A DNA stretch of 64,000 bases from positions 1 through 64,000 of the forward strand of contig NZ_QJKM01000015.1 in the NCBI RefSeq assembly GCF_003425685.1, written 5' to 3'. The notes under the pieces are model-generated. The model was not told the origin of the DNA. It saw only the letters and a list, made by a program, of their open reading frames with translations, and ran no database searches. Position 1 is the stretch's first letter. Each line of letters opens with the position of its first letter. This DNA is from Rhizobium terrae. Lineage in GTDB: Bacteria > Pseudomonadota > Alphaproteobacteria > Rhizobiales > Rhizobiaceae. This document shows positions 1 to 64,000 of the stretch, in pieces. The position numbers were made by a program, and so were the translations under genes.

Positions 1-126
1 GAGGTCGCCGGCGACGGTCACGCCGAATTGCTCGACGACGGCGCAATCGAGATCACTTTCGCCTATCACAACGGCGACGAGGCCGTCCTCAAGGCTAAAC
101 GAGAGACTTCTTCAACAGCCTGCTAG
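1..126 (+). CDS. C-terminal end of an unidentified protein (5' truncated by the window)
   Basis: The first 126 bases are open in frame 1 and end with TAG. They encode 41 residues, with a fairly acidic stretch followed by a short Lys/Arg tail that ends in Ser-Ser-Thr-Ala-Cys. The start lies outside the window. I do not recognise the family from this fragment. The gene converges on phaR, whose stop codon lies 15 bases further on, and no hairpin fits in the gap. Calling it a real gene end rests only on the open frame and its rhizobial codon use. Confidence 0.5.
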   Translation, partial: EVAGDGHAELLDDGAIEITFAYHNGDEAVLKAKRETSSTAC

Positions 127-141
127 GGAGGTTTCTTCGCC

Positions 142-720
142 TCAGAGATTGTCGAGGCGGCTCTGCAGGTTGCGGAGCTGCTCCTTCAATTCGTCGATAT
201 CCTTGGAGTCGGTCTTCTTGGCGGCGCTCGGCTGCGAGGGCTGTCCGGTAAACGGCGAGAACATCTGCACGGCCTGGCGGAACATTTCCGTGTTGCGACG
301 CACCTGCTCCTCCATCATCTGCATCGGCATCTGCAGGTTCTTGGCAATCGGCGTATCGCCGAAGGCGCGGGTCATCTGTTCGCGCATCTGGGACTGCTGG
401 TCGGTGAAGGCCTTCATCGAATGTTCGAGGAAAGTCGGCACGACCATCTGCATCTGGTCGCCGTAGTAGGAAATCAGCTGGCGCAGAAAGGAGATCGGCA
501 GAAGCGTGTTGCCGGTCTTGGATTCCTGTTCGAAGATGATCTGCGTCAGGACCGAATGAGTGATATCCTCGCCGCTCTTGGCGTCCTGGACAATGAATTC
601 CTCGCCCTTCTTCACCATCTTCGCCAAGTCTTCCAGCGTTACGTAGGTGCTGGTGCCCGTGTTGTAGAGGCGTCGGTTGGCATATTTCTTGATTATGATT
701 TCGCCTTCGGTCTTCGCCAT
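142..720 (-). CDS. phaR: Polyhydroxyalkanoate synthesis repressor PhaR
   Basis: This 192-residue cytoplasmic regulator binds both DNA and PHA granules, and represses phasin and PHA genes until polymer accumulates. The N-terminal DNA-binding domain is unmistakable: residues about 9-27 carry the family signature KKYANRRLYNTGTSTYV. A PHB-accumulation-regulatory segment follows at about 75-130, and the C-terminal third is Met/Gln-rich and then predicted helical (RNLQSRLDNL), as usual for the family. Length matches rhizobial PhaR/AniA. The ATG at 718-720 is preceded by an AGGAGGC-type ribosome binding site. The gene is divergent from phaA, and the 250-base gap between them probably holds the promoters of both. 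The role is known for the family; its targets in this strain are inferred. Confidence 0.93.
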   Translation of the reverse strand: MAKTEGEIIIKKYANRRLYNTGTSTYVTLEDLAKMVKKGEEFIVQDAKSGEDITHSVLTQIIFEQESKTGNTLLPISFLRQLISYYGDQMQMVVPTFLEHSMKAFTDQQSQMREQMTRAFGDTPIAKNLQMPMQMMEEQVRRNTEMFRQAVQMFSPFTGQPSQPSAAKKTDSKDIDELKEQLRNLQSRLDNL

Positions 721-840
721 AATTGCCTCCTGCTCCCGTCAATATGGTTTGGTTTTTTATCGATGGCATTGTTCTCCCGGCAGGAATGTAAGCCTAAACC
801 ACATGGACTTACAATCGAATTGTGCGGCGCGGCGAGTGAC

Positions 841-862
841 TTGTTGCGCAGCAAACCTGCAA
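841..862. promoter_or_regulatory. Candidate PhaR-type operator in the phaR-phaA gap
   Basis: Between the divergent phaR and phaA genes lies a TGC-rich stretch with a near-palindromic core, TTGCGCAGCAA, followed by CCTGCAA. PhaR proteins of Paracoccus and rhizobia bind TGC-rich direct or inverted repeats near phasin and PHA genes, so this would be a plausible autoregulatory site. The motif is short and the assignment is inference only. Confidence 0.25.
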
Positions 863-970
863 AAACCAAGCGGCGTTTTTTCCGGCCGACGGATTAGGCC
901 CGTACAGGTTTGACACCGTGCCAAAGCTTTGCCAGTCTCGCCGGCAAATATCGAATAAGAGGAGACGTCC

Positions 971-2152
971 ATGACCAATCCATCCATCGTGATCGCCGCC
1001 GCGGCCCGCACGGCCGTCGGTTCCTTCAACGGTGCCTTCGCCAACACTCCGGCCCATGAGCTCGGCGCTGCCGCCATCAAAGGCGCGCTTTCCCGCGCCG
1101 GCGTCGATGCCGCCGAAGTCGACGAAGTGATCCTCGGCCAGGTCTTGCCGGCTGGCGAAGGCCAGAACCCGGCCCGCCAGGCGGCGATGAAGGCGGGTGT
1201 GCCGAAAGAGGCGACCGGCTGGGGCGTCAACCAGCTCTGCGGCTCGGGGCTCCGCGCCGTCGCGCTCGGCATGCAGCAGATCGCGCTCGGCGATGCGAAG
1301 ATCATCGTTGCCGGCGGCCAGGAATCGATGTCGATGGCACCGCACTGCGCGCATCTGCGCGGCGGCGTGAAGATGGGCGATTTCAAGATGATCGACACGA
1401 TGATCAAGGATGGCCTGACGGACGCATTCTACGGCTATCACATGGGCATCACGGCGGAAAACATCGCCCGCCAGTGGCAGCTCTCCCGCGACGAACAGGA
1501 CCAGTTCGCCGTTGCTTCGCAGAACAAGGCGGAAGCCGCCCAGACCGCCGGCCGCTTCAAGGACGAAATCATCCCATTCGTCATCCAGACGAAGAAGGGT
1601 GATATCATTGTCGAGAACGACGAATATATCCGCGCCGGGGCGACCCTCGATGCGATGACCAAACTTCGCCCGGCCTTCGACAAGGAAGGCACCGTCACGG
1701 CCGGCAACGCGTCCGGCCTCAACGATGGTGCCGCCGCCGCCGTGCTGATGACGGAAGCGGAAGCGGCCCGCCGCGGTATCACGCCGATGGTTCGCATCGT
1801 TTCCTGGGCGACCGCCGGCGTCGATCCCCAGATCATGGGCACGGGTCCGATCCCGGCCTCCCGCAAGGCGCTGGAAAAGGCCGGCTGGAAAGTCGGCGAT
1901 CTCGATCTCATCGAAGCCAACGAGGCTTTCGCGGCCCAGTCCTGCGCTGTCGTCAAGGATCTCGGCCTGGATCCTTCGATCGTCAACGTCAACGGCGGGG
2001 CGATCGCCATCGGTCACCCGATTGGTGCCTCCGGCGCGCGCATCCTCAACACGCTCGTCTTCGAGATGAAGCGCCGCGGTGCCCAAAAGGGCCTTGCCAC
2101 GCTTTGCATCGGCGGCGGCATGGGGGTCGCCATGTGCCTCGAAGCGCTGTGA
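971..2152 (+). CDS. phaA: Acetyl-CoA C-acetyltransferase (beta-ketothiolase) PhaA
   Basis: This enzyme condenses two acetyl-CoA to acetoacetyl-CoA, the first step of poly-3-hydroxybutyrate synthesis, in the cytoplasm. At 393 residues it has the usual biosynthetic thiolase length. The nucleophilic cysteine is Cys90 in NQLCGSG. The His of [10 protein letters not shown] and the Cys of TLCIGGGMG near the C-terminus complete the catalytic set. A GAGGAGACGTCC ribosome binding site precedes the ATG. phaB follows after 152 bases on the same strand and phaR is divergent upstream, the standard rhizobial arrangement. The two genes are probably co-transcribed, although the gap could hold a second promoter. 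Nothing in the sequence is unusual. Confidence 0.96.
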
Positions 2153-2304
2153 TGCCGGGAAGCGATATCAGGTAGCCTTGTGGATAATCCCGCCGACGTT
2201 GCAAAACTTCGCGGCGGGACTATCCCCCCGCCGAAAGCCTGTCAAAATAAGTAAGTATCCGGTCACACAGAAGGATCGGATCGAAACAAGAAGGGGAAAA
2301 ACTG

Positions 2305-3033
2305 ATGAGCAGGGTAGCGCTGGTTTCGGGAGGCACGCGAGGCATTGGTGCGGCCATATCCGTCGCGTTGAAGGCGGCCGGCTATCGTATCGCGGCGAAC
2401 TTCGCCGGCAACGAGGAAAAGGCGAAGGCCTTTCACGACGAGACCGGCATTCCGGTCTTCAAATGGGATGTATCGCGCTACGAAGCCTGCGTCGAAGGCA
2501 TAGCCAAGGTCGAGGCAGAGCTTGGGCCGATTGAAGTTCTCGTCAACAATGCCGGCATTACCCGCGACGGCATGTTCCATAAGATGACGCCCGACCAATG
2601 GAACGAGGTGATCGGCACCAATTTGAACGGTCTCTTCAACATGACGCATCCGGTCTGGACCGGCATGCGCGACCGCGGTTTCGGCCGCATCATCAACATT
2701 TCCTCCATCAATGGCCAGAAGGGGCAGATGGGGCAGGTGAACTATTCCGCCGCGAAGGCCGGCGATCTGGGCTTCACCAAGGCGCTCGCCCAGGAAGGCG
2801 CGGCGAAGAACATTACCGTCAACGCCATCTGCCCCGGCTATATCGCCACGGAAATGGTGCGGGCCATTCCGGAAAAGGTCTTAAACGAGCGGATCATTCC
2901 CCAGATCCCTGTCGGGCGCCTCGGCGAACCGGAAGAGATCGCCCGCTGCGTCGTGTTCCTGGCCTCGGATGACGCCGGCTTCATTACCGGTTCGACACTG
3001 ACGGCCAATGGCGGACAATTTTTCGCAGGCTGA
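2305..3033 (+). CDS. phaB: Acetoacetyl-CoA reductase PhaB
   Basis: This short-chain dehydrogenase (242 residues) reduces acetoacetyl-CoA to (R)-3-hydroxybutyryl-CoA with NADPH, the second step of PHB synthesis. The Rossmann glycine motif is SGGTRGIG at residues 8-15, the structural NNAG motif is at 81-84, and the catalytic Ser134, Tyr147 and Lys151 (YSAAK) are all present. A GAAGGGG ribosome binding site precedes the ATG. It lies downstream of phaA. PhaC, the polymerase, is not in the window, which is normal for rhizobia, where it is encoded elsewhere. A general beta-ketoacyl-ACP reductase (FabG) has the same fold, but the length, the sequence and the neighbours favour PhaB. Confidence 0.95.
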   Translation: MSRVALVSGGTRGIGAAISVALKAAGYRIAANFAGNEEKAKAFHDETGIPVFKWDVSRYEACVEGIAKVEAELGPIEVLVNNAGITRDGMFHKMTPDQWNEVIGTNLNGLFNMTHPVWTGMRDRGFGRIINISSINGQKGQMGQVNYSAAKAGDLGFTKALAQEGAAKNITVNAICPGYIATEMVRAIPEKVLNERIIPQIPVGRLGEPEEIARCVVFLASDDAGFITGSTLTANGGQFFAG

Positions 3034-3131
3034 TAATAGCGTTAATCTCTGACGGCCGCTCGGTTTCGCGAAGAGCCGAAATCGCGTGGTTTATATGGTT
3101 AACAGATTGTTTTTCCACGAGATATTGTGGT

Positions 3132-3207
3132 GAACAAATCGGGAAACGAGGAATGTCGCCGATTCGTCGGCGATTCGTTCCGGCTTTGGCCAGAAGGTTA
3201 ACGGCAG
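3132..3207 (+). repeat. 76-bp direct repeat, copy A
   Basis: This non-coding stretch downstream of phaB matches 3944-4019 in the same orientation. By hand alignment there are about 13 mismatches and no gaps over 76 bases (about 83% identity). The best conserved core holds two GATTC sites 11 bases apart inside GATTCGTCGGCGATTCGTTC. It ends in TTAACGGCAG. A shorter, more diverged third copy of the core lies at 4231-4250. The function is unknown. Confidence 0.7.
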
Positions 3208-3220
3208 GTGCTTTTTGGGC

Positions 3221-3254
3221 AAAACAAAACCGGCGCCGATCGCTCGACGCCGGT
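3221..3254 (-). terminator. Rho-independent terminator of the glycine-zipper gene
   Basis: On the minus strand ACCGGCG pairs with CGCCGGT across a 12-base loop, followed by TTTGTTTTG. It lies about 25 bases past the stop codon of the glycine-zipper lipoprotein gene. Confidence 0.7.
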
Positions 3255-3277
3255 ATCTTAAAAGCAGTTGCCTGCGA

Positions 3278-3532
3278 TCAGCGGCAACGAGCCTCGTAGG
3301 TACGGCCATAGCGATCGCGGTAGACGCAGTAGCCGCGGCGCTTTTCAGATTCGCCAATCGCAGCGCCGACCAGGCCGCCTGCAACAGCGCCCACAGCAGC
3401 GCCACCCCAGCTATTGGTCACGGCACCGCCAATGACTGCGCCGGAAGCTGCGCCGATTGCCGTACCCTTCTCCGTCGAGGTGCACGACGCCAGAGCACCG
3501 ACGATGCAGCCTACAATCACAATCTTCTTCAT
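3278..3532 (-). CDS. Small glycine-zipper lipoprotein
   Basis: This 84-residue protein has a lipoprotein signal peptide ending at Cys17 (lipobox-like LASC), then a glycine-zipper segment of alternating Gly/Ala (GAVIGGAVTNSWGGAAVG and repeats) that should insert in or line a membrane. The tail is short and basic, with two cysteines (GYCVYRDRYGRTYEARCR). Small glycine-zipper (YMGG-like) envelope proteins are common in rhizobia and are often stress-induced. It lies 43 bases downstream of the DUF3309 gene on the same strand, with its own terminator, so the two probably form one transcript from the EcfG-type promoter at 3777-3801. Its specific role is unknown. Confidence 0.8.
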   Translation of the reverse strand: MKKIVIVGCIVGALASCTSTEKGTAIGAASGAVIGGAVTNSWGGAAVGAVAGGLVGAAIGESEKRRGYCVYRDRYGRTYEARCR

Positions 3533-3575
3533 GTCACTTTCCCTTCCCTTTTTTCAACAAACGGCTGCGCCGCAC

Positions 3576-3731
3576 TCAAATCCTGCCCATGAGCAGCAGA
3601 ATAATAATGATCAGGACCACGAGCCCCAATCCGCCCGATGGTCCATAACCCCAGCCTCGGCTATAGCCCCAATTCGGCAGCGCGCCAATGAGTAGCAGAA
3701 TGAGGATGATGAGCAACACGGTTCCGAGCAT
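3576..3731 (-). CDS. DUF3309-type small membrane peptide
   Basis: A 51-residue peptide read directly from the sequence. It starts MLGTVLLIILILLLIGALP, continues through a short aromatic/glycine loop (NWGYSRGWGYGPSGG), and ends with a second hydrophobic run, LGLVVLIIIILLLMGRI. Two short membrane segments joined by an aromatic-glycine loop are the hallmark of DUF3309 proteins, small inner-membrane peptides widespread in alpha- and beta-proteobacteria with no known biochemical function. A GGAG lies 10 bases before the ATG. An exact EcfG-type promoter (GGAAC-N16-CGTT) lies just upstream, which suggests induction by the general stress response. The glycine-zipper gene follows. Confidence 0.75.
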   Translation of the reverse strand: MLGTVLLIILILLLIGALPNWGYSRGWGYGPSGGLGLVVLIIIILLLMGRI

Positions 3732-3776
3732 GACTTTCTACTCCGCTGAACAAATCCGGGATGGATTTGGCGAGGA

Positions 3777-3801
3777 AACGTCGTGTCGTGGTTTTTGTTC
3801 C
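3777..3801 (-). promoter_or_regulatory. EcfG-type (general stress sigma factor) promoter
   Basis: On the minus strand GGAAC (3801-3797) is separated by 16 bases from CGTT (3780-3777). This is the consensus recognised by EcfG/RpoE2-family sigma factors of rhizobia. It lies 46 bases upstream of the DUF3309 start codon, the right place for a transcription start near 3770. Confidence 0.75.
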
Positions 3802-3943
3802 AGAAGCGCGAAAACGTGTGTTCCACAAATGGTTAAAGGCCGTTAGCGAATGTTAACATGCAGCATCTCGATTCGCTGCCGCAGATGCGCCAAGGCGTTT
3901 TTTCTTGCGTCTTTCCTTCGTGGGTCCATACCATATCTGGTAA

Positions 3944-4019
3944 GAACGAAACGGGAAAACAGAAATGTCGGCGATTCGTCAGCGATTCGTTCCGCCTTTG
4001 ACCTGATTCTTAACGGCAG
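3944..4019 (+). repeat. 76-bp direct repeat, copy B
   Basis: Second copy of the element at 3132-3207, about 83% identical by hand alignment and in the same orientation, 812 bases downstream. The GATTC-containing core and the TTAACGGCAG end are conserved; weaker similarity continues some 15 bases upstream. It sits in the gene-free stretch before the helicase gene. Confidence 0.7.
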
Positions 4020-4079
4020 CGAAGATTGCCTTGCAAGTCGGCAGATCTGTTGAAAAAAGATTAACCATATCAGTGGATT

Positions 4080-4318
4080 GACTCTTCGGATTCTTTCTGA
4101 GACTCGCGATTCCGATGCCTCCGGTTTCTCCCAACCCCCGATTCCCCGGGCTGATTCATGATGTCGTGGAGGGAGGACGAGTCACATCAAGATATAGCCG
4201 TGAACAAAGGCTGAATCGTCTTGAGTCTTCGATTCGTCGCCGATTCGTTCGCATCTGTTCCTTGATCCCTAAAAGGCGAATCGTTCAAGTCGCGCCGGAC
4301 GGTTGGATTTGATGATTC
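4080..4318. other. Cluster of GANTC (CcrM methylation) sites in a gene-free stretch
   Basis: Between the DUF3309 gene and the helicase there is about 700 bases without a convincing gene. Its second half holds twelve GANTC sites, beginning at 4080, 4089, 4101, 4108, 4140, 4153, 4213, 4223, 4231, 4242, 4278 and 4314. About one would be expected in 239 bases. Three more are in and next to the repeat at 3973-4009. GANTC is the target of the cell-cycle methyltransferase CcrM in alphaproteobacteria. Spacings of 7-13 bases within sub-clusters suggest a cooperative or methylation-sensitive site. The function is not known. Confidence 0.6.
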
Positions 4319-4452
4319 TCCCGGCGTAAAACCCTTCTTCAGGCTTGCGTTTGCCGGCAGGGATCGCCATGTGTTGCGTGGCTTGCAATTTGCGGAAATC
4401 CCGACCGCAGGCCGAATGTGATGCGCGGATCTTGGTTTTGAACTTCCAGCCC

Positions 4453-7400
4453 ATGATGCTCAGCGGGCGCGGCGTCACCGCCGTTCTCGGACCCACCAAT
4501 ACCGGCAAGACCCATTACGCCATCGAACGCATGGTGGCGCATGGCACCGGTGTGATCGGCCTGCCGCTGCGGCTGCTGGCCCGCGAGGTCTATACGCGTC
4601 TTGTCGAAAAGGTCGGCGTTTCGCAGGTGGCGCTCGTTACCGGGGAAGAAAAGATCACGCCGGCGAATGCCCGTTTTTCCGTCTGCACCGTGGAAGCGAT
4701 GCCGCGCGAGACCCGAGCTTCGTTCGTCGCGATCGACGAGGTGCAGCTCGCCGGCGATCTGGAGCGCGGTCATATCTTCACCGACCGCATCCTGCATCTG
4801 CGCGGTCGCGACGAGACGCTGCTGCTCGGCGCCGGGACCATGCAGCCTATTCTTGAAAAACTGCTGCCCGGAATCAATGTGATCGAGCGGCCCCGCCTTT
4901 CGCAGCTCTTTTACGCCGGCCAGAAGAAAATCACCCGGCTGCCGCAGCGTTCGGCGATCGTGGCCTTCTCGGCTGACGAGGTCTATGCGATCGCCGAGCT
5001 GATCCGCCGCCAGCGGGGAGGCGCCGCCGTCGTGCTCGGCGCGCTCAGCCCGAGAACCCGCAACGCGCAGGTCGGACTCTATCAGTCCGGCGATGTCGAA
5101 TATCTGGTCGCGACCGATGCGATCGGGATGGGGCTCAATCTCGACGTCGACCATGTGGCCTTCGCCCAGGACCGAAAATTCGACGGGTACCAGTTCCGCA
5201 ATCTCAATCCGGGCGAACTCGGCCAGATCGCCGGCCGCGCCGGCCGACACGTCCGGGACGGGACGTTCGGCGTGACGGGCCAGGTCGCGCCTTTCGACGA
5301 TGAGCTTGTGGAGCGAATCGAAAGCCATCAGTTCGATCAGGTGAAAGTGCTTCAGTGGCGGTCGAAAAATCTCGATTTTTCCTCACTCAAGGCTTTGCGC
5401 GACAGCCTGGACGCTGCTCCGACGATCCCAGGGCTTTCCCGGGCGCTTCCTGCCACGGATAGCCAGGCATTCGATCACCTTTCCCGCTATCCGGAAATCA
5501 AGGATGTGGCGACCACGCCGGACCGGGTCGAAAAGCTGTGGGAGGCCTGCGCGCTGCCCGACTATCGCAGAATCGCGCCGGCGCAGCATGCGGACCTTAT
5601 TTCGACTCTTTTTTCCGATCTTGTGCGCCGAGGCACGGTAAACGAAGATTTCATGGCGGAGCAGGTCCGCCGCGCCGACAGGACGGACGGCGAAATCGAC
5701 ACCTTATCCGCCCGCATCGCGCAAATCCGAACCTGGACCTATGTCTCGAACCGCCCTGGCTGGCTTGCTGATCCGACACACTGGCAAGAAAAGACGCGGG
5801 AAATAGAGGATAGGTTGTCGGACGCGCTACATGAAAGGTTGACGAAACGCTTTGTTGATCGCAGGACATCTGTGCTCATGAAGCGCCTGAGAGAGAATGC
5901 GATGCTGGAAGCTGAAATCAGTGTGAATGGCGATGTCTTTGTGGAGGGACATCACGTCGGGCAGTTGGCCGGGTTCCGGTTCACGCCTGTCGCGGGAGCG
6001 GAAGGCCCCGACGCCAAGGCCGTGCAGACGGCCGCCCAGAAAGCTCTGGCGCTTGAATTCGAGGCGCGTGCTGCGAGACTGTATGCCTCGGGCAACAGCG
6101 ATCTTGCCGTCGGCTCCGACGGTTTCGTGCGCTGGGTGGGCGATCCCGTCGCCCGCCTTTCTGCAAGCGATCACATCATGCATCCGCGGGTCATCCTGCT
6201 GTCCGACGAACAACTGACCGGCAATGCGCGCGAACATGTGGTTGCCCGCATCGAACGCTTCGTCAATCATCATATCGCAACAGTCCTGAAGCCGCTCGAC
6301 GACCTGTCGCGGGCCGAAGACCTGCAGGGGCTGGCCAAGGGGCTTGCTTTCCAGCTCGTCGAAAATCTCGGCGTGCTCTTCCGGCGCGACGTCGCCGACG
6401 ATGTCAAGACGCTCGATCAGGATGCCCGCGCTTCGATGCGCCGTTATGGCATCCGTTTCGGCGCCTATCACGTCTTCATGCCGGCGCTGCTGAAGCCGGC
6501 CCCGGCCGAACTCATCACGCTGCTCTGGGCGCTGAAGAACGACGGACTGGACAAGCCGGGTTATGGTGACCTCATTCCGGCGCTTGCCGCGGGCCGCACT
6601 TCGGTCGTAGCCGACCCAACCTTCGAACGGATGTTCTACAAGCTCGCTGGCTTCCGTTTTCTCGGCAAACGTGCGGTGCGGATCGATATCCTCGAGCGCC
6701 TTGCAGATCTTATTCGTCCGCTCCTGCAGTGGAAGCCCGGCGGCACGCCGCGTCCTGAAGGCGCTTATGACGGCCGCCGCTTCATGACCACGACGGCCAT
6801 GCTCTCCATTCTCGGCGCGACGCCGGACGATATGGAAGAGATCCTCAAGGGTCTCGGTTATCGCGCCGATTCAGTAAAGGCCGAAGAGGCCCAGGCTTTC
6901 CTGGCGGCCCAGGGTGCTGCTGCAGCCGGGGCTGTAACAGCTCCTCCCGTGGAGGCGTCCGAAGCTTCCGTGGGGGATGATGCGGATGCCGGTGAAACCA
7001 GCGAAGCGTCGTCTGAAGAGACCGCGGTTGCGGCAGCGGTAGAAGAGGCTGCGGTCGCTGCCCCGGAAGAGGCTGCTGCGGCACAACCCGAAGGTACCGA
7101 CGCTGCTCTTGCGGAGCGGACCTCTGAAGCGGTGGCGACGGCTGAGGTGGAAGAACCGAAGCCCGTGCTCCTGTGGCGTCCGGGCGGTGGTCGCGAAAAC
7201 AATCAGCGTGGCGGGCGTCCGCAGCATGGCGACCGTCGTGGGCATGGCAGGCAGCGCAATGCCGGTGGCGAAGCGGGTCAGCCCGCCACCCAAGGCCGTC
7301 GAGACGACCGCCGTGGCGGCGAGCGGCGTGACGGCGAGCGACGCGACGCGCGCCCGAACGGCGAACAAGGCGATCGCAATCGCCGGGACGGAGGCAAGCC

Positions 7401-7620
7401 GAACCGCGACAACAATCGCCGCCCGGACAACAACAACCGGAGCGACCGTCCGAACCGCGGCGACCGTCCGGAAGGCGGTCCGCGGCCCGACCGGAGCGAT
7501 CGCGGCAAAGCGCCGCAGCCGGCTCGTTTCGAGGCCAAGCCGCCCCGCAAGGAAAAGCCGATCGATCCGGATTCACCTTTCGCAAAGCTCGCTGCTCTCA
7601 AAGAGCAGATGAAGAAGTGA
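4453..7620 (+). CDS. SUV3-like ATP-dependent RNA helicase
   Basis: This is a superfamily 2 helicase related to mitochondrial SUV3 and standard in alphaproteobacteria, probably acting on RNA. With the ATG at 4453 it is about 1055 residues. Walker A is GPTNTGKT at 13-20, the DEVQ Walker B at about 95-98, and the C-terminal helicase motif IAGRAGRHVRDG is near 260. A SUV3-type C-terminal region follows. From about residue 830 the chain becomes Ala/Glu-rich and then, from about 905, an Arg/Gly/Asn/Asp-rich low-complexity tail of some 130 residues, before a short conserved end (FAKLAALKEQMKK). The frame is open upstream to a TTG at 4345 and there is no strong ribosome binding site, so the start is uncertain. 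The S4 protein gene begins four bases after the stop. Confidence 0.88.
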   Translation: MMLSGRGVTAVLGPTNTGKTHYAIERMVAHGTGVIGLPLRLLAREVYTRLVEKVGVSQVALVTGEEKITPANARFSVCTVEAMPRETRASFVAIDEVQLAGDLERGHIFTDRILHLRGRDETLLLGAGTMQPILEKLLPGINVIERPRLSQLFYAGQKKITRLPQRSAIVAFSADEVYAIAELIRRQRGGAAVVLGALSPRTRNAQVGLYQSGDVEYLVATDAIGMGLNLDVDHVAFAQDRKFDGYQFRNLNPGELGQIAGRAGRHVRDGTFGVTGQVAPFDDELVERIESHQFDQVKVLQWRSKNLDFSSLKALRDSLDAAPTIPGLSRALPATDSQAFDHLSRYPEIKDVATTPDRVEKLWEACALPDYRRIAPAQHADLISTLFSDLVRRGTVNEDFMAEQVRRADRTDGEIDTLSARIAQIRTWTYVSNRPGWLADPTHWQEKTREIEDRLSDALHERLTKRFVDRRTSVLMKRLRENAMLEAEISVNGDVFVEGHHVGQLAGFRFTPVAGAEGPDAKAVQTAAQKALALEFEARAARLYASGNSDLAVGSDGFVRWVGDPVARLSASDHIMHPRVILLSDEQLTGNAREHVVARIERFVNHHIATVLKPLDDLSRAEDLQGLAKGLAFQLVENLGVLFRRDVADDVKTLDQDARASMRRYGIRFGAYHVFMPALLKPAPAELITLLWALKNDGLDKPGYGDLIPALAAGRTSVVADPTFERMFYKLAGFRFLGKRAVRIDILERLADLIRPLLQWKPGGTPRPEGAYDGRRFMTTTAMLSILGATPDDMEEILKGLGYRADSVKAEEAQAFLAAQGAAAAGAVTAPPVEASEASVGDDADAGETSEASSEETAVAAAVEEAAVAAPEEAAAAQPEGTDAALAERTSEAVATAEVEEPKPVLLWRPGGGRENNQRGGRPQHGDRRGHGRQRNAGGEAGQPATQGRRDDRRGGERRDGERRDARPNGEQGDRNRRDGGKPNRDNNRRPDNNNRSDRPNRGDRPEGGPRPDRSDRGKAPQPARFEAKPPRKEKPIDPDSPFAKLAALKEQMKK

Positions 7621-7624
7621 GGCC

Positions 7625-8038
7625 ATGACGGGGAAACAGCCACAGACCGGTTCGCGCCAGCGTATCGACAAGTGGCTGTTCTTTGCCCGGATGGCGAAGT
7701 CGCGATCCATCGCGCAGGACCTCATCCGTTCCAACAGTGTCCGTGTCAACGGCGAGCTTGTCACGCAACCCAGCCTTCAGGTGAAACCCGGAGACCGGAT
7801 CGATCTCGCGCTGGAGCGGCGCGATATCGTTCTCGTGGTGAAGTCCGGAGGTGAAAGGCGGGGGCCTTTCGAGGAGGCGCGGCTGCTCTACGAAGATCTG
7901 ACCCCGCCGCCGGGCGAAGTGCGGAAGTTCACACTCTTTGAGCAGGCCCAGCGTACTTCGGGAAGCGGGCGGCCGACGAAGAAAGAGCGCCGCGAGACCG
8001 ATCGGCTGTTTCCCGGTCCCGGAACTGACCGGGATTAG
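7625..8038 (+). CDS. hslR: S4-domain RNA-binding protein (Hsp15-like)
   Basis: A 137-residue protein with an S4 RNA-binding domain at about 14-75 (RQRIDKWLFFARMAKSRS, then LIRSNSVRVNGELV) and a basic C-terminus. Hsp15/HslR binds stalled 50S subunits carrying peptidyl-tRNA and helps recycle them after heat shock. The gene starts four bases after the helicase stop, and GTGAGGCC serves as ribosome binding site, so the two are almost certainly translated from one mRNA. This pairing of an RNA helicase with an S4 protein is conserved in rhizobia and suggests an RNA or ribosome quality-control unit. That the protein works exactly like E. coli Hsp15 is inference. Confidence 0.85.
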   Translation: MTGKQPQTGSRQRIDKWLFFARMAKSRSIAQDLIRSNSVRVNGELVTQPSLQVKPGDRIDLALERRDIVLVVKSGGERRGPFEEARLLYEDLTPPPGEVRKFTLFEQAQRTSGSGRPTKKERRETDRLFPGPGTDRD

Positions 8039-8237
8039 AAAAAACCACCGGCTGTACCGGTGTTTTCAGCACGGTTTATCCTTGCTAAGCAGGGCCAAAC
8101 GCTTTACCTGACCGTTGAAAAGCCGGATCGCCTGCCTCCCGTCCCTTGGGTCTTGCCTTCTCCCGGCTTTCCGGTGTGCCGGCGCTGGATCTTGCCGTCG
8201 GCGTGCCGCTGATCCGCGATAGTCCCTGGAGTGCCGC

Positions 8238-8576
8238 ATGACGTATGTCGTGACTGACAATTGCATCCGCTGCAAATATACCGACTGTGTCGAGGTTTGC
8301 CCGGTCGATTGTTTTTATGAAGGCGAAAACTTCCTCGTCATTCATCCGGACGAGTGCATCGACTGCGGTGTCTGCGAACCGGAATGTCCCGCCGAGGCGA
8401 TCAAGCCGGATACGGAGCCGGGCCTCGACAAATGGCTCAAGGTGAATGCCGAATTCGCTCAGATCTGGCCGAACATCACAGTCAAGCGCGATCCTCTCCC
8501 GGAGGCGAAGGAGATGGATGGCGTCGAGAACAAATACGAGCAATTCTTCTCCGCCGAACCGGGCAAGGGAGACTGA
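8238..8576 (+). CDS. fdxA: 7Fe ferredoxin FdxA
   Basis: A 112-residue soluble ferredoxin of the [3Fe-4S][4Fe-4S] type, an electron carrier of the cytoplasm. The cluster ligands are visible: [18 protein letters not shown] at residues about 9-26 and [12 protein letters not shown] at about 40-51. The C-terminal extension ([18 protein letters not shown] and beyond) is typical of proteobacterial FdxA. The ATG at 8238 follows GGAGTGCCGC. It is 200 bases downstream of hslR, so it may have its own promoter. The redox partner cannot be told from context. Confidence 0.95.
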
Positions 8577-8966
8577 GGGTTTCTCGAATCGGGGAGCGGT
8601 CCGCGGTATTCCAATCGCCCTGCCTTTTTGTTAAGCGCCGGGCGAGCGCGCTCTTCTGTGCAGGTGCAAAAGCAAATTATTGATTTCCGCACTTTTTTGT
8701 GGTAGACAACAAGAACTGTTCCACAAGGCGGCACTCGCGTGCCCAAAAAACATCACGAAAGCAACAGATCACCCAATACGCGGTTTCCGTGACATTGCCA
8801 ACGTTCACATGTTGTCGGTCGCAGTTCGCGATGGGGTTTGTTTTTCGCGCGCGTTGGTCGGACCAGTATGGAGTGACCCGACGGTTTCCCCCGTCTCATC
8901 CGGGCCTGACAGACCCGGTTCCCCCGACCCGAAAAACGGGTGAGTAACAGGGAGTTTGTGAAACGA
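8577..8966 (+). other. Gene-free stretch upstream of carD
   Basis: About 390 bases with no convincing gene. The middle is comparatively AT-rich (8678-8760) and probably holds the carD promoter, but no clear -35/-10 pair could be fixed by eye. The last 60 bases contain small G+C hairpins: CCGGG with CCCGG around 8905-8923, and ACCCG with CGGGT across AAAAA just before carD. These could form structure in a long 5' untranslated region. No riboswitch is recognised. Confidence 0.4.
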
Positions 8967-9539
8967 ATGACGACCCAGCAGAAAAAGAATTCTCCCGCAC
9001 GCCAGGGCTTCAAGACCGGTGAAGCGATCGTCTATCCCGCCCACGGCGTGGGCACGATCACTGCCATCGAAGAGCAGGAAGTCGCCGGCATGAAGCTTGA
9101 GCTTTTCGTGATCGACTTCGAGAAGGACAAGATGCGCCTGAAAGTTCCGGTTGCCAAGGCCGTGAGCATCGGCATGCGCAAGCTGTCCGAGACGGACTTT
9201 GTCGAACGCGCGCTCAAGGTCGTGCAAGGCAAGGCCCGCGTGAAGCGCACCATGTGGTCGCGCCGCGCCCAGGAATATGATGCCAAGATCAACTCCGGTG
9301 ACCTGATCTCGATCGCCGAAGTGGTTCGTGATCTCTACCGGGCCGAAAACCAGCCCGAACAATCCTATTCCGAGCGCCAGCTCTATGAAGCCGCCCTCGA
9401 TCGCATGGCTCGCGAAATCGCAGCCGTCAATAAAATGTCGGAAACGGAAGCCGTTCGCCTTGTCGAGGTCAACCTCGCCAAGGGTCCCAAGCGCGGCAAG
9501 ACCGTCGAGGAAGACGAAGCTCAGGAAGAGGCAGCCTGA
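8967..9539 (+). CDS. carD: CarD/CdnL-family RNA polymerase-binding regulator
   Basis: CarD/CdnL proteins bind the RNA polymerase beta subunit through an N-terminal RID/Tudor-like domain and stabilise open complexes at rRNA and other promoters. The N-terminal domain is clear at residues about 13-70 (FKTGEAIVYPAHGVGTI, then KMRLKVPVAKA), followed by the helical C-terminal domain (MWSRRAQEYDAKINSGDL and on) and an acidic tail. At 190 residues it is the usual alphaproteobacterial length. I chose the ATG at 8967; GTG at 8940 or 8958 would add 9 or 3 residues, and AGGGAG at 8949-8954 does not decide between them. A strong terminator follows. Confidence 0.92.
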   Translation: MTTQQKKNSPARQGFKTGEAIVYPAHGVGTITAIEEQEVAGMKLELFVIDFEKDKMRLKVPVAKAVSIGMRKLSETDFVERALKVVQGKARVKRTMWSRRAQEYDAKINSGDLISIAEVVRDLYRAENQPEQSYSERQLYEAALDRMAREIAAVNKMSETEAVRLVEVNLAKGPKRGKTVEEDEAQEEAA

Positions 9540-9565
9540 TCTTTTCAGGATGCAGCCTTCAAAGA

Positions 9566-9589
9566 CCCGGCCTCAGAGCCGGGTTTTTT
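9566..9589 (+). terminator. Rho-independent terminator of carD
   Basis: CCCGGC (9566-9571) pairs with GCCGGG (9578-9583) across a six-base loop, followed by six T residues. It lies 26 bases after the carD stop codon. Confidence 0.9.
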
Positions 9590-9592
9590 ATT

Positions 9593-9617
9593 GGAACTTT
9601 TTCCTTGCCCGCGCGTT
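9593..9617 (+). promoter_or_regulatory. EcfG-type promoter of rpoH2
   Basis: GGAAC at 9593-9597, 16 bases, then CGTT at 9614-9617: an exact general-stress sigma factor promoter. It begins four bases after the carD terminator's T-run, and about 215 bases of leader separate the expected start site from the rpoH2 ATG. Control of rpoH2 by an EcfG-type sigma factor (RpoE4 in Rhizobium etli) is known, so the assignment is well supported. No other gene is seen in the 300-base gap. Confidence 0.8.
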
Positions 9618-9839
9618 CATCCGCCGGAACGGCGAACTGATGTCGGATTGGTTCGTCTACCGGAAGCGCAATGCGGGGCGGAGATCGGGCTTTCGGCCGA
9701 TGTGAATCCCCGGAACTCAAACGAGGGGAGCAAAAGCAGCGGGTTTCAAACCTTCATCGCCAGTCGTCTTTCTGGCCAAGGTGTTCGCGTTTTCTGCCCC
9801 GCTGGCTTTTGTCGGATCAGACCGTTCACGGAGAACACG

Positions 9840-10706
9840 ATGACAGCCATGTCCGCAGACCGTACCATGATCAAGATAGCAATGTCCGCTCCCTATCTCG
9901 CCCGAGAGGAGGAGCGCGATCTGGCGGTCCGCTGGAAGGACGATCGCGATCAGGATGCGCGCAACCAGATCGCCCTTGCGCATATGCGTCTCGTGATCGC
10001 CATGGCCTCGAAGTTCCGCGGGTTCGGACTGCCGATGAGCGATCTTGTTCAGGAAGGCTATGTAGGGCTGCTGGAGGCGGCGGCAAGGTTCGAACCTGCC
10101 CGTGATGTACGTTTTTCCACTTATGCAAGCTGGTGGATCCGCGCTTCGATGCAGGACTATATCCTGCGCAACTGGTCGATCGTCCGCGGCGGCACCAGTT
10201 CCGCCCAAAAGGCGCTGTTCTTCAATCTTCGCCGCCTACGCGCAAAACTTGCCCGCGGCGATTCCAATCTCACTGCCCGTGCCATTCATGAAGAGATCGC
10301 CGTGGCGCTGGGCGTCAGCGTTGCGGATGTGCAGACGATGGATGCCCGACTTTCCGGCAATGATGCCTCGCTGCAGGCGCCGTCCATAGCAGGCGATGCG
10401 GACAGTGGCGAGCGGCTCGATATGTTGGCGAGCATCGAACCTTTGCCGGACGAGCAGGTGTCGGGAATGATCGACGGGGAGCGGCGGCTGAAATGGCTGC
10501 AAGGCGCGCTGACAAAACTCAATGATCGCGAAAAGAAGATTATTCGCGCCCGCAGACTGACGGATGAAGGCGCGACGCTGGAGGCGCTTGGCGCCGAGCT
10601 CGGCATCTCAAAGGAGCGGGTTCGGCAGATTGAGAGCCGGGCGATCGAAAAACTCAAGTCGGCGCTTGTCTCCGCCAACCCGCAGATGGCCGCAGCCGTC
10701 TGCTGA
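9840..10706 (+). CDS. rpoH2: RNA polymerase sigma-32 type factor RpoH2
   Basis: A 288-residue heat-shock-family sigma factor. Region 2 is clear (GLPMSDLVQEGYVGLLEAA, then RFSTYASWWIRASMQDYIL), and it is followed by the RpoH box-like QKALFFNLRRL, which separates RpoH from other sigma-70 factors. Region 4 ends in GISKERVRQIESRAIEKL. Sequence and context (EcfG-type promoter, carD upstream) point to the rhizobial RpoH2 paralogue, which serves oxidative and osmotic stress, rather than the main heat-shock RpoH1. The open frame continues upstream to 9591, but the ATG at 9840 has ACGGAGAACACG before it and begins where RpoH2 homology begins. Confidence 0.9.
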   Translation: MTAMSADRTMIKIAMSAPYLAREEERDLAVRWKDDRDQDARNQIALAHMRLVIAMASKFRGFGLPMSDLVQEGYVGLLEAAARFEPARDVRFSTYASWWIRASMQDYILRNWSIVRGGTSSAQKALFFNLRRLRAKLARGDSNLTARAIHEEIAVALGVSVADVQTMDARLSGNDASLQAPSIAGDADSGERLDMLASIEPLPDEQVSGMIDGERRLKWLQGALTKLNDREKKIIRARRLTDEGATLEALGAELGISKERVRQIESRAIEKLKSALVSANPQMAAAVC

Positions 10707-10722
10707 GGGCGGCCAGCCAGCA

Positions 10723-12246
10723 TTATTCCGAGATAATCTTGACCTTCTGACCGGGCGACACCGTGGCGCCGGCCGGCAGTGCGTTGATCAGCTTGAAAAG
10801 GTCGAGCTTTCGATCCGTGCCCATCATCCGGGCGGAAAGCGATGCAAGGGTATCGCCCTGCGCAACGGTGACGATACGCACCCGCAGCGGCTTCAGGCTG
10901 GAAATTTCGTCGGGCGTCATGCGCCGGAAGCTGGAGCGCAGAAGTTCGGCCGTCGTCTGAAGGGCCGGGCTGCCCTTCGGTACGGCTGTCAGAAACCGGA
11001 AAATCTGATCGTTGACGCGAATGACCGTGACGTCGAAGTCCCAGCGGTCGGCGGATGCCCGTGCGGTCGCAGCCGGCAATCCGTTCACCTGGATTTCGCG
11101 GACGGTTTCGGGCTGAAGTCCCGCTACCCAGCCGCTGGTCAGATAGTTCGTCAGGCTGTTGTTGTCGCCTGCGGCGACGCCGTCGAAGCGGACGGCCGTC
11201 TCTCCTGGACCCGTTGAGAGAACGGCTTCGACCTTGTTGTCGATGCGGAAATCCGGCGGCACGTCGAAGCGGATGCCGAGGCCGCCATGCAGGAAAGTCT
11301 GGCCGCGGACATAACCTTCCTGCGGGCTGTCGCCGTAGAGAAGGCCGTCTATACCGGCGATGTAATAATCGCGGCCGCGGTCTCCGACTTGGCCTTCCTG
11401 CCCGAAGTTGCGAGCGTGGCGGCGGGCGAGATCGACGCGTTGCGCCGAATTCGGGTGGCTGGACAGGAAGTCCAGACTCTGGTCGCTATCCGGATCGACC
11501 GCCGAATAGCGGGCATAAGCGGCCATGGAATCCAGGAAGCGGGCAGCCGCGTAAGGATCGTAACCCGCTTCGCCGAGCATACGCACGCCGATGACGTCCG
11601 CTTGCAGTTCCTGCTGGCGGGAGAAGGCTGCAAGGCGCAGTTTGCCGCGCGCCAGCGCCTGCTTGCCGGCGAGGTCGCTCGACAGGACTTCCGCGACGAC
11701 ACGGCTTGCAATCACCTCGGCTTCCTCGCGACGCTGCCGTTCGATGCCATGGTTGGCCGTCACATGGCCCATCTCATGCGAAAGGACGGCGGCAACTTCG
11801 GATGCGTCGTTGGCGAGCGCCAGCAGGCCGCGTGTTACATAGAGATAGCCGCCCGGCAGTGCGAAGGCATTGATCGCCGGCGAGTTCAGGATGGTGATGC
11901 GGAAGGACTGATTGGGATTTTCAGACACCGCCGTCAGCGCACCGGCGATACGGGCAACCAGGCGCTCCGTCTTGGCGTCCCGGTATTCTCCGCCATAGCT
12001 CGCCACGATGCGGGGATGTTCCCGGGCGCCCATTTGGGCGCGCGGATCGTTCTTCTGCACCTCATCGACGATCTGCGGCGAGTCCGAAGGTGAAACATTC
12101 GGCGTATAGGCCTGGTCGAAGATCGATTGGCAGCCGCTCAGGAGAACGCTGGCAAGCAGAAAGGCGCCGAAAGCCCGCAGGCCCGACCCAAGGCGGTTTT
12201 TTCGCCAGACATCTGGGGTCGCCTTGATCGCTTCGTCGCGCCTCAT
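10723..12246 (-). CDS. M48-family zinc metalloprotease lipoprotein with LysM-like C-terminus
   Basis: A periplasmic, probably outer-membrane-anchored protease of about 507 residues. The signal peptide ends in a lipobox with Cys39 (SVLLSGC). The M48 zinc site is HEMGH at 157-161, with the third ligand region ELQADVIGVRML about 55 residues on. The C-terminal half carries a domain typical of rhizobial M48 lipoproteins and ends with a LysM-like segment (TVAQGDTLASLSARMMG). E. coli BepA (YfgC), which removes misassembled outer-membrane proteins, is the nearest characterised relative by layout. The frame is open upstream to 12504; I chose the ATG at 12246 because it follows GAGGAC and gives a normal signal peptide. 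It converges with rpoH2. Confidence 0.85.
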   Translation of the reverse strand: MRRDEAIKATPDVWRKNRLGSGLRAFGAFLLASVLLSGCQSIFDQAYTPNVSPSDSPQIVDEVQKNDPRAQMGAREHPRIVASYGGEYRDAKTERLVARIAGALTAVSENPNQSFRITILNSPAINAFALPGGYLYVTRGLLALANDASEVAAVLSHEMGHVTANHGIERQRREEAEVIASRVVAEVLSSDLAGKQALARGKLRLAAFSRQQELQADVIGVRMLGEAGYDPYAAARFLDSMAAYARYSAVDPDSDQSLDFLSSHPNSAQRVDLARRHARNFGQEGQVGDRGRDYYIAGIDGLLYGDSPQEGYVRGQTFLHGGLGIRFDVPPDFRIDNKVEAVLSTGPGETAVRFDGVAAGDNNSLTNYLTSGWVAGLQPETVREIQVNGLPAATARASADRWDFDVTVIRVNDQIFRFLTAVPKGSPALQTTAELLRSSFRRMTPDEISSLKPLRVRIVTVAQGDTLASLSARMMGTDRKLDLFKLINALPAGATVSPGQKVKIISE

Positions 12247-12565
12247 CGTCCTCGTGTTCCGCACCACTCTGTTCACGGTCCGCCATCCGACTTCAGAGAG
12301 GTTTCTCTTCCAACCGGTTCCGTATTGTACTTTCCGCTTAGCGATTTTTGCGTCGCATGCACAGATATTCTTATTGAAATATGTCTTACGACGTGTTTGC
12401 AAAGAAAATCCCCGTTGCTTTTTTCGGATGCCACCGGGGCACGTCCAAATTGTGGCAGGCCCGATAACGGTGATTCCCCGCCCGTTTTGAAGCGTGATTG
12501 CCAAGCCTTACTTGCAATTTGCTAGTGACCTATGCAACAACGTTGCCGCAATCCCGGAGCAACAT
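12247..12565. other. Divergent promoter region between the M48 protease and hxlR
   Basis: About 320 bases with no convincing gene. It must hold the promoters of both divergent genes. The only symmetric motif noted is GCAAC-AAC-GTTGC at 12534-12546, 20 bases before the hxlR start codon, placed where an autoregulatory HxlR operator could be. No EcfG-type or CtrA motif was found. Confidence 0.35.
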
Positions 12566-13078
12566 ATGAAACGCAAAGGTCCGACCGATACCGGATGTCC
12601 GGTCTTACGCAGCCTCAAGCAGGTGGGGGATGCCTGGAGTTTTCTTATCCTCCGTGACGCGCTGGGGGGCTCCACTCGTTTCGACGATTTTCAGCGAAAC
12701 CTGGACATCGCTCCCAATATCCTCAGCGGCCGGTTGAAAGCGCTCGATGAAGCCGGACTGATGGAGCGGCGGCGTTACTCCGACCATCCGCCGCGCGACG
12801 AATATCACCTGACTGAGCGGGGCCGGGACTTCAGACCGATCATGCAGGCGTTGCTGGCCTGGGGCAATCGCCATTTCGCGCCCGAGGGCGAAAGCGTGGT
12901 GATCGTCAACCGGGAGACCGGCAGGCAGGCGGAGCCCGTGATGATCGATCGTGTGAGCGGTAGGCCGCTCAGCGATCCGGTCTTTGCACAGGCGGCCGGG
13001 CCGGCCGCCAGTGAGCGCATCCGGCGACGTTACCCCGCCATAAGCGAATTCCTGCAAGCCAGAGAGGCTGGCCGATGA
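12566..13078 (+). CDS. HxlR-family winged-helix transcriptional regulator
   Basis: A 170-residue regulator with an HxlR-type winged helix at about 8-100. The typical N-terminal Cys is present (DTGCPVLRSLKQVGDAWSF), as are RFDDFQRNLDIAPNILSGRL and the wing DEYHLTERGRDF. The C-terminal 60 residues form a small extra region seen in longer HxlR proteins. The ATG at 12566 follows CGGAGCAACAT. The stop codon overlaps the MATE exporter start (ATGA), so the two are translationally coupled and the regulator most likely controls that exporter. HxlR proteins often sense redox state or small electrophiles; the ligand here is unknown. Confidence 0.88.
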   Translation: MKRKGPTDTGCPVLRSLKQVGDAWSFLILRDALGGSTRFDDFQRNLDIAPNILSGRLKALDEAGLMERRRYSDHPPRDEYHLTERGRDFRPIMQALLAWGNRHFAPEGESVVIVNRETGRQAEPVMIDRVSGRPLSDPVFAQAAGPAASERIRRRYPAISEFLQAREAGR

Positions 13079-14463
13079 GCGCGATCACCAGTGAAGGCGT
13101 CGAGCCGGCGCCGATCAATCCGCGTACCCAGCGGTTGCTGCAGGATCCCATCCTGCCGATGCTGATCAGGCTTGCCTGGCCAAACATCCTCATCATGCTC
13201 GCCCAGGCTTCCACCGGACTTATCGAGACCTGGTGGGTTTCCCATATGGGCACCGAGGCGCTGGCCGGCATGGCGCTGGTCTTTCCGGCCGTGATGCTGA
13301 TGCAGATGATGTCGGCGGGCGGCTTCGGCGGGGCCATCTCGTCGTCCATAGCGCGCGCGCTCGGCGGCGGCCGGAAGGCCGACGCGGATCTCATCGCCTG
13401 GCATGCCGTGGCCGTCAACGTGGCGATCGGGCTTCTGTTTTCTGCGGTCATGCTGTTCTTCGGCCGTCCGATCTATCAGGCGCTCGGCGGGCAAGGCGGA
13501 GAGCTGGAAGCGGCGCTTGTCTATTCGAATGTGGTGTTCGGCGGCATGATCTTCGTCTGGCTGATGAACGGTCTTGCGAGCGTCGTGCGCGGCACGGGCA
13601 ACATGCTGTTTCCGGCCTTGGTCACCTGCTTCGGTGCGGCGCTTCTCGTTCCCGTCTCGCCCCTCCTGATCTTCGGCGTCGGCCCCGTCCCCGGCCTCGG
13701 CATCGCCGGTGGCGGTCTGGCGCTGGTATTCTACAGCCTGGGCAGCACCCTGGTGCTCGCCTGGTACATCCTCTCCGGCCGCAATCTGGTGCGCTTCGGC
13801 TTCGGCCCGCTCCGTTGGTCGATATTCAGCAATATCGTCCGGCTTGGCGCGGCGGCGGCGATCAATTCCATCCTCACCAATGTGACGATCGGCATCGCGA
13901 CGGCGCTTGTCGCGACCAAGGCGGGCGTCGAGGCAGTGGCCGGTTTCGGAACCGGGGCACGGCTCGAATATCTGCTAATCCCGGTGATCTTCGGCATCGG
14001 CGCACCGATGGTGGCGCTGGTCGGCACGAACATGGGCGCCGGGCAGAAGGAGCGTGCCATCCGCATCGCGTTTACCGGTGCTGCGATTGCCTTCGTCATT
14101 ACCGAAGCAATCGGCCTCATCGCCGCGGTCTTTCCGGTTGCCTGGATTTCACTCTTCAGCGAAGAGCATGGAGCGATCGACGCGGGCGTCGCCTACCTCC
14201 AGATCGTCGGACCTGTCTATGGTTTCTTCGGCGCTGGCCTGGCGCTCTATTTCGCCTGTCAGGGCGCGGGTCAGCTCTTCTGGCCTCTGGCCTGCGGTTT
14301 TCTCCGCCTTGCCATCGCCGGTCTCGGCGGCTGGCTGGCACTAAAAGTGACCGGTTCGCTGAACGGGTTGTTCTTTGCACTCGCCGGCGGTCTTCTGGTC
14401 TATGGTACGCTGCTCATCCTCGTCATCCACTCGGGCGTCTGGTTTCGCGGCAAGGCGGCGTGA
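13075..14463 (+). CDS. MATE-family multidrug efflux transporter
   Basis: A 462-residue inner-membrane protein with about 12 transmembrane segments in two homologous halves, as in NorM/DinF-type MATE proteins that export cationic drugs using Na+ or H+. The N-terminal start of the transport domain (LPMLIRLAWPNILIMLAQ, then ETWWVSHMGTEALAGMAL) and the matching second-half motif (FGTGARLEYLLIPVIFGIG) are clear. It overlaps the HxlR regulator by four bases. Its stop abuts the thiQ stop codon on the opposite strand without an obvious terminator. The substrate is unknown. Confidence 0.9.
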   Translation: MSAITSEGVEPAPINPRTQRLLQDPILPMLIRLAWPNILIMLAQASTGLIETWWVSHMGTEALAGMALVFPAVMLMQMMSAGGFGGAISSSIARALGGGRKADADLIAWHAVAVNVAIGLLFSAVMLFFGRPIYQALGGQGGELEAALVYSNVVFGGMIFVWLMNGLASVVRGTGNMLFPALVTCFGAALLVPVSPLLIFGVGPVPGLGIAGGGLALVFYSLGSTLVLAWYILSGRNLVRFGFGPLRWSIFSNIVRLGAAAAINSILTNVTIGIATALVATKAGVEAVAGFGTGARLEYLLIPVIFGIGAPMVALVGTNMGAGQKERAIRIAFTGAAIAFVITEAIGLIAAVFPVAWISLFSEEHGAIDAGVAYLQIVGPVYGFFGAGLALYFACQGAGQLFWPLACGFLRLAIAGLGGWLALKVTGSLNGLFFALAGGLLVYGTLLILVIHSGVWFRGKAA

Positions 14464-15171
14464 TCAGCCGGAGAGGAATTCGGCAAGCTGGGGAATGTCC
14501 CGCCGGGCAAGGAATTCCTTGGCCGATGCCTGGGCGAGAATCCGGCCGTGATCGATGAAGATCGCGTGGTCCGCAAGCCGGCCGACCTCCTCGGGATCAT
14601 GCGTGACGATCACGACCGTGTTGCCGGTTTCCCGATGCAGATCCAACAAAAGGCTGGCCATGGAAAGGCGCAGACCCGGATCGAGCGCGGCAAATGGTTC
14701 GTCCATCAGCAGTATCGGCTTTTTCCGTACGAGTGCGCGTGCAAACGCTGCCCGTTGTCTCTCCCCGCCGGACAAGGTGCCGGGCATGCGTTTTTCAAAG
14801 CCGCCGAGCCCTACCCGTTCCAGGGCGTTCGAAATCGCCTTGCGGTTCTCCGCCGTCAATTTCAGCGAGGGACTAATGCCGAGGCCGACATTGGTAAGGA
14901 GGTCCAGATGCGAGAACAGATTGTTGTCCTGAAAGATCAGTGAAACCGGCCGCTCCGAGGGATGTTTCTGCGTCACATCCCCGCCGGCAACGAGCACGCG
15001 CCCGCTATCCGCAGTCTCGAAGCCGGCGATGAGATTGAGGAACGTGGACTTGCCGGAACCGGATGGACCCGTCACGGCCGTTACCGAGCCCGCAGAGAGC
15101 GCGCAATCAAAATGGAAGTCCTTCACGCCGAGCCGCAGTCCGACATTCTCCAGCGCGATCCCGTCAACCAT
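14464..15171 (-). CDS. thiQ: Thiamine ABC transporter ATP-binding protein ThiQ
   Basis: The ATPase subunit (235 residues) of the thiamine/TPP importer ThiBPQ. Walker A is GPSGSGKST near residue 36, the signature is [15 protein letters not shown] and Walker B is [14 protein letters not shown], with the switch His in [12 protein letters not shown]. It is short, with no extra C-terminal regulatory domain, as expected for ThiQ. It overlaps thiP by eight bases and is last in the thiB-thiP-thiQ operon controlled by the TPP riboswitch. Confidence 0.93.
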
Positions 15172-16783
15172 GTCCCGCTCTCCTTTGTCCTGCCGTGCCC
15201 AGCATGGTCAGGCCCAGGCAGATGGCACCGAGCAGGAGCGCCAGCCCGTCCGCATCGTTGGTCCGGTAGCTGGATAGCTGGCTATAGACAAGCCAGGGGA
15301 GAGTGGTGAGTTCACCGGACCCGAACAGGGCCACGGCACCGAGATCTCCGAGCGACAATGCCATGGCGAAAGAAAGTGCCGTCAGCAGAGGTTTGGCAAG
15401 AACCGGCAGGTCGATGCGCAATAGCTGCGGCAGACCGGAGAGGCCGAGGCTGGCGGAGAGCCTGGATGTCCGCCTGCGATGTGTTTCGATCGCGGGCGCG
15501 AGTATGCGTATCACGAAAGGCAGGGCCATCAGCATGTTGATGATCGCCACCAGTACGGGTGCGAAGCGGGCGACGTCGCCGAACGGCCGCAGGGCCAGGA
15601 ACCAGCCTGTGCCGAGCACGACCGGCGGTACCAGCAGGACCAGCGAGGCCGTCGCTGCCAGCGCCGAAGAAAGAATCTTGGCTGGTCTGCCCGGATGCCT
15701 GATATCGGCAAGGGCGCGACGGGCGGAAATGATCGCCAGCGACGTGGCGACCGCCAGCAGTCCGGCTGACAGCGCGATGGCAAAGCTGGTCCAGGCGGCG
15801 CGATGGAAGGCGGAACTCATCAGCAGCTTCCAGAGGTCGGCCTTGGCCCCGGCCAGGAGGATGGACGTAAGCGGCAGAATCAGGAAGACCGTGGCCAGCA
15901 GGATGGCGGCAACGTCCCAGAGTTTCGCTTTCCAATTCCGCCCGTCGAAGCGCCGGTTGGTCCGGCCAAGGCTGGAATCCGTATCGTCGGGTGCCGGAAA
16001 CCGCGAGATTGCGGCGAGAATGACGGCCGTGATGCCGATCTGCAGCAGCGACAGCGCGATGGCGCGGGACGGGTCGAAATCGAAGCGCAGCGACTGGTAG
16101 ATGGCCACTTCCAGCGTCGTTGCGGCCGGTCCGCCGCCGAGGACGAGGACCAGGGTGAAACTTGTGGCGCAAAGCATGAAGATCAGGCCGGCAATGCCCG
16201 GAATGACGCGCCTTGCGGCCGGCCATTCGACGAAACGGAAGACGGAAAACGGCTTCATTCCAAGGCTTGACGACAGAAGCCAATATTCGGCGGGCAGGCG
16301 TTCCAAGGCGGCAAGAAGCAGCCGGGCGGCAAGCGGCATGTTGAAGAACACGTGAGCGATCAGGATGCCGGAGAGCCCGTAGATGCTGACCGGCTGTTCC
16401 ACGCCAAGGTTCAACAGCAGGCTGTTGACCACCCCTTGGCGACCCCAGATACCTATCAATCCGAGGGCGCCGATCAGCACCGGCAGGCCCATGGGCAGAG
16501 CCATCAGCCGGACGATCCAGATGCGGCCCGGAAAAGCCGGCCGGCGGCCCAGTGCCAGCGCCACCGGCAGTGCGAAGGTGATTGAAAGAAGTGTGGAGAG
16601 TGTCGCCTGCCACAGCGTAAATTGCAGGATGCGCCAATTATAGGCGGTGAGAAGCCTGTTTTGTGCCTGGCCGGCATCCCAGGAGAGGAGGGCGAAGGCA
16701 GCAATGCCAACGAAGAGGGCGATGCCGACTAGGCTTGTCAGGCCTAAGGCGATACCCCGTCTCCGTTCGATTTTCGTCAGCAT
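15164..16783 (-). CDS. thiP: Thiamine ABC transporter permease ThiP
   Basis: The membrane subunit of the thiamine importer. At 539 residues it is a tandem fusion of two binding-protein-dependent permease domains, about 12 membrane segments, as in E. coli ThiP. Permease motifs are seen in both halves ([20 protein letters not shown] in the first half; a diverged equivalent, [17 protein letters not shown], in the second). It follows thiB after four bases and overlaps thiQ. The start ATG at 16783 follows ACTGACGTC, a weak ribosome binding site, consistent with coupling to thiB. Confidence 0.93.
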
Positions 16784-16787
16784 GACG

Positions 16788-17798
16788 TCAGTTCAGGCTC
16801 ATGGCATTGAGCCATTCGTCAATCCAGGCCTGACGATTCTTGGCGACCTCGTCCGCACCCATCAGGAACGTATTCTTCGGCTGCACAAGTTTGCCGAAGG
16901 CGTCCGGCAGCGGGGCCGAGGTCTTGGTCGCCGGCATCATCCAGTTGGTGGTCGGGATGATGTCCTGGAAGGCGGGCGAGACCATGAATTTCAGGAACTG
17001 CCTGGCCATATCCTTGTCATGCGAGCCTTTCAGCAGGCCGGCCACCTCGATGTGGATATAGTGACCTTCGGAGAAGGCTGCGGCCTGATAACGGTCCGTT
17101 TTTTCCTCGACCATGTGATAGGCGGGGGAGGTGGTATAGGAAAAGACCATCGGCACCTCGCCCTTGGTGAACAGGCCGTAGGCTTCCGACCAGCCGGGCG
17201 TCACGGTCAGCACGCGTTTCCTGAGCTTCGCCCAGGCTTCCGGCGCCTTGTCGTCATAGACGGACCTCACCCAGAGCAGCAGGCCGAGGCCGGGCGTCGA
17301 AGTGCGGGGGTCCTCGATAACGATCTTCTGCGATGGATCGCCTTCCACCAGGTCCTTGAGGCTCCTCGGCGGATTCTTGACCGTCTGAGTGTCGTAGACG
17401 ACGGCGAAATGGCCGTAGTCGTAGGGAATGAACGTGTCGTCGCTGTAATTGCCGGGAACCTTGACGGCAGAGGTATCGAGGCCGTGGGGGCCGAAAAGAC
17501 CGGTCGCCTTGGCTTCCGAGATCAAGTTGGTGTCGAGACCGAGCGCGATATCCGCATCGGTCTTTTCGCCCTCGAGCTTCAGACGGGTCAGCAGCGCGAC
17601 GCCATCTGCAACGCCGACGAAATTGAGCCTGCAGGCGCAAGTCTTCTCGAAGGCTTCCTTCACTTTCGGGCCGGGCCCCCAATCTGAAATGAAGCTTTCA
17701 TAGGTATAGACGGTAAGCGTCTTTTCCCGGGCTTGAACGGTCGTGGAAAAAGAGAGTGCGGCTGCGGCCGTGACGATCGATAGAATGAGCCTGCGCAT
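16788..17798 (-). CDS. thiB: Thiamine-binding periplasmic protein ThiB
   Basis: The substrate-binding protein of the thiamine/TPP ABC importer, 336 residues with a Sec signal peptide ending near Ala23 (SFSTTVQA). The mature protein begins with the family signature [19 protein letters not shown], and thiamine-contacting elements such as [11 protein letters not shown] and WVRSVYDD follow. I chose the ATG at 17798 because it follows AGGAGG at ideal spacing; a second ATG six codons upstream lacks a site. A TPP riboswitch lies just upstream, and the start codon itself can be locked in an 11-bp hairpin. Confidence 0.95.
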
Positions 17799-17838
17799 CG
17801 GCGCCTCCTGTTTCAAGTTACGGGAATAGGCGCCGATG
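17796..17838 (-). promoter_or_regulatory. Start-codon-sequestering hairpin (expression platform) of thiB
   Basis: On the minus strand CATCGGCGCCT (17838-17828) and AGGCGCCGATG (17806-17796) are perfect reverse complements of 11 bases with a 21-base loop. The downstream arm contains part of the AGGAGG ribosome binding site and the thiB ATG. Formed in the TPP-bound state, this helix would block translation initiation. Confidence 0.7.
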
Positions 17839-17844
17839 AAGAGC

Positions 17845-17928
17845 CGTCTAATCCCTCCGCCGGTGCTAACCGGATCAGGTTCCGCGGGTTGGCAAGGCCT
17901 CTCAGCCGCAGAAGCGGCACCCCGTTAG
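17845..17928 (-). ncRNA. TPP (thi-box) riboswitch upstream of thiBPQ
   Basis: Read on the minus strand, the conserved elements occur in order: GGGGTGCC, then GCTGAGA, then AACCTGATCCGGTTAGCACC and GGCGGAGGGATTAGA. These are the thi-box core that binds thiamine pyrophosphate. The aptamer ends about 46 bases before the thiB start codon. With no T-run between aptamer and gene, control is most likely at translation, through the 11-bp hairpin described separately. Confidence 0.95.
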
Positions 17929-17979
17929 AGCATGATCAGATTTAGCGGCGGAGGGTTCGACTGGCAAGAGGAAGCGAAA

Positions 17980-18381
17980 TCAGGCGCCGCTCATGTCCAT
18001 GTAGACGATTTCCCAGACATGACCATCCGGATCCCGGAAGCTCGAACCATACATCGGACCCATTTCCATATTCGGCCTCCATTCGCTGCCGCCGGCGCCG
18101 AGAGCCCTGGCCTTGAAGTCGTCCACTTCTTCGCGGCTGCCGGCCGAAAGCGCGTTCAGCACTTCCTTGGTTGTCCTGGCATCAGCGATATCGACGTCGT
18201 CGTTGATAAAGCTCTTGAACCTCTCGCGGTTGAGCAGCATCACGTAGATCTGGTCGCTGACGGCCATGCAGCTCGTCGTTTCATCCGAAAAGTCGGGATT
18301 CCGGGTGAAGCCGAGCGCCGTATAAAAGCGTGTCGCGACCTCGATATCGGCGACCGGCAGGTTCACAAAGATCATACGCAT
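17980..18381 (-). CDS. VOC-family (glyoxalase/extradiol dioxygenase fold) protein
   Basis: A 133-residue single-domain VOC protein. It starts MRMIFVNLPVADIEVATRFY and ends SSFRDPDGHVWEIVYMDM, the paired beta-alpha-beta motifs of the fold; the Glu of VWEIVY is a typical metal ligand. GAGGAAACGAAC precedes the ATG at 18381, which is preferred over an in-frame ATG eight codons upstream. Proteins of this PhnB/lactoylglutathione-lyase-like branch are mostly uncharacterised and may be metal enzymes or binding proteins. The neighbours do not suggest a substrate. Confidence 0.8.
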   Translation of the reverse strand: MRMIFVNLPVADIEVATRFYTALGFTRNPDFSDETTSCMAVSDQIYVMLLNRERFKSFINDDVDIADARTTKEVLNALSAGSREEVDDFKARALGAGGSEWRPNMEMGPMYGSSFRDPDGHVWEIVYMDMSGA

Positions 18382-18484
18382 GTTCGTTTCCTCTTCCGTC
18401 CTCAAGCTATATGCACGTCATCGTGCATTCCACTCAAGGACGGAGACGACAGCGTGAAACCGACACCGGGGTCCGAAATTTTTG

Positions 18485-18895
18485 TCAGTGGGAATCCTGG
18501 CGAAAGACCCGGAGTTCCCGCGGCACGGCAACCATGCCGCCGAGGCGGCTGGCAATCGCGTAGTCGATGGTCTTTTCGACGACCTCCGGCATGACGGGTT
18601 TGGTCAGCACGCCGAGGGGACCCTTGACGCCGTCTTCCACGTCTTCCGGGTTGGCCGTCATGAAAATGACGGTGACGCCATATTGCTCTGCAAGTTCGCG
18701 CCCGATCTCGGGCCCCGTACGCCCGTCGGAAAGATTGACATCGACAATCGCGATGTCCGCATAAGCGGCGAGCGCAAGGGCGTGTTGGCGGGCAGCCGCG
18801 AACCCGGCGACTTTCAAACCCATGTTTTCAATTGTTTCGGCTACATCGAGGGCAATCAAAAACTCGTCTTCGACGATCAGTACTCTTTGATTCAT
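18485..18895 (-). CDS. Single-domain response regulator (CheY-like receiver)
   Basis: A 136-residue stand-alone receiver domain (first ATG option at 18937 would add 14 residues). The acidic pocket is VEDEF at the N-terminus, the phosphoacceptor Asp is in IAIVDVNLSDG, the Thr is in VIFMTANPED, and the conserved Lys-Pro is in LTKPVMPEVV. There is no output domain. An exact EcfG-type promoter lies upstream, so it probably belongs to the general stress regulon. Its partner kinase is not nearby. The family (FixJ-unrelated, LovR/SdrG-like single receivers) is often involved in phosphorelay damping in alphaproteobacteria; this role is inference. Confidence 0.85.
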   Translation of the reverse strand: MNQRVLIVEDEFLIALDVAETIENMGLKVAGFAAARQHALALAAYADIAIVDVNLSDGRTGPEIGRELAEQYGVTVIFMTANPEDVEDGVKGPLGVLTKPVMPEVVEKTIDYAIASRLGGMVAVPRELRVFRQDSH

Positions 18896-19014
18896 CGCTT
18901 CACTTGCCAGCCAACGACGCATAACATGTGTCGGCATTGGACGTCCCCATATGGTTGATCGGTTCCAAACCGGCGATGAGTCGAAGCGACATCTCGGCCG
19001 TTATTTTTTCACCG

Positions 19015-19040
19015 AACGTTTCGGGGTGCTAATATGTTCC
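19015..19040 (-). promoter_or_regulatory. EcfG-type promoter of the single-domain response regulator
   Basis: On the minus strand GGAAC (19040-19036) is separated by 17 bases from CGTT (19018-19015), the rhizobial general-stress sigma factor consensus. It is about 80 bases upstream of the first possible start codon of the receiver protein. Confidence 0.75.
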
Positions 19041-19097
19041 GCTCCGCGACAAATATTTTTTCCACTAACTAACTGTTATGCTTAATAGATTGTAAAG

Positions 19098-20918
19098 CTA
19101 ACCTTCAAGTTCCTCACGCAGCATTTCAAGCTCCAGCCACTCTTCTTCCATCTTCGTCAGGCTTTCGCGCAGTTTTTCCATCTCGGCCGCAAGTCTGTTG
19201 AAGGCAGCCGGGTCCTTGGTGAAGAGGCCTGGGTCTGCCATCTTCTTTTCGCGGGCGGCAATCTCCGCCTCGGCTTTGGTCATCTCCTTGGGCAGGTTTT
19301 CAAGTGCGAATTTCTGTTTGTAGGAAAGCTTGCCTTTGGCCTTCGGAGCCTCTGCAGTTACTGCGGAAACCTCCGTTTTCGACTTCTCGGCCTTCTCGGC
19401 GCGACGCTTTTCTTCCAATGCGCCCTTCCGCTGGGCCAGCATGTCCGTGTAACCGCCGGCATATTCGATCCAGCGGCCGTCCGGCGCATCCGGATTGGCG
19501 GGAGCGATGGTTGACGTCACAGTGCGATCGAGGAAGTCGCGGTCGTGGCTGACGAGGATGACGGTGCCGCTGTAACCCGCGACGATTTCCTGCAAGAGAT
19601 CCAGCGTTTCGATGTCGAGATCGTTGGTCGGTTCGTCGAGGATCAAAAGGTTCGACGGTTTTGCCATGATGCGGGCAAGCATCAGCCGGGCGCGTTCGCC
19701 GCCGGACAGGTTCTTGATCGGTGTCCTGATTTGTTCCGGCTGAAAGAGAAAGTCCTTCATATAGCCCGCGACATGCCGCTGCTCGCCGTTGACCAGCAGC
19801 GTCTCGCCGCGGCCGTCCGTCAGATAATGGGACAGCGTATCTTCCGGGTTCAGGTCCTCGCGCTTCTGGTCGAGGGTGGCGATTTCCAGATTGGTACCGA
19901 GCTTCACTGTGCCGCTATCCGGCGCGAGCTGCCCGGTCAGCATCTTCAGAAGCGTCGTCTTGCCGGCGCCGTTCGGGCCGACGAGGCCGATGCAATCACC
20001 GCGGTGCACACGGATCGAGAAGGGGGCAACGATCGGCCGGTCGTAGGCCTTGGTGATGTTCTCCGCCTCGATGACGAGCTTTCCGGATTCGCGGCCTTCG
20101 CTAACGGTCGCCTGTACCGTGCCCTGCGGTCCTTTGTGGCCGCGATAGCTGGCGCGCATCGTCTGCAGCTCGCCGAGACGGCGCATGTTGCGCTTGCGGC
20201 GCGCCGTGACGCCATAGCGCAGCCAGTGTTCCTCGCGCTCGATGGCCTTGCCGAGCTTGTGCTGTTCCAGCTCTTCCGCTTCCAGCACCTCGTCGCGCCA
20301 GGCTTCGAAATGCGCAAAACCCTTATCCAGCCGCCGCGATAGGCCTCGATCCAGCCAGACGGTAGCGGTCGAGACCTTTTCGAGGAACCGCCGGTCGTGG
20401 GAGATCAGTACCAGTGCGCTCCTGGTTTTGCGCAACTCGTCTTCCAGCCATTCGATGGTCGGCAGGTCGAGATGGTTGGTGGGCTCGTCGAGCATCAGGA
20501 TATCCGGCTCGGGCGCCATGACGCGGGCGAGGGCAGCGCGCCGGGATTCCCCGCCGGACAGGTTTTTCGGATCCTCTTGACCGGTGAGGCCGAGATGTTC
20601 GAGCAGATAGGTGACGCGATAGGGGTCGTCGCCCGGGCCGAGGCCTGTTTCCGCATAAGCCTGCACGGTCGAATAACCGGTGAAGTCCGGCGCCTGTTCC
20701 AGATACCGGATGGTTGACGCTGGATGGCGGAAAACCTCGCCCGATTGCGGCTCCACCATGCCGGCGGCGATCTTCATCAGCGTCGATTTGCCCGACCCGT
20801 TGCGGCCGACAAGGCAGATGCGGTCGCCGGGCTCCACCTGCAGGCCGGCGCCGGCAAGTAGCGGCGCGCCGCCGAAGCTCAGGAAAATATCGTCCAGTTT
20901 CAGAATGGGAGGTGCCAA
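19098..20918 (-). CDS. uup: ABC-F family ATPase (Uup-like)
   Basis: A 606-residue soluble protein with two ABC ATPase domains and no membrane segments. Domain one has GRNGSGKSTLMK and LSGGESRRAALARVM followed by MLDEPTNHLD; domain two has GPNGAGKTTLLKML, LSGGERARLMLARIM and ILDEPTNDLD. The C-terminal 90 residues are a Lys/Glu-rich coiled coil, as in Uup. ABC-F proteins act on the ribosomal E site to relieve stalled translation, and Uup also affects transposon excision in E. coli. It begins three bases after the thiamine pyrophosphokinase stop, forming a two-gene transcript. Uup rather than EttA or YheS is chosen on the C-terminal coil. Confidence 0.9.
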   Translation of the reverse strand: MAPPILKLDDIFLSFGGAPLLAGAGLQVEPGDRICLVGRNGSGKSTLMKIAAGMVEPQSGEVFRHPASTIRYLEQAPDFTGYSTVQAYAETGLGPGDDPYRVTYLLEHLGLTGQEDPKNLSGGESRRAALARVMAPEPDILMLDEPTNHLDLPTIEWLEDELRKTRSALVLISHDRRFLEKVSTATVWLDRGLSRRLDKGFAHFEAWRDEVLEAEELEQHKLGKAIEREEHWLRYGVTARRKRNMRRLGELQTMRASYRGHKGPQGTVQATVSEGRESGKLVIEAENITKAYDRPIVAPFSIRVHRGDCIGLVGPNGAGKTTLLKMLTGQLAPDSGTVKLGTNLEIATLDQKREDLNPEDTLSHYLTDGRGETLLVNGEQRHVAGYMKDFLFQPEQIRTPIKNLSGGERARLMLARIMAKPSNLLILDEPTNDLDIETLDLLQEIVAGYSGTVILVSHDRDFLDRTVTSTIAPANPDAPDGRWIEYAGGYTDMLAQRKGALEEKRRAEKAEKSKTEVSAVTAEAPKAKGKLSYKQKFALENLPKEMTKAEAEIAAREKKMADPGLFTKDPAAFNRLAAEMEKLRESLTKMEEEWLELEMLREELEG

Positions 20919-20921
20919 ACC

Positions 20922-21578
20922 TCAGGCTCCTGTAAAATCTTGAGGGCGGGCGAGGATCATCGCCCTGCCGCTCTTTAGATGGAATTCCACCGGCCCTTCC
21001 GCAACGTTGGAAACCGTGCGGGACGAGCCGAAGGGAAGCGAGAAATTGTCGAGCGGATAACGCGCGCCGATGATGTCGAGGCCGCCGAGCGCTGAAAAGC
21101 CGATGACGGAAAACAGCGAGCCCTTCGGCAGGTCGAGTTTTCTCGAACCGGAAAGCAGCGGCACAGCCTCCTCGTCGCCGGAGGTCAGCAGGATGTCGAA
21201 GCCATGTTCGGCAAGGCTCACGGCATGGAAGAGGTGTTGCAGCGCGTGGTCGCTGCGCTCGCCGCCGAGGGCGCCGATGAAGATCAGTCGCGTGGCGCCC
21301 CGCTCGATCGCCTCCGCTGTCGCGATCTCGCCGTCGGTCTCGGTCTTGGCCGGTGGGTATGTCCGCCGCTCGACACTTGGAAAGCGCGCCATCAACTCGG
21401 CATCCGAGGAGTCGAAATCGCCGACCCACAGCTCCGGCGTGACCCCGAGTGCCGCCGCATGCCGCATGCCGCTGTCGGCCGCAATGAAGCGGCTGTCGGC
21501 GACCGCGTCGCGCAGTCGGTCAGTGACGGTCAGGTTGCCGCCGAGCAGGATGGTGAAAGCCGAATGGATCATGGGCAT
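20922..21578 (-). CDS. thiN: Thiamine pyrophosphokinase (thiamine diphosphokinase)
   Basis: A 218-residue enzyme converting thiamine plus ATP to thiamine pyrophosphate. The N-terminal catalytic domain shows the family motifs FIAADSGMRHA, WVGDFDSSD and KTETDGEIATAEA, followed by FIGALGGERSDHALQH; the last 70 residues form the small thiamine-binding beta domain (LPFGSSRTVSNVAEG). It lies a few kilobases from the thiBPQ importer, whose imported thiamine this kinase would convert to the riboswitch ligand. No riboswitch precedes this gene. It is divergent from moxR. Confidence 0.92.
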   Translation of the reverse strand: MPMIHSAFTILLGGNLTVTDRLRDAVADSRFIAADSGMRHAAALGVTPELWVGDFDSSDAELMARFPSVERRTYPPAKTETDGEIATAEAIERGATRLIFIGALGGERSDHALQHLFHAVSLAEHGFDILLTSGDEEAVPLLSGSRKLDLPKGSLFSVIGFSALGGLDIIGARYPLDNFSLPFGSSRTVSNVAEGPVEFHLKSGRAMILARPQDFTGA

Positions 21579-21679
21579 TGCCCATAGCGTAAAGCGGGGC
21601 TGGAGGGAAAGTCGCTTGCGCTTGCTTCGCTGATTTCCTGCGCCTAGTTTGCGGCGTGTTTTGCGATCGGGAAGAAGAA

Positions 21680-22519
21680 ATGCAATTTGAGGGTACTGCG
21701 GACTATATTGCCGACAAGGATCTGATGGTGGCGGTCAATGCCGCGATCCGGCTCGAACGTCCGCTCCTGGTCAAGGGCGAACCCGGTACCGGCAAGACGG
21801 AGCTTGCCCGGCAGGTGGCCGTCGCGCTCGGTCTCGATCTCATCGAGTGGAACATCAAGTCCACCACCAAGGCGCAGCAGGGGCTTTACGAATACGATGC
21901 CGTTTCCCGCCTGCGCGACAGCCAGCTCGGCGACGCGCGGGTCCACGACGTCGCGAACTACATCCGCCGCGGCAAGCTCTGGCAGGCTTTTGCATCAGAC
22001 AAGAAGTTGGTGCTCCTGATCGACGAGATCGACAAGGCGGATATAGAATTTCCAAACGATCTCCTGCAGGAACTCGACCGGATGGAGTTCCATGTCTACG
22101 AGACCGGCGAAACGGTGAAGGCCAATATCCGGCCGATCGTCATCATCACCTCCAACAACGAGAAGGAACTGCCGGATGCCTTCCTGCGCCGCTGCTTCTT
22201 CCACTATATCCGCTTTCCGGATGTCGATACGCTCGCCCGGATCGTCGAGGTTCATTATCCTGGCATCAAGCAGACGCTGGTGCGCAATGCCCTGACCCAG
22301 TTCTACGAAATCCGGGAAATGCCTGGGCTGAAGAAGAAGCCGTCCACCTCGGAAGCGCTCGACTGGATTCGCCTGTTGGTCTCCGACGACGTCGATCCGG
22401 TCGATCTCCGTGCCGATGTCAGGAACGCGTTGCCGAAACTGCACGGTGCGCTTCTGAAGAACGAACAGGACGTGCATCTCTTCGAACGCATGGCCTTCAT
22501 GGCGCGGCGGGAACGCTGA
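21680..22519 (+). CDS. MoxR-family AAA+ ATPase
   Basis: A 279-residue AAA+ ATPase. Walker A is GEPGTGKTELARQ at about 32-44, Walker B LLIDEIDKAD at about 116-125, sensor 1 IIITSNNEKELPDAFLRR, then an arginine-finger region. MoxR proteins act as metal-insertion or maturation chaperones together with a von Willebrand factor A protein. Such a VWA protein is indeed present, at 23664, but metA lies between them. The ATG at 21680 follows GGGAAGAAGAA and is preferred over the upstream in-frame start. The client enzyme is unknown; the IorAB-like molybdenum hydroxylase 7 kb away is a tempting but unproven candidate. Confidence 0.88.
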   Translation: MQFEGTADYIADKDLMVAVNAAIRLERPLLVKGEPGTGKTELARQVAVALGLDLIEWNIKSTTKAQQGLYEYDAVSRLRDSQLGDARVHDVANYIRRGKLWQAFASDKKLVLLIDEIDKADIEFPNDLLQELDRMEFHVYETGETVKANIRPIVIITSNNEKELPDAFLRRCFFHYIRFPDVDTLARIVEVHYPGIKQTLVRNALTQFYEIREMPGLKKKPSTSEALDWIRLLVSDDVDPVDLRADVRNALPKLHGALLKNEQDVHLFERMAFMARRER

Positions 22520-22599
22520 ATTGCGCGTGCCCTGCTTGAGCGGAAGGTTTTGCTCCCATTGACGACGGGCGTAGCAAGGCGTATCTGAGGCATCGTGAA

Positions 22600-22654
22600 T
22601 TCGTGGTGATTTGGCCGGCCGGCTTGCAGCCACGTAAAAAAAGTCGCTAAAGGG
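22600..22654 (+). ncRNA. SAM-II riboswitch upstream of metA
   Basis: The element runs from TCGTGGTGATTTGGCCGGCC through GGCTTGCAGCCACGT to AAGTCGCTAAAGG, which is the SAM-II (metA motif) consensus. The pseudoknot partners, GTGGTGATTTGG with the loop and 3' AGTCGCTAAA, are intact. SAM-II binds S-adenosylmethionine and shuts off methionine biosynthesis genes in alphaproteobacteria. The metA ATG is 77 bases downstream. Confidence 0.95.
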
Positions 22655-22679
22655 CCGCGAGAAGATGACTTCCCACGGA

Positions 22680-22717
22680 CCGGTCGCGATTTTTTGGTCG
22701 CCGCCGGTTTTATTTTT
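22680..22717 (+). terminator. Candidate intrinsic terminator between SAM-II aptamer and metA
   Basis: CCGGTCGCGA (22680-22689) pairs with TCGCCGCCGG (22698-22707), with one C-C mismatch and one G-T wobble and an eight-base loop. TTTTATTTTT follows directly. It ends 13 bases before the metA start codon, where it could act as the expression platform of the SAM-II riboswitch or simply attenuate readthrough from moxR. Confidence 0.6.
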
Positions 22718-22730
22718 GTGGGTTTGAGAC

Positions 22731-23651
22731 ATGCCGATCAAGATTCCCGATACGCTCCCCGCATTCAGCACGCTGGTTTCCGAAGGCGTGCGGGTGATGA
22801 CCGAAACCATGGCGGTGAGGCAGGACATTCGTCCGCTGCAGATCGGGCTTCTCAATCTCATGCCGAACAAGATCAAGACCGAGTTGCAGATGGCGCGGCT
22901 CGTCGGTGCTTCGCCGCTGCAGGTGGAGTTTTCGCTGATCCGCGTCGGCAACCACAAGGCCAAGAACACGTCCGAGGAGCATCTGCTCGCCTTCTACGAA
23001 ACCTGGGAAGAGGTGAAGGACCGCAAGTTCGACGGTTTCATCATCACCGGTGCGCCGATCGAGACGCTGCCCTATGAAGAGGTCACCTACTGGGAGGAGA
23101 TGGAGAAGATCTTCGCCTGGACCGAGACCAATGTGCATTCGACGATGAATGTCTGCTGGGGGGCGATGGCGGCCATCTACCATTTCCACGGCGTGCCGAA
23201 ATACGAGTTGAAGGAAAAGGCTTTCGGTGTCTATCGCCACCGCAACCTCGTGCCGTCATCCGTCTATCTCAACGGCTTTTCCGACGATTTCCAGGTGCCG
23301 GTGTCGCGCTGGACCGAGGTGCGCCGTGCCGATATCGAAAAGGTGCCGAGCCTCGAAATTCTGATGGAATCGGACGAGATGGGCATCTGCCTCGTGCACG
23401 AGAAGGCCGGCAAGCGTCTCTATATGTTCAATCACGTGGAATACGACTCGACCTCGCTGGCCGACGAATATTTCCGCGACGTCAATGCGGGCGTGCCGAT
23501 CAAGCTGCCGCACAACTATTTTCCGCATAACGACGATACGCTGACGCCCTTGAACCGCTGGCGCAGTCATGCACATCTTCTGTTCGGCAACTGGATCAAC
23601 GAAATCTATCAGACGACACCATATGATCTGGAGAAGATCGGTACTGAATAA
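22731..23651 (+). CDS. metA: Homoserine O-acyltransferase MetA (acetyl-CoA-type by sequence)
   Basis: This enzyme (306 residues) acylates homoserine, the committed step of methionine synthesis. The class-I glutamine-amidotransferase-like fold is complete: catalytic Cys142 (NVCWGA), His235 and Glu237 (FNHVE), numbered exactly as in E. coli MetA. Residue 111 is Glu (TGAPIETL). In this family Glu111 marks acetyl-CoA use and Gly111 succinyl-CoA use, so despite the common name the product is predicted to be O-acetylhomoserine, as shown for Agrobacterium MetA. A SAM-II riboswitch and a terminator-like hairpin precede it. The ribosome binding site (GGTTTGAG) is weak. A VWA gene follows after 12 bases. 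Confidence 0.95.
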
Positions 23652-23663
23652 GTTCGAGACGCG

Positions 23664-24845
23664 ATGTTCATTCCCTTCTTCCTTCACCTGAAAGAAGCCA
23701 GGGTGCCCGTCACTCTGCGGGAGTTTCTTGCTCTTCTTGAGGGGATGGAGAAAGGGATCGCGGATTTCGACGTCGAGGCCTTCTATTTCCTCGCGCGCGC
23801 TGTGCTTGTAAAGGACGAGCGGTATATCGATACGTTCGATCGGGTCTTTTCCTCCTATTTTCGTGGACTCCAATCCGTTTCCGGCGAGCCGGATCCGGAT
23901 GTCGCCCATATTCCCGAGGAATGGCTGCGCAAGCTCGTCGAAAAGCATCTGACCGACGAGGAGAAACGGCTTGTCGCGTCGCTCGGCGGTTTCGAGAAGC
24001 TGATGGAGACGCTGAAGAAGCGGTTGGAAGAACAGAAGGGTCGGCATCAGGGCGGTTCGAAATGGATCGGCACCGGCGGCACCTCGCCCTTCGGCGCCTA
24101 TGGCTACAATCCCGAAGGCGTCAGGATCAGCCAGGACCAGTCGCGCCACCGCCGCGCCGTGAAGGTCTGGGACAAGCGGGAATTCCGGGATTTCGACGAC
24201 AGGGTCGAGCTTGGCACCCGCAACATCAAGATCGCCCTGAAAAGGCTGCGCCGCTGGGTACGGGAAGGGGCGGTCGATGAGCTTGACCTTCCCGGCACGA
24301 TCCGCTCCACCGCCGAGCACGGTTATCTCGATGTCCAGACCAGGCCCGAGCGGCGCAATGCCGTAAAACTCCTGATGTTCTTCGATGTCGGCGGTTCGAT
24401 GGACGATCATATCCGCGTGGTCGAGGAACTGTTTTCCGCCGCGCGGGCCGAATTCAAGCATATGGAGCATTTCTACTTCCACAATTGCCTCTATGAAGGC
24501 GTCTGGAAGGAAAACCCCCGCCCTTCCGGCCGGGTTGCGACGCTCGACCTCATCCGCGGCTATGGCGCCGATTACGAGATCATCTTCGTCGGCGACGCTT
24601 CCATGAGCCCTTACGAGATCACGCATCCCGGAGGCTCGGTCGAGCATTGGAATCAGGAGCCGGGTCAGGCCTGGATCAGCCGCGTCACGGACCATTTTCG
24701 TCGCTGCGTCTGGCTGAACCCCGTGCCGGAAGATCATTGGGGTCATACCATGTCGATCGGCCTGGTGCGGCAGCTGGTGAACGATCGGATGTTTCCGCTG
24801 ACGCTCGGGGGGCTTGAGCAGGCGACACGCGCGCTGACCCGCTGA
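23664..24845 (+). CDS. VWA-domain (CoxE-like) protein, probable MoxR partner
   Basis: A 393-residue soluble protein of the MoxR-associated VWA group. The N-terminal half is helical and charged (EEWLRKLVEKHLTDEEKRL); the VWA domain starts near residue 230 at KLLMFFDVGGSMDDH. The metal-ion-dependent adhesion site is thus D-V-G-G-S rather than the canonical D-x-S-x-S, a feature I recall for this subfamily; it may weaken metal binding. Such proteins work with MoxR ATPases to mature or insert cofactors into enzymes. It starts 12 bases after metA, so the SAM-responsive transcript may read into it. The client is unknown. Confidence 0.85.
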   Translation: MFIPFFLHLKEARVPVTLREFLALLEGMEKGIADFDVEAFYFLARAVLVKDERYIDTFDRVFSSYFRGLQSVSGEPDPDVAHIPEEWLRKLVEKHLTDEEKRLVASLGGFEKLMETLKKRLEEQKGRHQGGSKWIGTGGTSPFGAYGYNPEGVRISQDQSRHRRAVKVWDKREFRDFDDRVELGTRNIKIALKRLRRWVREGAVDELDLPGTIRSTAEHGYLDVQTRPERRNAVKLLMFFDVGGSMDDHIRVVEELFSAARAEFKHMEHFYFHNCLYEGVWKENPRPSGRVATLDLIRGYGADYEIIFVGDASMSPYEITHPGGSVEHWNQEPGQAWISRVTDHFRRCVWLNPVPEDHWGHTMSIGLVRQLVNDRMFPLTLGGLEQATRALTR

Positions 24846-24961
24846 CCCGCTGCCTGGTTGGCTCGCCGCTTGCGGTCGCCGGATTTTTCTTTGCCGGAAC
24901 ATTGCGGCTTGCCGGCAAATCGCGCAGTTTGCCGCCGACCCATTCAGGCGGAGGAGATATT

Positions 24962-25984
24962 ATGGTGGACCAGGATTTCGAGGTTTTTGGCACGACGGCA
25001 AATGGCGAGCCGGTTTATCGCGTGAAGCTTGCCGGCGGCGGGTTGAGGGCGAATATCATCACCTGGGGCGCGATCATCCAGGATCTCCGGCTGGAAGGTC
25101 ATCAACCGCCGCTCGTGCTCGGCTTCGAGACGTTCGATCCCTATCCCGTTCATTCCCCCTATTTCGGGGCGACGCCCGGTCGCTGCGCCAACCGGATCGG
25201 CGCCGGCCGTTTTAAGCTCGATGGCAAGCAATATCAGCTCGAACTGAACGAGAGAGGTGTCACGCATCTGCATGGCGGCAGCGACGGCCTTGGCCGCAGC
25301 AACTGGACGATCGTCGATCATGCGGCCGACAAGGTCGTGCTCAGGATCACCGACCCGGACGGCCGCGCCGGTTATCCCGGCAATTGCACGGTGACTGCCA
25401 CCTACCATCTCAAGGGCGATGGCGTGCTTTCGGTCGTTTACGAAACCACGACCGACCGGCCGACGCCCGCCAACATCTGCCAGCATTCCTATTTCAACCT
25501 CGATGGACGGGAGGATGCGCTGGATCACGACATCATGATCGCCGCCGATCACGTTCTCGCCCTCGACGACAGGCAGGTGCCGACCGGCGAACTGATGGCG
25601 GTGGACGGAACGCCCTTCGATCTGCGGGACATGGGACCGATGAAGAGGTTCGATGGAGATGTCCAGGTCCTGTTCGACCACAATTTCTGCCTGTCGAGAG
25701 AACGGACAGGCAAGCGTTCCGTGGCGCTCGCGCGCAGCATCTATTCGGGCGTTTCCATGGAGGTCCGCACGACCGAGCCGGGGGTTCAGCTTTATGCCGC
25801 CTTCAAACTCCAGCAAATTCCGGTGCCCGGCCTCGACGGCCGCCAATACGGTCCCTTCGCGGGCTTCTGCCTGGAAACGCAGGTCTGGCCGGACGCGGTC
25901 AATCATCCGGACTTTCCGAATGCCGTCCTGCGTCCCGGAGAAGTGCTTCGGCAGGAGACGGACTATGTCTTTTCAAGGCAGTGA
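24962..25984 (+). CDS. galM: Aldose 1-epimerase (galactose mutarotase)
   Basis: A 340-residue mutarotase that interconverts alpha and beta anomers of aldoses. The family motifs are present: NRIGAGRFKLDGKQYQL, the catalytic His region HLHGGSDGLGRSNW, CQHSYFNLDGR with its His, and the C-terminal catalytic Glu in FCLETQVWPDAVNHPDFP. GGCGGAGGAGATATT precedes the ATG at 24962, clearly better than the upstream alternative. It is separated from the VWA gene by 116 bases. The true substrate could be glucose, galactose, arabinose or xylose; context does not tell. Confidence 0.92.
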   Translation: MVDQDFEVFGTTANGEPVYRVKLAGGGLRANIITWGAIIQDLRLEGHQPPLVLGFETFDPYPVHSPYFGATPGRCANRIGAGRFKLDGKQYQLELNERGVTHLHGGSDGLGRSNWTIVDHAADKVVLRITDPDGRAGYPGNCTVTATYHLKGDGVLSVVYETTTDRPTPANICQHSYFNLDGREDALDHDIMIAADHVLALDDRQVPTGELMAVDGTPFDLRDMGPMKRFDGDVQVLFDHNFCLSRERTGKRSVALARSIYSGVSMEVRTTEPGVQLYAAFKLQQIPVPGLDGRQYGPFAGFCLETQVWPDAVNHPDFPNAVLRPGEVLRQETDYVFSRQ

Positions 25985-26083
25985 CGGCTCCGGCCCAATA
26001 GATCCTGTCATATAGGACCGGTTGCTTGCGCGCTGATGTAAAATGGGTAAGGCATCGTTTTCATTTGAAATTCTCCTGGCTCC

Positions 26084-26114
26084 CGGGTGACGAAATCCAA
26101 GCTTTCGTCGCCCG
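26084..26114 (+). terminator. Hairpin downstream of the aldose epimerase gene
   Basis: CGGGTGACGAAA (26084-26095) pairs with TTTCGTCGCCCG (26103-26114) over 12 positions with one G-T wobble and a seven-base loop. A short CTTTA follows. It lies in the 263-base gap before the chemoreceptor gene and probably ends the upstream transcript, although the T-run is poor. Nothing else was recognised in the gap. Confidence 0.45.
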
Positions 26115-26247
26115 CTTTACATCGTGAAATCCCGTTCAATTTGTCATTAGTTAAATTTCAACCGATTTCGTCGTAGTTTTCTTCAGTATCGGCAGCGCTG
26201 CCATTTTTGGTTGCTTTCTGTTGTGCCGAACACCACTTGAGGGATAT

Positions 26248-28362
26248 ATGGACGAGGTCATCATCAAGAAACCGCTTTCCAGGCGGCTTACCTTCTTCGG
26301 GTTTGCAGCCGTGCTTTTCGCTAGCGGTGTGATCGGCGTGTTGGCCTGGGAACGCCAGTCCCAGATGACGGAAAAGGCGCTGCAGACCGAGCTCGAAAGC
26401 GACCTTGCCGTCGTCGAGGGCGATATGACGGCGCAGAAACGTGCGGCCTCCGCGCTGGCCCTGACCGTCGCAGCCTTGCCGGATACGGCGCCGCTGATCC
26501 TTGCCAACGACCGGCCGGGTCTTCTTGCCCGCTATTCTGCCATGAAGGCGGTGAAGGAGGCGAGCAGCCTGGAGATGATCACCTTCAGCACCGCGGCGGC
26601 CGATGTCGTGGCCCGTGTGCATGATCCGGATGTCTTCGGCGACAATATCAAGGCGCGGCGCAAGATGGTGGCGACTGCGCTCAGCGGCAACAAGCTGGTT
26701 GCGGGCGTGGAAACCGGCCGCACGGCCGTCAGCCTGTTCGCGACGGCGCCGGTCGTCAGGGACGGCAAGGTCGTGGGCGTGGTCGATGTCGGCCTCAAAC
26801 TTGTCGACAGCTATTTCTCGCGCATCTCGAAGGAAGTGAATGCGAACGTAGCGCTCTATACCAAGGGCGAGGGCAAGTTCGACAAACAGGCTTCCACCTA
26901 TCCCGGCGATCCGATCCTGACAGCCGTCGAACTGCAGCAGGCCTATGACAGCGGCAAGGTTCGCCGTTACGCACAGGTCGGGGACAAGTATTTCGCAATA
27001 GAAGGTGTCCCGCTGCTCGATTTCTCCGGTGCCAAAGTCGGCGTCCTGGAGATCGCTTCGGACATCACGTCGCTCGTCACCGCAAGCGAGACCGCCATCT
27101 GGATGACGGTTGCCGGCAGCGTCGTCGTCTCGATCCTGTCCCTGGTCGGTTTCCTGGTTTTTGCCCGCTCCCTCGGCGGAACCGTTCGTCGCCTCACCGA
27201 TACCATGGCGAGGCTCGCAGCCGGCGACCTTTCCGCTGAGGTAACCGGACAGGACCGCCAAGATGAGGTCGGCGCCATGGCGCGCGCGGTGCAGGTCTTC
27301 AAGGAATCCGCCAACGAGAATGTCCGTCTGGAGCGCGAGACCGCGGAAGCCCGCGCTGCCCAGGAAAACCAGCGCGAACGGCAGGCTGCCATCGACAATG
27401 CCAAGGCCGAGGATCTGCGCGCCTTCGTGCATGCGATCGAGGATGGCTTCAACCGGCTTGCGAGCGGTGACCTGACAGTGCGCATGGACCGGATGGTTGC
27501 TTCCGAGTTCGAACCGATTCGCGCCAAGTTCAACAGTTCGGTCACCAATCTCGAACAGGCGATCGGCTCGGTCGTCGGCGCCGTGTCGACGATCCGCGCC
27601 GGCCTGCAGGAAATCTCCATCGCTTCCAACGACCTTGCCAAGCGCACCGAACAGCAGGCCGCGAGCCTGGAGGAAACGGTGGCGGCACTCGGCCAGGTGA
27701 CCTCCGCGGTCAAGGAGAGTGCTACCGGCGCAAGCCGTGCCCAGGGTGTTGCGGCTGCGGCGCAGGAGAAGGCACAGCGCGGCGGCGCGATCGTCGCCCA
27801 GGCGATCGAGGCCATGGATGGCATCGAGAATTCTTCCGAAGAGATTTCGAAGATCATCGGCGTTATCGATGACATCGCCTTCCAGACCAATCTTCTTGCG
27901 CTGAACGCCGGCGTCGAGGCGGCCCGTGCCGGTGAGGCCGGTCGCGGTTTTGCCGTCGTCGCTCAGGAGGTCCGCGGACTTGCTCAGCGTTCGGCCGATG
28001 CCGCAAAGGAGATCAAGGCACTGATCTCGACATCCTCGGCGCAGGTCAAGCAGGGGGTCGACCTCGTCACCGCCTCGGGCACGTCGCTCGAAGAGATCGT
28101 CGCCGAGGTCGCCCAGATGAGCAGCTTTGTCAACACGATCACCTCGAGCACCAACGAACAGGCGGAAAGCTTGCGCGAGGTTTCAGCCTCCGCCGACCAG
28201 ATGGACAAGGTCACCCAGCAGAACGCCGCGATGGTGGAAGAAACGACCGCCGCCGCGCAGAATCTCACCCAGGAAACCGACAGCCTCGCCGATATGATGG
28301 CGCGGTTCACCACGAGTGCCGGAAATTCTTCTGCCGGCCGACATCGTGCCCGCGCCGCCTGA
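26248..28362 (+). CDS. Methyl-accepting chemotaxis protein
   Basis: A 704-residue inner-membrane chemoreceptor. A first membrane helix at about 15-35 (FFGFAAVLFASGVIGVLAW) is followed by a periplasmic Cache-like sensor of about 240 residues. A second helix lies at about 285-308 (VVSILSLVGFLVFARSL). HAMP follows at about 310-360, a second HAMP-like segment at about 400-450, and the signalling domain, whose tip is clear at EEISKIIGVIDDIAFQTNLL and LNAGVEAARAGEAGRGFAVV. There is no C-terminal CheR/CheB pentapeptide. The ATG at 26248 follows GAGGGATAT. A terminator follows the stop. The ligand is unknown. Confidence 0.93.
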   Translation: MDEVIIKKPLSRRLTFFGFAAVLFASGVIGVLAWERQSQMTEKALQTELESDLAVVEGDMTAQKRAASALALTVAALPDTAPLILANDRPGLLARYSAMKAVKEASSLEMITFSTAAADVVARVHDPDVFGDNIKARRKMVATALSGNKLVAGVETGRTAVSLFATAPVVRDGKVVGVVDVGLKLVDSYFSRISKEVNANVALYTKGEGKFDKQASTYPGDPILTAVELQQAYDSGKVRRYAQVGDKYFAIEGVPLLDFSGAKVGVLEIASDITSLVTASETAIWMTVAGSVVVSILSLVGFLVFARSLGGTVRRLTDTMARLAAGDLSAEVTGQDRQDEVGAMARAVQVFKESANENVRLERETAEARAAQENQRERQAAIDNAKAEDLRAFVHAIEDGFNRLASGDLTVRMDRMVASEFEPIRAKFNSSVTNLEQAIGSVVGAVSTIRAGLQEISIASNDLAKRTEQQAASLEETVAALGQVTSAVKESATGASRAQGVAAAAQEKAQRGGAIVAQAIEAMDGIENSSEEISKIIGVIDDIAFQTNLLALNAGVEAARAGEAGRGFAVVAQEVRGLAQRSADAAKEIKALISTSSAQVKQGVDLVTASGTSLEEIVAEVAQMSSFVNTITSSTNEQAESLREVSASADQMDKVTQQNAAMVEETTAAAQNLTQETDSLADMMARFTTSAGNSSAGRHRARAA

Positions 28363-28383
28363 TCCGAGAGCTCCCGACGAAAG

Positions 28384-28411
28384 CGCGGCCGATTCGACCG
28401 GCTGCGTTTTT
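28384..28411 (+). terminator. Rho-independent terminator of the chemoreceptor gene
   Basis: CGCGGCCG (28384-28391) pairs with CGGCTGCG (28399-28406), with one G-T wobble and a seven-base loop, followed by five T residues. It lies 22 bases after the chemoreceptor stop. Confidence 0.75.
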
Positions 28412-28473
28412 ATCGAAATGATATTGGAAACAGCCCGATAGCAGGCTTCAGACAGTGTATCTTGCTAGGAAAC

Positions 28474-28548
28474 TGGAGCGGGCGAAGGGATTCGAACCCT
28501 CGACCCCAACCTTGGCAAGGTTGTGCTCTACCACTGAGCTACACCCGC
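28474..28548 (-). tRNA. tRNA-Gly (anticodon GCC)
   Basis: The minus strand folds as a cloverleaf. The acceptor stem is GCGGGTG with CGCCCGC; the D arm is AGCTCAGTGGTAGAGC. The anticodon stem-loop is CAACCTTGCCAAGGTTG, giving anticodon GCC. The T arm is GAGGGTTCGAATCCCTTC. The discriminator is T and CCA is encoded. No insertion or att-like duplication was seen at its 3' end. Confidence 0.97.
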
Positions 28549-28752
28549 TCATCAATCCGCCGGTCCGTGGTAGTGAGCTTGACCGGGGCGCCGCGGCTCG
28601 TTGCCGGCGACGGGCGCTATATGGCCCAGACTTTTTTCAAATGCAACAGGGAAATGACGATTGTTGTGAAGAAAAATTTAGGAGACGCCAAACCCATTGG
28701 AAACCTAAGGTCAGACCGCCGGTTCCCGTGTGGAGAACCGGCGGCATGAGCA

Positions 28753-29400
28753 TCAGGATGCGGGGCAGGCGGCGCCCGTATCGACCCAGGCCTTGATCAG
28801 TTCGCCGAATTCGGCTTGAGTGCCTGGCACCGGCTCGCGTCCGGCGCCCGGCTCCCAGCCCCAGCCGACCAGCTCGTCATGCGCCATGTGCTCGACCAGC
28901 TTGTCCATGGTCATCCCGCCGTTGCGGGCCGGGTCCTTGATCTGCTGACAGATCTGGCCGAGCGTCTTGCCGGCCCAAGCCATTTCGATCGGTGCGAGAT
29001 GCCAGGCGGGATTGCCCGGGATGCTCTTGATCGTATCGGCCTGACCGACGACCGGCGTGTTCTCGGCACTATGGCAGGTGGTGCATTGCATGCCGGGCAG
29101 GCCCATGCCGCCATCGCCGCGGAAGACCGGTGGCTGGTGCGGATGCATGCTGGCGCCCTGCAGCGGCCGGTCGGTGGCCGGGTGACAGTTGATGCAGCGG
29201 GGATGCTGGATGACCTTGCCGGCCTCCTGGAAGAGCGCCGCCGAGCGCTGCTCCTGGTTGGCGATCGACTGGAAGGAAGAGGCAGGCCGGAGGCTCTTCG
29301 AACCGGCATCCTGGGCGACCGATATCGGCGAAAACACCGTGCCGGCGGTCATGAACAGACAGGCGGCGGCAACGCCGGTGAAAGCGAGTTTGAACTTCAT
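28753..29400 (-). CDS. Secreted di-heme cytochrome c associated with the molybdenum hydroxylase
   Basis: A 215-residue exported protein: the signal peptide ends near VAQDAG at about residue 31. Two heme-c motifs follow, CINCH at about 69-73 and CTTCH at about 104-108, with Met/His-rich segments that could give axial ligands. It lies 25 bases downstream of the large IorB-like subunit gene on the same strand, so it should carry electrons from the hydroxylase to the respiratory chain. The ATG at 29400 lies at the start of a good signal peptide; the frame is open further upstream. Similar cytochrome genes follow iorAB-type operons in other proteobacteria. Confidence 0.8.
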   Translation of the reverse strand: MKFKLAFTGVAAACLFMTAGTVFSPISVAQDAGSKSLRPASSFQSIANQEQRSAALFQEAGKVIQHPRCINCHPATDRPLQGASMHPHQPPVFRGDGGMGLPGMQCTTCHSAENTPVVGQADTIKSIPGNPAWHLAPIEMAWAGKTLGQICQQIKDPARNGGMTMDKLVEHMAHDELVGWGWEPGAGREPVPGTQAEFGELIKAWVDTGAACPAS

Positions 29401-29425
29401 CGGTGTTTGATCCTCATCCTGGTCG

Positions 29426-31579
29426 TTAGGCCGAAACGATGTTGACGATCGGAAGCTGCCTGACCGGCGCGCCGGTGAGGCGCCGCCAGGCATTGGCGAC
29501 CGCCGGGCCGACCGGCGGCACGCCGGGTTCGCCGACGCCACTCGGCTTTTCGGACGACTTGATGATCTCCACCGCCACGTCCGGCATCTCGTTGATGCGG
29601 ATCGACCGGTAGTCGTGGAAGTTCGACTGGACGATCCTGCCGCCCTTGCCGAGCGTCACCGCGTCGAAGAGGACCGCACCGAGGCCGTAGCCGATGCCGC
29701 CTTCCATCTGCGCCTTGATGACGTTCGGGTTCACGGCGACACCGCAATCGACCGCGCACCAGACCTTGTGGACGCGCGGCGCACCTTCCGGCCCGATCGA
29801 GACCTCGACGACCTGGCCGACATAGGTGTTGAAGCTCTCCACCACCGCGACGCCGCGGGAGCGGCCCTCCGGCACCTTGGAGCCCCAGTCCGCCATCTCG
29901 GCCGCCTTCCGGAGCACACCCGCATGGCGCGGCTCTTCCTTCAGCAGCGCGAGGCGCCCTTCGACCGGATCGCGGCCGATCTTCTGGAAGAGTTCATCGA
30001 CGAAGGTCTCGACCGCAAAGCCGGTATGCGTATGACCGACCGAGCGCCACCAGAGCGGCGGGACGACCAGGTTCACGTTATGGGAGGTCACCTTGAGGTT
30101 GGGGACCGCATAAGGCAGGTTCGAGGCGCCCTCGACCGAGGTCGGATCGAGATCGGCCTTGCCCATGATCGACTGGCCGACGATCACCTGTTCCCAGGCG
30201 GTGATCTGCCCGTCGGCATTGATGGCGCCGCGCATCCTGTGGGCATACATCGGGCGATAGAAGCCGCCGCGGATGTCGTCCTCGCGGGTCCACATATGTT
30301 TCAGCGGCCGGTTGCCTCCGCTTGCGGCATATACGGCAGCCGCTTCCTGCATGTAGGGCGAGCCGAACTGGGCCTTGCGGCCGAAACTACCGCCGGCAAG
30401 CTGGGTGTTGACCCGCACCTTTGATTCCTCCAGCCCGAGAATCTTTGCCGCGACCTGCTGGTCCATGGCCGGGAACTGGGCGCCGTTATAGATATCTACC
30501 GAACCATCCGCGGCCTTGATGAAGACGGCGTCGAGCGGCTCCATCGGAGCGTGGGCAAGGAAGGGGAAGACGATTTCGGCTTCCACCGTCTGCAGGCCGG
30601 GCGCCTTGAAGGCGTCGTCGACATTGCCCTTGTTGGTCGCTTCGAGGCCCGGTTCGCGGAATTGCTTCACATAGTCCGCAGCGAGTTCTTCCGAGGAGCG
30701 GGTTTCGGCTTTGGACAGATCCCATTCGATGCTCAGCGCGTCGCGCCCTTTGAGCGCGGCAAACGTGTTGTCCGCATAAACGGCAACGCCAGAGGGCACT
30801 TGCTTCACGTCCACGACGCCCTGCACCTTCCGCGCTTCCGTGGCGTCGAAGCTTTTCACCGCAGCGCCAAAATGTTCGGGATGAGCGACGACGGCAATCA
30901 AGAGGTTGTCCGGCGTGATGTCGAGCGTGAAGATCGCCGTGCCATTGGTCTTGCCATGGGTGTCGAGCTTCGGCAGGTCGGTGCCGATCAGCGTGAAGAC
31001 CTTGGGATCCTTCAGCTTCGGTTCGGCCGGCGGTGCCCGAAGCGCCGCCTTTTCGGCGAACGCTCCGAAACCGCTTTCCTTGCCGGAGGCGGCGTGCCTG
31101 ATGCGGCCCTTCTCGACGGCGATCTCGGAGCCCGGCACCTTCCATTCGTCGGCAGCTGCCGCGACCAGCATGGCGCGCGCCGTGGCGCCGGCCTTGCGCA
31201 TCTGCTCGTAGGCATTGGCGATCGAGCTCGATCCGCCGGTGCCCTGCAGGCCGAAGGAAAGGTTCGCATAGACTTTGTTGTCGGTCGGCGAATGCACGGC
31301 GCGCATCTGGCTCCAATCGGCGTCGAGTTCCTCGGCGACGAGCGTCGCAAGGCCGGTGAACGGGCCCTGGCCGAATTCGATATGTTTGGAAAGAACGGTC
31401 ACTGTGTCATCGGTACCGATCTTCACGAAGGCGTTCATCGGCTTTAACGCCGGATCGCCGCCTGCCTGCACGCCGGTTGCAGCGGCAGATGCGAATTTCG
31501 GCGCGATCGCCACACCGATGATGAGGCCGGAGCCGGCGATGAAGCCGCGGCGGGTGGTGCTGATATCCTGAATGGTCAT
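29426..31579 (-). CDS. iorB: Molybdopterin-binding subunit of an IorB-like aldehyde/xanthine-oxidase-family hydroxylase
   Basis: A 717-residue protein of the isoquinoline 1-oxidoreductase beta-subunit type. The N-terminus carries a twin-arginine signal (TRRGFIAGSGLIIGVAIAP), so the folded Mo-enzyme is exported. Family motifs include LAGGSFGRKAQFGSPYMQEA and GGIGYGLGAVLFDAVTLG, and the C-terminal catalytic Glu in GVGEPGVPPVGPAVANAW. It is transcribed with the [2Fe-2S] subunit upstream and a cytochrome c downstream. This two-subunit plus cytochrome layout oxidises N-heterocycles or aldehydes; the substrate here cannot be deduced, and the gene symbol refers to family only. Confidence 0.88.
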   Translation of the reverse strand: MTIQDISTTRRGFIAGSGLIIGVAIAPKFASAAATGVQAGGDPALKPMNAFVKIGTDDTVTVLSKHIEFGQGPFTGLATLVAEELDADWSQMRAVHSPTDNKVYANLSFGLQGTGGSSSIANAYEQMRKAGATARAMLVAAAADEWKVPGSEIAVEKGRIRHAASGKESGFGAFAEKAALRAPPAEPKLKDPKVFTLIGTDLPKLDTHGKTNGTAIFTLDITPDNLLIAVVAHPEHFGAAVKSFDATEARKVQGVVDVKQVPSGVAVYADNTFAALKGRDALSIEWDLSKAETRSSEELAADYVKQFREPGLEATNKGNVDDAFKAPGLQTVEAEIVFPFLAHAPMEPLDAVFIKAADGSVDIYNGAQFPAMDQQVAAKILGLEESKVRVNTQLAGGSFGRKAQFGSPYMQEAAAVYAASGGNRPLKHMWTREDDIRGGFYRPMYAHRMRGAINADGQITAWEQVIVGQSIMGKADLDPTSVEGASNLPYAVPNLKVTSHNVNLVVPPLWWRSVGHTHTGFAVETFVDELFQKIGRDPVEGRLALLKEEPRHAGVLRKAAEMADWGSKVPEGRSRGVAVVESFNTYVGQVVEVSIGPEGAPRVHKVWCAVDCGVAVNPNVIKAQMEGGIGYGLGAVLFDAVTLGKGGRIVQSNFHDYRSIRINEMPDVAVEIIKSSEKPSGVGEPGVPPVGPAVANAWRRLTGAPVRQLPIVNIVSA

Positions 31580-31582
31580 GGC

Positions 31583-32041
31583 TCAGCCCTCCATCGAATT
31601 GGCGGCGTTGTGGATTGCGGCGCGGATACGATGGTAGGTGGCGCATCGACAGATGTTGCCGGCCATCGCGCCGTCGATATCCGCGTCGGTAGGCTTCGGC
31701 ACCATCTGGAGAAGGGCGACGGCCGACATGACCTGCCCCGACTGACAGTAACCACATTGCGGCACATCGAGGCCGGCCCAGGCGGTTTTGACGGCGTCGG
31801 CTTCCTTGCCGGAAATGCCCTCGATGGTGATGACTTCCGAACCGTCGACCATCGAAATCGGCGTTACGCAGGAACGCCGCGGCATGCCGTCGAGATGGAC
31901 GGTGCAGGCGCCGCACTGGGCGACGCCGCAGCCGTATTTTGTACCTGTGAGTTTTTCGAAATCGCGGATGACCCACAGGAGAGGGGTGTCGGCGTCGCCG
32001 TCGAACGTTCGTTCCTGGCCGTTGAGCGTGAAGGTGACCAT
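31583..32041 (-). CDS. iorA: [2Fe-2S] subunit of the IorAB-like hydroxylase
   Basis: A 152-residue iron-sulfur protein with two clusters. The plant-type N-terminal [2Fe-2S] motif is CGVAQCGACTVHLDG at about 41-55, and the C-terminal helical domain carries CGYCQSGQVM and CRCATYHRIR. It passes electrons from the molybdenum centre of the large subunit. The ATG at 32041 follows GAAAGGTCCGACC; the open frame extends upstream, but homology begins here. It precedes the large subunit gene by three bases. It has no export signal of its own and must travel with the Tat-signal-bearing partner. Confidence 0.9.
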   Translation of the reverse strand: MVTFTLNGQERTFDGDADTPLLWVIRDFEKLTGTKYGCGVAQCGACTVHLDGMPRRSCVTPISMVDGSEVITIEGISGKEADAVKTAWAGLDVPQCGYCQSGQVMSAVALLQMVPKPTDADIDGAMAGNICRCATYHRIRAAIHNAANSMEG

Positions 32042-32351
32042 GGTCGGACCTTTCGTATGAGAGGCCGGCGGCTCTGCCGGCAGATGGAAAATGGAAGCTG
32101 ATGCCATCGGCCGGAGCCGACACTGCGTACGCGAAAAACTCGGCGTCAAAAAAGTTGAGTGAATGAGAATGGTTATTTTTATCAAGCAGATGCGGACATG
32201 CCCGCAGCGTGCGGGATTCCGATTTTCCACATATGGTGAGATGGTCGACCATCGTACAAGGTCAAGCTGTTCACAAGATAGTGTGCGCTCGCTTGGCCAG
32301 ATGAGGCCTTGCGGTTATAGTTGCCAAACCCGCCAACAGAGCATTCCACGC
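32042..32351. promoter_or_regulatory. Divergent promoter region between iorA and the prolyl-tRNA editing gene
   Basis: About 310 bases with no gene. The main signal is a 14-base perfect palindrome, GATGGTCGACCATC, at 32240-32253, about 200 bases upstream of iorA and 100 bases before the divergent gene. It could be an operator for either side. No regulator gene is adjacent. No sigma-54, EcfG-type or riboswitch motif was found. Confidence 0.35.
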
Positions 32352-32861
32352 ATGACCGAGACCGCACCCAAGACCGCCGAGGATTTGTTCCGTTTCCTCG
32401 ACAGCCTCAACATTTCCCATTCGACCACGACCCATCCGCCCGTCTTCACCGTTGCGGAATCCGAAAGCCTGCGGGACGAAATCCCCGGCGGGCACACAAA
32501 AAATCTCTTCGTCAAGGACAAGAAGGACCGCTATTTCGTGCTGACCGTCGAAGAGCGCGCGACGGTCGACCTGAAGACGGTTCACAAGGTCATCGGGGCG
32601 GCGGGCCGGGTCTCCTTCGGCCGGCCGGAAAAGCTTCTCGAATATCTCGGCGTCGTTCCGGGTTCGGTCACTGTTTTCGGCGCCTTCAACGATACGGGCA
32701 GGGAAGTGACTTTCGTGCTCGACGAGGAGTTGATGAAACACGACGTCATCAACGGCCATCCGCTCTCCAACGATGCGACGACATCCATCGGCCGCGACGA
32801 TCTCATCCGTTTTCTTGAGGCGACGGGTCACACGCCGCTTGTCTTGAAAGTGACAGACTGA
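32352..32861 (+). CDS. Prolyl-tRNA deacylase-type (YbaK/ProX) editing protein
   Basis: A 169-residue stand-alone editing domain of the YbaK/PrdX superfamily, which hydrolyses mischarged tRNAs such as Ala-tRNA(Pro). The fold is visible from TTHPPVFTVAES (about 28-39) through the conserved Gly-rich GGHTKNLFVKDKKDRYFVL, where the Lys needed for editing lies. It continues through GRVSFGRPEKLLEYLGVVPGS, and the C-terminal DVINGHPLSNDATTSIG. The ATG at 32352 is where homology begins; the frame is open upstream. A thioredoxin-like gene follows after 58 bases. Substrate specificity among the ProXp types cannot be fixed by eye. Confidence 0.88.
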   Translation: MTETAPKTAEDLFRFLDSLNISHSTTTHPPVFTVAESESLRDEIPGGHTKNLFVKDKKDRYFVLTVEERATVDLKTVHKVIGAAGRVSFGRPEKLLEYLGVVPGSVTVFGAFNDTGREVTFVLDEELMKHDVINGHPLSNDATTSIGRDDLIRFLEATGHTPLVLKVTD

Positions 32862-32919
32862 CATACGATCTTTGCAGCCAAAGATAGCCAGCGATACCAA
32901 GCGTTCCGGGAGAACATTC

Positions 32920-33894
32920 ATGAGCGGCAGAGACAACCCCTATGGTAGCTCCTACGGCGGCCAGATGAACGTGTCGGCGAGCTACGGCGCCGCTTCTGCC
33001 GCCACCGCTGCCGACGGTTCCCATATCAAGGATACCAGCACGGCGGGCTTCACCAAGGACGTTCTCGAAGAGTCCCGTCGCCAGCCGGTTCTGGTCGATT
33101 TCTGGGCGCCGTGGTGCGGTCCCTGCAAGCAGCTGACTCCCGTGCTTGAAAAGGTCGTCAACGAGGGTCAGGGCCGGGTGAAACTCGTCAAGATGAACAT
33201 CGACGATCATCCGTCGATCCCCGGCCAGCTCGGCATCCAGTCGATCCCGGCCGTCATCGCCTTCGTCGATGGCCGTCCGGTCGACGGCTTCATGGGTGCC
33301 GTTCCGGAAAGCCAGGTCCGCCAGTTCATCGACAAGCTGGCAGGACCTCCGGGCGCCGACCAGGCCGCGGAGATCGAGGCGGTGCTCGGCGAGGCAGAGA
33401 CGCTGCTTGCCGGCGGCGATGTGCAGGGGGCCGCTCAGCTTTACGGTGCCGTGCTGCAGGCCGATCCGGAAAATGCCAAGGCTGCGGCCGGCATGATGCA
33501 GTGCCTGATCGCCATGGGCGAGACCGCGCGCGCCGGCCAGATGCTCGCGTCCATCCCGGAAGAGCTTGCCAAGGAGCCGGCGATCCAGGCGGTGGCCAAA
33601 AAGCTCGAGCAGATCGAGGAGGCTCGCAAGCTTGGCGATCCGGTGGCGCTGGAGCACGACCTCGCCATGCATCCGGACAATCACGAGGCCCGCCTGAAGC
33701 TTGCCAAGATCCGCAATGTCGAAGGCAAGCGGGATGAGGCCGCCGAACATCTGCTGCTGATCATGAAGAAGGATCGTGCTTTCGACGACGACGGCGCGCG
33801 CCGTCAGCTCCTGGCATTCTTCGAGGTCTGGGGGCCGAAGGATCCTGCAACCATTGCGGCTCGCCGGCGCCTGTCCTCCATCCTGTTTTCGTAA
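32920..33894 (+). CDS. cnoX: Thioredoxin-domain protein with TPR repeats (CnoX/YbbN-like)
   Basis: A 324-residue cytoplasmic protein. The first 40 residues are a low-complexity Gly/Ser/Ala lead. A thioredoxin domain follows with the intact active site WCGPC (Cys66, Cys69), then from about residue 150 a helical TPR-like region (QGAAQLYGAVLQADPENAKA). E. coli CnoX (YbbN) is a chaperedoxin that protects GroEL clients from over-oxidation. Rhizobial versions keep the WCGPC redox motif that E. coli has modified, so disulfide reductase activity is likely. GGGAGAACATTC precedes the ATG at 32920. It is co-oriented with, and probably followed in transcription by, the LON-domain gene. Confidence 0.9.
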   Translation: MSGRDNPYGSSYGGQMNVSASYGAASAATAADGSHIKDTSTAGFTKDVLEESRRQPVLVDFWAPWCGPCKQLTPVLEKVVNEGQGRVKLVKMNIDDHPSIPGQLGIQSIPAVIAFVDGRPVDGFMGAVPESQVRQFIDKLAGPPGADQAAEIEAVLGEAETLLAGGDVQGAAQLYGAVLQADPENAKAAAGMMQCLIAMGETARAGQMLASIPEELAKEPAIQAVAKKLEQIEEARKLGDPVALEHDLAMHPDNHEARLKLAKIRNVEGKRDEAAEHLLLIMKKDRAFDDDGARRQLLAFFEVWGPKDPATIAARRRLSSILFS

Positions 33895-34004
33895 TCGCGG
33901 CCGATCCCGCGGGGTCGGTCTTGCGTTCTCGGATGGCTGCTCCACATTATGACGAGCGGCGATTTTTGGCGGTCTGGGCCGGTGGTCTGGGAGGTGTCGG
34001 ACCC

Positions 34005-34685
34005 ATGCATGTGGGAAATGCAAGATATCTGAAGCGGGAAGACTTGCCGGAGACGGTGCGGGTATTCCCTCTCACCGGCGCGCTGCTTCTGCCGGGCGGG
34101 CAATTGCCCCTCAACGTTTTCGAGCCGCGTTATCTGGCAATGTTCGATGCGGCGCTCGCGGGCGACCGGCTGATCGGCATTGTACAGCCGTCGCTTCTGG
34201 AGCCTCAAGGAGCTGCGGAGGGGCCGCGACCGGCGCTTTCGACCGTTGGCTGCATCGGTCGCATCACCTCGTTTGCGGAAACCGGCGACGGCCGCTACAT
34301 CACCTCGATCAGCGGCATCTGCCGGTTTCGCCTGCTTGACGAGATCGGGGAGGGGCATCCCTTCCGTACGTTCAGGATCGCGCCTTTCCTGGCGGATCTT
34401 TCGGCGGAAGACGACGACGAGGCCACCGTCGATCGCGTCGAGCTTCTGCGCGTCTTCCGTGCCTATCTCGACGCCAACAAGCTTGAGGCGGACTGGGAAA
34501 GCGTCGAGCGCGCCGGCAACCGCACGCTCGTCAACTCGCTTTCCATGATGTCGCCTTTCGGTCCAGCGGAAAAACAGGCGCTGCTCGAAGCGCCGGATCT
34601 GAAGACGCGCGCGGAAACCCTGATCGCGATTACGGAAATCTTCCTGGCGCGGGGTTTCAGCGATTCCGACACGGTTCTCCAGTAG
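34005..34685 (+). CDS. LON substrate-binding domain protein
   Basis: A 226-residue protein that is only the N-terminal (LAN) domain of Lon protease, without ATPase or peptidase. The signature is [20 protein letters not shown] followed by [14 protein letters not shown]. Such stand-alone LAN proteins are common next to thioredoxin genes in alphaproteobacteria; their function is unproven, with a role in protein quality control suspected. The ATG at 34005 follows GGGAGGTGTCGGACCC; an upstream start at 33921 would add 28 non-conserved residues. It is followed by a Trm112-like gene after eight bases. Confidence 0.88.
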
Positions 34686-34693
34686 GCGGAAAC

Positions 34694-34882
34694 ATGGACG
34701 AAAAGCTCAGCAAGGTCGATCCGAAACTGCTCGATTTGCTCGTCTGTCCGCTGACCAAGGGCCGGCTGTCCTTCGATCGCGAGACCAACGAGCTCATCTC
34801 GCAACGGGCGCAGCTTGCCTATCCCATTCGCGACGGCATTCCGATCATGCTGATTTCCGAGGCTCGCAAGATAGAGGATTGA
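34694..34882 (+). CDS. Trm112-family (UPF0434) small protein
   Basis: A 62-residue protein of the UPF0434/Trm112 family: [18 protein letters not shown], then [20 protein letters not shown]. In eukaryotes Trm112 activates several methyltransferases; the bacterial YcaR-type proteins are suspected to do likewise, but no partner is evident here. Only one of the zinc cysteines (LVCP) is present, as is usual in bacteria. It is eight bases after the LON-domain gene and probably last in the cnoX transcript. It converges with the UbiH-type gene. Confidence 0.88.
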
Positions 34883-34971
34883 GGGATCTTGTCCTTCACC
34901 GGTCTGCCGACCAACTTCTCCCTACGGGCGGGAAAGGTGCCGGCAGGCGGTCGAGGGCAATTTCGAAAAAC

Positions 34972-36186
34972 CTAGATTGCCTCGCCGGCGAGCAGCCTCG
35001 GCCCATCGGCTCCGCTCTTCCCCGCTGCCTGCTCGATGAAGAAGCTCTTCAGTCGCGGCAGGCGCTCGACCACGCCGAGGCCGAAATCGCGGGCGATGCG
35101 GATCGGGGTTATGTCGTTCGAGAACAGCCGGTTCAGCACGTCGGTCGTCACCCCCATGCGGAACGTGTCGAAACGCCGCCAGGACTGGTAGCGTTCGAGC
35201 ACGTTGAGCGCGCCGATATCGAGCCCCAGCCGGTCCGCCTCAACCACCGTTTCCGCGAGTGCCGCGACATCCTTGAAACCCAGATTGAGGCCCTGGCCTG
35301 AAATCGGGTGGATGCCATGCGCCGCATCACCTGCAAGCGCCAAACGCGGTGCCACGAAGGCGCGGGCGAGCGTCAGGCCGAGCGGAAAGGCCTTCCGGCC
35401 TCCGACCACCTGCAATTCGCCGAGCTTATGGCCGAAACGGCGCTGCAATTCTTCTTCGAACAGCAGGTCGTCGGAAGCGACCAGCCGCTCCGCCTCGGGG
35501 GTGCGCTCGGTCCAGACCAGCGATGAGCGGTTGTTGGTGAGCGGCAGGATCGCGAAGGGACCGGAGGGCAGGAAATGTTCTTCCGCCACGCCCTCATGAG
35601 GCCGCTCATGCGCGACGGTCGCGACGATGCCGGACTGGCCGTAGTCCCAGGTCACGGTCTTGATGCCGGCCATGTCGCGCAGCTTGGAACGCACGCCGTC
35701 GCAGGCGACGAGAAGGCGGGTTTCGATTGCCGATCCATCCGAAAGCGTCACCGTGCAGCGGGTGCTGCCTGTCTGGAAGCCGGTCGCGGAAAGACGGTGG
35801 CGGATTGTGATGCCGAGCCGTTCGGCAGCGCCCCGCAGCGCCCGCACTATGACGACATTCGGTACCATATGGGCGAAGGGTCGTCCCTCCTCGACCTCGC
35901 CGTCGAACGTCAGGAAGACCGGACGAACGGGATCGGACGTGCGGCTGTCGGTGACGATCATCCGGTTGATGGGCTGGGCGTCCGCGGCGATCTCGTGCCA
36001 GACGCCAAGCACTTCGAGCATACGCGTCGCAGCCGAGATGACCGCCGACGCCCGCTCATCCTTCTGCCAGACATGTTCGGGGGCGGCCTCGATCACTTCG
36101 ACCGTGAGATGCGGAGCCGCCTGCTTGACCGCCACCGCGGCGGCGAGACCCACGTAACCGCCCCCTACAACCAGCATGTCCAGCAT
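34972..36186 (-). CDS. UbiH/UbiF-family FAD-dependent hydroxylase
   Basis: A 404-residue flavoprotein monooxygenase. The FAD-binding GxGxxG motif is at the N-terminus (VVGGGYVGLAAAVAVKQ), the second FAD/NADH motif is LLVACDGVRSKLRD, and the third is LAGDAAHGIHPISGQGLNLG. These are the features of ubiquinone-ring hydroxylases (UbiH, UbiF, UbiI, UbiL). In alphaproteobacteria one enzyme may act on more than one ring position, so the exact carbon is not assigned. It converges with the Trm112 gene and is divergent from tesB. A conserved final part (LGVVERLPRLKSFFIEQAAG) supports full length. Confidence 0.88.
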   Translation of the reverse strand: MLDMLVVGGGYVGLAAAVAVKQAAPHLTVEVIEAAPEHVWQKDERASAVISAATRMLEVLGVWHEIAADAQPINRMIVTDSRTSDPVRPVFLTFDGEVEEGRPFAHMVPNVVIVRALRGAAERLGITIRHRLSATGFQTGSTRCTVTLSDGSAIETRLLVACDGVRSKLRDMAGIKTVTWDYGQSGIVATVAHERPHEGVAEEHFLPSGPFAILPLTNNRSSLVWTERTPEAERLVASDDLLFEEELQRRFGHKLGELQVVGGRKAFPLGLTLARAFVAPRLALAGDAAHGIHPISGQGLNLGFKDVAALAETVVEADRLGLDIGALNVLERYQSWRRFDTFRMGVTTDVLNRLFSNDITPIRIARDFGLGVVERLPRLKSFFIEQAAGKSGADGPRLLAGEAI

Positions 36187-36273
36187 CGGTTCAAACTCCC
36201 CTGAGACTTGAGAATATCATGCCATGCATATAGATCATCCCGCACCCGCTTCCTATTGCCGGAGACCGTCATA

Positions 36274-37173
36274 ATGTCGCGCCAGACCGAATCGCCCTCC
36301 ATCGCAGAGAAGTCCGCCATGGAGACGCTGATCGCGACGCTCGATCTCGAAACGCTGGAGCATAATCTCTATCGCGGCGTGAGCCCCGACGCGGGCTGGC
36401 AGCGGGTGTTCGGCGGCCAGGTGATCGCCCAGGCTCTCATGGCGGCGCAACGCACCGTGGATGCCGATCGTTTCGTGCATTCGCTGCATGCCTATTTCAT
36501 GCGCCCCGGCGACCCATCCGTGCCGATCCTCTATCAGGTGGAGCGTATTCGCGACGGGTCAAGCTTCACGACCCGGCGCGTTGTGGCCGTGCAGCATGGC
36601 AAGGCGATCTTCTCCATGTCCGCCTCCTTCCAGACCGAAGAAGGAGGCTATGATCACCAGATCGACATGCCGTTCGTCACCCAGCCGGAAGACCTGATGG
36701 GCGAGAAGGAGTTCAAGGAGCTTTTCCTGCCCAAGGCGCCGGAAAACGTTCGTCGCTATTGGCTGCGGGAGCGGCCGATCGAAATCAGGCCGACTTCTCT
36801 CGTCCATTATCTCACCAAGGACAAGCTGGATCCTCGCCAGGACATCTGGGTGCGGACGACCGGCTCGGTGCCGACCGACCGCCACTACCAGGCCGCCGTG
36901 CTTGCCTATCTTTCCGACATGACGCTGCTCGATGCCTCGCTTTATCCGCACGGCACGTCGATCTTCGATCCCAGGCTCCAGGCAGCGAGCCTCGACCATG
37001 CGATGTGGTTTCACAGACCCGTCACATTCGACGACTGGCTTCTCTATACGCAGGACAGTCCGAGCGCCTCCGGCGCGCGCGGGATGACGCGCGGCAGCAT
37101 TTATAGCCGTTCCGGCACGCTGATTGCGTCCGTCGCCCAGGAAGGATTGATTCGGAAAAAGGCAGACGCATAA
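36274..37173 (+). CDS. tesB: Acyl-CoA thioesterase II TesB
   Basis: A 299-residue double-hotdog thioesterase that hydrolyses medium and long acyl-CoA. Both hotdog domains are visible: VFGGQVIAQALMAAQRTV with HSLHAYFMRPGD in the first half, and LASLDHAMWFHRPVTFDDWL-type motif in the second, where the catalytic Asp lies in SLDHAMWFH. The ATG at 36274 is preferred, though a second in-frame ATG 15 codons later is possible. It is upstream of glnK, from which it is separated by a regulatory gap. It may serve to release hydroxyacyl groups; linkage to PHA metabolism is only speculation. Confidence 0.92.
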   Translation: MSRQTESPSIAEKSAMETLIATLDLETLEHNLYRGVSPDAGWQRVFGGQVIAQALMAAQRTVDADRFVHSLHAYFMRPGDPSVPILYQVERIRDGSSFTTRRVVAVQHGKAIFSMSASFQTEEGGYDHQIDMPFVTQPEDLMGEKEFKELFLPKAPENVRRYWLRERPIEIRPTSLVHYLTKDKLDPRQDIWVRTTGSVPTDRHYQAAVLAYLSDMTLLDASLYPHGTSIFDPRLQAASLDHAMWFHRPVTFDDWLLYTQDSPSASGARGMTRGSIYSRSGTLIASVAQEGLIRKKADA

Positions 37174-37177
37174 TTTA

Positions 37178-37201
37178 TGTGCAATTTTCGCAAATTGCAC
37201 A
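37178..37201. promoter_or_regulatory. Candidate NtrC-binding palindrome upstream of glnK
   Basis: Perfect inverted repeat with ten-base arms, TGTGCAATTT and AAATTGCACA, spaced by TCGC. It lies 95 bases upstream of the sigma-54 promoter, where NtrC enhancer sites usually sit, and the GCAC/GTGC half-sites resemble NtrC boxes. It begins five bases after the tesB stop codon, so it could alternatively help to terminate tesB, though no T-run follows. Confidence 0.5.
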
Positions 37202-37295
37202 GATTTTGGCCGCTTTTGCGCCGCTCAAATGCCTGTTTCTTGGCGCCCTTTTTATAACCTTTTATATTTCAATAACTTATTGCCCTATTTGAATC

Positions 37296-37310
37296 TGGCA
37301 CGCCCTTTGA
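37296..37310 (+). promoter_or_regulatory. Sigma-54 (RpoN) promoter of glnK-amtB
   Basis: TGGCACGCCCTTTGA matches the -24/-12 consensus TGGCACG-N4-TTGCA: GG at -24 and the TTG part of the -12 element are kept, with GA in place of GC. It is 88 bases before the glnK ATG. glnK-amtB operons are known to be nitrogen-regulated through NtrC and RpoN. Confidence 0.75.
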
Positions 37311-37316
37311 ATGTAA

Positions 37317-37736
<420 letters not shown>

Positions 37737-37764
37737 GCACGGCTGACAGGGGAGTTTTCAAGCT

Positions 37765-39183
37765 ATGCAATTTAACAAGATTTCCATTCTCGGACGCCTC
37801 GGCGCCGCAGCTGCGGCGGTGATGGCACCGGCCGTCGCCTTTGCGCAGACGGCCGCAGCGCCGGCGGCCCCCGCAGCTCCGGCCATGACGGTCGACAAGG
37901 GCGATACCACCTGGATGCTGATTTCCTCCATTCTCGTCCTCCTGATGATCGTGCCGGGCCTTGCCCTTTTCTATGGCGGTCTCGTCCGCACCAAGAACAT
38001 GCTGTCGGTGCTGATGCAGGTGATGATGATCGCCGCCGTCGCGATGATCGTCTGGGTCACCTACGGCTACTCGCTCGCCTTCACCGACGGCGGCTCGCTG
38101 AACAGCTTCGTCGGCGGCTTCTCCAAGATGTTCCTCGCCGGCGTCGATACGACGACGATGTCGGAGAGCTTCACCAAGGGCGCGGCCATTCCGGAACTCG
38201 CCTTCGTCTGCTTCCAGATGACCTTCGCAGCCATCACGCCTGCGCTGATCGTCGGCGCCTTCGCAGAGCGCATCAAGTTCTCGGCGGTCATCCTCTTCAC
38301 CATCCTGTGGCTCACCTTCATCTATTTCCCGATGGCGCACATGGTTTGGTTCTGGGGCGGCCCGAGCGCCTATGACGGCCCGACCGGCCTCATCTTTGGC
38401 TTCGGCGCGATCGATTTCGCAGGCGGCACCGTCGTTCACATCAATGCCGGTATCGCAGGTCTCGTCGGCGCCATCATGGTCGGCAAGCGCACCGGCTTCG
38501 GCAAGGACATGATGGCTCCGCATTCGATGACGCTCACCATGGTCGGCGCCTCGCTTCTGTGGGTCGGCTGGTTCGGCTTCAATGCCGGCTCCAACCTCGA
38601 AGCAAATGCCTACGCTGCTCTTGCAATGATCAACACCTTCGTTGCAACCGCCGCTGCCATCGTCAGCTGGTCACTGGTCGAAACCTTTGGCCGTGGCAAG
38701 GCTTCCATGCTGGGTGCTGCTTCTGGTGCCGTTGCCGGTCTTGTCGTTGTCACTCCGGCTGCCGGCTTCGTCGGTCCGATGGGCGCCATCATCATGGGTC
38801 TCATCGTCTCGCCGGTCTGCTACTTCTTCGTTTCGACGGTGAAGAACAAGTTCGGTTACGACGATACCGCCGACGTCTTCGGCGTTCACGGCATCGGCGG
38901 CATCATCGGCGCGATCCTCACGGGCGTGTTCGTCAATCCGGCTCTCGGCGGGGCGGGCATCGTCGACTACTCGACGGCGGACTTCGCCGCGACCTATCAG
39001 GGCACTGCCGGCCAGGTATGGGCCCAGCTCAAGGGCGTCATCGTCACGCTTTTGTGGTCGGGTATCGGCTCCGCGATCCTCTACAAGATCGTCGACCTGA
39101 TCGTCGGCCTGCGTGTGACCGTCGAAGCCGAGCGCGAAGGCCTCGATCTCGCAACCCACGGCGAAGCTGCCTATCACTCGTAA
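37765..39183 (+). CDS. amtB: Ammonium transporter AmtB
   Basis: A 472-residue inner-membrane ammonium channel. A cleavable signal peptide ending near AFAQTAA is followed by 11 membrane helices. The pore elements are easy to see: the twin-His helices FAGGTVVHINAGIAG (about residue 215) and VFGVHGIGGIIGAILTG (about residue 370), and GLALFYGGLVRTKNMLS near the N-terminus. The cytoplasmic C-tail (VTVEAEREGLDLATHGEAAYHS) is the conserved GlnK-docking tail. It is co-transcribed with glnK, and a strong terminator follows 71 bases after the stop. Confidence 0.97.
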   Translation: MQFNKISILGRLGAAAAAVMAPAVAFAQTAAAPAAPAAPAMTVDKGDTTWMLISSILVLLMIVPGLALFYGGLVRTKNMLSVLMQVMMIAAVAMIVWVTYGYSLAFTDGGSLNSFVGGFSKMFLAGVDTTTMSESFTKGAAIPELAFVCFQMTFAAITPALIVGAFAERIKFSAVILFTILWLTFIYFPMAHMVWFWGGPSAYDGPTGLIFGFGAIDFAGGTVVHINAGIAGLVGAIMVGKRTGFGKDMMAPHSMTLTMVGASLLWVGWFGFNAGSNLEANAYAALAMINTFVATAAAIVSWSLVETFGRGKASMLGAASGAVAGLVVVTPAAGFVGPMGAIIMGLIVSPVCYFFVSTVKNKFGYDDTADVFGVHGIGGIIGAILTGVFVNPALGGAGIVDYSTADFAATYQGTAGQVWAQLKGVIVTLLWSGIGSAILYKIVDLIVGLRVTVEAEREGLDLATHGEAAYHS

Positions 39184-39254
39184 TCCTGGGGTTTCCGGGC
39201 GGCGGATTGCCGCCGCCCTCCCCATTCCGTTGACCCTGCATGCAGGGCCGTTTT

Positions 39255-39281
39255 GCCCGGACTTCGGTCCGGGCTTTTATT
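39255..39281 (+). terminator. Rho-independent terminator of glnK-amtB
   Basis: GCCCGGAC (39255-39262) and GTCCGGGC (39267-39274) form a perfect eight-base-pair stem with a TTCG tetraloop, followed by TTTTATT. Confidence 0.93.
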
Positions 39282-39314
39282 GCGCCGTTTTCCGCTGTTC
39301 ACCATTCGTTGAGG

Positions 39315-39329
39315 TTAAAGGCGTCTTAA
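39315..39329. promoter_or_regulatory. CtrA-binding box upstream of ftsK
   Basis: TTAA at 39315-39318, seven bases, then TTAA at 39326-39329: an exact TTAA-N7-TTAA CtrA consensus. It is 99 bases upstream of the ftsK start codon. CtrA is the cell-cycle master regulator of alphaproteobacteria and directly controls several division genes. Confidence 0.7.
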
Positions 39330-39427
39330 CCATCGTCGCGCTATGCTCCGCTGGAATTGCGTGAATCGGCAGGCGGCCGGTGATTCGCGCCATGAGTTGC
39401 GTTTCTTGAGACAGCGGGTAGACACGG

Positions 39428-42139
39428 ATGGGCAGAAGCAGTTCAGCGGTCATGGCAAACCGGTCCACCCGCTTCGCGCTGACGGCCTTCGTGTGGCGGC
39501 AGACGCTGGCGCTGATCGGTTTCGGCGTCTTCCTCGCGCTGGCTCTCGCGGTGGCCGCGCTCGCCACCTGGAATGTCGCCGATCCGAGCTTCTCTTACGC
39601 GACCGACAACGCACCCACCAACATCCTCGGTTTTGCAGGCGCGGCCTTCGCCGACCTGATGATGCAGTTCCTCGGGCTGGCGAGCCTCGTCGCCCTGCTG
39701 CCCGTGCTTGCCTTGTCGCTGGCGCTGATTTCCGGGCGCAAGTACGATCGGATCCCCGCGCGGCTTGCCGCCTGGGGCGGCGGCACGCTGCTTGCGTCGG
39801 CAACATTGGGCTGTTTTCCTGCGCCGCTCACCTGGCCGATCCCGAATGGCATCGGCGGCGTGATCGGCGATATGATTCTCAGGTTTCCCGCGCTTTTCGT
39901 CGGCGCCTATCCGACCGGCATGGTCGCGATGGTGCTCGGCTGCATCTTCACCATTCCCTGCATCTGGCTGATGCTGTTTGCTTCCGGCCTTGTCGGTGAA
40001 GCCTTTGAAGACGAGACCGACGACGAGGATCAGCCGGTGGTCGCAGCGAAAATCCGTTCGCGGCGCGAGGAAGCCGAGGAGGAGGACGATGAGGACGGTC
40101 TTCTCACCCGCCTCTCGAACCTCCTGGCCTTCGGCGCCATCACGCATTACTGGTACATTGCCCAGGCGCGTCTGCGCAGGCTTGCCGGCATCAGGCCGCA
40201 GGTCCGCATGAGCTTCGACCAGCCCTACGATTTCAACGAGGACGAGTTCGGCACCCTGAACGAGCCGGTCCGCGCCAAGGCCGCCTCCGCCGCGTCCGGC
40301 CGACGCATGGAACCGTCGCTCGACGGCCTAGCGGAAAGGGCTGCCGGCGCGCGGCGGATCGTGGCTGCTCCGCCGATCTCGGCGCATGACGCCGATGACG
40401 ACTACGATGACGATCCGCCGTTCGACATGAGCGACATGCCGCCGCGTCCGACCGGCATCCTGGCGGATGACGATGACGACGACATGCCGTTCGTGGCGTC
40501 CCGTGCGCCGCAGCCGGTCGGGGGCCGCGCCCAGCCTCGCGTGGTTCCCGCTGCAGCGCCGCCGAAGCCGAGCGCCCGCGTCGGCCGCGAGGCGCAGGCG
40601 ACCTTCCTTTCGCCCGAAGGTTTCCAGCTCCCGTCCGTCCACCTGCTGAACGAGCCGAAAGCCGTCGCTCGTGATGCGTCGCTCTCCGCCGACGCATTGG
40701 AGCAGAACGCCCGGCTGCTGGAAGGGGTGCTGGAAGATTTCGGCGTCAAGGGCGAGATCATCCATGTCCGCCCTGGCCCGGTCGTCACGCTTTACGAACT
40801 TGAGCCTGCGCCCGGCATCAAGTCATCCCGTGTCATCGGGCTTGCGGACGATATTGCCCGCTCGATGAGCGCGATTGCCGCCCGCGTCGCCGTCGTGCCC
40901 GGCCGCAACGCGATCGGCATCGAATTGCCGAATCGCACCCGCGAGACCGTCTATCTGCGCGAGATGATCGGTTCGAAGGATTTCGAGGGCAGCAAGGCCA
41001 AGCTCGCCATGGCGCTCGGCAAGACGATCGGCGGTGAGCCGGTCGTTGCCGATCTCGCCAAGATGCCGCATCTGCTGGTCGCCGGCACTACCGGTTCCGG
41101 CAAGTCCGTCGCCATCAATACAATGATCCTGTCGCTGCTCTACCGCTACACGCCGGAGAAGTGCCGCCTGATCATGATCGATCCGAAAATGCTCGAGCTT
41201 TCGGTCTATGACGGCATTCCGCATCTCCTGTCGCCGGTCGTCACCGATCCGAAGAAGGCCGTCGTTGCGCTCAAGTGGACCGTCCGCGAGATGGAAGAGC
41301 GCTACAAGAAGATGTCGAAGATCGGCGTTCGCAACATCGACGGCTTCAACAGCCGCGTCGAACAGGCGATGGAAAAGGGCGAGGTGCTGACCCGCACCGT
41401 GCAGACCGGCTTCGACCGCCATACCGGCGAGGCGATCTACGAGACCGAGGAATTCGATCTGGCGCCGATCCCTTATATCGTCGTCATCATCGACGAAATG
41501 GCCGACCTGATGATGGTGGCCGGCAAGGATATCGAAGGCGCCGTACAGCGCCTGGCGCAGATGGCGCGTGCCGCCGGCATCCACGTCATCATGGCGACCC
41601 AGCGTCCTTCGGTCGACGTCATCACCGGCACGATCAAGGCGAACTTCCCGACCCGCATCTCCTTCCAGGTCACGTCGAAGATCGATAGCCGCACCATCCT
41701 TGGCGAGCAGGGCGCCGAACAGTTGCTCGGCATGGGCGACATGCTCTACATGGCCGGTGGCGGCCGGATTCAGCGTGTCCACGGCCCGTTCGTTTCCGAT
41801 ACCGAGGTCGAGGACATCGTCGCCTACTTGAAAACGCAGGGCGCGCCCCAATATCTCGATGCGATCACGGCGGACGAAGACGACGAGGACGAGGGTGGCG
41901 GCCCGGCCGGCACATCGAACCTTTCGGATTCGGACGATCCGTATGATCAGGCCGTTGCGATCGTGCTGCGTGACGGCAAGGCCTCGACGTCCTATATCCA
42001 GCGCCGCCTGGGAATAGGATATAACCGGGCTGCCTCGCTCATCGAGCGCATGGAGCAGGAAGGGCTGATCGGGCCGGCGAACCATGCCGGCAAGCGCGAA
42101 ATCCTGGTGCCGACCGAAGGCGACGTGCTCGATCGGTAA
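39428..42139 (+). CDS. ftsK: DNA translocase FtsK
   Basis: A 903-residue division protein that anchors at the septum and pumps DNA toward dif. Four or so membrane helices occupy residues about 20-190. A linker follows rich in acidic and Ala/Pro residues (about 195-415), unusually Asp-rich near 320-360. Then the motor: alpha/beta domains from about 430, Walker A GTTGSGKS at about 553-560, Walker [14 protein letters not shown], and the C-terminal winged-helix gamma domain ([20 protein letters not shown]), which reads KOPS. The ATG at 39428 lacks a strong ribosome binding site; an ATG 11 codons later is possible. A CtrA box lies upstream. lolA follows. Confidence 0.95.
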
Positions 42140-42213
42140 GGCTTTCGTGATTGTGCGGTTTTGTCATCAAGCCGCCGCCTTTGATGCCGAGAGATAAAGG
42201 GAAGGAGACCAGA

Positions 42214-42864
42214 ATGACACAAGAAAAATCCATCCTTTCGAATATCGCAGCCGGCGCCATCGGACGCCGGCAGTTTTCGCTCGGCCTGATGGGGCTTGCT
42301 GCGACCGCTCTCGCGCCCGGACTGGGTTTTGCCCAGTCATCCGCCGCGGCGCAAAAGATCGCCGACCACTTTTCCTCGGTCAAAACCATGATGGGCGAGT
42401 TCGTGCAGTTCGGCCCGCGCGGCGAACAGACCGGTGGCAAGTTCTATATCGAGCGGCCCGGCAAGCTGCGCTTCAATTTCGAGGACCCGTCGCCGATCCG
42501 CGTCATTGCCGACGGCAAGAATGTCGTCGTAGGCAATCTGAAGCTCAAGACCTGGGATATCTATCCGCTCTCCAAGACGCCGCTCAGCCTGCTCCTCGCG
42601 AGCCGTATCGATCTCGGCAATCAGATGGTGCGCGACGTGAAGGAAGAATCCGACATCACCACGATCGTGCTCGGCAACAAGACCGTGTTCGGCGATTCGA
42701 CGATCACCATGATGTTCGATTCGAAGACCTACGACCTTCGCCAGTGGACGATCACCGACGCCCAGAACAAGGACACGTCGGTGATGATCTACAACGTCCA
42801 GAACGGCGTCAACCTCGATGAAAAGGTCTTCACTATCCCCTATGAGGACGTCCGCAAGGGCTGA
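42214..42864 (+). CDS. lolA: Outer-membrane lipoprotein carrier protein LolA
   Basis: A 216-residue periplasmic chaperone that carries lipoproteins from LolCDE to the outer membrane. The LolA fold is evident from KTMMGEFVQFGPRGEQTGGK, YIERPGKLRFNFEDPSPIRV and the C-terminal DARG-like segment. The signal peptide (about 1-42) contains RRQFSLGLMGLAA, which resembles a twin-arginine motif rather than a plain Sec signal. GGAAGGAG precedes the ATG at 42214. It follows ftsK by 74 bases, a conserved neighbour pair in alphaproteobacteria. Confidence 0.92.
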   Translation: MTQEKSILSNIAAGAIGRRQFSLGLMGLAATALAPGLGFAQSSAAAQKIADHFSSVKTMMGEFVQFGPRGEQTGGKFYIERPGKLRFNFEDPSPIRVIADGKNVVVGNLKLKTWDIYPLSKTPLSLLLASRIDLGNQMVRDVKEESDITTIVLGNKTVFGDSTITMMFDSKTYDLRQWTITDAQNKDTSVMIYNVQNGVNLDEKVFTIPYEDVRKG

Positions 42865-42974
42865 TCATCGGAGTTTCCGCAAGGAATGTGGGGCTGCGTT
42901 TCCGGCGCAGCCCTTTTTGCTTCTCAGGATGGGGAAAATTTCCTAAACCTCGGCCGGACATCGAGGTTTTGAAC

Positions 42975-43778
42975 ATGACGTTTTCCGTTACCACCTGGAA
43001 CATCAACTCCGTGCGGCTGCGCATGCCTATCGTCGAGCAGTTCCTCGTCCGCCACAAGCCGGACATCCTGTGCCTGCAGGAAATCAAATGCCAGGAGCCG
43101 GAATTTCCGCTGCAGCCGCTGAAGGATCTGGGTTACCAGCATATCATCATCCATGGCCAGAAGGGCTATCACGGCGTTGCCATCGCCTCCAAGGTGCCGC
43201 TTCTCGAAGACCATCGCCAGAATTATTGCAACGTCGGCGATGCCCGGCACATCTCGGCGATCTTCGAGCGCAGCTCGCGGCGCATCCGTCTTCATAATTT
43301 CTACGTTCCGGCCGGCGGCGACGAGCCGGACCGGACGATCAATCCGAAATTCGGCCATAAGCTGGATTTCGTGGAAGAGATGAAAGCGCTGAAGGCGGAC
43401 GCCATGCCGGGCATTTCGTCGATCCTCGTCGGCGACCTCAACATTGCGCCGCTGGAGCACGACGTCTGGTCGCACAGGCAGCTCCTGAAGATCGTCAGCC
43501 ATACGCCGGTCGAGACCGACGGCCTGAAAGAGGTCATCGCAAGGGGCGGCTGGCTTGACCTGATGCGCCAGCACACACCGGAACCGACCAAGATCTACAC
43601 CTGGTGGAGCTACCGCGCCAAGGACTGGGAAGCGGCCGACAAGGGCCGCCGGCTCGACCATATCTGGTCGTCGCCCGACCTCGGGCCATTCCTCGACCGT
43701 ATCGACGTGCTGAAGGAAGCCCGCGGCTGGAACCAGCCCTCCGACCACGTGCCGGTGACGGCGGTGTTCAAGTTTTAG
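42975..43778 (+). CDS. xthA: Exodeoxyribonuclease III
   Basis: A 267-residue AP endonuclease/3'-exonuclease of base-excision repair. The EEP-fold motifs are present in order: TWNINSVRLR with the active-site Asn, LCLQEIKCQ with the metal-binding Glu, then HNFYVPAGGD and LVGDLNIAPLEHDVW with the Asp-x-Asn. RRLDHIWSS follows, and SDHVPVTAVF holds the catalytic His. The ATG at 42975 begins the homology. A short decayed copy of this gene's last third lies at about 44890-45046, on the far side of the tetR/DUF1330 pair. Confidence 0.95.
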   Translation: MTFSVTTWNINSVRLRMPIVEQFLVRHKPDILCLQEIKCQEPEFPLQPLKDLGYQHIIIHGQKGYHGVAIASKVPLLEDHRQNYCNVGDARHISAIFERSSRRIRLHNFYVPAGGDEPDRTINPKFGHKLDFVEEMKALKADAMPGISSILVGDLNIAPLEHDVWSHRQLLKIVSHTPVETDGLKEVIARGGWLDLMRQHTPEPTKIYTWWSYRAKDWEAADKGRRLDHIWSSPDLGPFLDRIDVLKEARGWNQPSDHVPVTAVFKF

Positions 43779-43822
43779 GACAGCTCTTATTCCCGAAGGA
43801 GATCAGTGCCCCAAAGGCACCT

Positions 43823-44392
43823 TCACGAAACGCCTTCCGTCGCCTGCAATGCCTTGGAATAGGCTTCGACATGCACATGGATCATGTGCCTCATCTCCTC
43901 CACGCTGGAGCAGGCATGGCGAAGGCCCCGCATGCCGTAGGTCATGGCGCAGGCTACATCCTCGGGCGTCGCGCCGAGATCCGACTGCGCCAGAGTATCG
44001 CTCAGGAGCCGAACCAGCAGAGCCTGGAAGTTCGCATAGACTTGGCGAACTGCGACAAACCGCAGATCGAACAGATCTGCGGCGTCGGGATGCGCAGCGG
44101 CCAATTCCATGCCGTGCAGACCCCAGACGCTACAGGCATATAACAGCTTTTCGCGCAAGGGTGCTATCTCCCGCAACGCCGTCTCGATCCCGGCCAAGGT
44201 TCGCCTGTCCATTTCCTCGATGACCCGGGTGAAGATCGCATCCTTGTCCGGAAAGAGGAGATAAAGCGCCGGACGTGACATGCCCGCGGCCGCAGCGATG
44301 TCACCCATGGTGGTGCGCGCATAGCCATACCGCGTAAACACATCTTCCGCGCTTCTGAGAGCCCGCGCCTCTTTCTCAACCTTTGTAATCAT
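43823..44392 (-). CDS. TetR/AcrR-family transcriptional regulator
   Basis: A 189-residue repressor. The helix-turn-helix is clear at about 15-55: AEDVFTRYGYARTTMGDIAA, then MSRPALYLLFPDKDAIFTRV. The C-terminal ligand domain is typical but not assignable. The ATG at 44392 was chosen over one eight codons upstream because it starts the conserved helix. It is divergent from the DUF1330-like gene, and the 74-base gap holds several TGACA repeats likely to be its operator, so it probably represses that gene and itself. It converges with xthA, whose stop is 44 bases away. Confidence 0.88.
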   Translation of the reverse strand: MITKVEKEARALRSAEDVFTRYGYARTTMGDIAAAAGMSRPALYLLFPDKDAIFTRVIEEMDRRTLAGIETALREIAPLREKLLYACSVWGLHGMELAAAHPDAADLFDLRFVAVRQVYANFQALLVRLLSDTLAQSDLGATPEDVACAMTYGMRGLRHACSSVEEMRHMIHVHVEAYSKALQATEGVS

Positions 44393-44409
44393 GCGACCAT
44401 CTTGACAAA

Positions 44410-44454
44410 CTGACATAAAACGTCAATAACTGACATTATAACAAAAAATGTCAG
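44410..44454. promoter_or_regulatory. TGACA-repeat operator between tetR and the DUF1330-like gene
   Basis: The AT-rich gap contains TGAC-N7-GTCA at 44411-44425 and the larger inverted repeat CTGACAT / ATGTCAG at 44430-44436 and 44448-44454. CTGACAT also occurs directly at 44410-44416, 20 bases (about two turns) from the next copy. This is what a TetR dimer pair would bind to shut both divergent promoters. Confidence 0.55.
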
Positions 44455-44466
44455 AAAGGTTAATCG

Positions 44467-44877
44467 ATGGCCAATAGGTTTTCTATGGATGTTATCAATG
44501 AGGCAAGCCATGTCATCGGCTCCGGCCCCGTCGTTATGGTGAACCTGCTCTCTTTCCACGAGCAGCCCGTATATTCGGAGAGCTTCCCGGACAAGAAGAC
44601 GAGCGTCCGCAGCGCCTATTACGAGGGCTATGCGGGCGTGTTCCGCGAGATTGCGGCGCAGCTTCAGATAACCACGGAACTGGTCTATGCGGGGCGCTGG
44701 CTGCATGGCGTGTTGGCGGCTCCGCAAGAAGCCTGGCACGATATCGTAATCGTGCGCTACAAGAGTTTCGACGACCTCAGAAGGATCCTTGACCATCCAG
44801 ACTATGCGACGCGCGCTGCGCCCCATCGCCATGCCGCCGTGGCCGACTGGCGCTTTATCGCAACCCGTAATGGGTGA
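44467..44877 (+). CDS. DUF1330-like small protein, probable target of the adjacent TetR
   Basis: A 136-residue cytoplasmic protein with an apparently ferredoxin-like alpha/beta fold: VVMVNLLSFHEQPVYSE, YYEGYAGVFREIAAQLQI and IVIVRYKSFDDLRRILDHPDY, ending in HRHAAVADWRFIAT. Proteins like this (DUF1330/dimeric alpha-beta barrel type) are often monooxygenase- or stress-related, but the function is unknown. GAAAGGTTAATCG precedes the ATG. It is divergent from tetR, with shared operator-like repeats. The pair looks like a self-contained resistance or detoxification cassette and is bounded by xthA sequences on both sides. Confidence 0.7.
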   Translation: MANRFSMDVINEASHVIGSGPVVMVNLLSFHEQPVYSESFPDKKTSVRSAYYEGYAGVFREIAAQLQITTELVYAGRWLHGVLAAPQEAWHDIVIVRYKSFDDLRRILDHPDYATRAAPHRHAAVADWRFIATRNG

Positions 44878-44889
44878 TCGTCGTTGCCT

Positions 44890-45046
44890 GCCACGTCAAG
44901 CGCCGGAGCCGGAGAAAATCTATACCCGGTGGAGTTGTGGCGCCGACCATCTCTGGTCGCTGCGCGATCTCGTGCTTTCCTCGATCGAGCCCCTGTGCTC
45001 CTGGAAGCCCGCGGCTGAAGCCAGCCTTCGAGCCACGTGCGGAAGA
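44890..45046 (+). pseudogene. xthA: Decayed partial copy of the xthA 3' end
   Basis: Between the DUF1330-like gene and the cyclic-nucleotide-binding gene, one frame reads PEPEKIYTRWSCGADHLWS and, further on, EASLRATCG. These match intact xthA PEPTKIYTWWSYRA, LDHIWSS and the DHVPVTA region at the same order and spacing. One 36-base deletion has removed the codons from KDW to RRL. At DNA level GAAGCCCGCGGCTG is shared exactly and followed by diverged CAGCC...CCACGTG. No start codon, active site or stable frame is left, so it is a non-functional remnant. Confidence 0.75.
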
Positions 45047-45074
45047 GGGCAAGGTGAGGGGCGCACGGTCCGGA

Positions 45075-45530
45075 TCAGGCAAACCGGCCTTGCATCGCCG
45101 CCGCTGCCTTGGCGAGGCCGGCGATATTGTCCTTGATCCGGTTCTCGATCATTCGGCCGACCTGCGGATATTCCTCCAGCAGGCGGTGGAAGAGGGTGCG
45201 GCTGATTTTCATCGCTTCCGCATCGTCGATTGCCACGGCGGTGAACTTTCTCTCCACCATGGTGACCAGCGCAAGCTCGGACAGCAGCGTGCCGGGACCG
45301 ACGGTCGCTTCCACCTTAACCTCGCCGTTGCGGCCGCTCATCAGGAGTTCAAAGCGCCCGCGCGCAACGATGAAAGCCGATTCCGCCGGCGATTTCTCCC
45401 GGAAAAGTTCCTGGCCGGGCGCCACCTGCCGCCTCTCCGCACCGAAGGCGACAAGGCGCAGCTGATCCTCGTTCATGTCCCGGAAGAGGGGCACCTGGGA
45501 AAGCAGACGGATATCTTCGGTGAGCGACAT
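45075..45530 (-). CDS. Cyclic nucleotide-binding (Crp/PKA-type) domain protein
   Basis: A 151-residue protein that consists of a single cNMP-binding domain: LSQVPLFRDMNEDQLRLVA, then AFIVARGRFELLMSG and a phosphate-binding-cassette-like TLLSELALVTMVERKFTAVA. It lacks a DNA-binding domain. Brucella has the same protein (annotated as cAMP-dependent protein kinase regulatory subunit) just after the response regulator OtpR. The PBC lacks the usual Gly-Glu...Arg, so cAMP binding is uncertain. The ATG at 45530 is chosen on homology. It is 22 bases after the response regulator gene on the same strand. Confidence 0.85.
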   Translation of the reverse strand: MSLTEDIRLLSQVPLFRDMNEDQLRLVAFGAERRQVAPGQELFREKSPAESAFIVARGRFELLMSGRNGEVKVEATVGPGTLLSELALVTMVERKFTAVAIDDAEAMKISRTLFHRLLEEYPQVGRMIENRIKDNIAGLAKAAAAMQGRFA

Positions 45531-45552
45531 GAATCGGCTTCCGGCGCGGGGT

Positions 45553-46236
45553 TTACGGGACGATCTTATAGCCGCCGTTTTCGGTGACGAGGATCTCGGC
45601 GCTCGAGGGGTCGCGTTCGATCTTCTGCCGCAAACGATAGACATGGGTTTCGAGCGTATGGGTGGTGACGCCGGAATTATAGCCCCAGACCTCTTCCAGC
45701 AGCACGTCGCGCGTCACGACCTTCTGTCCGGCGCGGTAGAGGTAGCGGATGATCGCGGCTTCCTTTTCGGTAAGCCGGATCTTCTTGCCGTCGTCGGTGG
45801 TCAGGAGCTTCTGGCTCGGCTTAAAGAGATAGGGGCCGACGGTGAACGTTGCGTCCTCGCTCTGCTCGTACTGGCGCAACTGGGCACGGATGCGGGCGAG
45901 CAGCACCGCGAAGCGGAACGGTTTCGTCACATAGTCGTTGGCGCCAGCTTCCAGGCCAAGGATCGTGTCGGAATCGGTGTCATGGCCGGTCAGCATGATA
46001 ATCGGCGCCTTGAAGCCGTTCTTGCGGAGCAGCTTCACGGCCTCGCGGCCATCCATGTCGGGCAGGCCGACATCCATGATCAGGAGATCGATCTGGGCGC
46101 CCTTGGCGGTACCCAGCGCCTTGGCGGCATTGGCTTCCTGGAGGATCGCGAACTCGTCATAAAACGACAGCTGCTCGACAAGCGTCTCGCGCAGATCGTC
46201 GTCGTCGTCCACCAGGAGTATCGTGCGCGCTGCCAT
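45553..46236 (-). CDS. cenR: CenR/OtpR-type DNA-binding response regulator
   Basis: A 227-residue OmpR-family regulator. The receiver has TILLVDDDDDLRETLVEQL, phosphoacceptor Asp in LLIMDVGLPDMDG and Lys in YVTKPFRFAVLL. The winged helix contains IRLTEKEAAIIRYLY and VTTHTLETHVYRLRQKIE. This sequence closely resembles Brucella OtpR/CenR, a regulator of envelope integrity and cell division in alphaproteobacteria, and keeps its neighbour, the cNMP-binding protein. The frame is open upstream to 46356 but GAAAGGCAAGAACGC lies before the ATG at 46236, where the family starts. The kinase (CenK-like) is not adjacent. Confidence 0.88.
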   Translation of the reverse strand: MAARTILLVDDDDDLRETLVEQLSFYDEFAILQEANAAKALGTAKGAQIDLLIMDVGLPDMDGREAVKLLRKNGFKAPIIMLTGHDTDSDTILGLEAGANDYVTKPFRFAVLLARIRAQLRQYEQSEDATFTVGPYLFKPSQKLLTTDDGKKIRLTEKEAAIIRYLYRAGQKVVTRDVLLEEVWGYNSGVTTHTLETHVYRLRQKIERDPSSAEILVTENGGYKIVP

Positions 46237-46367
46237 GCGTTCTTGCCTTTCGTCTCGCCGTTGCTTTCCGACTGTCATTGCAGTCAATCGAAGCGCATTT
46301 AGGGCTCCTCGATCTAAATCCCAACGTGCTATGAATTCAAACGAAATCATATTCAAAGCAAAACCTT

Positions 46368-46928
46368 GTGAGAGAAATGCAACGTTTTCGCGAGGGAAAT
46401 CATAAAAGCTCTGCCGTCATCACCGTTCGGGCCGCACCTCGAGACCGGCGACGGGCGATCGTTTCGTTCGGTGGGATGACAGTGCCTGCCGCGCTCGGGC
46501 GTTCTGGCACCACGCCGCTCAAACGGGAGGGGGACGGGGCGACGCCGGTCGCCGCGATGCGTGTTCTTTACGGCTTTACACGCGGAGAGCGGGTCCGGCT
46601 TCCGCCGACGGCCTTGCCGATGAAACGCATCCGCAAGGACATGGCATGGTGCGACCAGCCGGATCACCCGGCCTATAATCGACAGGTGAAAAATCCCTTC
46701 CGCTCAAGCCATGAGGAGATGATGCGGGCTGACGGGCTCTATGACGTCTGCCTCGTGCTCGACTGGAACATCACGTCGCGCAAACGCCATAGAGGCTCGG
46801 CGATCTTTTTTCATCTCATCAAGCCGGGTTACCAGCCGACTGCGGGGTGTATTGCGGTCAGCCTGACGGATATGAAACGACTTATCCGCTTCATGCGGAG
46901 GGGGACGGTGGTGCGAGTGCTGGGGTGA
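46368..46928 (+). CDS. L,D-transpeptidase (YkuD)-family protein
   Basis: A 186-residue protein with a compact L,D-transpeptidase domain. The catalytic region reads HLIKPGYQPTAGCIAVSLTD, with the His and the nucleophilic Cys at the right spacing. The N-terminus is VRAAPRDRRRAIVSFGGMTV. No signal peptide is evident, which is common in this short rhizobial subgroup. The conserved downstream Arg of SxGC(I/V)R is replaced by Ala-Val, a variant also seen in this group. L,D-transpeptidases cross-link peptidoglycan or tether proteins in rhizobia. The start is the GTG at 46368 or the ATG three codons later. It is divergent from cenR. Confidence 0.8.
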   Translation: MREMQRFREGNHKSSAVITVRAAPRDRRRAIVSFGGMTVPAALGRSGTTPLKREGDGATPVAAMRVLYGFTRGERVRLPPTALPMKRIRKDMAWCDQPDHPAYNRQVKNPFRSSHEEMMRADGLYDVCLVLDWNITSRKRHRGSAIFFHLIKPGYQPTAGCIAVSLTDMKRLIRFMRRGTVVRVLG

Positions 46929-46936
46929 GGGCACCT

Positions 46937-46978
46937 GAAACGAAGATGCCCGGCGCTGAGGCCGGGCATCTTCGTTTC
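46937..46978. terminator. Long perfect hairpin between the L,D-transpeptidase gene and leuC
   Basis: GAAACGAAGATGCCCGGC (46937-46954) and GCCGGGCATCTTCGTTTC (46961-46978) are perfect 18-base complements with a six-base loop. The hairpin sits after the transpeptidase stop codon (8 bases away), between convergent genes, so it can stop transcription from both sides. The T-tract is short on either strand. Beyond it, 46979-47098 holds nothing recognised. Confidence 0.75.
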
Positions 46979-47098
46979 TGTCATCCTCGGATTGTCTCAA
47001 GGATTCAAGCCGTCCCAATCAATCCAATCGCGGCAGACGCTCGGGACCTGCCCGAGCGTGGCGGCGGAGACAGAGCCTCTTTGCATTCCGCGAGTGGC

Positions 47099-48520
47099 TT
47101 ATTTCCACTCGCGGATATCGACGAAATGGCCGGCGATCGCGGCGGCGGCGGCCATGGCCGGCGAGACGAGATGCGTGCGACCCTTGTAACCCTGGCGGCC
47201 TTCGAAGTTGCGATTCGATGTGGAAGCGCAGCGCTCGCCCGGCTTCAGGCGGTCGTCGTTCATTGCAAGGCACATGGAGCAACCCGGTTCGCGCCATTCG
47301 AAACCGGCATCCTTGAAGATGACGTCGAGGCCTTCGGCTTCCGCCTGTTCCTTGACGATGCCCGAGCCCGGGACAATCATCGCGGAAACGGTCGAGGCGA
47401 CCTTGCGGCCCTCGACGACTTTGGCTGCGGCGCGCAGGTCTTCGATGCGGCCATTGGTGCAGGAGCCGATGAAGACGCGGTCGATCGCGATATCGGTGAT
47501 CCTGGTGCCCGGCTTCAGACCCATATAGTCCAGCGCGCGCCACTTGGAAGCGCGCTTCGTTTCGTCCTGGATCTCATCCGGGTTCGGAACCACGCCCTGG
47601 ACCGAAACGACGTCTTCCGGCGAGGAGCCCCAGGAGACGATCGGCGGCAGGTTGGCGGCATCGAGCACCACGACCTTGTCGAAATGCGCACCTTCTTCCG
47701 TATGCAGTGTCTTCCAGTAGTCGAGCGCCATGTCCCAGGCCTTGCCCTTCGGGGCGCGGGGCTTGTCCTTGATGTATTCGAAGGTCTTTTCGTCGGGCGC
47801 GATCAGGCCAGCGCGGGCGCCGCCTTCGATCGTCATGTTGCAGACCGTCATGCGGCCTTCCATGGAGAGCGAGCGGATCGCCTCGCCGGCGAATTCGATG
47901 ACATGGCCGGTGCCGCCCGCGGTGCCGATCTCGCCGATGATGGCGAGGATGATGTCCTTGGCCGTGACGCCTTCCGGCAGCTGGCCGTCGACGCGCACCA
48001 GCATGTTCTTCGCCTTCTTCTGCACCAGCGTCTGGGTGGCGAGCACATGCTCGACCTCGGAGGTGCCGATGCCGTGCGCCAGCGCACCGAAAGCACCATG
48101 CGTCGAAGTGTGGCTGTCACCGCAGACGATGGTCATGCCCGGCAGGGTGAAGCCCTGCTCCGGGCCGACGATGTGGACGATGCCCTGGCGGACGTCCTTT
48201 TCGGAATAATATTCGACGCCGAAGTCATGGGCGTTCTGGGCAAGCGCTTCCACCTGGATGCGGCTTTCCTCGTTCTTGATGCCTTCGTGGCGGTCGGCGG
48301 TGGTCGGCACGTTGTGGTCGACGACGGCGAGCGTCTTTTCCGGGGCGCGGACCTTGCGGCCGGCCATGCGGAGGCCTTCGAAAGCCTGCGGCGACGTCAC
48401 TTCGTGAACGAGGTGACGGTCGATGTAGAGAAGACAGGTGCCGTTCTCGTCGGTCGAAACGACGTGGTCGTCCCAGATCTTGTCGTAAAGGGTGCGAGGG
48501 GCAATGTGCTGTGCGCTCAT
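47099..48520 (-). CDS. leuC: 3-isopropylmalate dehydratase large subunit LeuC
   Basis: A 473-residue aconitase-family enzyme that, with LeuD, isomerises 2- to 3-isopropylmalate in leucine synthesis. The [4Fe-4S] cysteines are seen in [13 protein letters not shown] and in [10 protein letters not shown]; other family blocks are [20 protein letters not shown] and [11 protein letters not shown]-like sequence. The length is normal for the LeuC type 1 family. leuD is not in the window, usual for rhizobia. The 5' gap of 320 bases was checked for a leucine-rich leader peptide and none was convincing. Confidence 0.95.
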
Positions 48521-48840
48521 GGCTGCTATCCGTTCAGCTGAATGAAATACGGGAATGGGTGTCGGCAGCTGTCCGCTGCCCGGAAGCTGATAAGGTCAGC
48601 TAAGTCGGTCGCAAAGCGCCCCGGAAACACGCGCGAAAAAGCGTGCCGGCAGGCGCTTGTGGTCCTGCAGCACGACAATATGGTTCGCAAGGCATCCGAA
48701 TTTCGATCCCATGGCCGCTCAGATAGCAGTTTTCCGCAAAATCGGCAATCGAATAACACCGTCGGGAAGCTGTCGCATCCCTGTCATAAAGTTTTCGCGG
48801 AAACGTGGTTGATCTCATCTTCCAAACGGAGGGATGTGAG
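48521..48840. other. Divergent gap between leuC and ppk2
   Basis: About 320 bases with no convincing gene. It holds the promoters of the divergent leuC and ppk2 genes. Reading the leuC-sense strand gives no leader peptide with a run of Leu codons and no terminator/antiterminator pair, so attenuation is not supported. No EcfG-type, sigma-54 or CtrA motif was found. Confidence 0.35.
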
Positions 48841-49755
48841 ATGTCCGAACCCATTGAAGACCAGCTCAACCGCATCAAGGACGAGATTGCCGACAGCTTC
48901 GATGAAGAGCTGGAAATGCAGATGGAGGAAGACCGGCTGGACGAACTGGTCGCGGAGGGCATGTCCGAGCCCGCCGAACCTTCACTTGACCGCAAGATCT
49001 ATTTCCGCGAGCTCTTCCGCCTCCAGCATGAACTCGTCCGCCTTCAGGACTGGGTGCAGCACAAGAAGCTGAAGATGGTCGTGCTTTTCGAAGGCCGGGA
49101 TTCCGCCGGCAAGGGCGGCGCCATCAAGCGCGTCACCCAGCGTCTCAATCCCCGCGTCTGCCGCGTCGTCGCGCTTCCCGCGCCGACCGAACGTGAGCGG
49201 AGCCAGTGGTATTTCCAGCGCTACGCAGCCCATCTGCCGACTGCCGGCGAAATGGTGCTGTTCGACCGCTCCTGGTACAACCGTGCCGGTGTCGAACGCG
49301 TCATGGGCTTCTGCACGCCGGACGAGCTGGAGGAGTTCTTCCGTTCGGTGCCGGAATTCGAACGCATGCTGGTGCGTTCCGGCATCATCCTTCTGAAATA
49401 CTGGTTCTCGATCACTGACGAGGAACAGGAATTCCGCTTCAAGATGCGCATCCACGATCCGTTGAAGCAGTGGAAACTCTCGCCGATGGACCTCGAAAGC
49501 CGCGTCCATTGGGAAGATTACACGCGCGCGAAGGAAGACATGCTTCAGCGCACGCATATTCCGGAAGCGCCCTGGTGGGTGGTGCAGGCCGTCGACAAGA
49601 AGAAGGCGCGCCTCAACATGATCGCCCATCTCCTCTCTCAGGTGCCCTATGAAACCGTGCCGAAGGAGCCGATCGACCTGCCGGGCCGCGTCCGGAATGA
49701 GGATTACATCCGCCATCCGGTGCCAGCGGACATGTACGTGCCGGAAATCTACTGA
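48841..49755 (+). CDS. ppk2: Polyphosphate kinase 2
   Basis: A 304-residue PPK2-family enzyme that uses polyphosphate to phosphorylate nucleoside diphosphates (or the reverse). The P-loop is FEGRDSAGKGG near residues 83-93. The lid and Walker B blocks follow as VALPAPTERERSQWYFQRY and LFDRSWYNRAGVERVMGF. The N-terminal 50 residues form an acidic, helical extension (DEELEMQMEEDRLDELVAEG). GGAGGGATGTGAG precedes the ATG at 48841. The sequence fits class I (NDP-kinase) but subclass and favoured nucleotide cannot be settled by eye. Confidence 0.92.
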   Translation: MSEPIEDQLNRIKDEIADSFDEELEMQMEEDRLDELVAEGMSEPAEPSLDRKIYFRELFRLQHELVRLQDWVQHKKLKMVVLFEGRDSAGKGGAIKRVTQRLNPRVCRVVALPAPTERERSQWYFQRYAAHLPTAGEMVLFDRSWYNRAGVERVMGFCTPDELEEFFRSVPEFERMLVRSGIILLKYWFSITDEEQEFRFKMRIHDPLKQWKLSPMDLESRVHWEDYTRAKEDMLQRTHIPEAPWWVVQAVDKKKARLNMIAHLLSQVPYETVPKEPIDLPGRVRNEDYIRHPVPADMYVPEIY

Positions 49756-49820
49756 TGCTGCGGCAAGGGCGTCACACCATGTGTGGCGCCCTGGATGGCG
49801 GCGGCGGCCAGTGGCCCCGG

Positions 49821-50639
49821 CTACCGTTCCGTCCGCCTGCGTAATCGCCTCTCGATGCCGCGCAGCGCCAGCGACAGGCTGATCGTCAGGATGAGGTACA
49901 TATAGGTGACGATCGAATAGGTCTCGAAGAAACGAAAGGAACCGGCCGCATAGACCTTGGCCATCTGCGTGATATCGGCGACCCCGAGCACCGAAACGAG
50001 CGATGAGTCCTTCACCATCGAGACGAAGTCGTTCGAAAGCGGTGGAAAGATCACCCGCATCGCCTGAGGGAAGACGATCAGCCGGAAACGCTGGAAGCGA
50101 GTAAAGCCGAGTGTCTTCGCTGCTTCGACCTGGCCGATGTCGACCGACTGGAACCCGGCACGAAAAATTTCGGCGATGAAGGCCGCATAACCGATCATCA
50201 GCGCGATCACCGCACGCCAGAGCAGCGAGACGTCCCGCACCAGCAGCGTCTCCAGCCAGCCCCTGTCGATCAGCGGCGAGAGCGTCCAGTTCCACAGCGC
50301 CACGAAGGCCGGCGCGCCGACGAAGGCGATGTAGAACAGCAGGACGAGGATCGGGATGCCGCGGATCAGCTCCACATAGAAGCGTGCGACCTGCCGGAGC
50401 ACGATATTGTTCGACAGTCCGGCAAGCGCGATGGCGAGGCCGAGCGCCGTCGCCAGCGTGAACGCGCCGAGCGTCACGCCGATGGTGATGCCGATACCCT
50501 TGACGACGACGGTGAAGACCTGGGTGTAGAGATCGTTGACCGCGATGACCACCGCCAGCCCGATGCAAAGCGTCCCGAAGGCGACGAACCACCAGGGAAA
50601 ATCCTGTGGCTCGGACGTTTTGCGGCGCAGAGGCGCCAT
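49821..50639 (-). CDS. Amino-acid ABC transporter permease
   Basis: A 272-residue inner-membrane permease of the HisMQ type: about five helices, with the ABC-interacting EAA loop AAKTLGFTRFQRFRLIVFPQ at about 177-196. The ribosome binding site lies inside the preceding binding-protein gene, whose stop codon overlaps the spacing by three bases (gap 50640-50642). The operon here contains the binding protein and one permease; no ATPase gene follows, so a partner ATPase must be encoded elsewhere. The substrate is probably a polar amino acid. Confidence 0.88.
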   Translation of the reverse strand: MAPLRRKTSEPQDFPWWFVAFGTLCIGLAVVIAVNDLYTQVFTVVVKGIGITIGVTLGAFTLATALGLAIALAGLSNNIVLRQVARFYVELIRGIPILVLLFYIAFVGAPAFVALWNWTLSPLIDRGWLETLLVRDVSLLWRAVIALMIGYAAFIAEIFRAGFQSVDIGQVEAAKTLGFTRFQRFRLIVFPQAMRVIFPPLSNDFVSMVKDSSLVSVLGVADITQMAKVYAAGSFRFFETYSIVTYMYLILTISLSLALRGIERRLRRRTER

Positions 50640-50642
50640 GCC

Positions 50643-51440
50643 TTATTGGCCCATCTTGTAGTCGAGGAACCACTTCTTGTTCAGTGCATCGAGCGTGCCG
50701 TCGGTCTTCAGGGCGGAGATGGCGGCATTCACCGGCTCGACGAGATCGGAACCCTTCTTGAAGATGAAGCCGAAGTCCTCGGTGCCCATGGGGTCGCCGA
50801 CGATTTTCAGCGACCCGCCGGAGGCCTTTACATAACCTTCGCCGGCGGTGCTGTCGGTCAGCACCAGGTCGACGTCGCCGGCCTTCAGTGCCTGCACTGT
50901 TGCGCCGAAGGTTTCAAAAAGCTTGATGCGCGGGTTCTGTTCGTTGCCGTCGAGGATTTCGTATACGGCGGTGTAGAACGGGCTCGTTCCCGGCTGCGCG
51001 CCGATCAGGCCTTTCTCCAGGGCCGCGAAGCTTTTCGCGTCCGTGAAGCGTTTCTCGTCGCCGCGCACCAGCATCAGTTGCTGCGAGCGCATGTAGGGAT
51101 CTGAGAAATCGACCTTTTCCTTGCGGTCGTCCTTGATGGTGATGCCGGTCATGCCGATGTCGTACTGGCCGTCGGATACGGCCTGGATCATCGCGTCCCA
51201 GCTGGTATTCTGGTACTCGACCTTGAAATTCAGCCGCTTGGCGATCTCGTTCATCGCATCGTATTCCCAGCCGATCGCCTGGCCGCTCTTCGGATCGACG
51301 AATTGCAGCGGCGGATAGGCATTTTCCGTCACGACGACGACCTTGCGGCCAGCAAGGTTCGGGAGGTCGACGGCGAGGCCGGCGGTGGGGGCAAGAACGA
51401 ATGCGGCAAGGCCGGCGAGAACGGTGCGGCGGAAAAACAT
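50643..51440 (-). CDS. Amino-acid ABC transporter substrate-binding protein
   Basis: A 265-residue periplasmic binding protein of family 3. The signal peptide is RRTVLAGLAAFVLAPTAGLA, cleaved near residue 24. The mature protein has the family marks: VVVVTENAYPPLQFVDPKSG, GWEYDAMNEIAKRLN and AMIQAVSDGQYDIGMTGITI. It precedes the permease by three bases and the two belong to one operon. The ATG at 51440 is preferred because it makes a normal signal peptide. The ligand is most likely an amino acid but cannot be named. Confidence 0.9.
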   Translation of the reverse strand: MFFRRTVLAGLAAFVLAPTAGLAVDLPNLAGRKVVVVTENAYPPLQFVDPKSGQAIGWEYDAMNEIAKRLNFKVEYQNTSWDAMIQAVSDGQYDIGMTGITIKDDRKEKVDFSDPYMRSQQLMLVRGDEKRFTDAKSFAALEKGLIGAQPGTSPFYTAVYEILDGNEQNPRIKLFETFGATVQALKAGDVDLVLTDSTAGEGYVKASGGSLKIVGDPMGTEDFGFIFKKGSDLVEPVNAAISALKTDGTLDALNKKWFLDYKMGQ

Positions 51441-51625
51441 CGGAACACTCCGTAAGATGAGGATCGCATCGACTCTCACGAAACCGGCCCGAATGACAAG
51501 CGGCGAAATTGAGAGGAACGGCATCAACTTTCATGCGCGCTGGAACAAAGCGGTTCATGCGGCCTTAAATGGGAACAAAAGTTCCAAGTGTTTCAACAGC
51601 CTCGACCGGCCGGGAGGATATGTCC

Positions 51626-52906
51626 ATGGTTTCCGAACAGCAATTGATCTCCAAGATCACCTGGCGGCTGATGCCGTTTCTCGGCTTTCTTTATCTCATC
51701 GCTTATATCGACCGGCAGAATGTCAGCTTCGCCAAGCTCGACATGGTGGCGGATCTCGGCATGAGCGAATATGCCTATGGTCTTGGTGCTTCACTGTTCT
51801 TCGTCGGCTATTTCCTCTTCGAGGTGCCGAGCAATCTTTTCCTCAATCGCTTCGGGGCGAGCCGCTGGTTCGCACGCATCATGGTGTCCTGGGGCATCGT
51901 CACCGTCGCGCTCGCCTATACGCAGAATGCGACGATGTTCTATATCCTGCGCTTCCTGCTCGGTGTTTGCGAGGCCGGCTTCTTCCCGGGTGTCCTCTAC
52001 TTGCTGACCCTGTGGTTCCCGGAGGATTATCGCGGCCGCATGGTCGGCCTGTTCATGATCTTCAGTGCGCTGGCAAACGCGGTCGGCGCCCCCCTCGGCG
52101 GCATGCTGCTCGATCTCGACGGCCTTCTCGGGCTTGCCGGCTGGGAATGGGTTTTCATCGCCACCGGCGTTCCGGCTGTCCTGGCCGGCATCGTAACCCT
52201 CTTTTATCTGGACGATACGCCCGAAAAGGCCAAATTTCTCTCGGATGAGGAAAAGAAGTGGCTGCACGACCGGCTTGCCCGGGAAAAATCCGGCATGAGC
52301 GAGCATTCCGACAACGGCTTCAAAGCGCTCGTCAATCCGCGTGTTCTGGTGATGGCGCTCTGCTATATCGGCTTCCCGCTGGCCGCCTATGGCCTCAGCT
52401 ACTGGCTACCCACGATCGTCAAAGGTTTCGGCGTATCGAATACGGCGAACGGCTTCATCAACATCGTTCCCTGGATCGTGGTGGCCGCGGCGCTGTGGCT
52501 GGTGCCGGCCGCCGCCGACAAGGTGAAGAACAAGACGCCCTATATCGTCGGCCCGGCCTTCATCGGGGCCATCTGCCTGGCATTGTCGGTCGTGGTTCCG
52601 TCGCCGACCCTGCAGTTCGTTTTCCTCTGCATCGCCGCTGCCGGCATCTTCGCCGGCCAACCGGTCTTCTGGAGCCTCCCGTCGCGTTTCCTGAAAGGGG
52701 CGGGTGCGGCGGCCGGCATCGCGGCAATCAATTCGGTCGGCAATCTCGGCGGCTTCATAGCCCAGAACGTGGTGCCCTGGATTCATGACGCAACCGGCAG
52801 CAATCTTCTTCCGATGGCCTTCCTGGCGGTCTGCCTCGCGATTGCCGGCGTGCTGGTGATCGTCGTCGGCCGGATGATGGCATCGCGACCGGCGGCTCCG
52901 GCCTGA
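51626..52906 (+). CDS. MFS transporter of the anion:cation symporter (phthalate permease) family
   Basis: A 426-residue inner-membrane transporter with 12 helices. The start ITWRLMPFLGFLYLIAYIDR and NVSFAKLDMVADLGMS is the signature of the ACS family, which takes up organic anions such as tartrate, glucarate, phthalate and hydroxyphenylacetate. The second signature is LRFLLGVCEAGFFPGVLYLL. The ATG at 51626 sits at the right distance from GGGAGG; an ATG two codons earlier is too close. No catabolic enzyme is adjacent, so the substrate is unknown. A bidirectional terminator separates it from rplS. Confidence 0.88.
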   Translation: MVSEQQLISKITWRLMPFLGFLYLIAYIDRQNVSFAKLDMVADLGMSEYAYGLGASLFFVGYFLFEVPSNLFLNRFGASRWFARIMVSWGIVTVALAYTQNATMFYILRFLLGVCEAGFFPGVLYLLTLWFPEDYRGRMVGLFMIFSALANAVGAPLGGMLLDLDGLLGLAGWEWVFIATGVPAVLAGIVTLFYLDDTPEKAKFLSDEEKKWLHDRLAREKSGMSEHSDNGFKALVNPRVLVMALCYIGFPLAAYGLSYWLPTIVKGFGVSNTANGFINIVPWIVVAAALWLVPAAADKVKNKTPYIVGPAFIGAICLALSVVVPSPTLQFVFLCIAAAGIFAGQPVFWSLPSRFLKGAGAAAGIAAINSVGNLGGFIAQNVVPWIHDATGSNLLPMAFLAVCLAIAGVLVIVVGRMMASRPAAPA

Positions 52907-52932
52907 CGGTACACCGATCGAAGCAGGCAATA

Positions 52933-52960
52933 AAAAAGGCGGCTCGAAGGCCGCCTTTTT
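52933..52960. terminator. Bidirectional terminator between the MFS gene and rplS
   Basis: AAAAAGGCGGC (52933-52943) pairs perfectly with GCCGCCTTTTT (52950-52960) across a six-base loop. The A-run and T-run on the flanks let it work on both strands, for the MFS transporter gene and for rplS. Confidence 0.9.
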
Positions 52961-52980
52961 CAAAAATGATGTTTCGAAGC

Positions 52981-53526
52981 TTATTCTGCGGAAGCTTCGG
53001 CAGCCTTGGCGGCTTCGGCAGCTTCTGCCGCTGCCTTTGCTTCGGCGGCTTCCGCTGCGGCCTTCTCGGCGGCGAGAGCCTGGGCTGCTGCAACCTTCTC
53101 GGCTTCGATACGTGCCTTTTCGTCGGCAACGGCCTGACGCTCGGCATCGTTCAGCTTGCGGGCGCGGGTGCCGGTGTTCTCGACGATACGAGCCGACTTG
53201 CCGCGCAGATCGCGCAGGTAGTAGAGCTTGGCGCGACGGACCTTGCCGCGGCGAACGACTTCGACGCTTTCGACCATCGGGGAATAGACCGGGAATACGC
53301 GCTCGACGCCTTCGCCGTACGAGATCTTGCGGACCGTGAAGCTCTCGTTGAGGCCGCCGCCGGAACGGGCGATGCAGACGCCTTCATAGGCCTGCACGCG
53401 GGTACGGTTGCCTTCCGTAACCTTCACGTTGACGCGGACGGTGTCGCCCGGCGAGAATTCGGGAAGCGTGCGCTTGGCGGCGATCTTGGCGGCCTGTTCG
53501 GCCTCAAGCTGCTGTATGATGTTCAT
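52981..53526 (-). CDS. rplS: 50S ribosomal protein L19
   Basis: L19 lies at the 30S-50S interface. The core is complete: [60 protein letters not shown] and [20 protein letters not shown]. At 181 residues it is longer than the usual 115-125 because of an Ala/Glu/Lys-rich helical tail after about residue 125, a known habit of alphaproteobacterial L19. It belongs to the rpsP-rimM-trmD-rplS group, but here the inverted tauE gene lies between trmD and rplS, so rplS needs its own promoter in the 261-base gap upstream. Confidence 0.95.
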
Positions 53527-53787
53527 CGTCTCAAACCTTTGGTTCTTCTGAAACAGCCAGAGCGCTCGATAAATATTCCTTGGTCACGCCTCGGAATTTG
53601 CCGTCAGGCAGAGCGGATTCGCCATCCTTTGTTGCTGGTCGACGGGAGTTTTCCCATTTCCGGCTGGGCCAATACACGAAAGAGTCCTGTTTGTCATCCC
53701 GTTGATTGCGAATTTGTGACGGAAATGCCGCCGGCTTGCCGCCCGGCACCTCTCCGTTTATGTGGGACTACGGGATGAGGAACATCG

Positions 53788-54534
53788 ATGACAATCACAA
53801 TGATCATACTGCTCGCCGTGGCGGGTTTTCTGTCCGGCGCGGTGAATGCGATCGCCGGCGGCGGAACCTTCCTGACCTTCGGGGCCATGACCCTTGCCGG
53901 GGTGCCGCCGATTTCCGCCAATGCGACCTCCTCGATCGTGCAGTTTCCGGGCTATATCACCTCGACCATAGCCTATTGGGACGAGATATCGCACCGCTGG
54001 CGCAGTGCCCTGATACTCGCCATCATATCCGTCGTCGGCGCGTTTGCGGGATCCTTCCTGCTCCTGTCGCTCGATAACCCCTCTTTCCGTGAAATCGTGC
54101 CCTGGCTGCTGGCTGCCGCGACGGCCGTCTTCGCCGCCGGCCCGTGGCTCAAACCAAAGGCTTCGGCGGAACAGCCGGCCAACTCGCCCGCCTGCATCAT
54201 CGGCCAATTCCTGACGTCGATCTATGGCGGTTTCTTCGGCGCCGGCATGGGCATCATGATGCTGGCTGTCCTCGGCATCACGACCGGCGGCAGCTATCAT
54301 CATCTGAACGCGCTGAAGAATATGCTGGCGGTATTGATCGCCGCCGTCGCCATCGTGGTCTTCGTCGGAGGCGGGGTCATCGCATGGCCGGAAGCACTCG
54401 TGATGATTCCCGCCGGTGCACTCGGCGGTTACGCCGGGGTCTGGATGGCACGGCGCGTCTCGCAGGCCGTCTTGCGCTGGTGCGTCGTCGCCGTCGGTAT
54501 CGGATTGACGATCTATTATTTCGTGACGGGGTGA
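53788..54534 (+). CDS. TauE/SafE-family anion exporter
   Basis: A 248-residue membrane protein with about eight helices, of the TauE/SafE (DUF81) family, which export sulfite, sulfoacetate or related anions. The repeat signature is AGFLSGAVNAIAGGGTFLTF at the N-terminus and, in the second half, FGAGMGIMMLAVLGITTGGS. It is encoded opposite to trmD and rplS and separates them. It has a GATGAGGAACATCG ribosome binding site. The substrate is unknown. Confidence 0.88.
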   Translation: MTITMIILLAVAGFLSGAVNAIAGGGTFLTFGAMTLAGVPPISANATSSIVQFPGYITSTIAYWDEISHRWRSALILAIISVVGAFAGSFLLLSLDNPSFREIVPWLLAAATAVFAAGPWLKPKASAEQPANSPACIIGQFLTSIYGGFFGAGMGIMMLAVLGITTGGSYHHLNALKNMLAVLIAAVAIVVFVGGGVIAWPEALVMIPAGALGGYAGVWMARRVSQAVLRWCVVAVGIGLTIYYFVTG

Positions 54535-54574
54535 GGAATGGTCGGCGCAGCCGACGAACCGGCCCCGTGAGGGG

Positions 54575-55264
54575 TTATTTTGCCTTACCGGCCACCAGAT
54601 CGGGCCGACGTTCGGTCGTTAATTTCCACGCCTCCTCCAGCCGCCATTTCTCGATCGCAGCGTGGTTGCCGGACGTCAGCACCGCCGGAATTTCACGGCC
54701 CTCGAAGACCTGAGGCCGCGTATATTGAGGGTGTTCCAGAAGGCCGTTCTCAAAGCTCTCGTGGGTGCCGGACAGCGCATTTCCCATGACGCCCGGCAGG
54801 ATGCGCACGATGGCATCGAGCAACGTCAGCGCTGCAGGTTCTCCTCCCGACAGCACGTAGTCGCCGATCGAAACCTCTTCGAGATTGCGTGCGTCTATCA
54901 CCCTTTGATCGACGCCCTCGAACCGGCCGCAGACAATGATCACGCCCTCGCTGGCCGCAATCTTCCGCACCCTTTCCTGCGTTAATGGCCTTCCGCGCGG
55001 GCTCATCAAGAGGCGCGGGCGGTCGTCCCCCTCGGAAACATGATCGATCGCCTTGGCGAGGATATCCGGTTTCAGCACCATGCCGGCGCCACCACCGGCC
55101 GGCGTGTCGTCCACCGTGCGGTGCCTGTCCTCCGCAAAATCGCGAATCTGTACCGGTTCGAGCGACCACTGGCCGCGCTCCAGCGCCTTGCCAGCCAGCG
55201 AATAGGCAAGATGCCCCGGAAACATTTCCGGGTAAAGGGTCAGGATCGTGGCGCGAAAACTCAT
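54575..55264 (-). CDS. trmD: tRNA (guanine-N1-)-methyltransferase TrmD
   Basis: A 229-residue enzyme that methylates G37 of tRNAs reading CNN/UNN/ANN-type codons, preventing frameshifts. The trefoil-knot SAM site is visible: [14 protein letters not shown] and [20 protein letters not shown], preceded by [12 protein letters not shown]. The C-terminal domain ([20 protein letters not shown]) is the TrmD type rather than Trm5. It begins five bases after the rimM stop. Confidence 0.96.
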
Positions 55265-55269
55265 CGCGC

Positions 55270-55836
55270 CTACTTGCCCTTCTTGGGAAAGTTCGGGGCC
55301 GGCCCGTCATCCTCGGGATTTTCCGTGAGGCCGGCCGCATCGGGGTCGATCAGCATTCTGCCGGCTTCAAGATCGATTTCCAGGACGGCGGCTTCGGAAA
55401 AGGGAATCAGCGCCGGGCGGCGGCCAGGACCTTTCAGTTCCAGCAGGTCGCCCGCGCCGAAGTCGTAGACGGCACTGACGGTGCCGTAACTCTTGCCGTC
55501 CCGATCGACAGCCTCGAGGCCTTCGAGATCGGCGTAATAGAACTCGTCGTCTTCCAGTTCCTCGTCGGGCAGGTTTTCCCGTTCGATGAAGAGGTCTAGT
55601 CCCGTCAGCGCTTCTGCGGCGTTGCGGTCGTTGATGCCGCGGAAGCGGACGACGACGACGTTTCTCGCCTCGCGGATTTCGAGAACCTCGAAGATCCGGC
55701 CATCCTCGCTATGCAGGTTGCCGTAATCGCCGAGCGCCGTCGGATCGGCGGTGTAGGATTTTACGCGCACTTCGCCCCTGAGGCCCTGTGCGGCACCGAC
55801 GGTCGCCATCAGAACTGGGTTTTCGAGCTTGGCCAT
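55270..55836 (-). CDS. rimM: Ribosome maturation factor RimM
   Basis: A 188-residue protein that assists 30S head assembly by binding S19. The N-terminal RimM domain ([20 protein letters not shown]) and the C-terminal PRC-barrel ([20 protein letters not shown]) are both present. The last 25 residues form an acidic/basic tail of no known role. It lies 109 bases downstream of rpsP and five bases before trmD, the usual order. Confidence 0.95.
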
Positions 55837-55945
55837 AGTCGGGATCTCGTTACAACGGGCTCATTTAAGCTTTGTGCGCACAAAAGCAAACAGCAAAACG
55901 GGCAGCACGTCGCCGCGCCGCCCGTCGAATTTCATGCTGCAGGGA

Positions 55946-56305
55946 TTATTCTGCGGCAGCGGCTGCGTCGGCGGCCTTCTGGGCGCGTTCCTTGGCGCGC
56001 TCTTCAGCCTTCTTGCCCGGCTTTGCCTTTTCCGGATTGTTCTTTGCGTCGCGCTGGGCAAGGCCGGCCTCGGAAAGGAAGCGCAGGACGCGGTCGGTCG
56101 GCTGGGCACCCTTGGCGATCCATTCCTGGATGCGCTCGGCGTTCAGCTCGACGCGCTTGGCGTCGTCCTTGGCGAGCATCGGGTTCCACGAGCCGAGCTT
56201 TTCGAGGAAGCGGCCATCGCGCGGGGAGCGGGCGTCGGCAACGACGATCGTGTAATACGGACGCTTCTTGGAGCCGCCGCGGGCGAGACGAATCTTCAGG
56301 GACAT
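55946..56305 (-). CDS. rpsP: 30S ribosomal protein S16
   Basis: A 119-residue small-subunit protein: the core [20 protein letters not shown] and [13 protein letters not shown] fits S16 exactly. The C-terminal 35 residues are an Ala/Lys/Glu-rich extension found in alphaproteobacterial S16. The ATG at 56305 follows AAGGAGTAAATGCA; an open frame continues upstream but without homology. First gene of the rpsP-rimM-trmD group. Confidence 0.96.
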
Positions 56306-56397
56306 TGCATTTACTCCTTGAGGTTTCTGGGCCGCCGTCCGGCGGTCCGGGTTCTGATAGAAGCCGCCTTCAGGCGGGTTCATTCGTTTTGGTTTGG

Positions 56398-56715
56398 TTA
56401 CGCGGTTTGCTTGGTACCGCCGTGTTCGGCGGCGATGGCTTCATGATGCCGGATGACTTCCTTGATGACGAAGTTCAGGAACTTCTCGGCGAAATCCGGG
56501 TCCAAATGCGCTTCCTTCGCCAGGCGGCGAAGGCGCTCGATCTGGTATTCCTCGCGCGCCGGGTCGGCCGGCGGCAAATCGTACTGGGCTTTGAGGACGC
56601 CCACTTCCTTGGTGCAGCGGAAACGCTCCGCCAGCATGTGCACGAGCGCCGCATCGATGTTGTCGATCGACTGGCGGTAGCTCGAAAGCCTGGCCTTCAC
56701 TTCGGGATCAACCAC
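56398..56715 (-). CDS. Chorismate mutase (AroQ class)
   Basis: A 105-residue all-helical monofunctional chorismate mutase, which turns chorismate into prephenate for Phe and Tyr synthesis. The AroQ core is seen as [20 protein letters not shown], then [20 protein letters not shown] and [15 protein letters not shown]. The active-site Arg (of RQSIDNID), Lys (of VGVLKAQ) and Arg/Glu positions are kept. It starts 12 bases after the ffh stop and precedes rpsP in the same direction, a conserved rhizobial order. The symbol pheA is avoided because that usually denotes a fused enzyme. Confidence 0.92.
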
Positions 56716-56727
56716 GAACTTCCTCCC

Positions 56728-58317
56728 TCACTTCTTCTTGGGCAGGCCGGGAAGACCCGGGAAGCCACCACCGAGGCCGGGAAGCTTTGCGCCGCCCAGG
56801 CCCGGCAAGCCCCCCATTCCACCGCCCGGAAGACCCGGCATCGAACCCGGCTTGATGCCGGCGGCTTCCGCCTGTTTCTGCAATGCCTCAAGCTGCTTGG
56901 GGTCGAGCTTGGAAAGATCCGGCATGCCGCCCATTCCGCCCATGCCACCCCCAAGGCCGCCAAGCCCCATCTTGGAGGCAAGGCCGCCCATCATCTGCTT
57001 CATCATGCCGCCCTTGCCCTTGCCGCCCATCATTTTCATCATGTCGGCCATCTGGCGGTGCATTTTCAGAAGCTTGTTGATTTCCGCGGCGTCCGTGCCG
57101 GAGCCGGCGGCAATGCGCTTCTTGCGGCTGTGCTTCAGGATGTCCGGATTGGCGCGCTCGGCCCTGGTCATCGATTGGATGATGGCGATCTGGCGGTCGA
57201 ACATCTTGTCGTTCATGCCGGAGGCGGCAAGCTTGTCCTTCATGCCGGCCATGCCCGGCATCATGCCCATGATGCCGCCCATTCCGCCGAGCGATTTCAT
57301 CTGCTTCAGCTGTTCGGCGAGATCGTTGAGATCGAACTTGCCCTTGGCCATTTTCTCGGCCATGGCGCGCGCCTTTTCGGCGTCGATATTTTCCGCGGCC
57401 TTCTCGACCAGCGAAACGATGTCGCCCATGCCGAGGATGCGGTCGGCGATGCGGCGGGGATGGAATTCCTCCATCTCGGTCATCTTTTCGCCGACGCCGA
57501 TCAGCTTGATCGGCTTGCCGGTGACGGCGCGCATCGAAAGCGCGGCACCGCCGCGGCCATCGCCGTCCATGCGGGTCAAGACGAGGCCGGTAATGCCGAC
57601 GCGCTCGTCGAAATTGCGGGCGAGGTTGACGGCGTCCTGGCCGGTTAGGCTATCGGCGACGAGCAGGATTTCATGCGGATTGGACTTCCGCTTGATCTCC
57701 GCCATTTCCTGCATCAGCGGCTCGTCGATATGGGTACGGCCGGCGGTGTCAAGGATGACGACGTCATGGCCACCGAGCTTGGCGGCCTGCACGGCGCGTG
57801 CGGCGATATCGGTCGGCGACTGGCCGGCGATGATCGGCAGCGTGTCGACACCGGTCTGCTGCCCAAGCTGGCGAAGCTGTTCCTGGGCTGCCGGGCGGCG
57901 CGTGTCGAGCGACGCCATCAGCACCTTCTTCCTCTCGCGCTCGGTCAGCCGCTTGGCGATCTTGCCGGTCGTGGTCGTCTTGCCCGACCCCTGCAGACCG
58001 ACCATCATGATGACGACGGGGGCCGCGGCGCGCAGGTCGATGCCTACACCTTCCGAGCCGAGCATCTCGACCAGCTCGTCATGGACGATCTTGACGACCA
58101 TCTGGCCGGGTTTGATGGACTTCAGGACTTCGGCGCCGACGGCTTTTTCGCGCACCCGGTCGGTGAAGGAGCGAACGACTTCCAACGCGACGTCCGCTTC
58201 GAGCAGCGCACGGCGAACCTCGCGCAGAGCAGCGGTTACATCCGCCTCGCTCAATGCGCCGCGGCCGGTCAGTCCACTCAAGATGGAGCCAAGACGGTCC
58301 TGGAGGCTTTCGAACAT
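56728..58317 (-). CDS. ffh: Signal recognition particle protein Ffh
   Basis: The 529-residue SRP54 GTPase, which binds signal sequences and 4.5S RNA for co-translational membrane targeting. The N domain begins MFESLQDRLGSILSGL. The G domain has the P-loop GLQGSGKTTTTGKIA at about 108-122, then DTRRPAAQEQL, DTAGRTHIDE and TRMDGDGRGGAAL. The Met-rich M domain follows, with a long Gly/Met/Pro tail. The true start is the ATG at 58317; the frame continues upstream without homology. It is the head of the ffh-chorismate mutase-rpsP cluster. Confidence 0.96.
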   Translation of the reverse strand: MFESLQDRLGSILSGLTGRGALSEADVTAALREVRRALLEADVALEVVRSFTDRVREKAVGAEVLKSIKPGQMVVKIVHDELVEMLGSEGVGIDLRAAAPVVIMMVGLQGSGKTTTTGKIAKRLTERERKKVLMASLDTRRPAAQEQLRQLGQQTGVDTLPIIAGQSPTDIAARAVQAAKLGGHDVVILDTAGRTHIDEPLMQEMAEIKRKSNPHEILLVADSLTGQDAVNLARNFDERVGITGLVLTRMDGDGRGGAALSMRAVTGKPIKLIGVGEKMTEMEEFHPRRIADRILGMGDIVSLVEKAAENIDAEKARAMAEKMAKGKFDLNDLAEQLKQMKSLGGMGGIMGMMPGMAGMKDKLAASGMNDKMFDRQIAIIQSMTRAERANPDILKHSRKKRIAAGSGTDAAEINKLLKMHRQMADMMKMMGGKGKGGMMKQMMGGLASKMGLGGLGGGMGGMGGMPDLSKLDPKQLEALQKQAEAAGIKPGSMPGLPGGGMGGLPGLGGAKLPGLGGGFPGLPGLPKKK

Positions 58318-58547
58318 CGTTTCTTCCTTTTCCACGTTTCGGAATGCCCGAAACGTCGGGTCTTTCTGCGACGAAAACAAGACGCCCAGGAGCGGGCAAA
58401 ACCAAAAAGCACCCGAGGGCGCAACGCGCTGTCGGATGTTGACCTCCGGGCTCGGTCAATTCGGCCCCGGTCGGCGGCTTCAAGTCGTGACTTGTCAGCA
58501 GATTGGCGGGCTTAAACAGGAAACGGGCGGAAAAGTCAACCGAATGT

Positions 58548-58598
58548 TGAATATTCAGCTCTTGTGTGAATATTCAATGGGCTTATATTGAATATTCA
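58548..58598. promoter_or_regulatory. Three palindromic operator copies upstream of vapBC
   Basis: The perfect ten-base palindrome TGAATATTCA occurs at 58548-58557, 58567-58576 and 58589-58598, that is 19 and 22 bases apart, roughly two helical turns. Type II antitoxins such as VapB bind such palindromes to autoregulate. The last copy is 27 bases before the vapB start codon. The sequence is strikingly AT-rich for this region. Confidence 0.75.
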
Positions 58599-58625
58599 GC
58601 ACGCTCCAACGCATTGGTTGCAACA

Positions 58626-58871
58626 ATGTCTCTTTATATACGCGATCACAAAGTCGATGAACTTGCCATCGAGGTTATGCGCCGGCTTGGCACCAAGACC
58701 AAGACCGAGGCCGTGCGCCTGGCGCTGGAGAATGAGTTGAGGCGGGCGGAGGAGGGCGTGTCGTTGCGGGAACGGGTCAAGGCGATCCAAGATCGCGTTG
58801 CAGCCCGGATGGGGCCTTATGCATACAAATTCGATCAAAAGGCTTACATGGACGAGATGTGGGAAGAATGA
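58626..58871 (+). CDS. vapB: VapB-family antitoxin
   Basis: An 81-residue antitoxin with an N-terminal ribbon-helix-helix-type DNA-binding segment (MSLYIRDHKVDELAIEVMRR, TKTEAVRLALENEL) of the PSK-operon/Rv0623 type. A C-terminal tail (DQKAYMDEMWEE) should occlude the toxin active site. The ATG at 58626 is chosen because homology begins there; the frame opens upstream at 58566. The vapC start is four bases after the stop. Palindromic operators upstream indicate autoregulation by the VapBC complex. Confidence 0.88.
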   Translation: MSLYIRDHKVDELAIEVMRRLGTKTKTEAVRLALENELRRAEEGVSLRERVKAIQDRVAARMGPYAYKFDQKAYMDEMWEE

Positions 58872-58874
58872 TCG

Positions 58875-59312
58875 ATGTTTCTTGACGCATCAGCCGTTGT
58901 TGCCATCCTGACCCAGGAAGAGGGGGCGGATGTCCTGATCGATAAGATCGACAACTATCGCGGATCAATTACGTTTTCTTCGGTGACGATATTTGAGGCT
59001 GTGATAGCCCTTGCTCGCAAAGCTGCAGTCAGCGTTTACGGTGATCAGCGGCCTACTCCGCCGGTAATGATCGCCGAGGCGCAAAGCGACGTGGAGATGT
59101 TCCTGCGCAGCATCGGCGCTAGCGAAATAGACATGCCGAATGGCCTGTACCACACGGCTCTCGAGGCTGCGCAGACTTACGGCCGCTTTGTCGGCCATCC
59201 GGCTCGCTTGAATTTCGGTGATTGTTTTGCCTATGCCGCCGCCAAGACGCTAAAGTCCAAGCTCTTGTTCATCGGTGACGACTTCTCCCGGACGGACATC
59301 GAGGCAGCATGA
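58875..59312 (+). CDS. vapC: VapC toxin (PIN-domain ribonuclease)
   Basis: A 145-residue PIN-domain RNase. The acidic active site is complete: Asp4 (FLDASAVVAIL), Glu near 41 (VTIFEAVIALARK), Asp near 115 (LNFGDCFAYAAAK) and Asp near 134-135 (LLFIGDDFSRTDI). VapC toxins cleave initiator tRNA or rRNA when the antitoxin is degraded. It follows vapB immediately and its stop codon overlaps the start codon of the MBL-fold gene (ATGA), so translation of the latter may be coupled to the toxin. The intact active site suggests a working toxin. Confidence 0.9.
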   Translation: MFLDASAVVAILTQEEGADVLIDKIDNYRGSITFSSVTIFEAVIALARKAAVSVYGDQRPTPPVMIAEAQSDVEMFLRSIGASEIDMPNGLYHTALEAAQTYGRFVGHPARLNFGDCFAYAAAKTLKSKLLFIGDDFSRTDIEAA

Positions 59313-60391
59313 ACCGTCGCAGATTTCTCAAATGGACCGGTATCGGAGCGATTGCCGCCCTGTTGGGCGGGGTCGCCGCGAGGGGAGCCATGGCTGGCAA
59401 CACGTATTATTCCGGCCCCGTTTCCGATCATTTCGACGGGACGATCTTCTTCAATCCAGGCGGCATCGACCCGCGCGGCGGGTTCGATCTCCTGCGCTGG
59501 AAACTCAACGGCAAGAACGTCGCCTGGCCGGAAAGCTTTGCCAGCCCGTTCCCGCAGGCCGTGCCGGAAACGCGCGTTTTCGAGGGAAGGCTCGTGGTCA
59601 CCATGATCGGCCACGCTTCGATGCTGATCCAGGTCGCCGGCCTCAATATCCTCACGGATCCGGTCTGGAGCGAGCGGACGAGCCCGTTTTCCTTCATCGG
59701 TCCGAAGCGGGTCAATGCGCCCGGCATCCGCATGGGCGACCTGCCGCCGATCGATTTCGTCATCGTCACCCACAATCACTACGACCATCTCGACCTCGAA
59801 ACCCTGTGGGTGTTGCAGGGCCGCGACAAGCCGCATTTCGTCACCCCCCTCGGCAATGATGCGATCATCCGTTCGCGCGTGCCGGATGCGAGGATCACCG
59901 TCATGGACTGGGGCGGGCGCGAGGAGATCGCGCCGGGCGTCCTGTTCCATTGCGAACCCTGTCATCACTGGTCGGCGCGCGGCATGGGCGACAGGCGCAT
60001 GGCGCTCTGGGCGGCCTTCGTGATCGAGACGCCGGCCGGCAGGATCTACCATGTCGGTGACACCGGCTTTCACCAGGGCATCAACTACCGGGCGGCAAAA
60101 GAGAAACATGGCGGCTTCCGCCTCGCCAATCTGCCGTTCGGCGCCTATGAGCCGCGCTGGTTCATGGTGGGGCAGCACCAGAATCCCGAAGAGGCGGTGG
60201 AAGGCATGCTGCTCTGCGACGCCGCCTTCGTCGCCGGCCATCACTGGGGTACGTTCAAACTGACCGACGAGGGGATCGAAGAGCCCGTCAAGGCATTGCA
60301 CGCGGCCCTTGATACGCGAGAGCTTCCTCGCGAACGCTTCAGGCCGATGCGACCGGGCGAAGCCTTCGAAGTGCCCGCGGTCACGGCCTGA
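59309..60391 (+). CDS. Tat-exported metallo-beta-lactamase-fold hydrolase (NAPE-PLD-like)
   Basis: A 360-residue enzyme with a twin-arginine signal (MNRRRFLKWTGIGAIAALLG) for export. The zinc site is THNHYDHLD near residue 154, with further His/Asp ligands in HCEPCHHWSARG, YHVGDTGFH and VAGHHWGTF. The layout is that of the UlaG/NAPE-phospholipase-D branch, which hydrolyses phosphodiesters or lactones, but the substrate is unknown. It shares ATGA with vapC. Downstream are two small G+C hairpins (60423-60439 and 60441-60468), the second of which may end the transcript. Confidence 0.85.
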   Translation: MNRRRFLKWTGIGAIAALLGGVAARGAMAGNTYYSGPVSDHFDGTIFFNPGGIDPRGGFDLLRWKLNGKNVAWPESFASPFPQAVPETRVFEGRLVVTMIGHASMLIQVAGLNILTDPVWSERTSPFSFIGPKRVNAPGIRMGDLPPIDFVIVTHNHYDHLDLETLWVLQGRDKPHFVTPLGNDAIIRSRVPDARITVMDWGGREEIAPGVLFHCEPCHHWSARGMGDRRMALWAAFVIETPAGRIYHVGDTGFHQGINYRAAKEKHGGFRLANLPFGAYEPRWFMVGQHQNPEEAVEGMLLCDAAFVAGHHWGTFKLTDEGIEEPVKALHAALDTRELPRERFRPMRPGEAFEVPAVTA

Positions 60392-60440
60392 GTGCTCGAA
60401 CCGTTGCGGGAATGCAACAGGCCTTGCCGGATCGGCAAGA

Positions 60441-60468
60441 AACCCGGCGGCGTCGGCGCCGTCGGGTT
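60441..60468 (+). terminator. Hairpin downstream of the MBL-fold gene
   Basis: AACCCGGCGGCG (60441-60452) pairs with CGCCGTCGGGTT (60457-60468) over 12 positions with one G-T wobble and a four-base loop. No T-run follows, so it may be a weak or Rho-assisted terminator. A smaller hairpin, CTTGCCG with CGGCAAG, precedes it at 60423-60439. Confidence 0.5.
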
Positions 60469-60500
60469 CGCATGCAACATCCTGATTTCACATTAAATGA

Positions 60501-60515
60501 TGAGTATTTAAATCA
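60501..60515. promoter_or_regulatory. Iron-responsive (RirA-type) operator upstream of the ECF sigma gene
   Basis: TGA at 60501-60503, nine bases, TCA at 60513-60515: the TGA-N9-TCA iron-responsive operator of rhizobia, with symmetric extension GATGA/TCATC. It lies 38 bases before the sigma factor start codon, in an AT-rich promoter region. RirA binds such sites when iron is plentiful. Confidence 0.6.
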
Positions 60516-60553
60516 TCTTTGTCCGTTTTCCTTTGAGCGGTTCCAAATCATTG

Positions 60554-61159
60554 ATGTTGAATCGAATTTCCCCGGGCGCTAAGCGCGGCCATGGTGGTCA
60601 GGCGTCTTTGAACCTCGGGAATACGGATTTGGACATCAGCCTAGTCGAACAGCTGCAGCAGACCGAGGAGGGGAAGCTGCAGCGGTTCTTTCTTCGGCGG
60701 CTGCGCAACAGGGAGGATGCCGCGGACGCGACACAGGAAACTTTCCTGCGGCTGCTTACGGCTTCGCCCAGGGAAGATCTTCGCAATCCGCACGCCTATC
60801 TTTTCCAGATCGCGAAATCGGTGGCGCATGGCATCACCGCCCGGCTGATGCGCGACAGCGCCCTGTTCACCGAGGAGATCGACCAGACGCAGGTCCCCGA
60901 CGATGCGCCGAGCCCGGAACGGATGGTTGCCGCGCGCCAGCAGCTGGGGTTGCTGATCGAGACGATCAGCGCGCTGCCGCCGAAATGTCGGGTTGTTTTC
61001 GTGCTGAGCCGCCTCGAAGGGCTTTCCAACGGTGAAATCGCCGAAAAGCTCGGAATTTCCCGGAATATGGTTGAAAAACATATCATCCGGGCCCTGATGG
61101 CTTGCCGTCAGGCCCGCCTTGCGTCATTGCCTCCAGGCGGGGGAATTTCAAATGACTAA
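60554..61159 (+). CDS. FecI-type ECF sigma factor
   Basis: A 201-residue ECF sigma factor. Region 2 is FFLRRLRNREDAADATQETF, at about residues 46-65. Region 4 is LPPKCRVVFVLSRLEGLSNG followed by the helix-turn-helix IAEKLGISRNMVEKHIIRAL. These are the marks of FecI-group (iron-starvation) sigma factors. The following fecR overlaps it by eight bases (ATGACTAA), so FecR would be its membrane-bound regulator and the TonB receptor its target. The ATG at 60554 is likely; the frame extends to a TTG at 60533. Confidence 0.9.
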   Translation: MLNRISPGAKRGHGGQASLNLGNTDLDISLVEQLQQTEEGKLQRFFLRRLRNREDAADATQETFLRLLTASPREDLRNPHAYLFQIAKSVAHGITARLMRDSALFTEEIDQTQVPDDAPSPERMVAARQQLGLLIETISALPPKCRVVFVLSRLEGLSNGEIAEKLGISRNMVEKHIIRALMACRQARLASLPPGGGISND

Positions 61160-62081
61160 TGTCTCAGATAAGGCGCGCGAAGACGCCGTCGCCGAAGAGG
61201 CGGCGGGTTGGGTCGCGCGCTTGAGTTCGCGGGACGCGACAGCCGAGGACCGGCGGCATTTCGAGGAATGGAAAGCCCACAGCCCGGCGCATGCCGCCGC
61301 GTTTGCGGAGATGAGCGGCCTTTGGGGCGATCTCGCGCAGGTGCCGAAATCGGTCGCGCCGCGTCGTCGCCGTTCTGTCGGAAGCGGCATCGCTGCCCTG
61401 CTTCTGATGGGCTGTCTTGGCGCCATCGCCAACGAGGTCGGTCTGGTCGACCGGTATCGCGCGGATTTCTATACGCCGGTCGGCGTCGTCCGGCGCGTCG
61501 ATCTCGACGACGGGTCGGTGGTGACGCTCAATACCGACAGCGCCATTCAGGTGAAATACGGTGTTGCCGAGCGACGCATCGTTCTTCTGCGAGGCGAGGC
61601 TTTTTTCGACGTCGCGCCCAATGCGGCAAAGCCCTTCGTGGTCAGCGGCGATGAGACCCAGGCGATCGCGCTTGGTACCCATTATGCCGTCAAGATTGGA
61701 AAACGGGATGAGGTCATGGTCCAGGAGGGGCATGTCGCGGTCACGGCCGGCCAGCAGCGTACGGTGCTGGATGCGGGGGGAATGGCCGAACTCGACGATA
61801 ACGGCATGCTCCTGACCCATACCGGCGATGTCGCCAGCCTGACGAGTTGGCGAAGCGGCAAGCTGGTCTTCTCCGGTCGCCGGCTTGGCGACGTGGTGGC
61901 CGAACTCGGCCGCTACCGGAACGGCCGCATCCTCGTGCTCGACGACAAGGTTTCCGCGCTCCGGGTCAGCGCGGTCTTCGATTCAGGCAATGTCGATCAG
62001 GCGCTCGACGCCCTGCAGCAGAACCTGCCGATCCAGGTGACCCGCCTCGGCGGCTGGCTGACGATCGTTCGCGGGCGCTGA
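61152..62081 (+). CDS. FecR-family transmembrane sigma regulator
   Basis: A 309-residue single-pass inner-membrane protein. The cytoplasmic N-terminal domain (about 15-60: AAGWVARLSSRDATAEDRRH, FEEWKAHSPAHAAAFAEM) binds the ECF sigma. The membrane helix (SGIAALLLMGCLGAIANEV) follows at about 78-96, then the periplasmic FecR domain (LNTDSAIQVKYGVAERRIVL) and a C-terminal STN-like domain that touches the receptor. Classical FecR proteins both inhibit and activate the sigma factor. It overlaps the sigma gene by eight bases, and the receptor gene starts 137 bases downstream. Confidence 0.92.
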   Translation: MTNVSDKAREDAVAEEAAGWVARLSSRDATAEDRRHFEEWKAHSPAHAAAFAEMSGLWGDLAQVPKSVAPRRRRSVGSGIAALLLMGCLGAIANEVGLVDRYRADFYTPVGVVRRVDLDDGSVVTLNTDSAIQVKYGVAERRIVLLRGEAFFDVAPNAAKPFVVSGDETQAIALGTHYAVKIGKRDEVMVQEGHVAVTAGQQRTVLDAGGMAELDDNGMLLTHTGDVASLTSWRSGKLVFSGRRLGDVVAELGRYRNGRILVLDDKVSALRVSAVFDSGNVDQALDALQQNLPIQVTRLGGWLTIVRGR

Positions 62082-62218
62082 CCGGACGTCCCTTTCAAAA
62101 ACATGATCCCGCCGATCATCTTTTTCCGAAATCGACGTCAGGAGGATGGGCCTTCCCTCGCTCATAGGCATCAGGGGCCGCAATGAGGGCGGCATGATCG
62201 CGAGTGCAGGGGGTCTGG

Positions 62219-64000
62219 ATGAGTTTGGTCGAAATGAGGTTGGCGGGGCCGGTTTTGTCGCGGCATCTGCGGATGGCGCTTGCCGGCGTATCGTTGCTGG
62301 CCGGCATGGCGCCGGCGGTGGCACAGCAGCCGACGGCCGTCCAGTCGCGGGCGGCTGCGATCTCCATTCCCGCCGGACCGCTTGAGACCGCGCTGCTTTC
62401 GCTCGGCCGGCAGACGGATCTGCGCCTCGTCTATCGCAGTGAGATCACCACCGGAAAGACCACGGCCGGCGCGACGGGCGCGCTCAGCCCGGCGGACGCG
62501 CTCGCGCGGCTTCTGGCCGGCACCGGCATTTCCTACCGGATCAGCGGCAATACCGTCACCCTCGATGCAGGCGCCGCCTCGGCCACGTCGGCTGTCGGAG
62601 AGGATGCCGATACGACGCTCCAGCCGATCGTGCTGCGCGACGGCGGTTCCGGCGCCGCCGCCGATCAGCCTTACGAGACGCCCGGCTCGACCGACTATAT
62701 TTCTCGGGAGGAAATCGAGCGGTTTCGCGGTTCGAGCGCCGGAGACATCTTCAAGAACACGCCGGGCGTGATCTCCGCCAACAGCCACAACGGCGGCTCG
62801 GTCAATGTCAACATCCGCGGCCTGCAGGGCCAGAACCGCGTGCGCGTGGCGATCGACGGCACGCAACAGACGACCACGACCTGGCGCGGGTATGCCGGCG
62901 TCGACGACAAGACCTATATCGATCCGGACCTGATCGGCGGCGTGTCGATCAGCAAGGGCCCCTCCGGCGGTGCGGCCGGCGCCGGCGTCAATGGCGGGGT
63001 CGTCGGCATCCGCACGCTGAACGCCAAGGATATTGTCGAGGACGGCAAGCAGTATGGCGGCCGCCTCCGGATCGGCGCGCAGGACAATACGACCTCGGAT
63101 TTTTCTATCAATTCCCAGGTCCAGCAGACCGATCCGGCCGGGTTCTTCGATTTCAGGAACGGTAACGGTTCGGTGGCTCTCGCCACGGTGCAGGACAATT
63201 TCGATTTCGTGATCGCCGCGGCCCGCCGGTATCGCGGCAATTATTTCGCCGGCGAAAAAGGTCCGACCACCTACCGGTTCAACAACCGCGACTACCTTCT
63301 GTCCTACACCAAGCCGGGCGAGGAGGTCTTCAACACGTCGGCTGAATCGACCTCGTTCCTCGCCAAGGGCACGCTCTATTTCGACGATGCCCAGAGCCTC
63401 GAACTCGGTTATGTGCGTTATGAAAGCACCTTCGGCGAGGCGCTTCCCTCCCTTCTTTTCACCCAGGACGAAACGTTCCGCCAGGCGAAGCTTTCGAGCG
63501 TGGTGACCGACACGTTCACGGCCCGTTACCGCTACAACCCGGACGACTTGACCGACCTCAAGGTCAATGCCTGGATGAGCATCGTCGACCAGACGAATAT
63601 CTCGACCGGCCTTGCTTTCTACCTGCCGCCGTTCATCACCCCGACCACCCGTCCGCCGGGCGACGATCCGCGATATGCGATGACCCACACCTGGGGCGGC
63701 GACATTTCCAATACCAGCAAGTTTGACACGGACTATGGCAATGTCAGCGTCAATTACGGCGCCTCCTACCTCATCGAGGACATCGATTCCCGGCCCTATC
63801 TCAGCCGCGGCTACATCACCGACCGTGGCGTATTGATGAACCCCAGCATCGGCAGCCGCGAAATCTCCAGCCTGTTTGCCGCCGGCGAATGGGAGGCGAC
63901 CGACTGGCTGACCTTCAATGCCGGATTGCGCTACGATCACTACCGTCTCGAGGACGACGGCATAACCTCGACGACCGGCGTTCGTGAGAGAGACGGCGGA
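62219..64000 (+). CDS. TonB-dependent outer-membrane receptor with N-terminal signalling domain (3' truncated)
   Basis: The frame from the ATG at 62219 (preceded by AGGGGGTCTGG) is open for 594 codons to the window end, so the beta-barrel is incomplete. A signal peptide ends near AVAQQP. An STN domain (about 48-120: ISIPAGPLETALLSLGRQTD, ADALARLLAGTGISYRISGN) makes it a FecA-like transducer that signals through FecR. The TonB-box/plug region follows (SAGDIFKNTPGVISANSHNG, VNIRGLQGQNRVRVAIDGTQ, then YIDPDLIGGVSISKGPSGG). The plug resembles heme/hemoprotein receptors of the HasR/BhuR kind, so heme is a possible ligand; this is a moderate-confidence inference. Confidence 0.9.
   Translation, partial: MSLVEMRLAGPVLSRHLRMALAGVSLLAGMAPAVAQQPTAVQSRAAAISIPAGPLETALLSLGRQTDLRLVYRSEITTGKTTAGATGALSPADALARLLAGTGISYRISGNTVTLDAGAASATSAVGEDADTTLQPIVLRDGGSGAAADQPYETPGSTDYISREEIERFRGSSAGDIFKNTPGVISANSHNGGSVNVNIRGLQGQNRVRVAIDGTQQTTTTWRGYAGVDDKTYIDPDLIGGVSISKGPSGGAAGAGVNGGVVGIRTLNAKDIVEDGKQYGGRLRIGAQDNTTSDFSINSQVQQTDPAGFFDFRNGNGSVALATVQDNFDFVIAAARRYRGNYFAGEKGPTTYRFNNRDYLLSYTKPGEEVFNTSAESTSFLAKGTLYFDDAQSLELGYVRYESTFGEALPSLLFTQDETFRQAKLSSVVTDTFTARYRYNPDDLTDLKVNAWMSIVDQTNISTGLAFYLPPFITPTTRPPGDDPRYAMTHTWGGDISNTSKFDTDYGNVSVNYGASYLIEDIDSRPYLSRGYITDRGVLMNPSIGSREISSLFAAGEWEATDWLTFNAGLRYDHYRLEDDGITSTTGVRERDGG

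Follow-up and report, generated by a model that had tools for sequence, protein, structure and literature searches.

A repeated GANTC-rich element with LexA-like and NrdR-like boxes upstream of a Suv3-like helicase gene in Rhizobium terrae

Results

The stretch of DNA analysed here (hereafter the window) comprises 64,000 nucleotides of Rhizobium terrae, and the features considered lie near its beginning, upstream of a gene for a Suv3-like helicase that is followed by an S4-domain gene, fdxA and carD (Table 1). Only short ORFs are found between 3732 and 4452, a region where an earlier note had pointed out twelve GANTC sites in 239 bases; the density is as described, but the number within 4080-4318 is 13 (4080, 4089, 4101, 4108, 4140, 4153, 4179, 4213, 4223, 4231, 4242, 4278 and 4314). 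The three additional sites that it placed at 3973-4009 are present, at 3973, 3984 and 4005. The cluster belongs to a more extensive repetitive structure, starting at about 3117. Self-comparison of 3000-4400 returned two to three direct copies of a sequence 61 to 76 bp long, and the cluster is built round an element of approximately 74 bp, with the consensus CnAtATnTnGcnGtGAACAAAnnnnGAAnnnnnnngaGTCagCGATTCGTCgccGATTCGTTCcgncttTGntC, that occurs here in three direct copies. Between copies 1 and 2 lie two small minus-strand genes (3278-3532 and 3576-3731; glycine zipper, DUF3309). In several other rhizobia the element copies are much closer together than these two.

Table 1. Features upstream of the helicase gene (window coordinates)
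Feature	Position	Strand	Remarks
Element copy 1 (distal)	3117..3191	+	NrdR-like box 3115-3130; GATTC 3161, 3172
LexA-like boxes of copy 1	3132-3146, 3177-3191	+, -	
Element copy 2 (distal)	3930..4003	+	GATTC 3973, 3984; NrdR-like box shifted by 1-base gap, low score
LexA-like boxes of copy 2	3944-3958, 3989-4003	+, -	
Peripheral GANTC sites (7)	4080..4183	.	includes GATTC 4153 (-78 relative to the core), whose position many relatives share
NrdR-like box 1, proximal copy	4154..4169	+	weak in the window, score 0.8
NrdR-like box 2, proximal copy	4185..4200	+	31 bp downstream of box 1; score 7.2
Element copy 3 (helicase-proximal)	4187..4260	+	GANTC 4213, 4223, 4231, 4242; spacings 10, 8, 11 bp
Left LexA-like box, proximal copy	4202..4216	+	GAAC-N7-GAA(T); score 3.2 in the window
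Two core GATTC sites	4231..4246	+	both CGATTCG (GcrA motif YGAKTCK)
Facing LexA-like box, proximal copy	4247..4260	-	GTTC-N6-GTTC
Two more peripheral GANTC sites	4278..4318	.	4278, 4314
Promoter-like TTGCGT-N17-CATGTG	4344..4374	+	spacing kept in 52/74 loci
Suv3-like helicase gene	4453..7620	+	start codon set by comparison with relatives

Site counts mark the patch as exceptional. The 64 kb as a whole is depleted in GANTC (101 sites observed, 370.5 expected from dinucleotide shuffles, s.d. 20.3), and outside 3100-4320 its densest 239-bp window holds three. Beyond the window, no 239-bp stretch of the same genome exceeded four sites in the 1,015,775 bases scanned (C1:1-400 kb, C23:1-400 kb, C7:64-200 kb and four 20-kb stretches; about 1.0 of 6.97 Mb). 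The region upstream of recA (C23:196997) is among just seven places in 800 kb of this genome that reach four sites per 239 bp, which suggests that GANTC may accompany LexA sites more generally.

In the whole genome of R. terrae the core pattern of the element has three exact matches, all at this locus, and a sequence-only model finds the same three; elsewhere there are two matches with three mismatches. A dispersed intergenic repeat was therefore rejected. The strict spaced pattern GATTC-N11-GTTC-N7-GTTC was not found elsewhere in 1.08 Mb of the genome. Other candidate identities were also discarded: a known structured RNA (no Rfam match up to E 1 in 3000-4700); a GAACAAA/TTCGTTC hairpin, the arms of which are mismatched in most copies by column counts; and a plasmid origin of the region, for which no record covered 80% of the query, the best being a Rhizobium plasmid (H1) at 68% and the other top matches mainly reflecting phaB. 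CtrA sites are not claimed because exact TTAA-N7-TTAA occurs near only 2 of 74 proximal copies. The chromosomal origin oriC was rejected as well, since the locus does not adjoin hemE but lies roughly 50-290 kb from it in five genomes.

A profile made from the three window copies and iterated was searched against 80 named Rhizobiaceae loci with the orthologous helicase, plus the window. It gave 172 matches, 170 of them on the helicase strand, in the window and 76 of the named loci; L039, L040, L045 and L073 had none. Among these 77 sources, 25 carry one copy, 21 carry two, another 21 carry three and ten carry four. The sequence-only model, run on 60 genomes, placed a match next to the helicase in 32 of 36 genomes of the same genus (R. 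terrae included), and in the remaining four (G006, G017, G019 and G021) a second profile search was likewise empty. Named loci and genomes overlap (L001, G022), so these two sets of counts are not independent. The cluster is thus non-random and kept upstream of the orthologous gene in relatives.

Beyond the Rhizobiaceae, strict GATTC-N11-GTTC-N7-GTTC stands upstream of the helicase in 15 of 24 genomes from the order's other families, and in 17 of 26 once two further order members, both positive, are added. It is present in the 1.4-Mb genome G038 (L160), whereas G042 has a degenerate form and eight of the 24 lack the element by eye (G036, G043, G044, G046, G051, G053, G057 and G059). In a class-wide draw, a Suv3-like helicase was found in 120 of 190 genomes, and 20 of the upstream regions were examined, two from the order and 18 from outside it. 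Two of these 18 (L257 and L262) contain the strict motif and seven the relaxed one (the same two with L256, L258, L260, L261 and L269); L269 has a complete element some 560 bp upstream of the helicase, L253 only the right half, and the other genomes outside the order show no clear element, which is absent in at least 10 of the 18. Altogether, 19 of the 44 genomes examined beyond the family have the strict spaced motif upstream of the helicase gene. The element is thus repeated one to four times upstream of the Suv3-like helicase gene in Rhizobiaceae and present at least once in some other Alphaproteobacteria sampled. In our judgement, it would seem unusual for noncoding sequence of this length to be conserved across alphaproteobacterial orders.

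Conserved letters were compared with known binding sites by means of matrices derived solely from other promoters; the scan took in all offsets between -200 and +59. The proximal set consists of 74 copies from the 77 sources, with L046, L054 and L057 left out as they have no copy within 330 bp of the helicase gene. The distal set comprises 88 of the other 96 plus-strand copies, chosen for GATTCG at the expected place; the G after site 3 in this set is therefore given by construction, while consensus column counts are unaffected. A LexA matrix from 20 boxes (recA promoters of 10 genomes and the lexA promoter of R. terrae) peaked in the proximal copies at +15 on the minus strand (70/74 above 4, z 7.8), followed by +4 minus (74/74, z 6.6) and -29 plus (68/74, z 6.4), and it peaked at the same three offsets in the distal copies. 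Nine canonical boxes alone yielded these offsets too; the GAACAA-N5-GTAC sequences of recA promoters had been taken as LexA boxes by judgement, and dropping them does not alter the result. Exact GTTC-N7-GTTC at +16 distinguishes proximal copies (65/74) from distal ones (3/88), which more often have GTTC-N7-GATC (32/88). Scores in the three window copies, 3.1-13.7, are below the mean of the training boxes (21.3), and the left box has GAAC as its second half in only 13 of 74 copies.

A lexA gene is present in R. terrae. Among the 44 genomes from outside the family it exceeds the cut-off in 40, the exceptions being G037, G041, G043 and G158. Two of these, G037 and G041 (92% and 94% complete), do carry the strict motif, which speaks against LexA as ligand. 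In G043 neither lexA nor nrdR was found, and the element is absent too; G158, with the right half of the element only, is without nrdR and has lexA below the cut-off. From the matrix matches, LexA is a likely ligand of the element. The GTTC-N7-GTTC box of LexA can overlap GANTC, which has been offered as the explanation for conserved GANTC at SOS genes in a passage of PMC7987155.

The NrdR matrix was made from 15 boxes in the nrdJ promoters of five Rhizobiaceae. Its best offsets in the proximal copies were -43 (37/74 above 6) and -74 (25/74), 31 bp apart, and in the distal copies -43 only (71/88). In all five of these Rhizobiaceae, a lone near-perfect palindrome, CCACAATATCTTGTGG, lies about 245 bp upstream of the nrdJ NrdR box pair (L180 near 506, L177 near 503, and the reverse strands of L175, L176 and L179); dropping it from the matrix left the paired result unchanged. 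Of the same 44 genomes from outside the family, 42 have nrdR over the cut-off. Several observations count against NrdR, among them the low share of proximal copies in which box 1 passes 6. Permuted palindromic matrices, run on every third proximal copy, also produced a 31/32-bp pair in 23 of 200 cases; of 24 loci from outside the family, only 4 have a partner box scoring above 0; and according to a passage of PMC12051234 NrdR requires a pair of boxes separated by a 14-17-bp spacer, whereas distal copies show one. NrdR is a possible ligand on these matches, and the weakest part of the composite reading discussed below.

The GANTC sites of the element behave in two ways. At the core, the letter before both GATTC sites is C or T in all 171 copies with a letter there, against 44% for Y before GATTCG in 936 kb of control genome sequence, and the next letter is G in 169 of 170 copies at one site and 169 of 169 at the other. 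A recount on the 74 proximal and 88 distal copies gave the same picture. These sites match the GcrA motif YGAKTCK as quoted in PMC7987155, which makes methylation sensitivity plausible. All four core GANTC are present in 42 of 74 proximal copies, and single changes at the core comprised 36 at fixed letters and none at N alone. Peripheral sites are barely enriched for the extended motif (128/425 compared with 299/1213), and a GcrA motif was therefore rejected for them. Outside the core, however, 368 N-only changes were counted against 118 at fixed letters, a per-position ratio of 12.5, with 3.15 for the best of 14 other gapped palindromes. This test covered 44 of the 77 sources, and alignment bias towards dense GANTC is possible. 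Under a flank-identity filter the ratio was 8-10 over 7-15 columns, ranking GANTC second of 247, third of 236 and fourth of 217 patterns; variation in the higher-ranked ones is confined to 1-3 columns, while GANTC varies at 15, 12 and 7. As the N drifts while GANTC is kept, GANTC itself seems to be selected outside the core, and the peripheral sites seem to be maintained in the form GANTC, which would be expected of methylation targets.

A general helical phasing of GANTC was rejected, as it is striking in L150 (G054) only and weak when pooled; in that genome, 370 bp upstream of the helicase, ten peripheral sites fall at multiples of about 10.5 bp (R 0.96, n 10). The same genome has a second cluster across hemE from the helicase copy (L149, about 2900-3700, minus strand), with degenerate element-like copies between convergent aceE-like and RNase T2-like genes; these are weak model matches (E 0.15-0.44) read by eye.

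Discussion

The GANTC cluster is special and likely protein-binding, as first proposed. With modest confidence, somewhat better than an even chance, we take it to be the conspicuous portion of a composite operator array that serves the helicase and joins SOS, dNTP and methylation inputs. From left to right, each copy would comprise an NrdR-like box, a LexA-like box, one or two YGATTCG sites and a facing LexA-like box; in the proximal copy the NrdR-like box becomes a 31-bp-spaced pair, and further GANTC sites surround the element. A composite operator for the helicase operon is in our best reading the most economical account of what was observed, namely repetition, conservation, position, matches to matrices from other promoters and the constraint on GANTC outside the core. 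The binding proteins, the direction of their effect, the influence of methylation and the helicase as target of the regulation are inferred from these patterns.

A mechanism is proposed where LexA and dATP-loaded NrdR would hold the helicase operon low in undisturbed cells, and either DNA damage, through LexA cleavage, or low dNTPs, through NrdR release, would lift repression. Methylation of GATTC, full or half after fork passage, would set the action of GcrA-sigma70 and could thereby couple expression to replication; methylation is probably one of several inputs to the element.

Comparison with the known systems brings out both the likeness and the departures. Alphaproteobacterial LexA (SOS) operators share the exact GTTC-N7-GTTC that most proximal copies have at one offset, but the element has two facing boxes and an overlapping third in a block of about 74 bp, in up to four copies, with a degenerate left box and N6 spacing in the genome of R. 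terrae. NrdR box pairs of ribonucleotide reductase promoters may have a counterpart in the proximal copy, with a 16-bp palindrome and a 15-bp linker (boxes 31 bp apart), the dimensions given for E. coli in a passage of PMC12176259, whereas the element fronts a helicase gene and has a single box in distal copies and at most loci outside the family. A table in PMC5343134 lists the NrdR regulon of Proteobacteria as deoxyribonucleotide biosynthesis (last column 3.2, which we read as genes per regulon), so a helicase target would extend it. GcrA/CcrM-controlled promoters carry methylated YGAKTCK, and the core sites of the element are likewise YGATTCG; here, though, they stand between LexA-like boxes and amid many GANTC hardly enriched for the extended motif. 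ChIP peaks of Brucella GcrA, enriched in GANTC, include lexA and uvrA as described in PMC6813329.

Several observations run against a composite operator. Copy 1 is flanked by convergent genes, the promoter-like sequence comes downstream of the operator candidates, and the element is absent upstream of many helicase genes. In the window and seven other sources the facing LexA-like box has N6 spacing, and the left box of the window's proximal copy scores only 3.2.

Plain GcrA/CcrM promoter control, in which methylated GANTC alone would time helicase transcription and the LexA-like and NrdR-like letters would be by-products, is the strongest alternative, although we consider it unlikely. The YGATTCG core, the retention of GANTC with a free N round it and the four core sites shared by 42 of 74 proximal copies would all follow from such control, but conservation extends far beyond GANTC, with GAAC, GTTC and the left palindrome at fixed offsets, and GANTC is sparse in several families that retain the element (L159, L160 and L165, for instance). 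The earlier note had suggested a methylation-sensitive promoter or a protein-binding locus, and this is supported in part; the YGAKTCK core and the free N outside it agree with methylation, whereas the core N never varies alone, the conserved letters there are those of LexA-like and NrdR-like boxes, and the promoter-like sequence lies downstream of the cluster.

The element could instead be a non-promoter chromosomal site, an origin-proximal array of GANTC and protein read in the half-methylated state for SeqA-like sequestration, segregation or organisation. SeqA binds GATC clusters, which are dense methylation targets, in gammaproteobacteria. Such clusters and the present locus have this density in common, helically phased here in one genome (L150), but the sequence is GATC there and GANTC here, and we know of no reader protein for GANTC clusters. 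Proximity to the origin (in five genomes hemE is about 50-290 kb away), direct copies numbering up to four with one of them between convergent genes, the second degenerate cluster between convergent genes in G054 and the strong phasing in L150 (R 0.96, n 10) are what such a site might display. Against it, the element accompanies the helicase gene in many families at varying distances from hemE, pooled phasing is weak, and the motifs look like transcription-factor boxes. SeqA itself is known only from gammaproteobacteria, according to a passage in PMC5172544. A chromosomal site is unlikely, a little less probable than plain GcrA/CcrM control.

It is improbable that one hypothetical DNA-binding protein reads the whole element of about 74 bp through GAAC-type half-sites at 11-bp steps, with LexA and NrdR uninvolved. 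Half-sites of this type do recur every 11 bp on either strand, in 61 of 74 copies the second half-site on the left is not GAAC, and two element-bearing genomes have no lexA over the cut-off, but independent LexA and NrdR matrices land on the conserved positions. Chance clustering or a base-composition artefact, in whose favour no point was found, has next to no probability and is refuted by the 13 sites, where 1.0 Mb of the same genome has at most four per 239 bp, together with conservation across families.

The composite operator may belong to something broader, and here we are tentative, a wider claim that we consider doubtful though worth stating: an ancient replication-stress switch of Alphaproteobacteria, in which LexA, NrdR and CcrM-dependent GcrA would share one target of approximately 100 bp, present in as many as four copies, and a Suv3-type helicase would be produced only if damage, dNTP level and fork passage all concur. 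No account of the element was recognised among the papers that searches of an open-access library listed. If such an operator or switch exists, SOS, the dNTP pool and CcrM methylation, each studied separately, would be joined in one small operator. NrdR would have a target outside ribonucleotide reductase, and a Suv3-family helicase would enter the DNA-damage and replication network. Selection would maintain the GANTC array, possibly read half-methylated by a hypothetical SeqA-like factor, and the locus would offer a compact place for asking whether GANTC methylation alters the action of LexA or GcrA.
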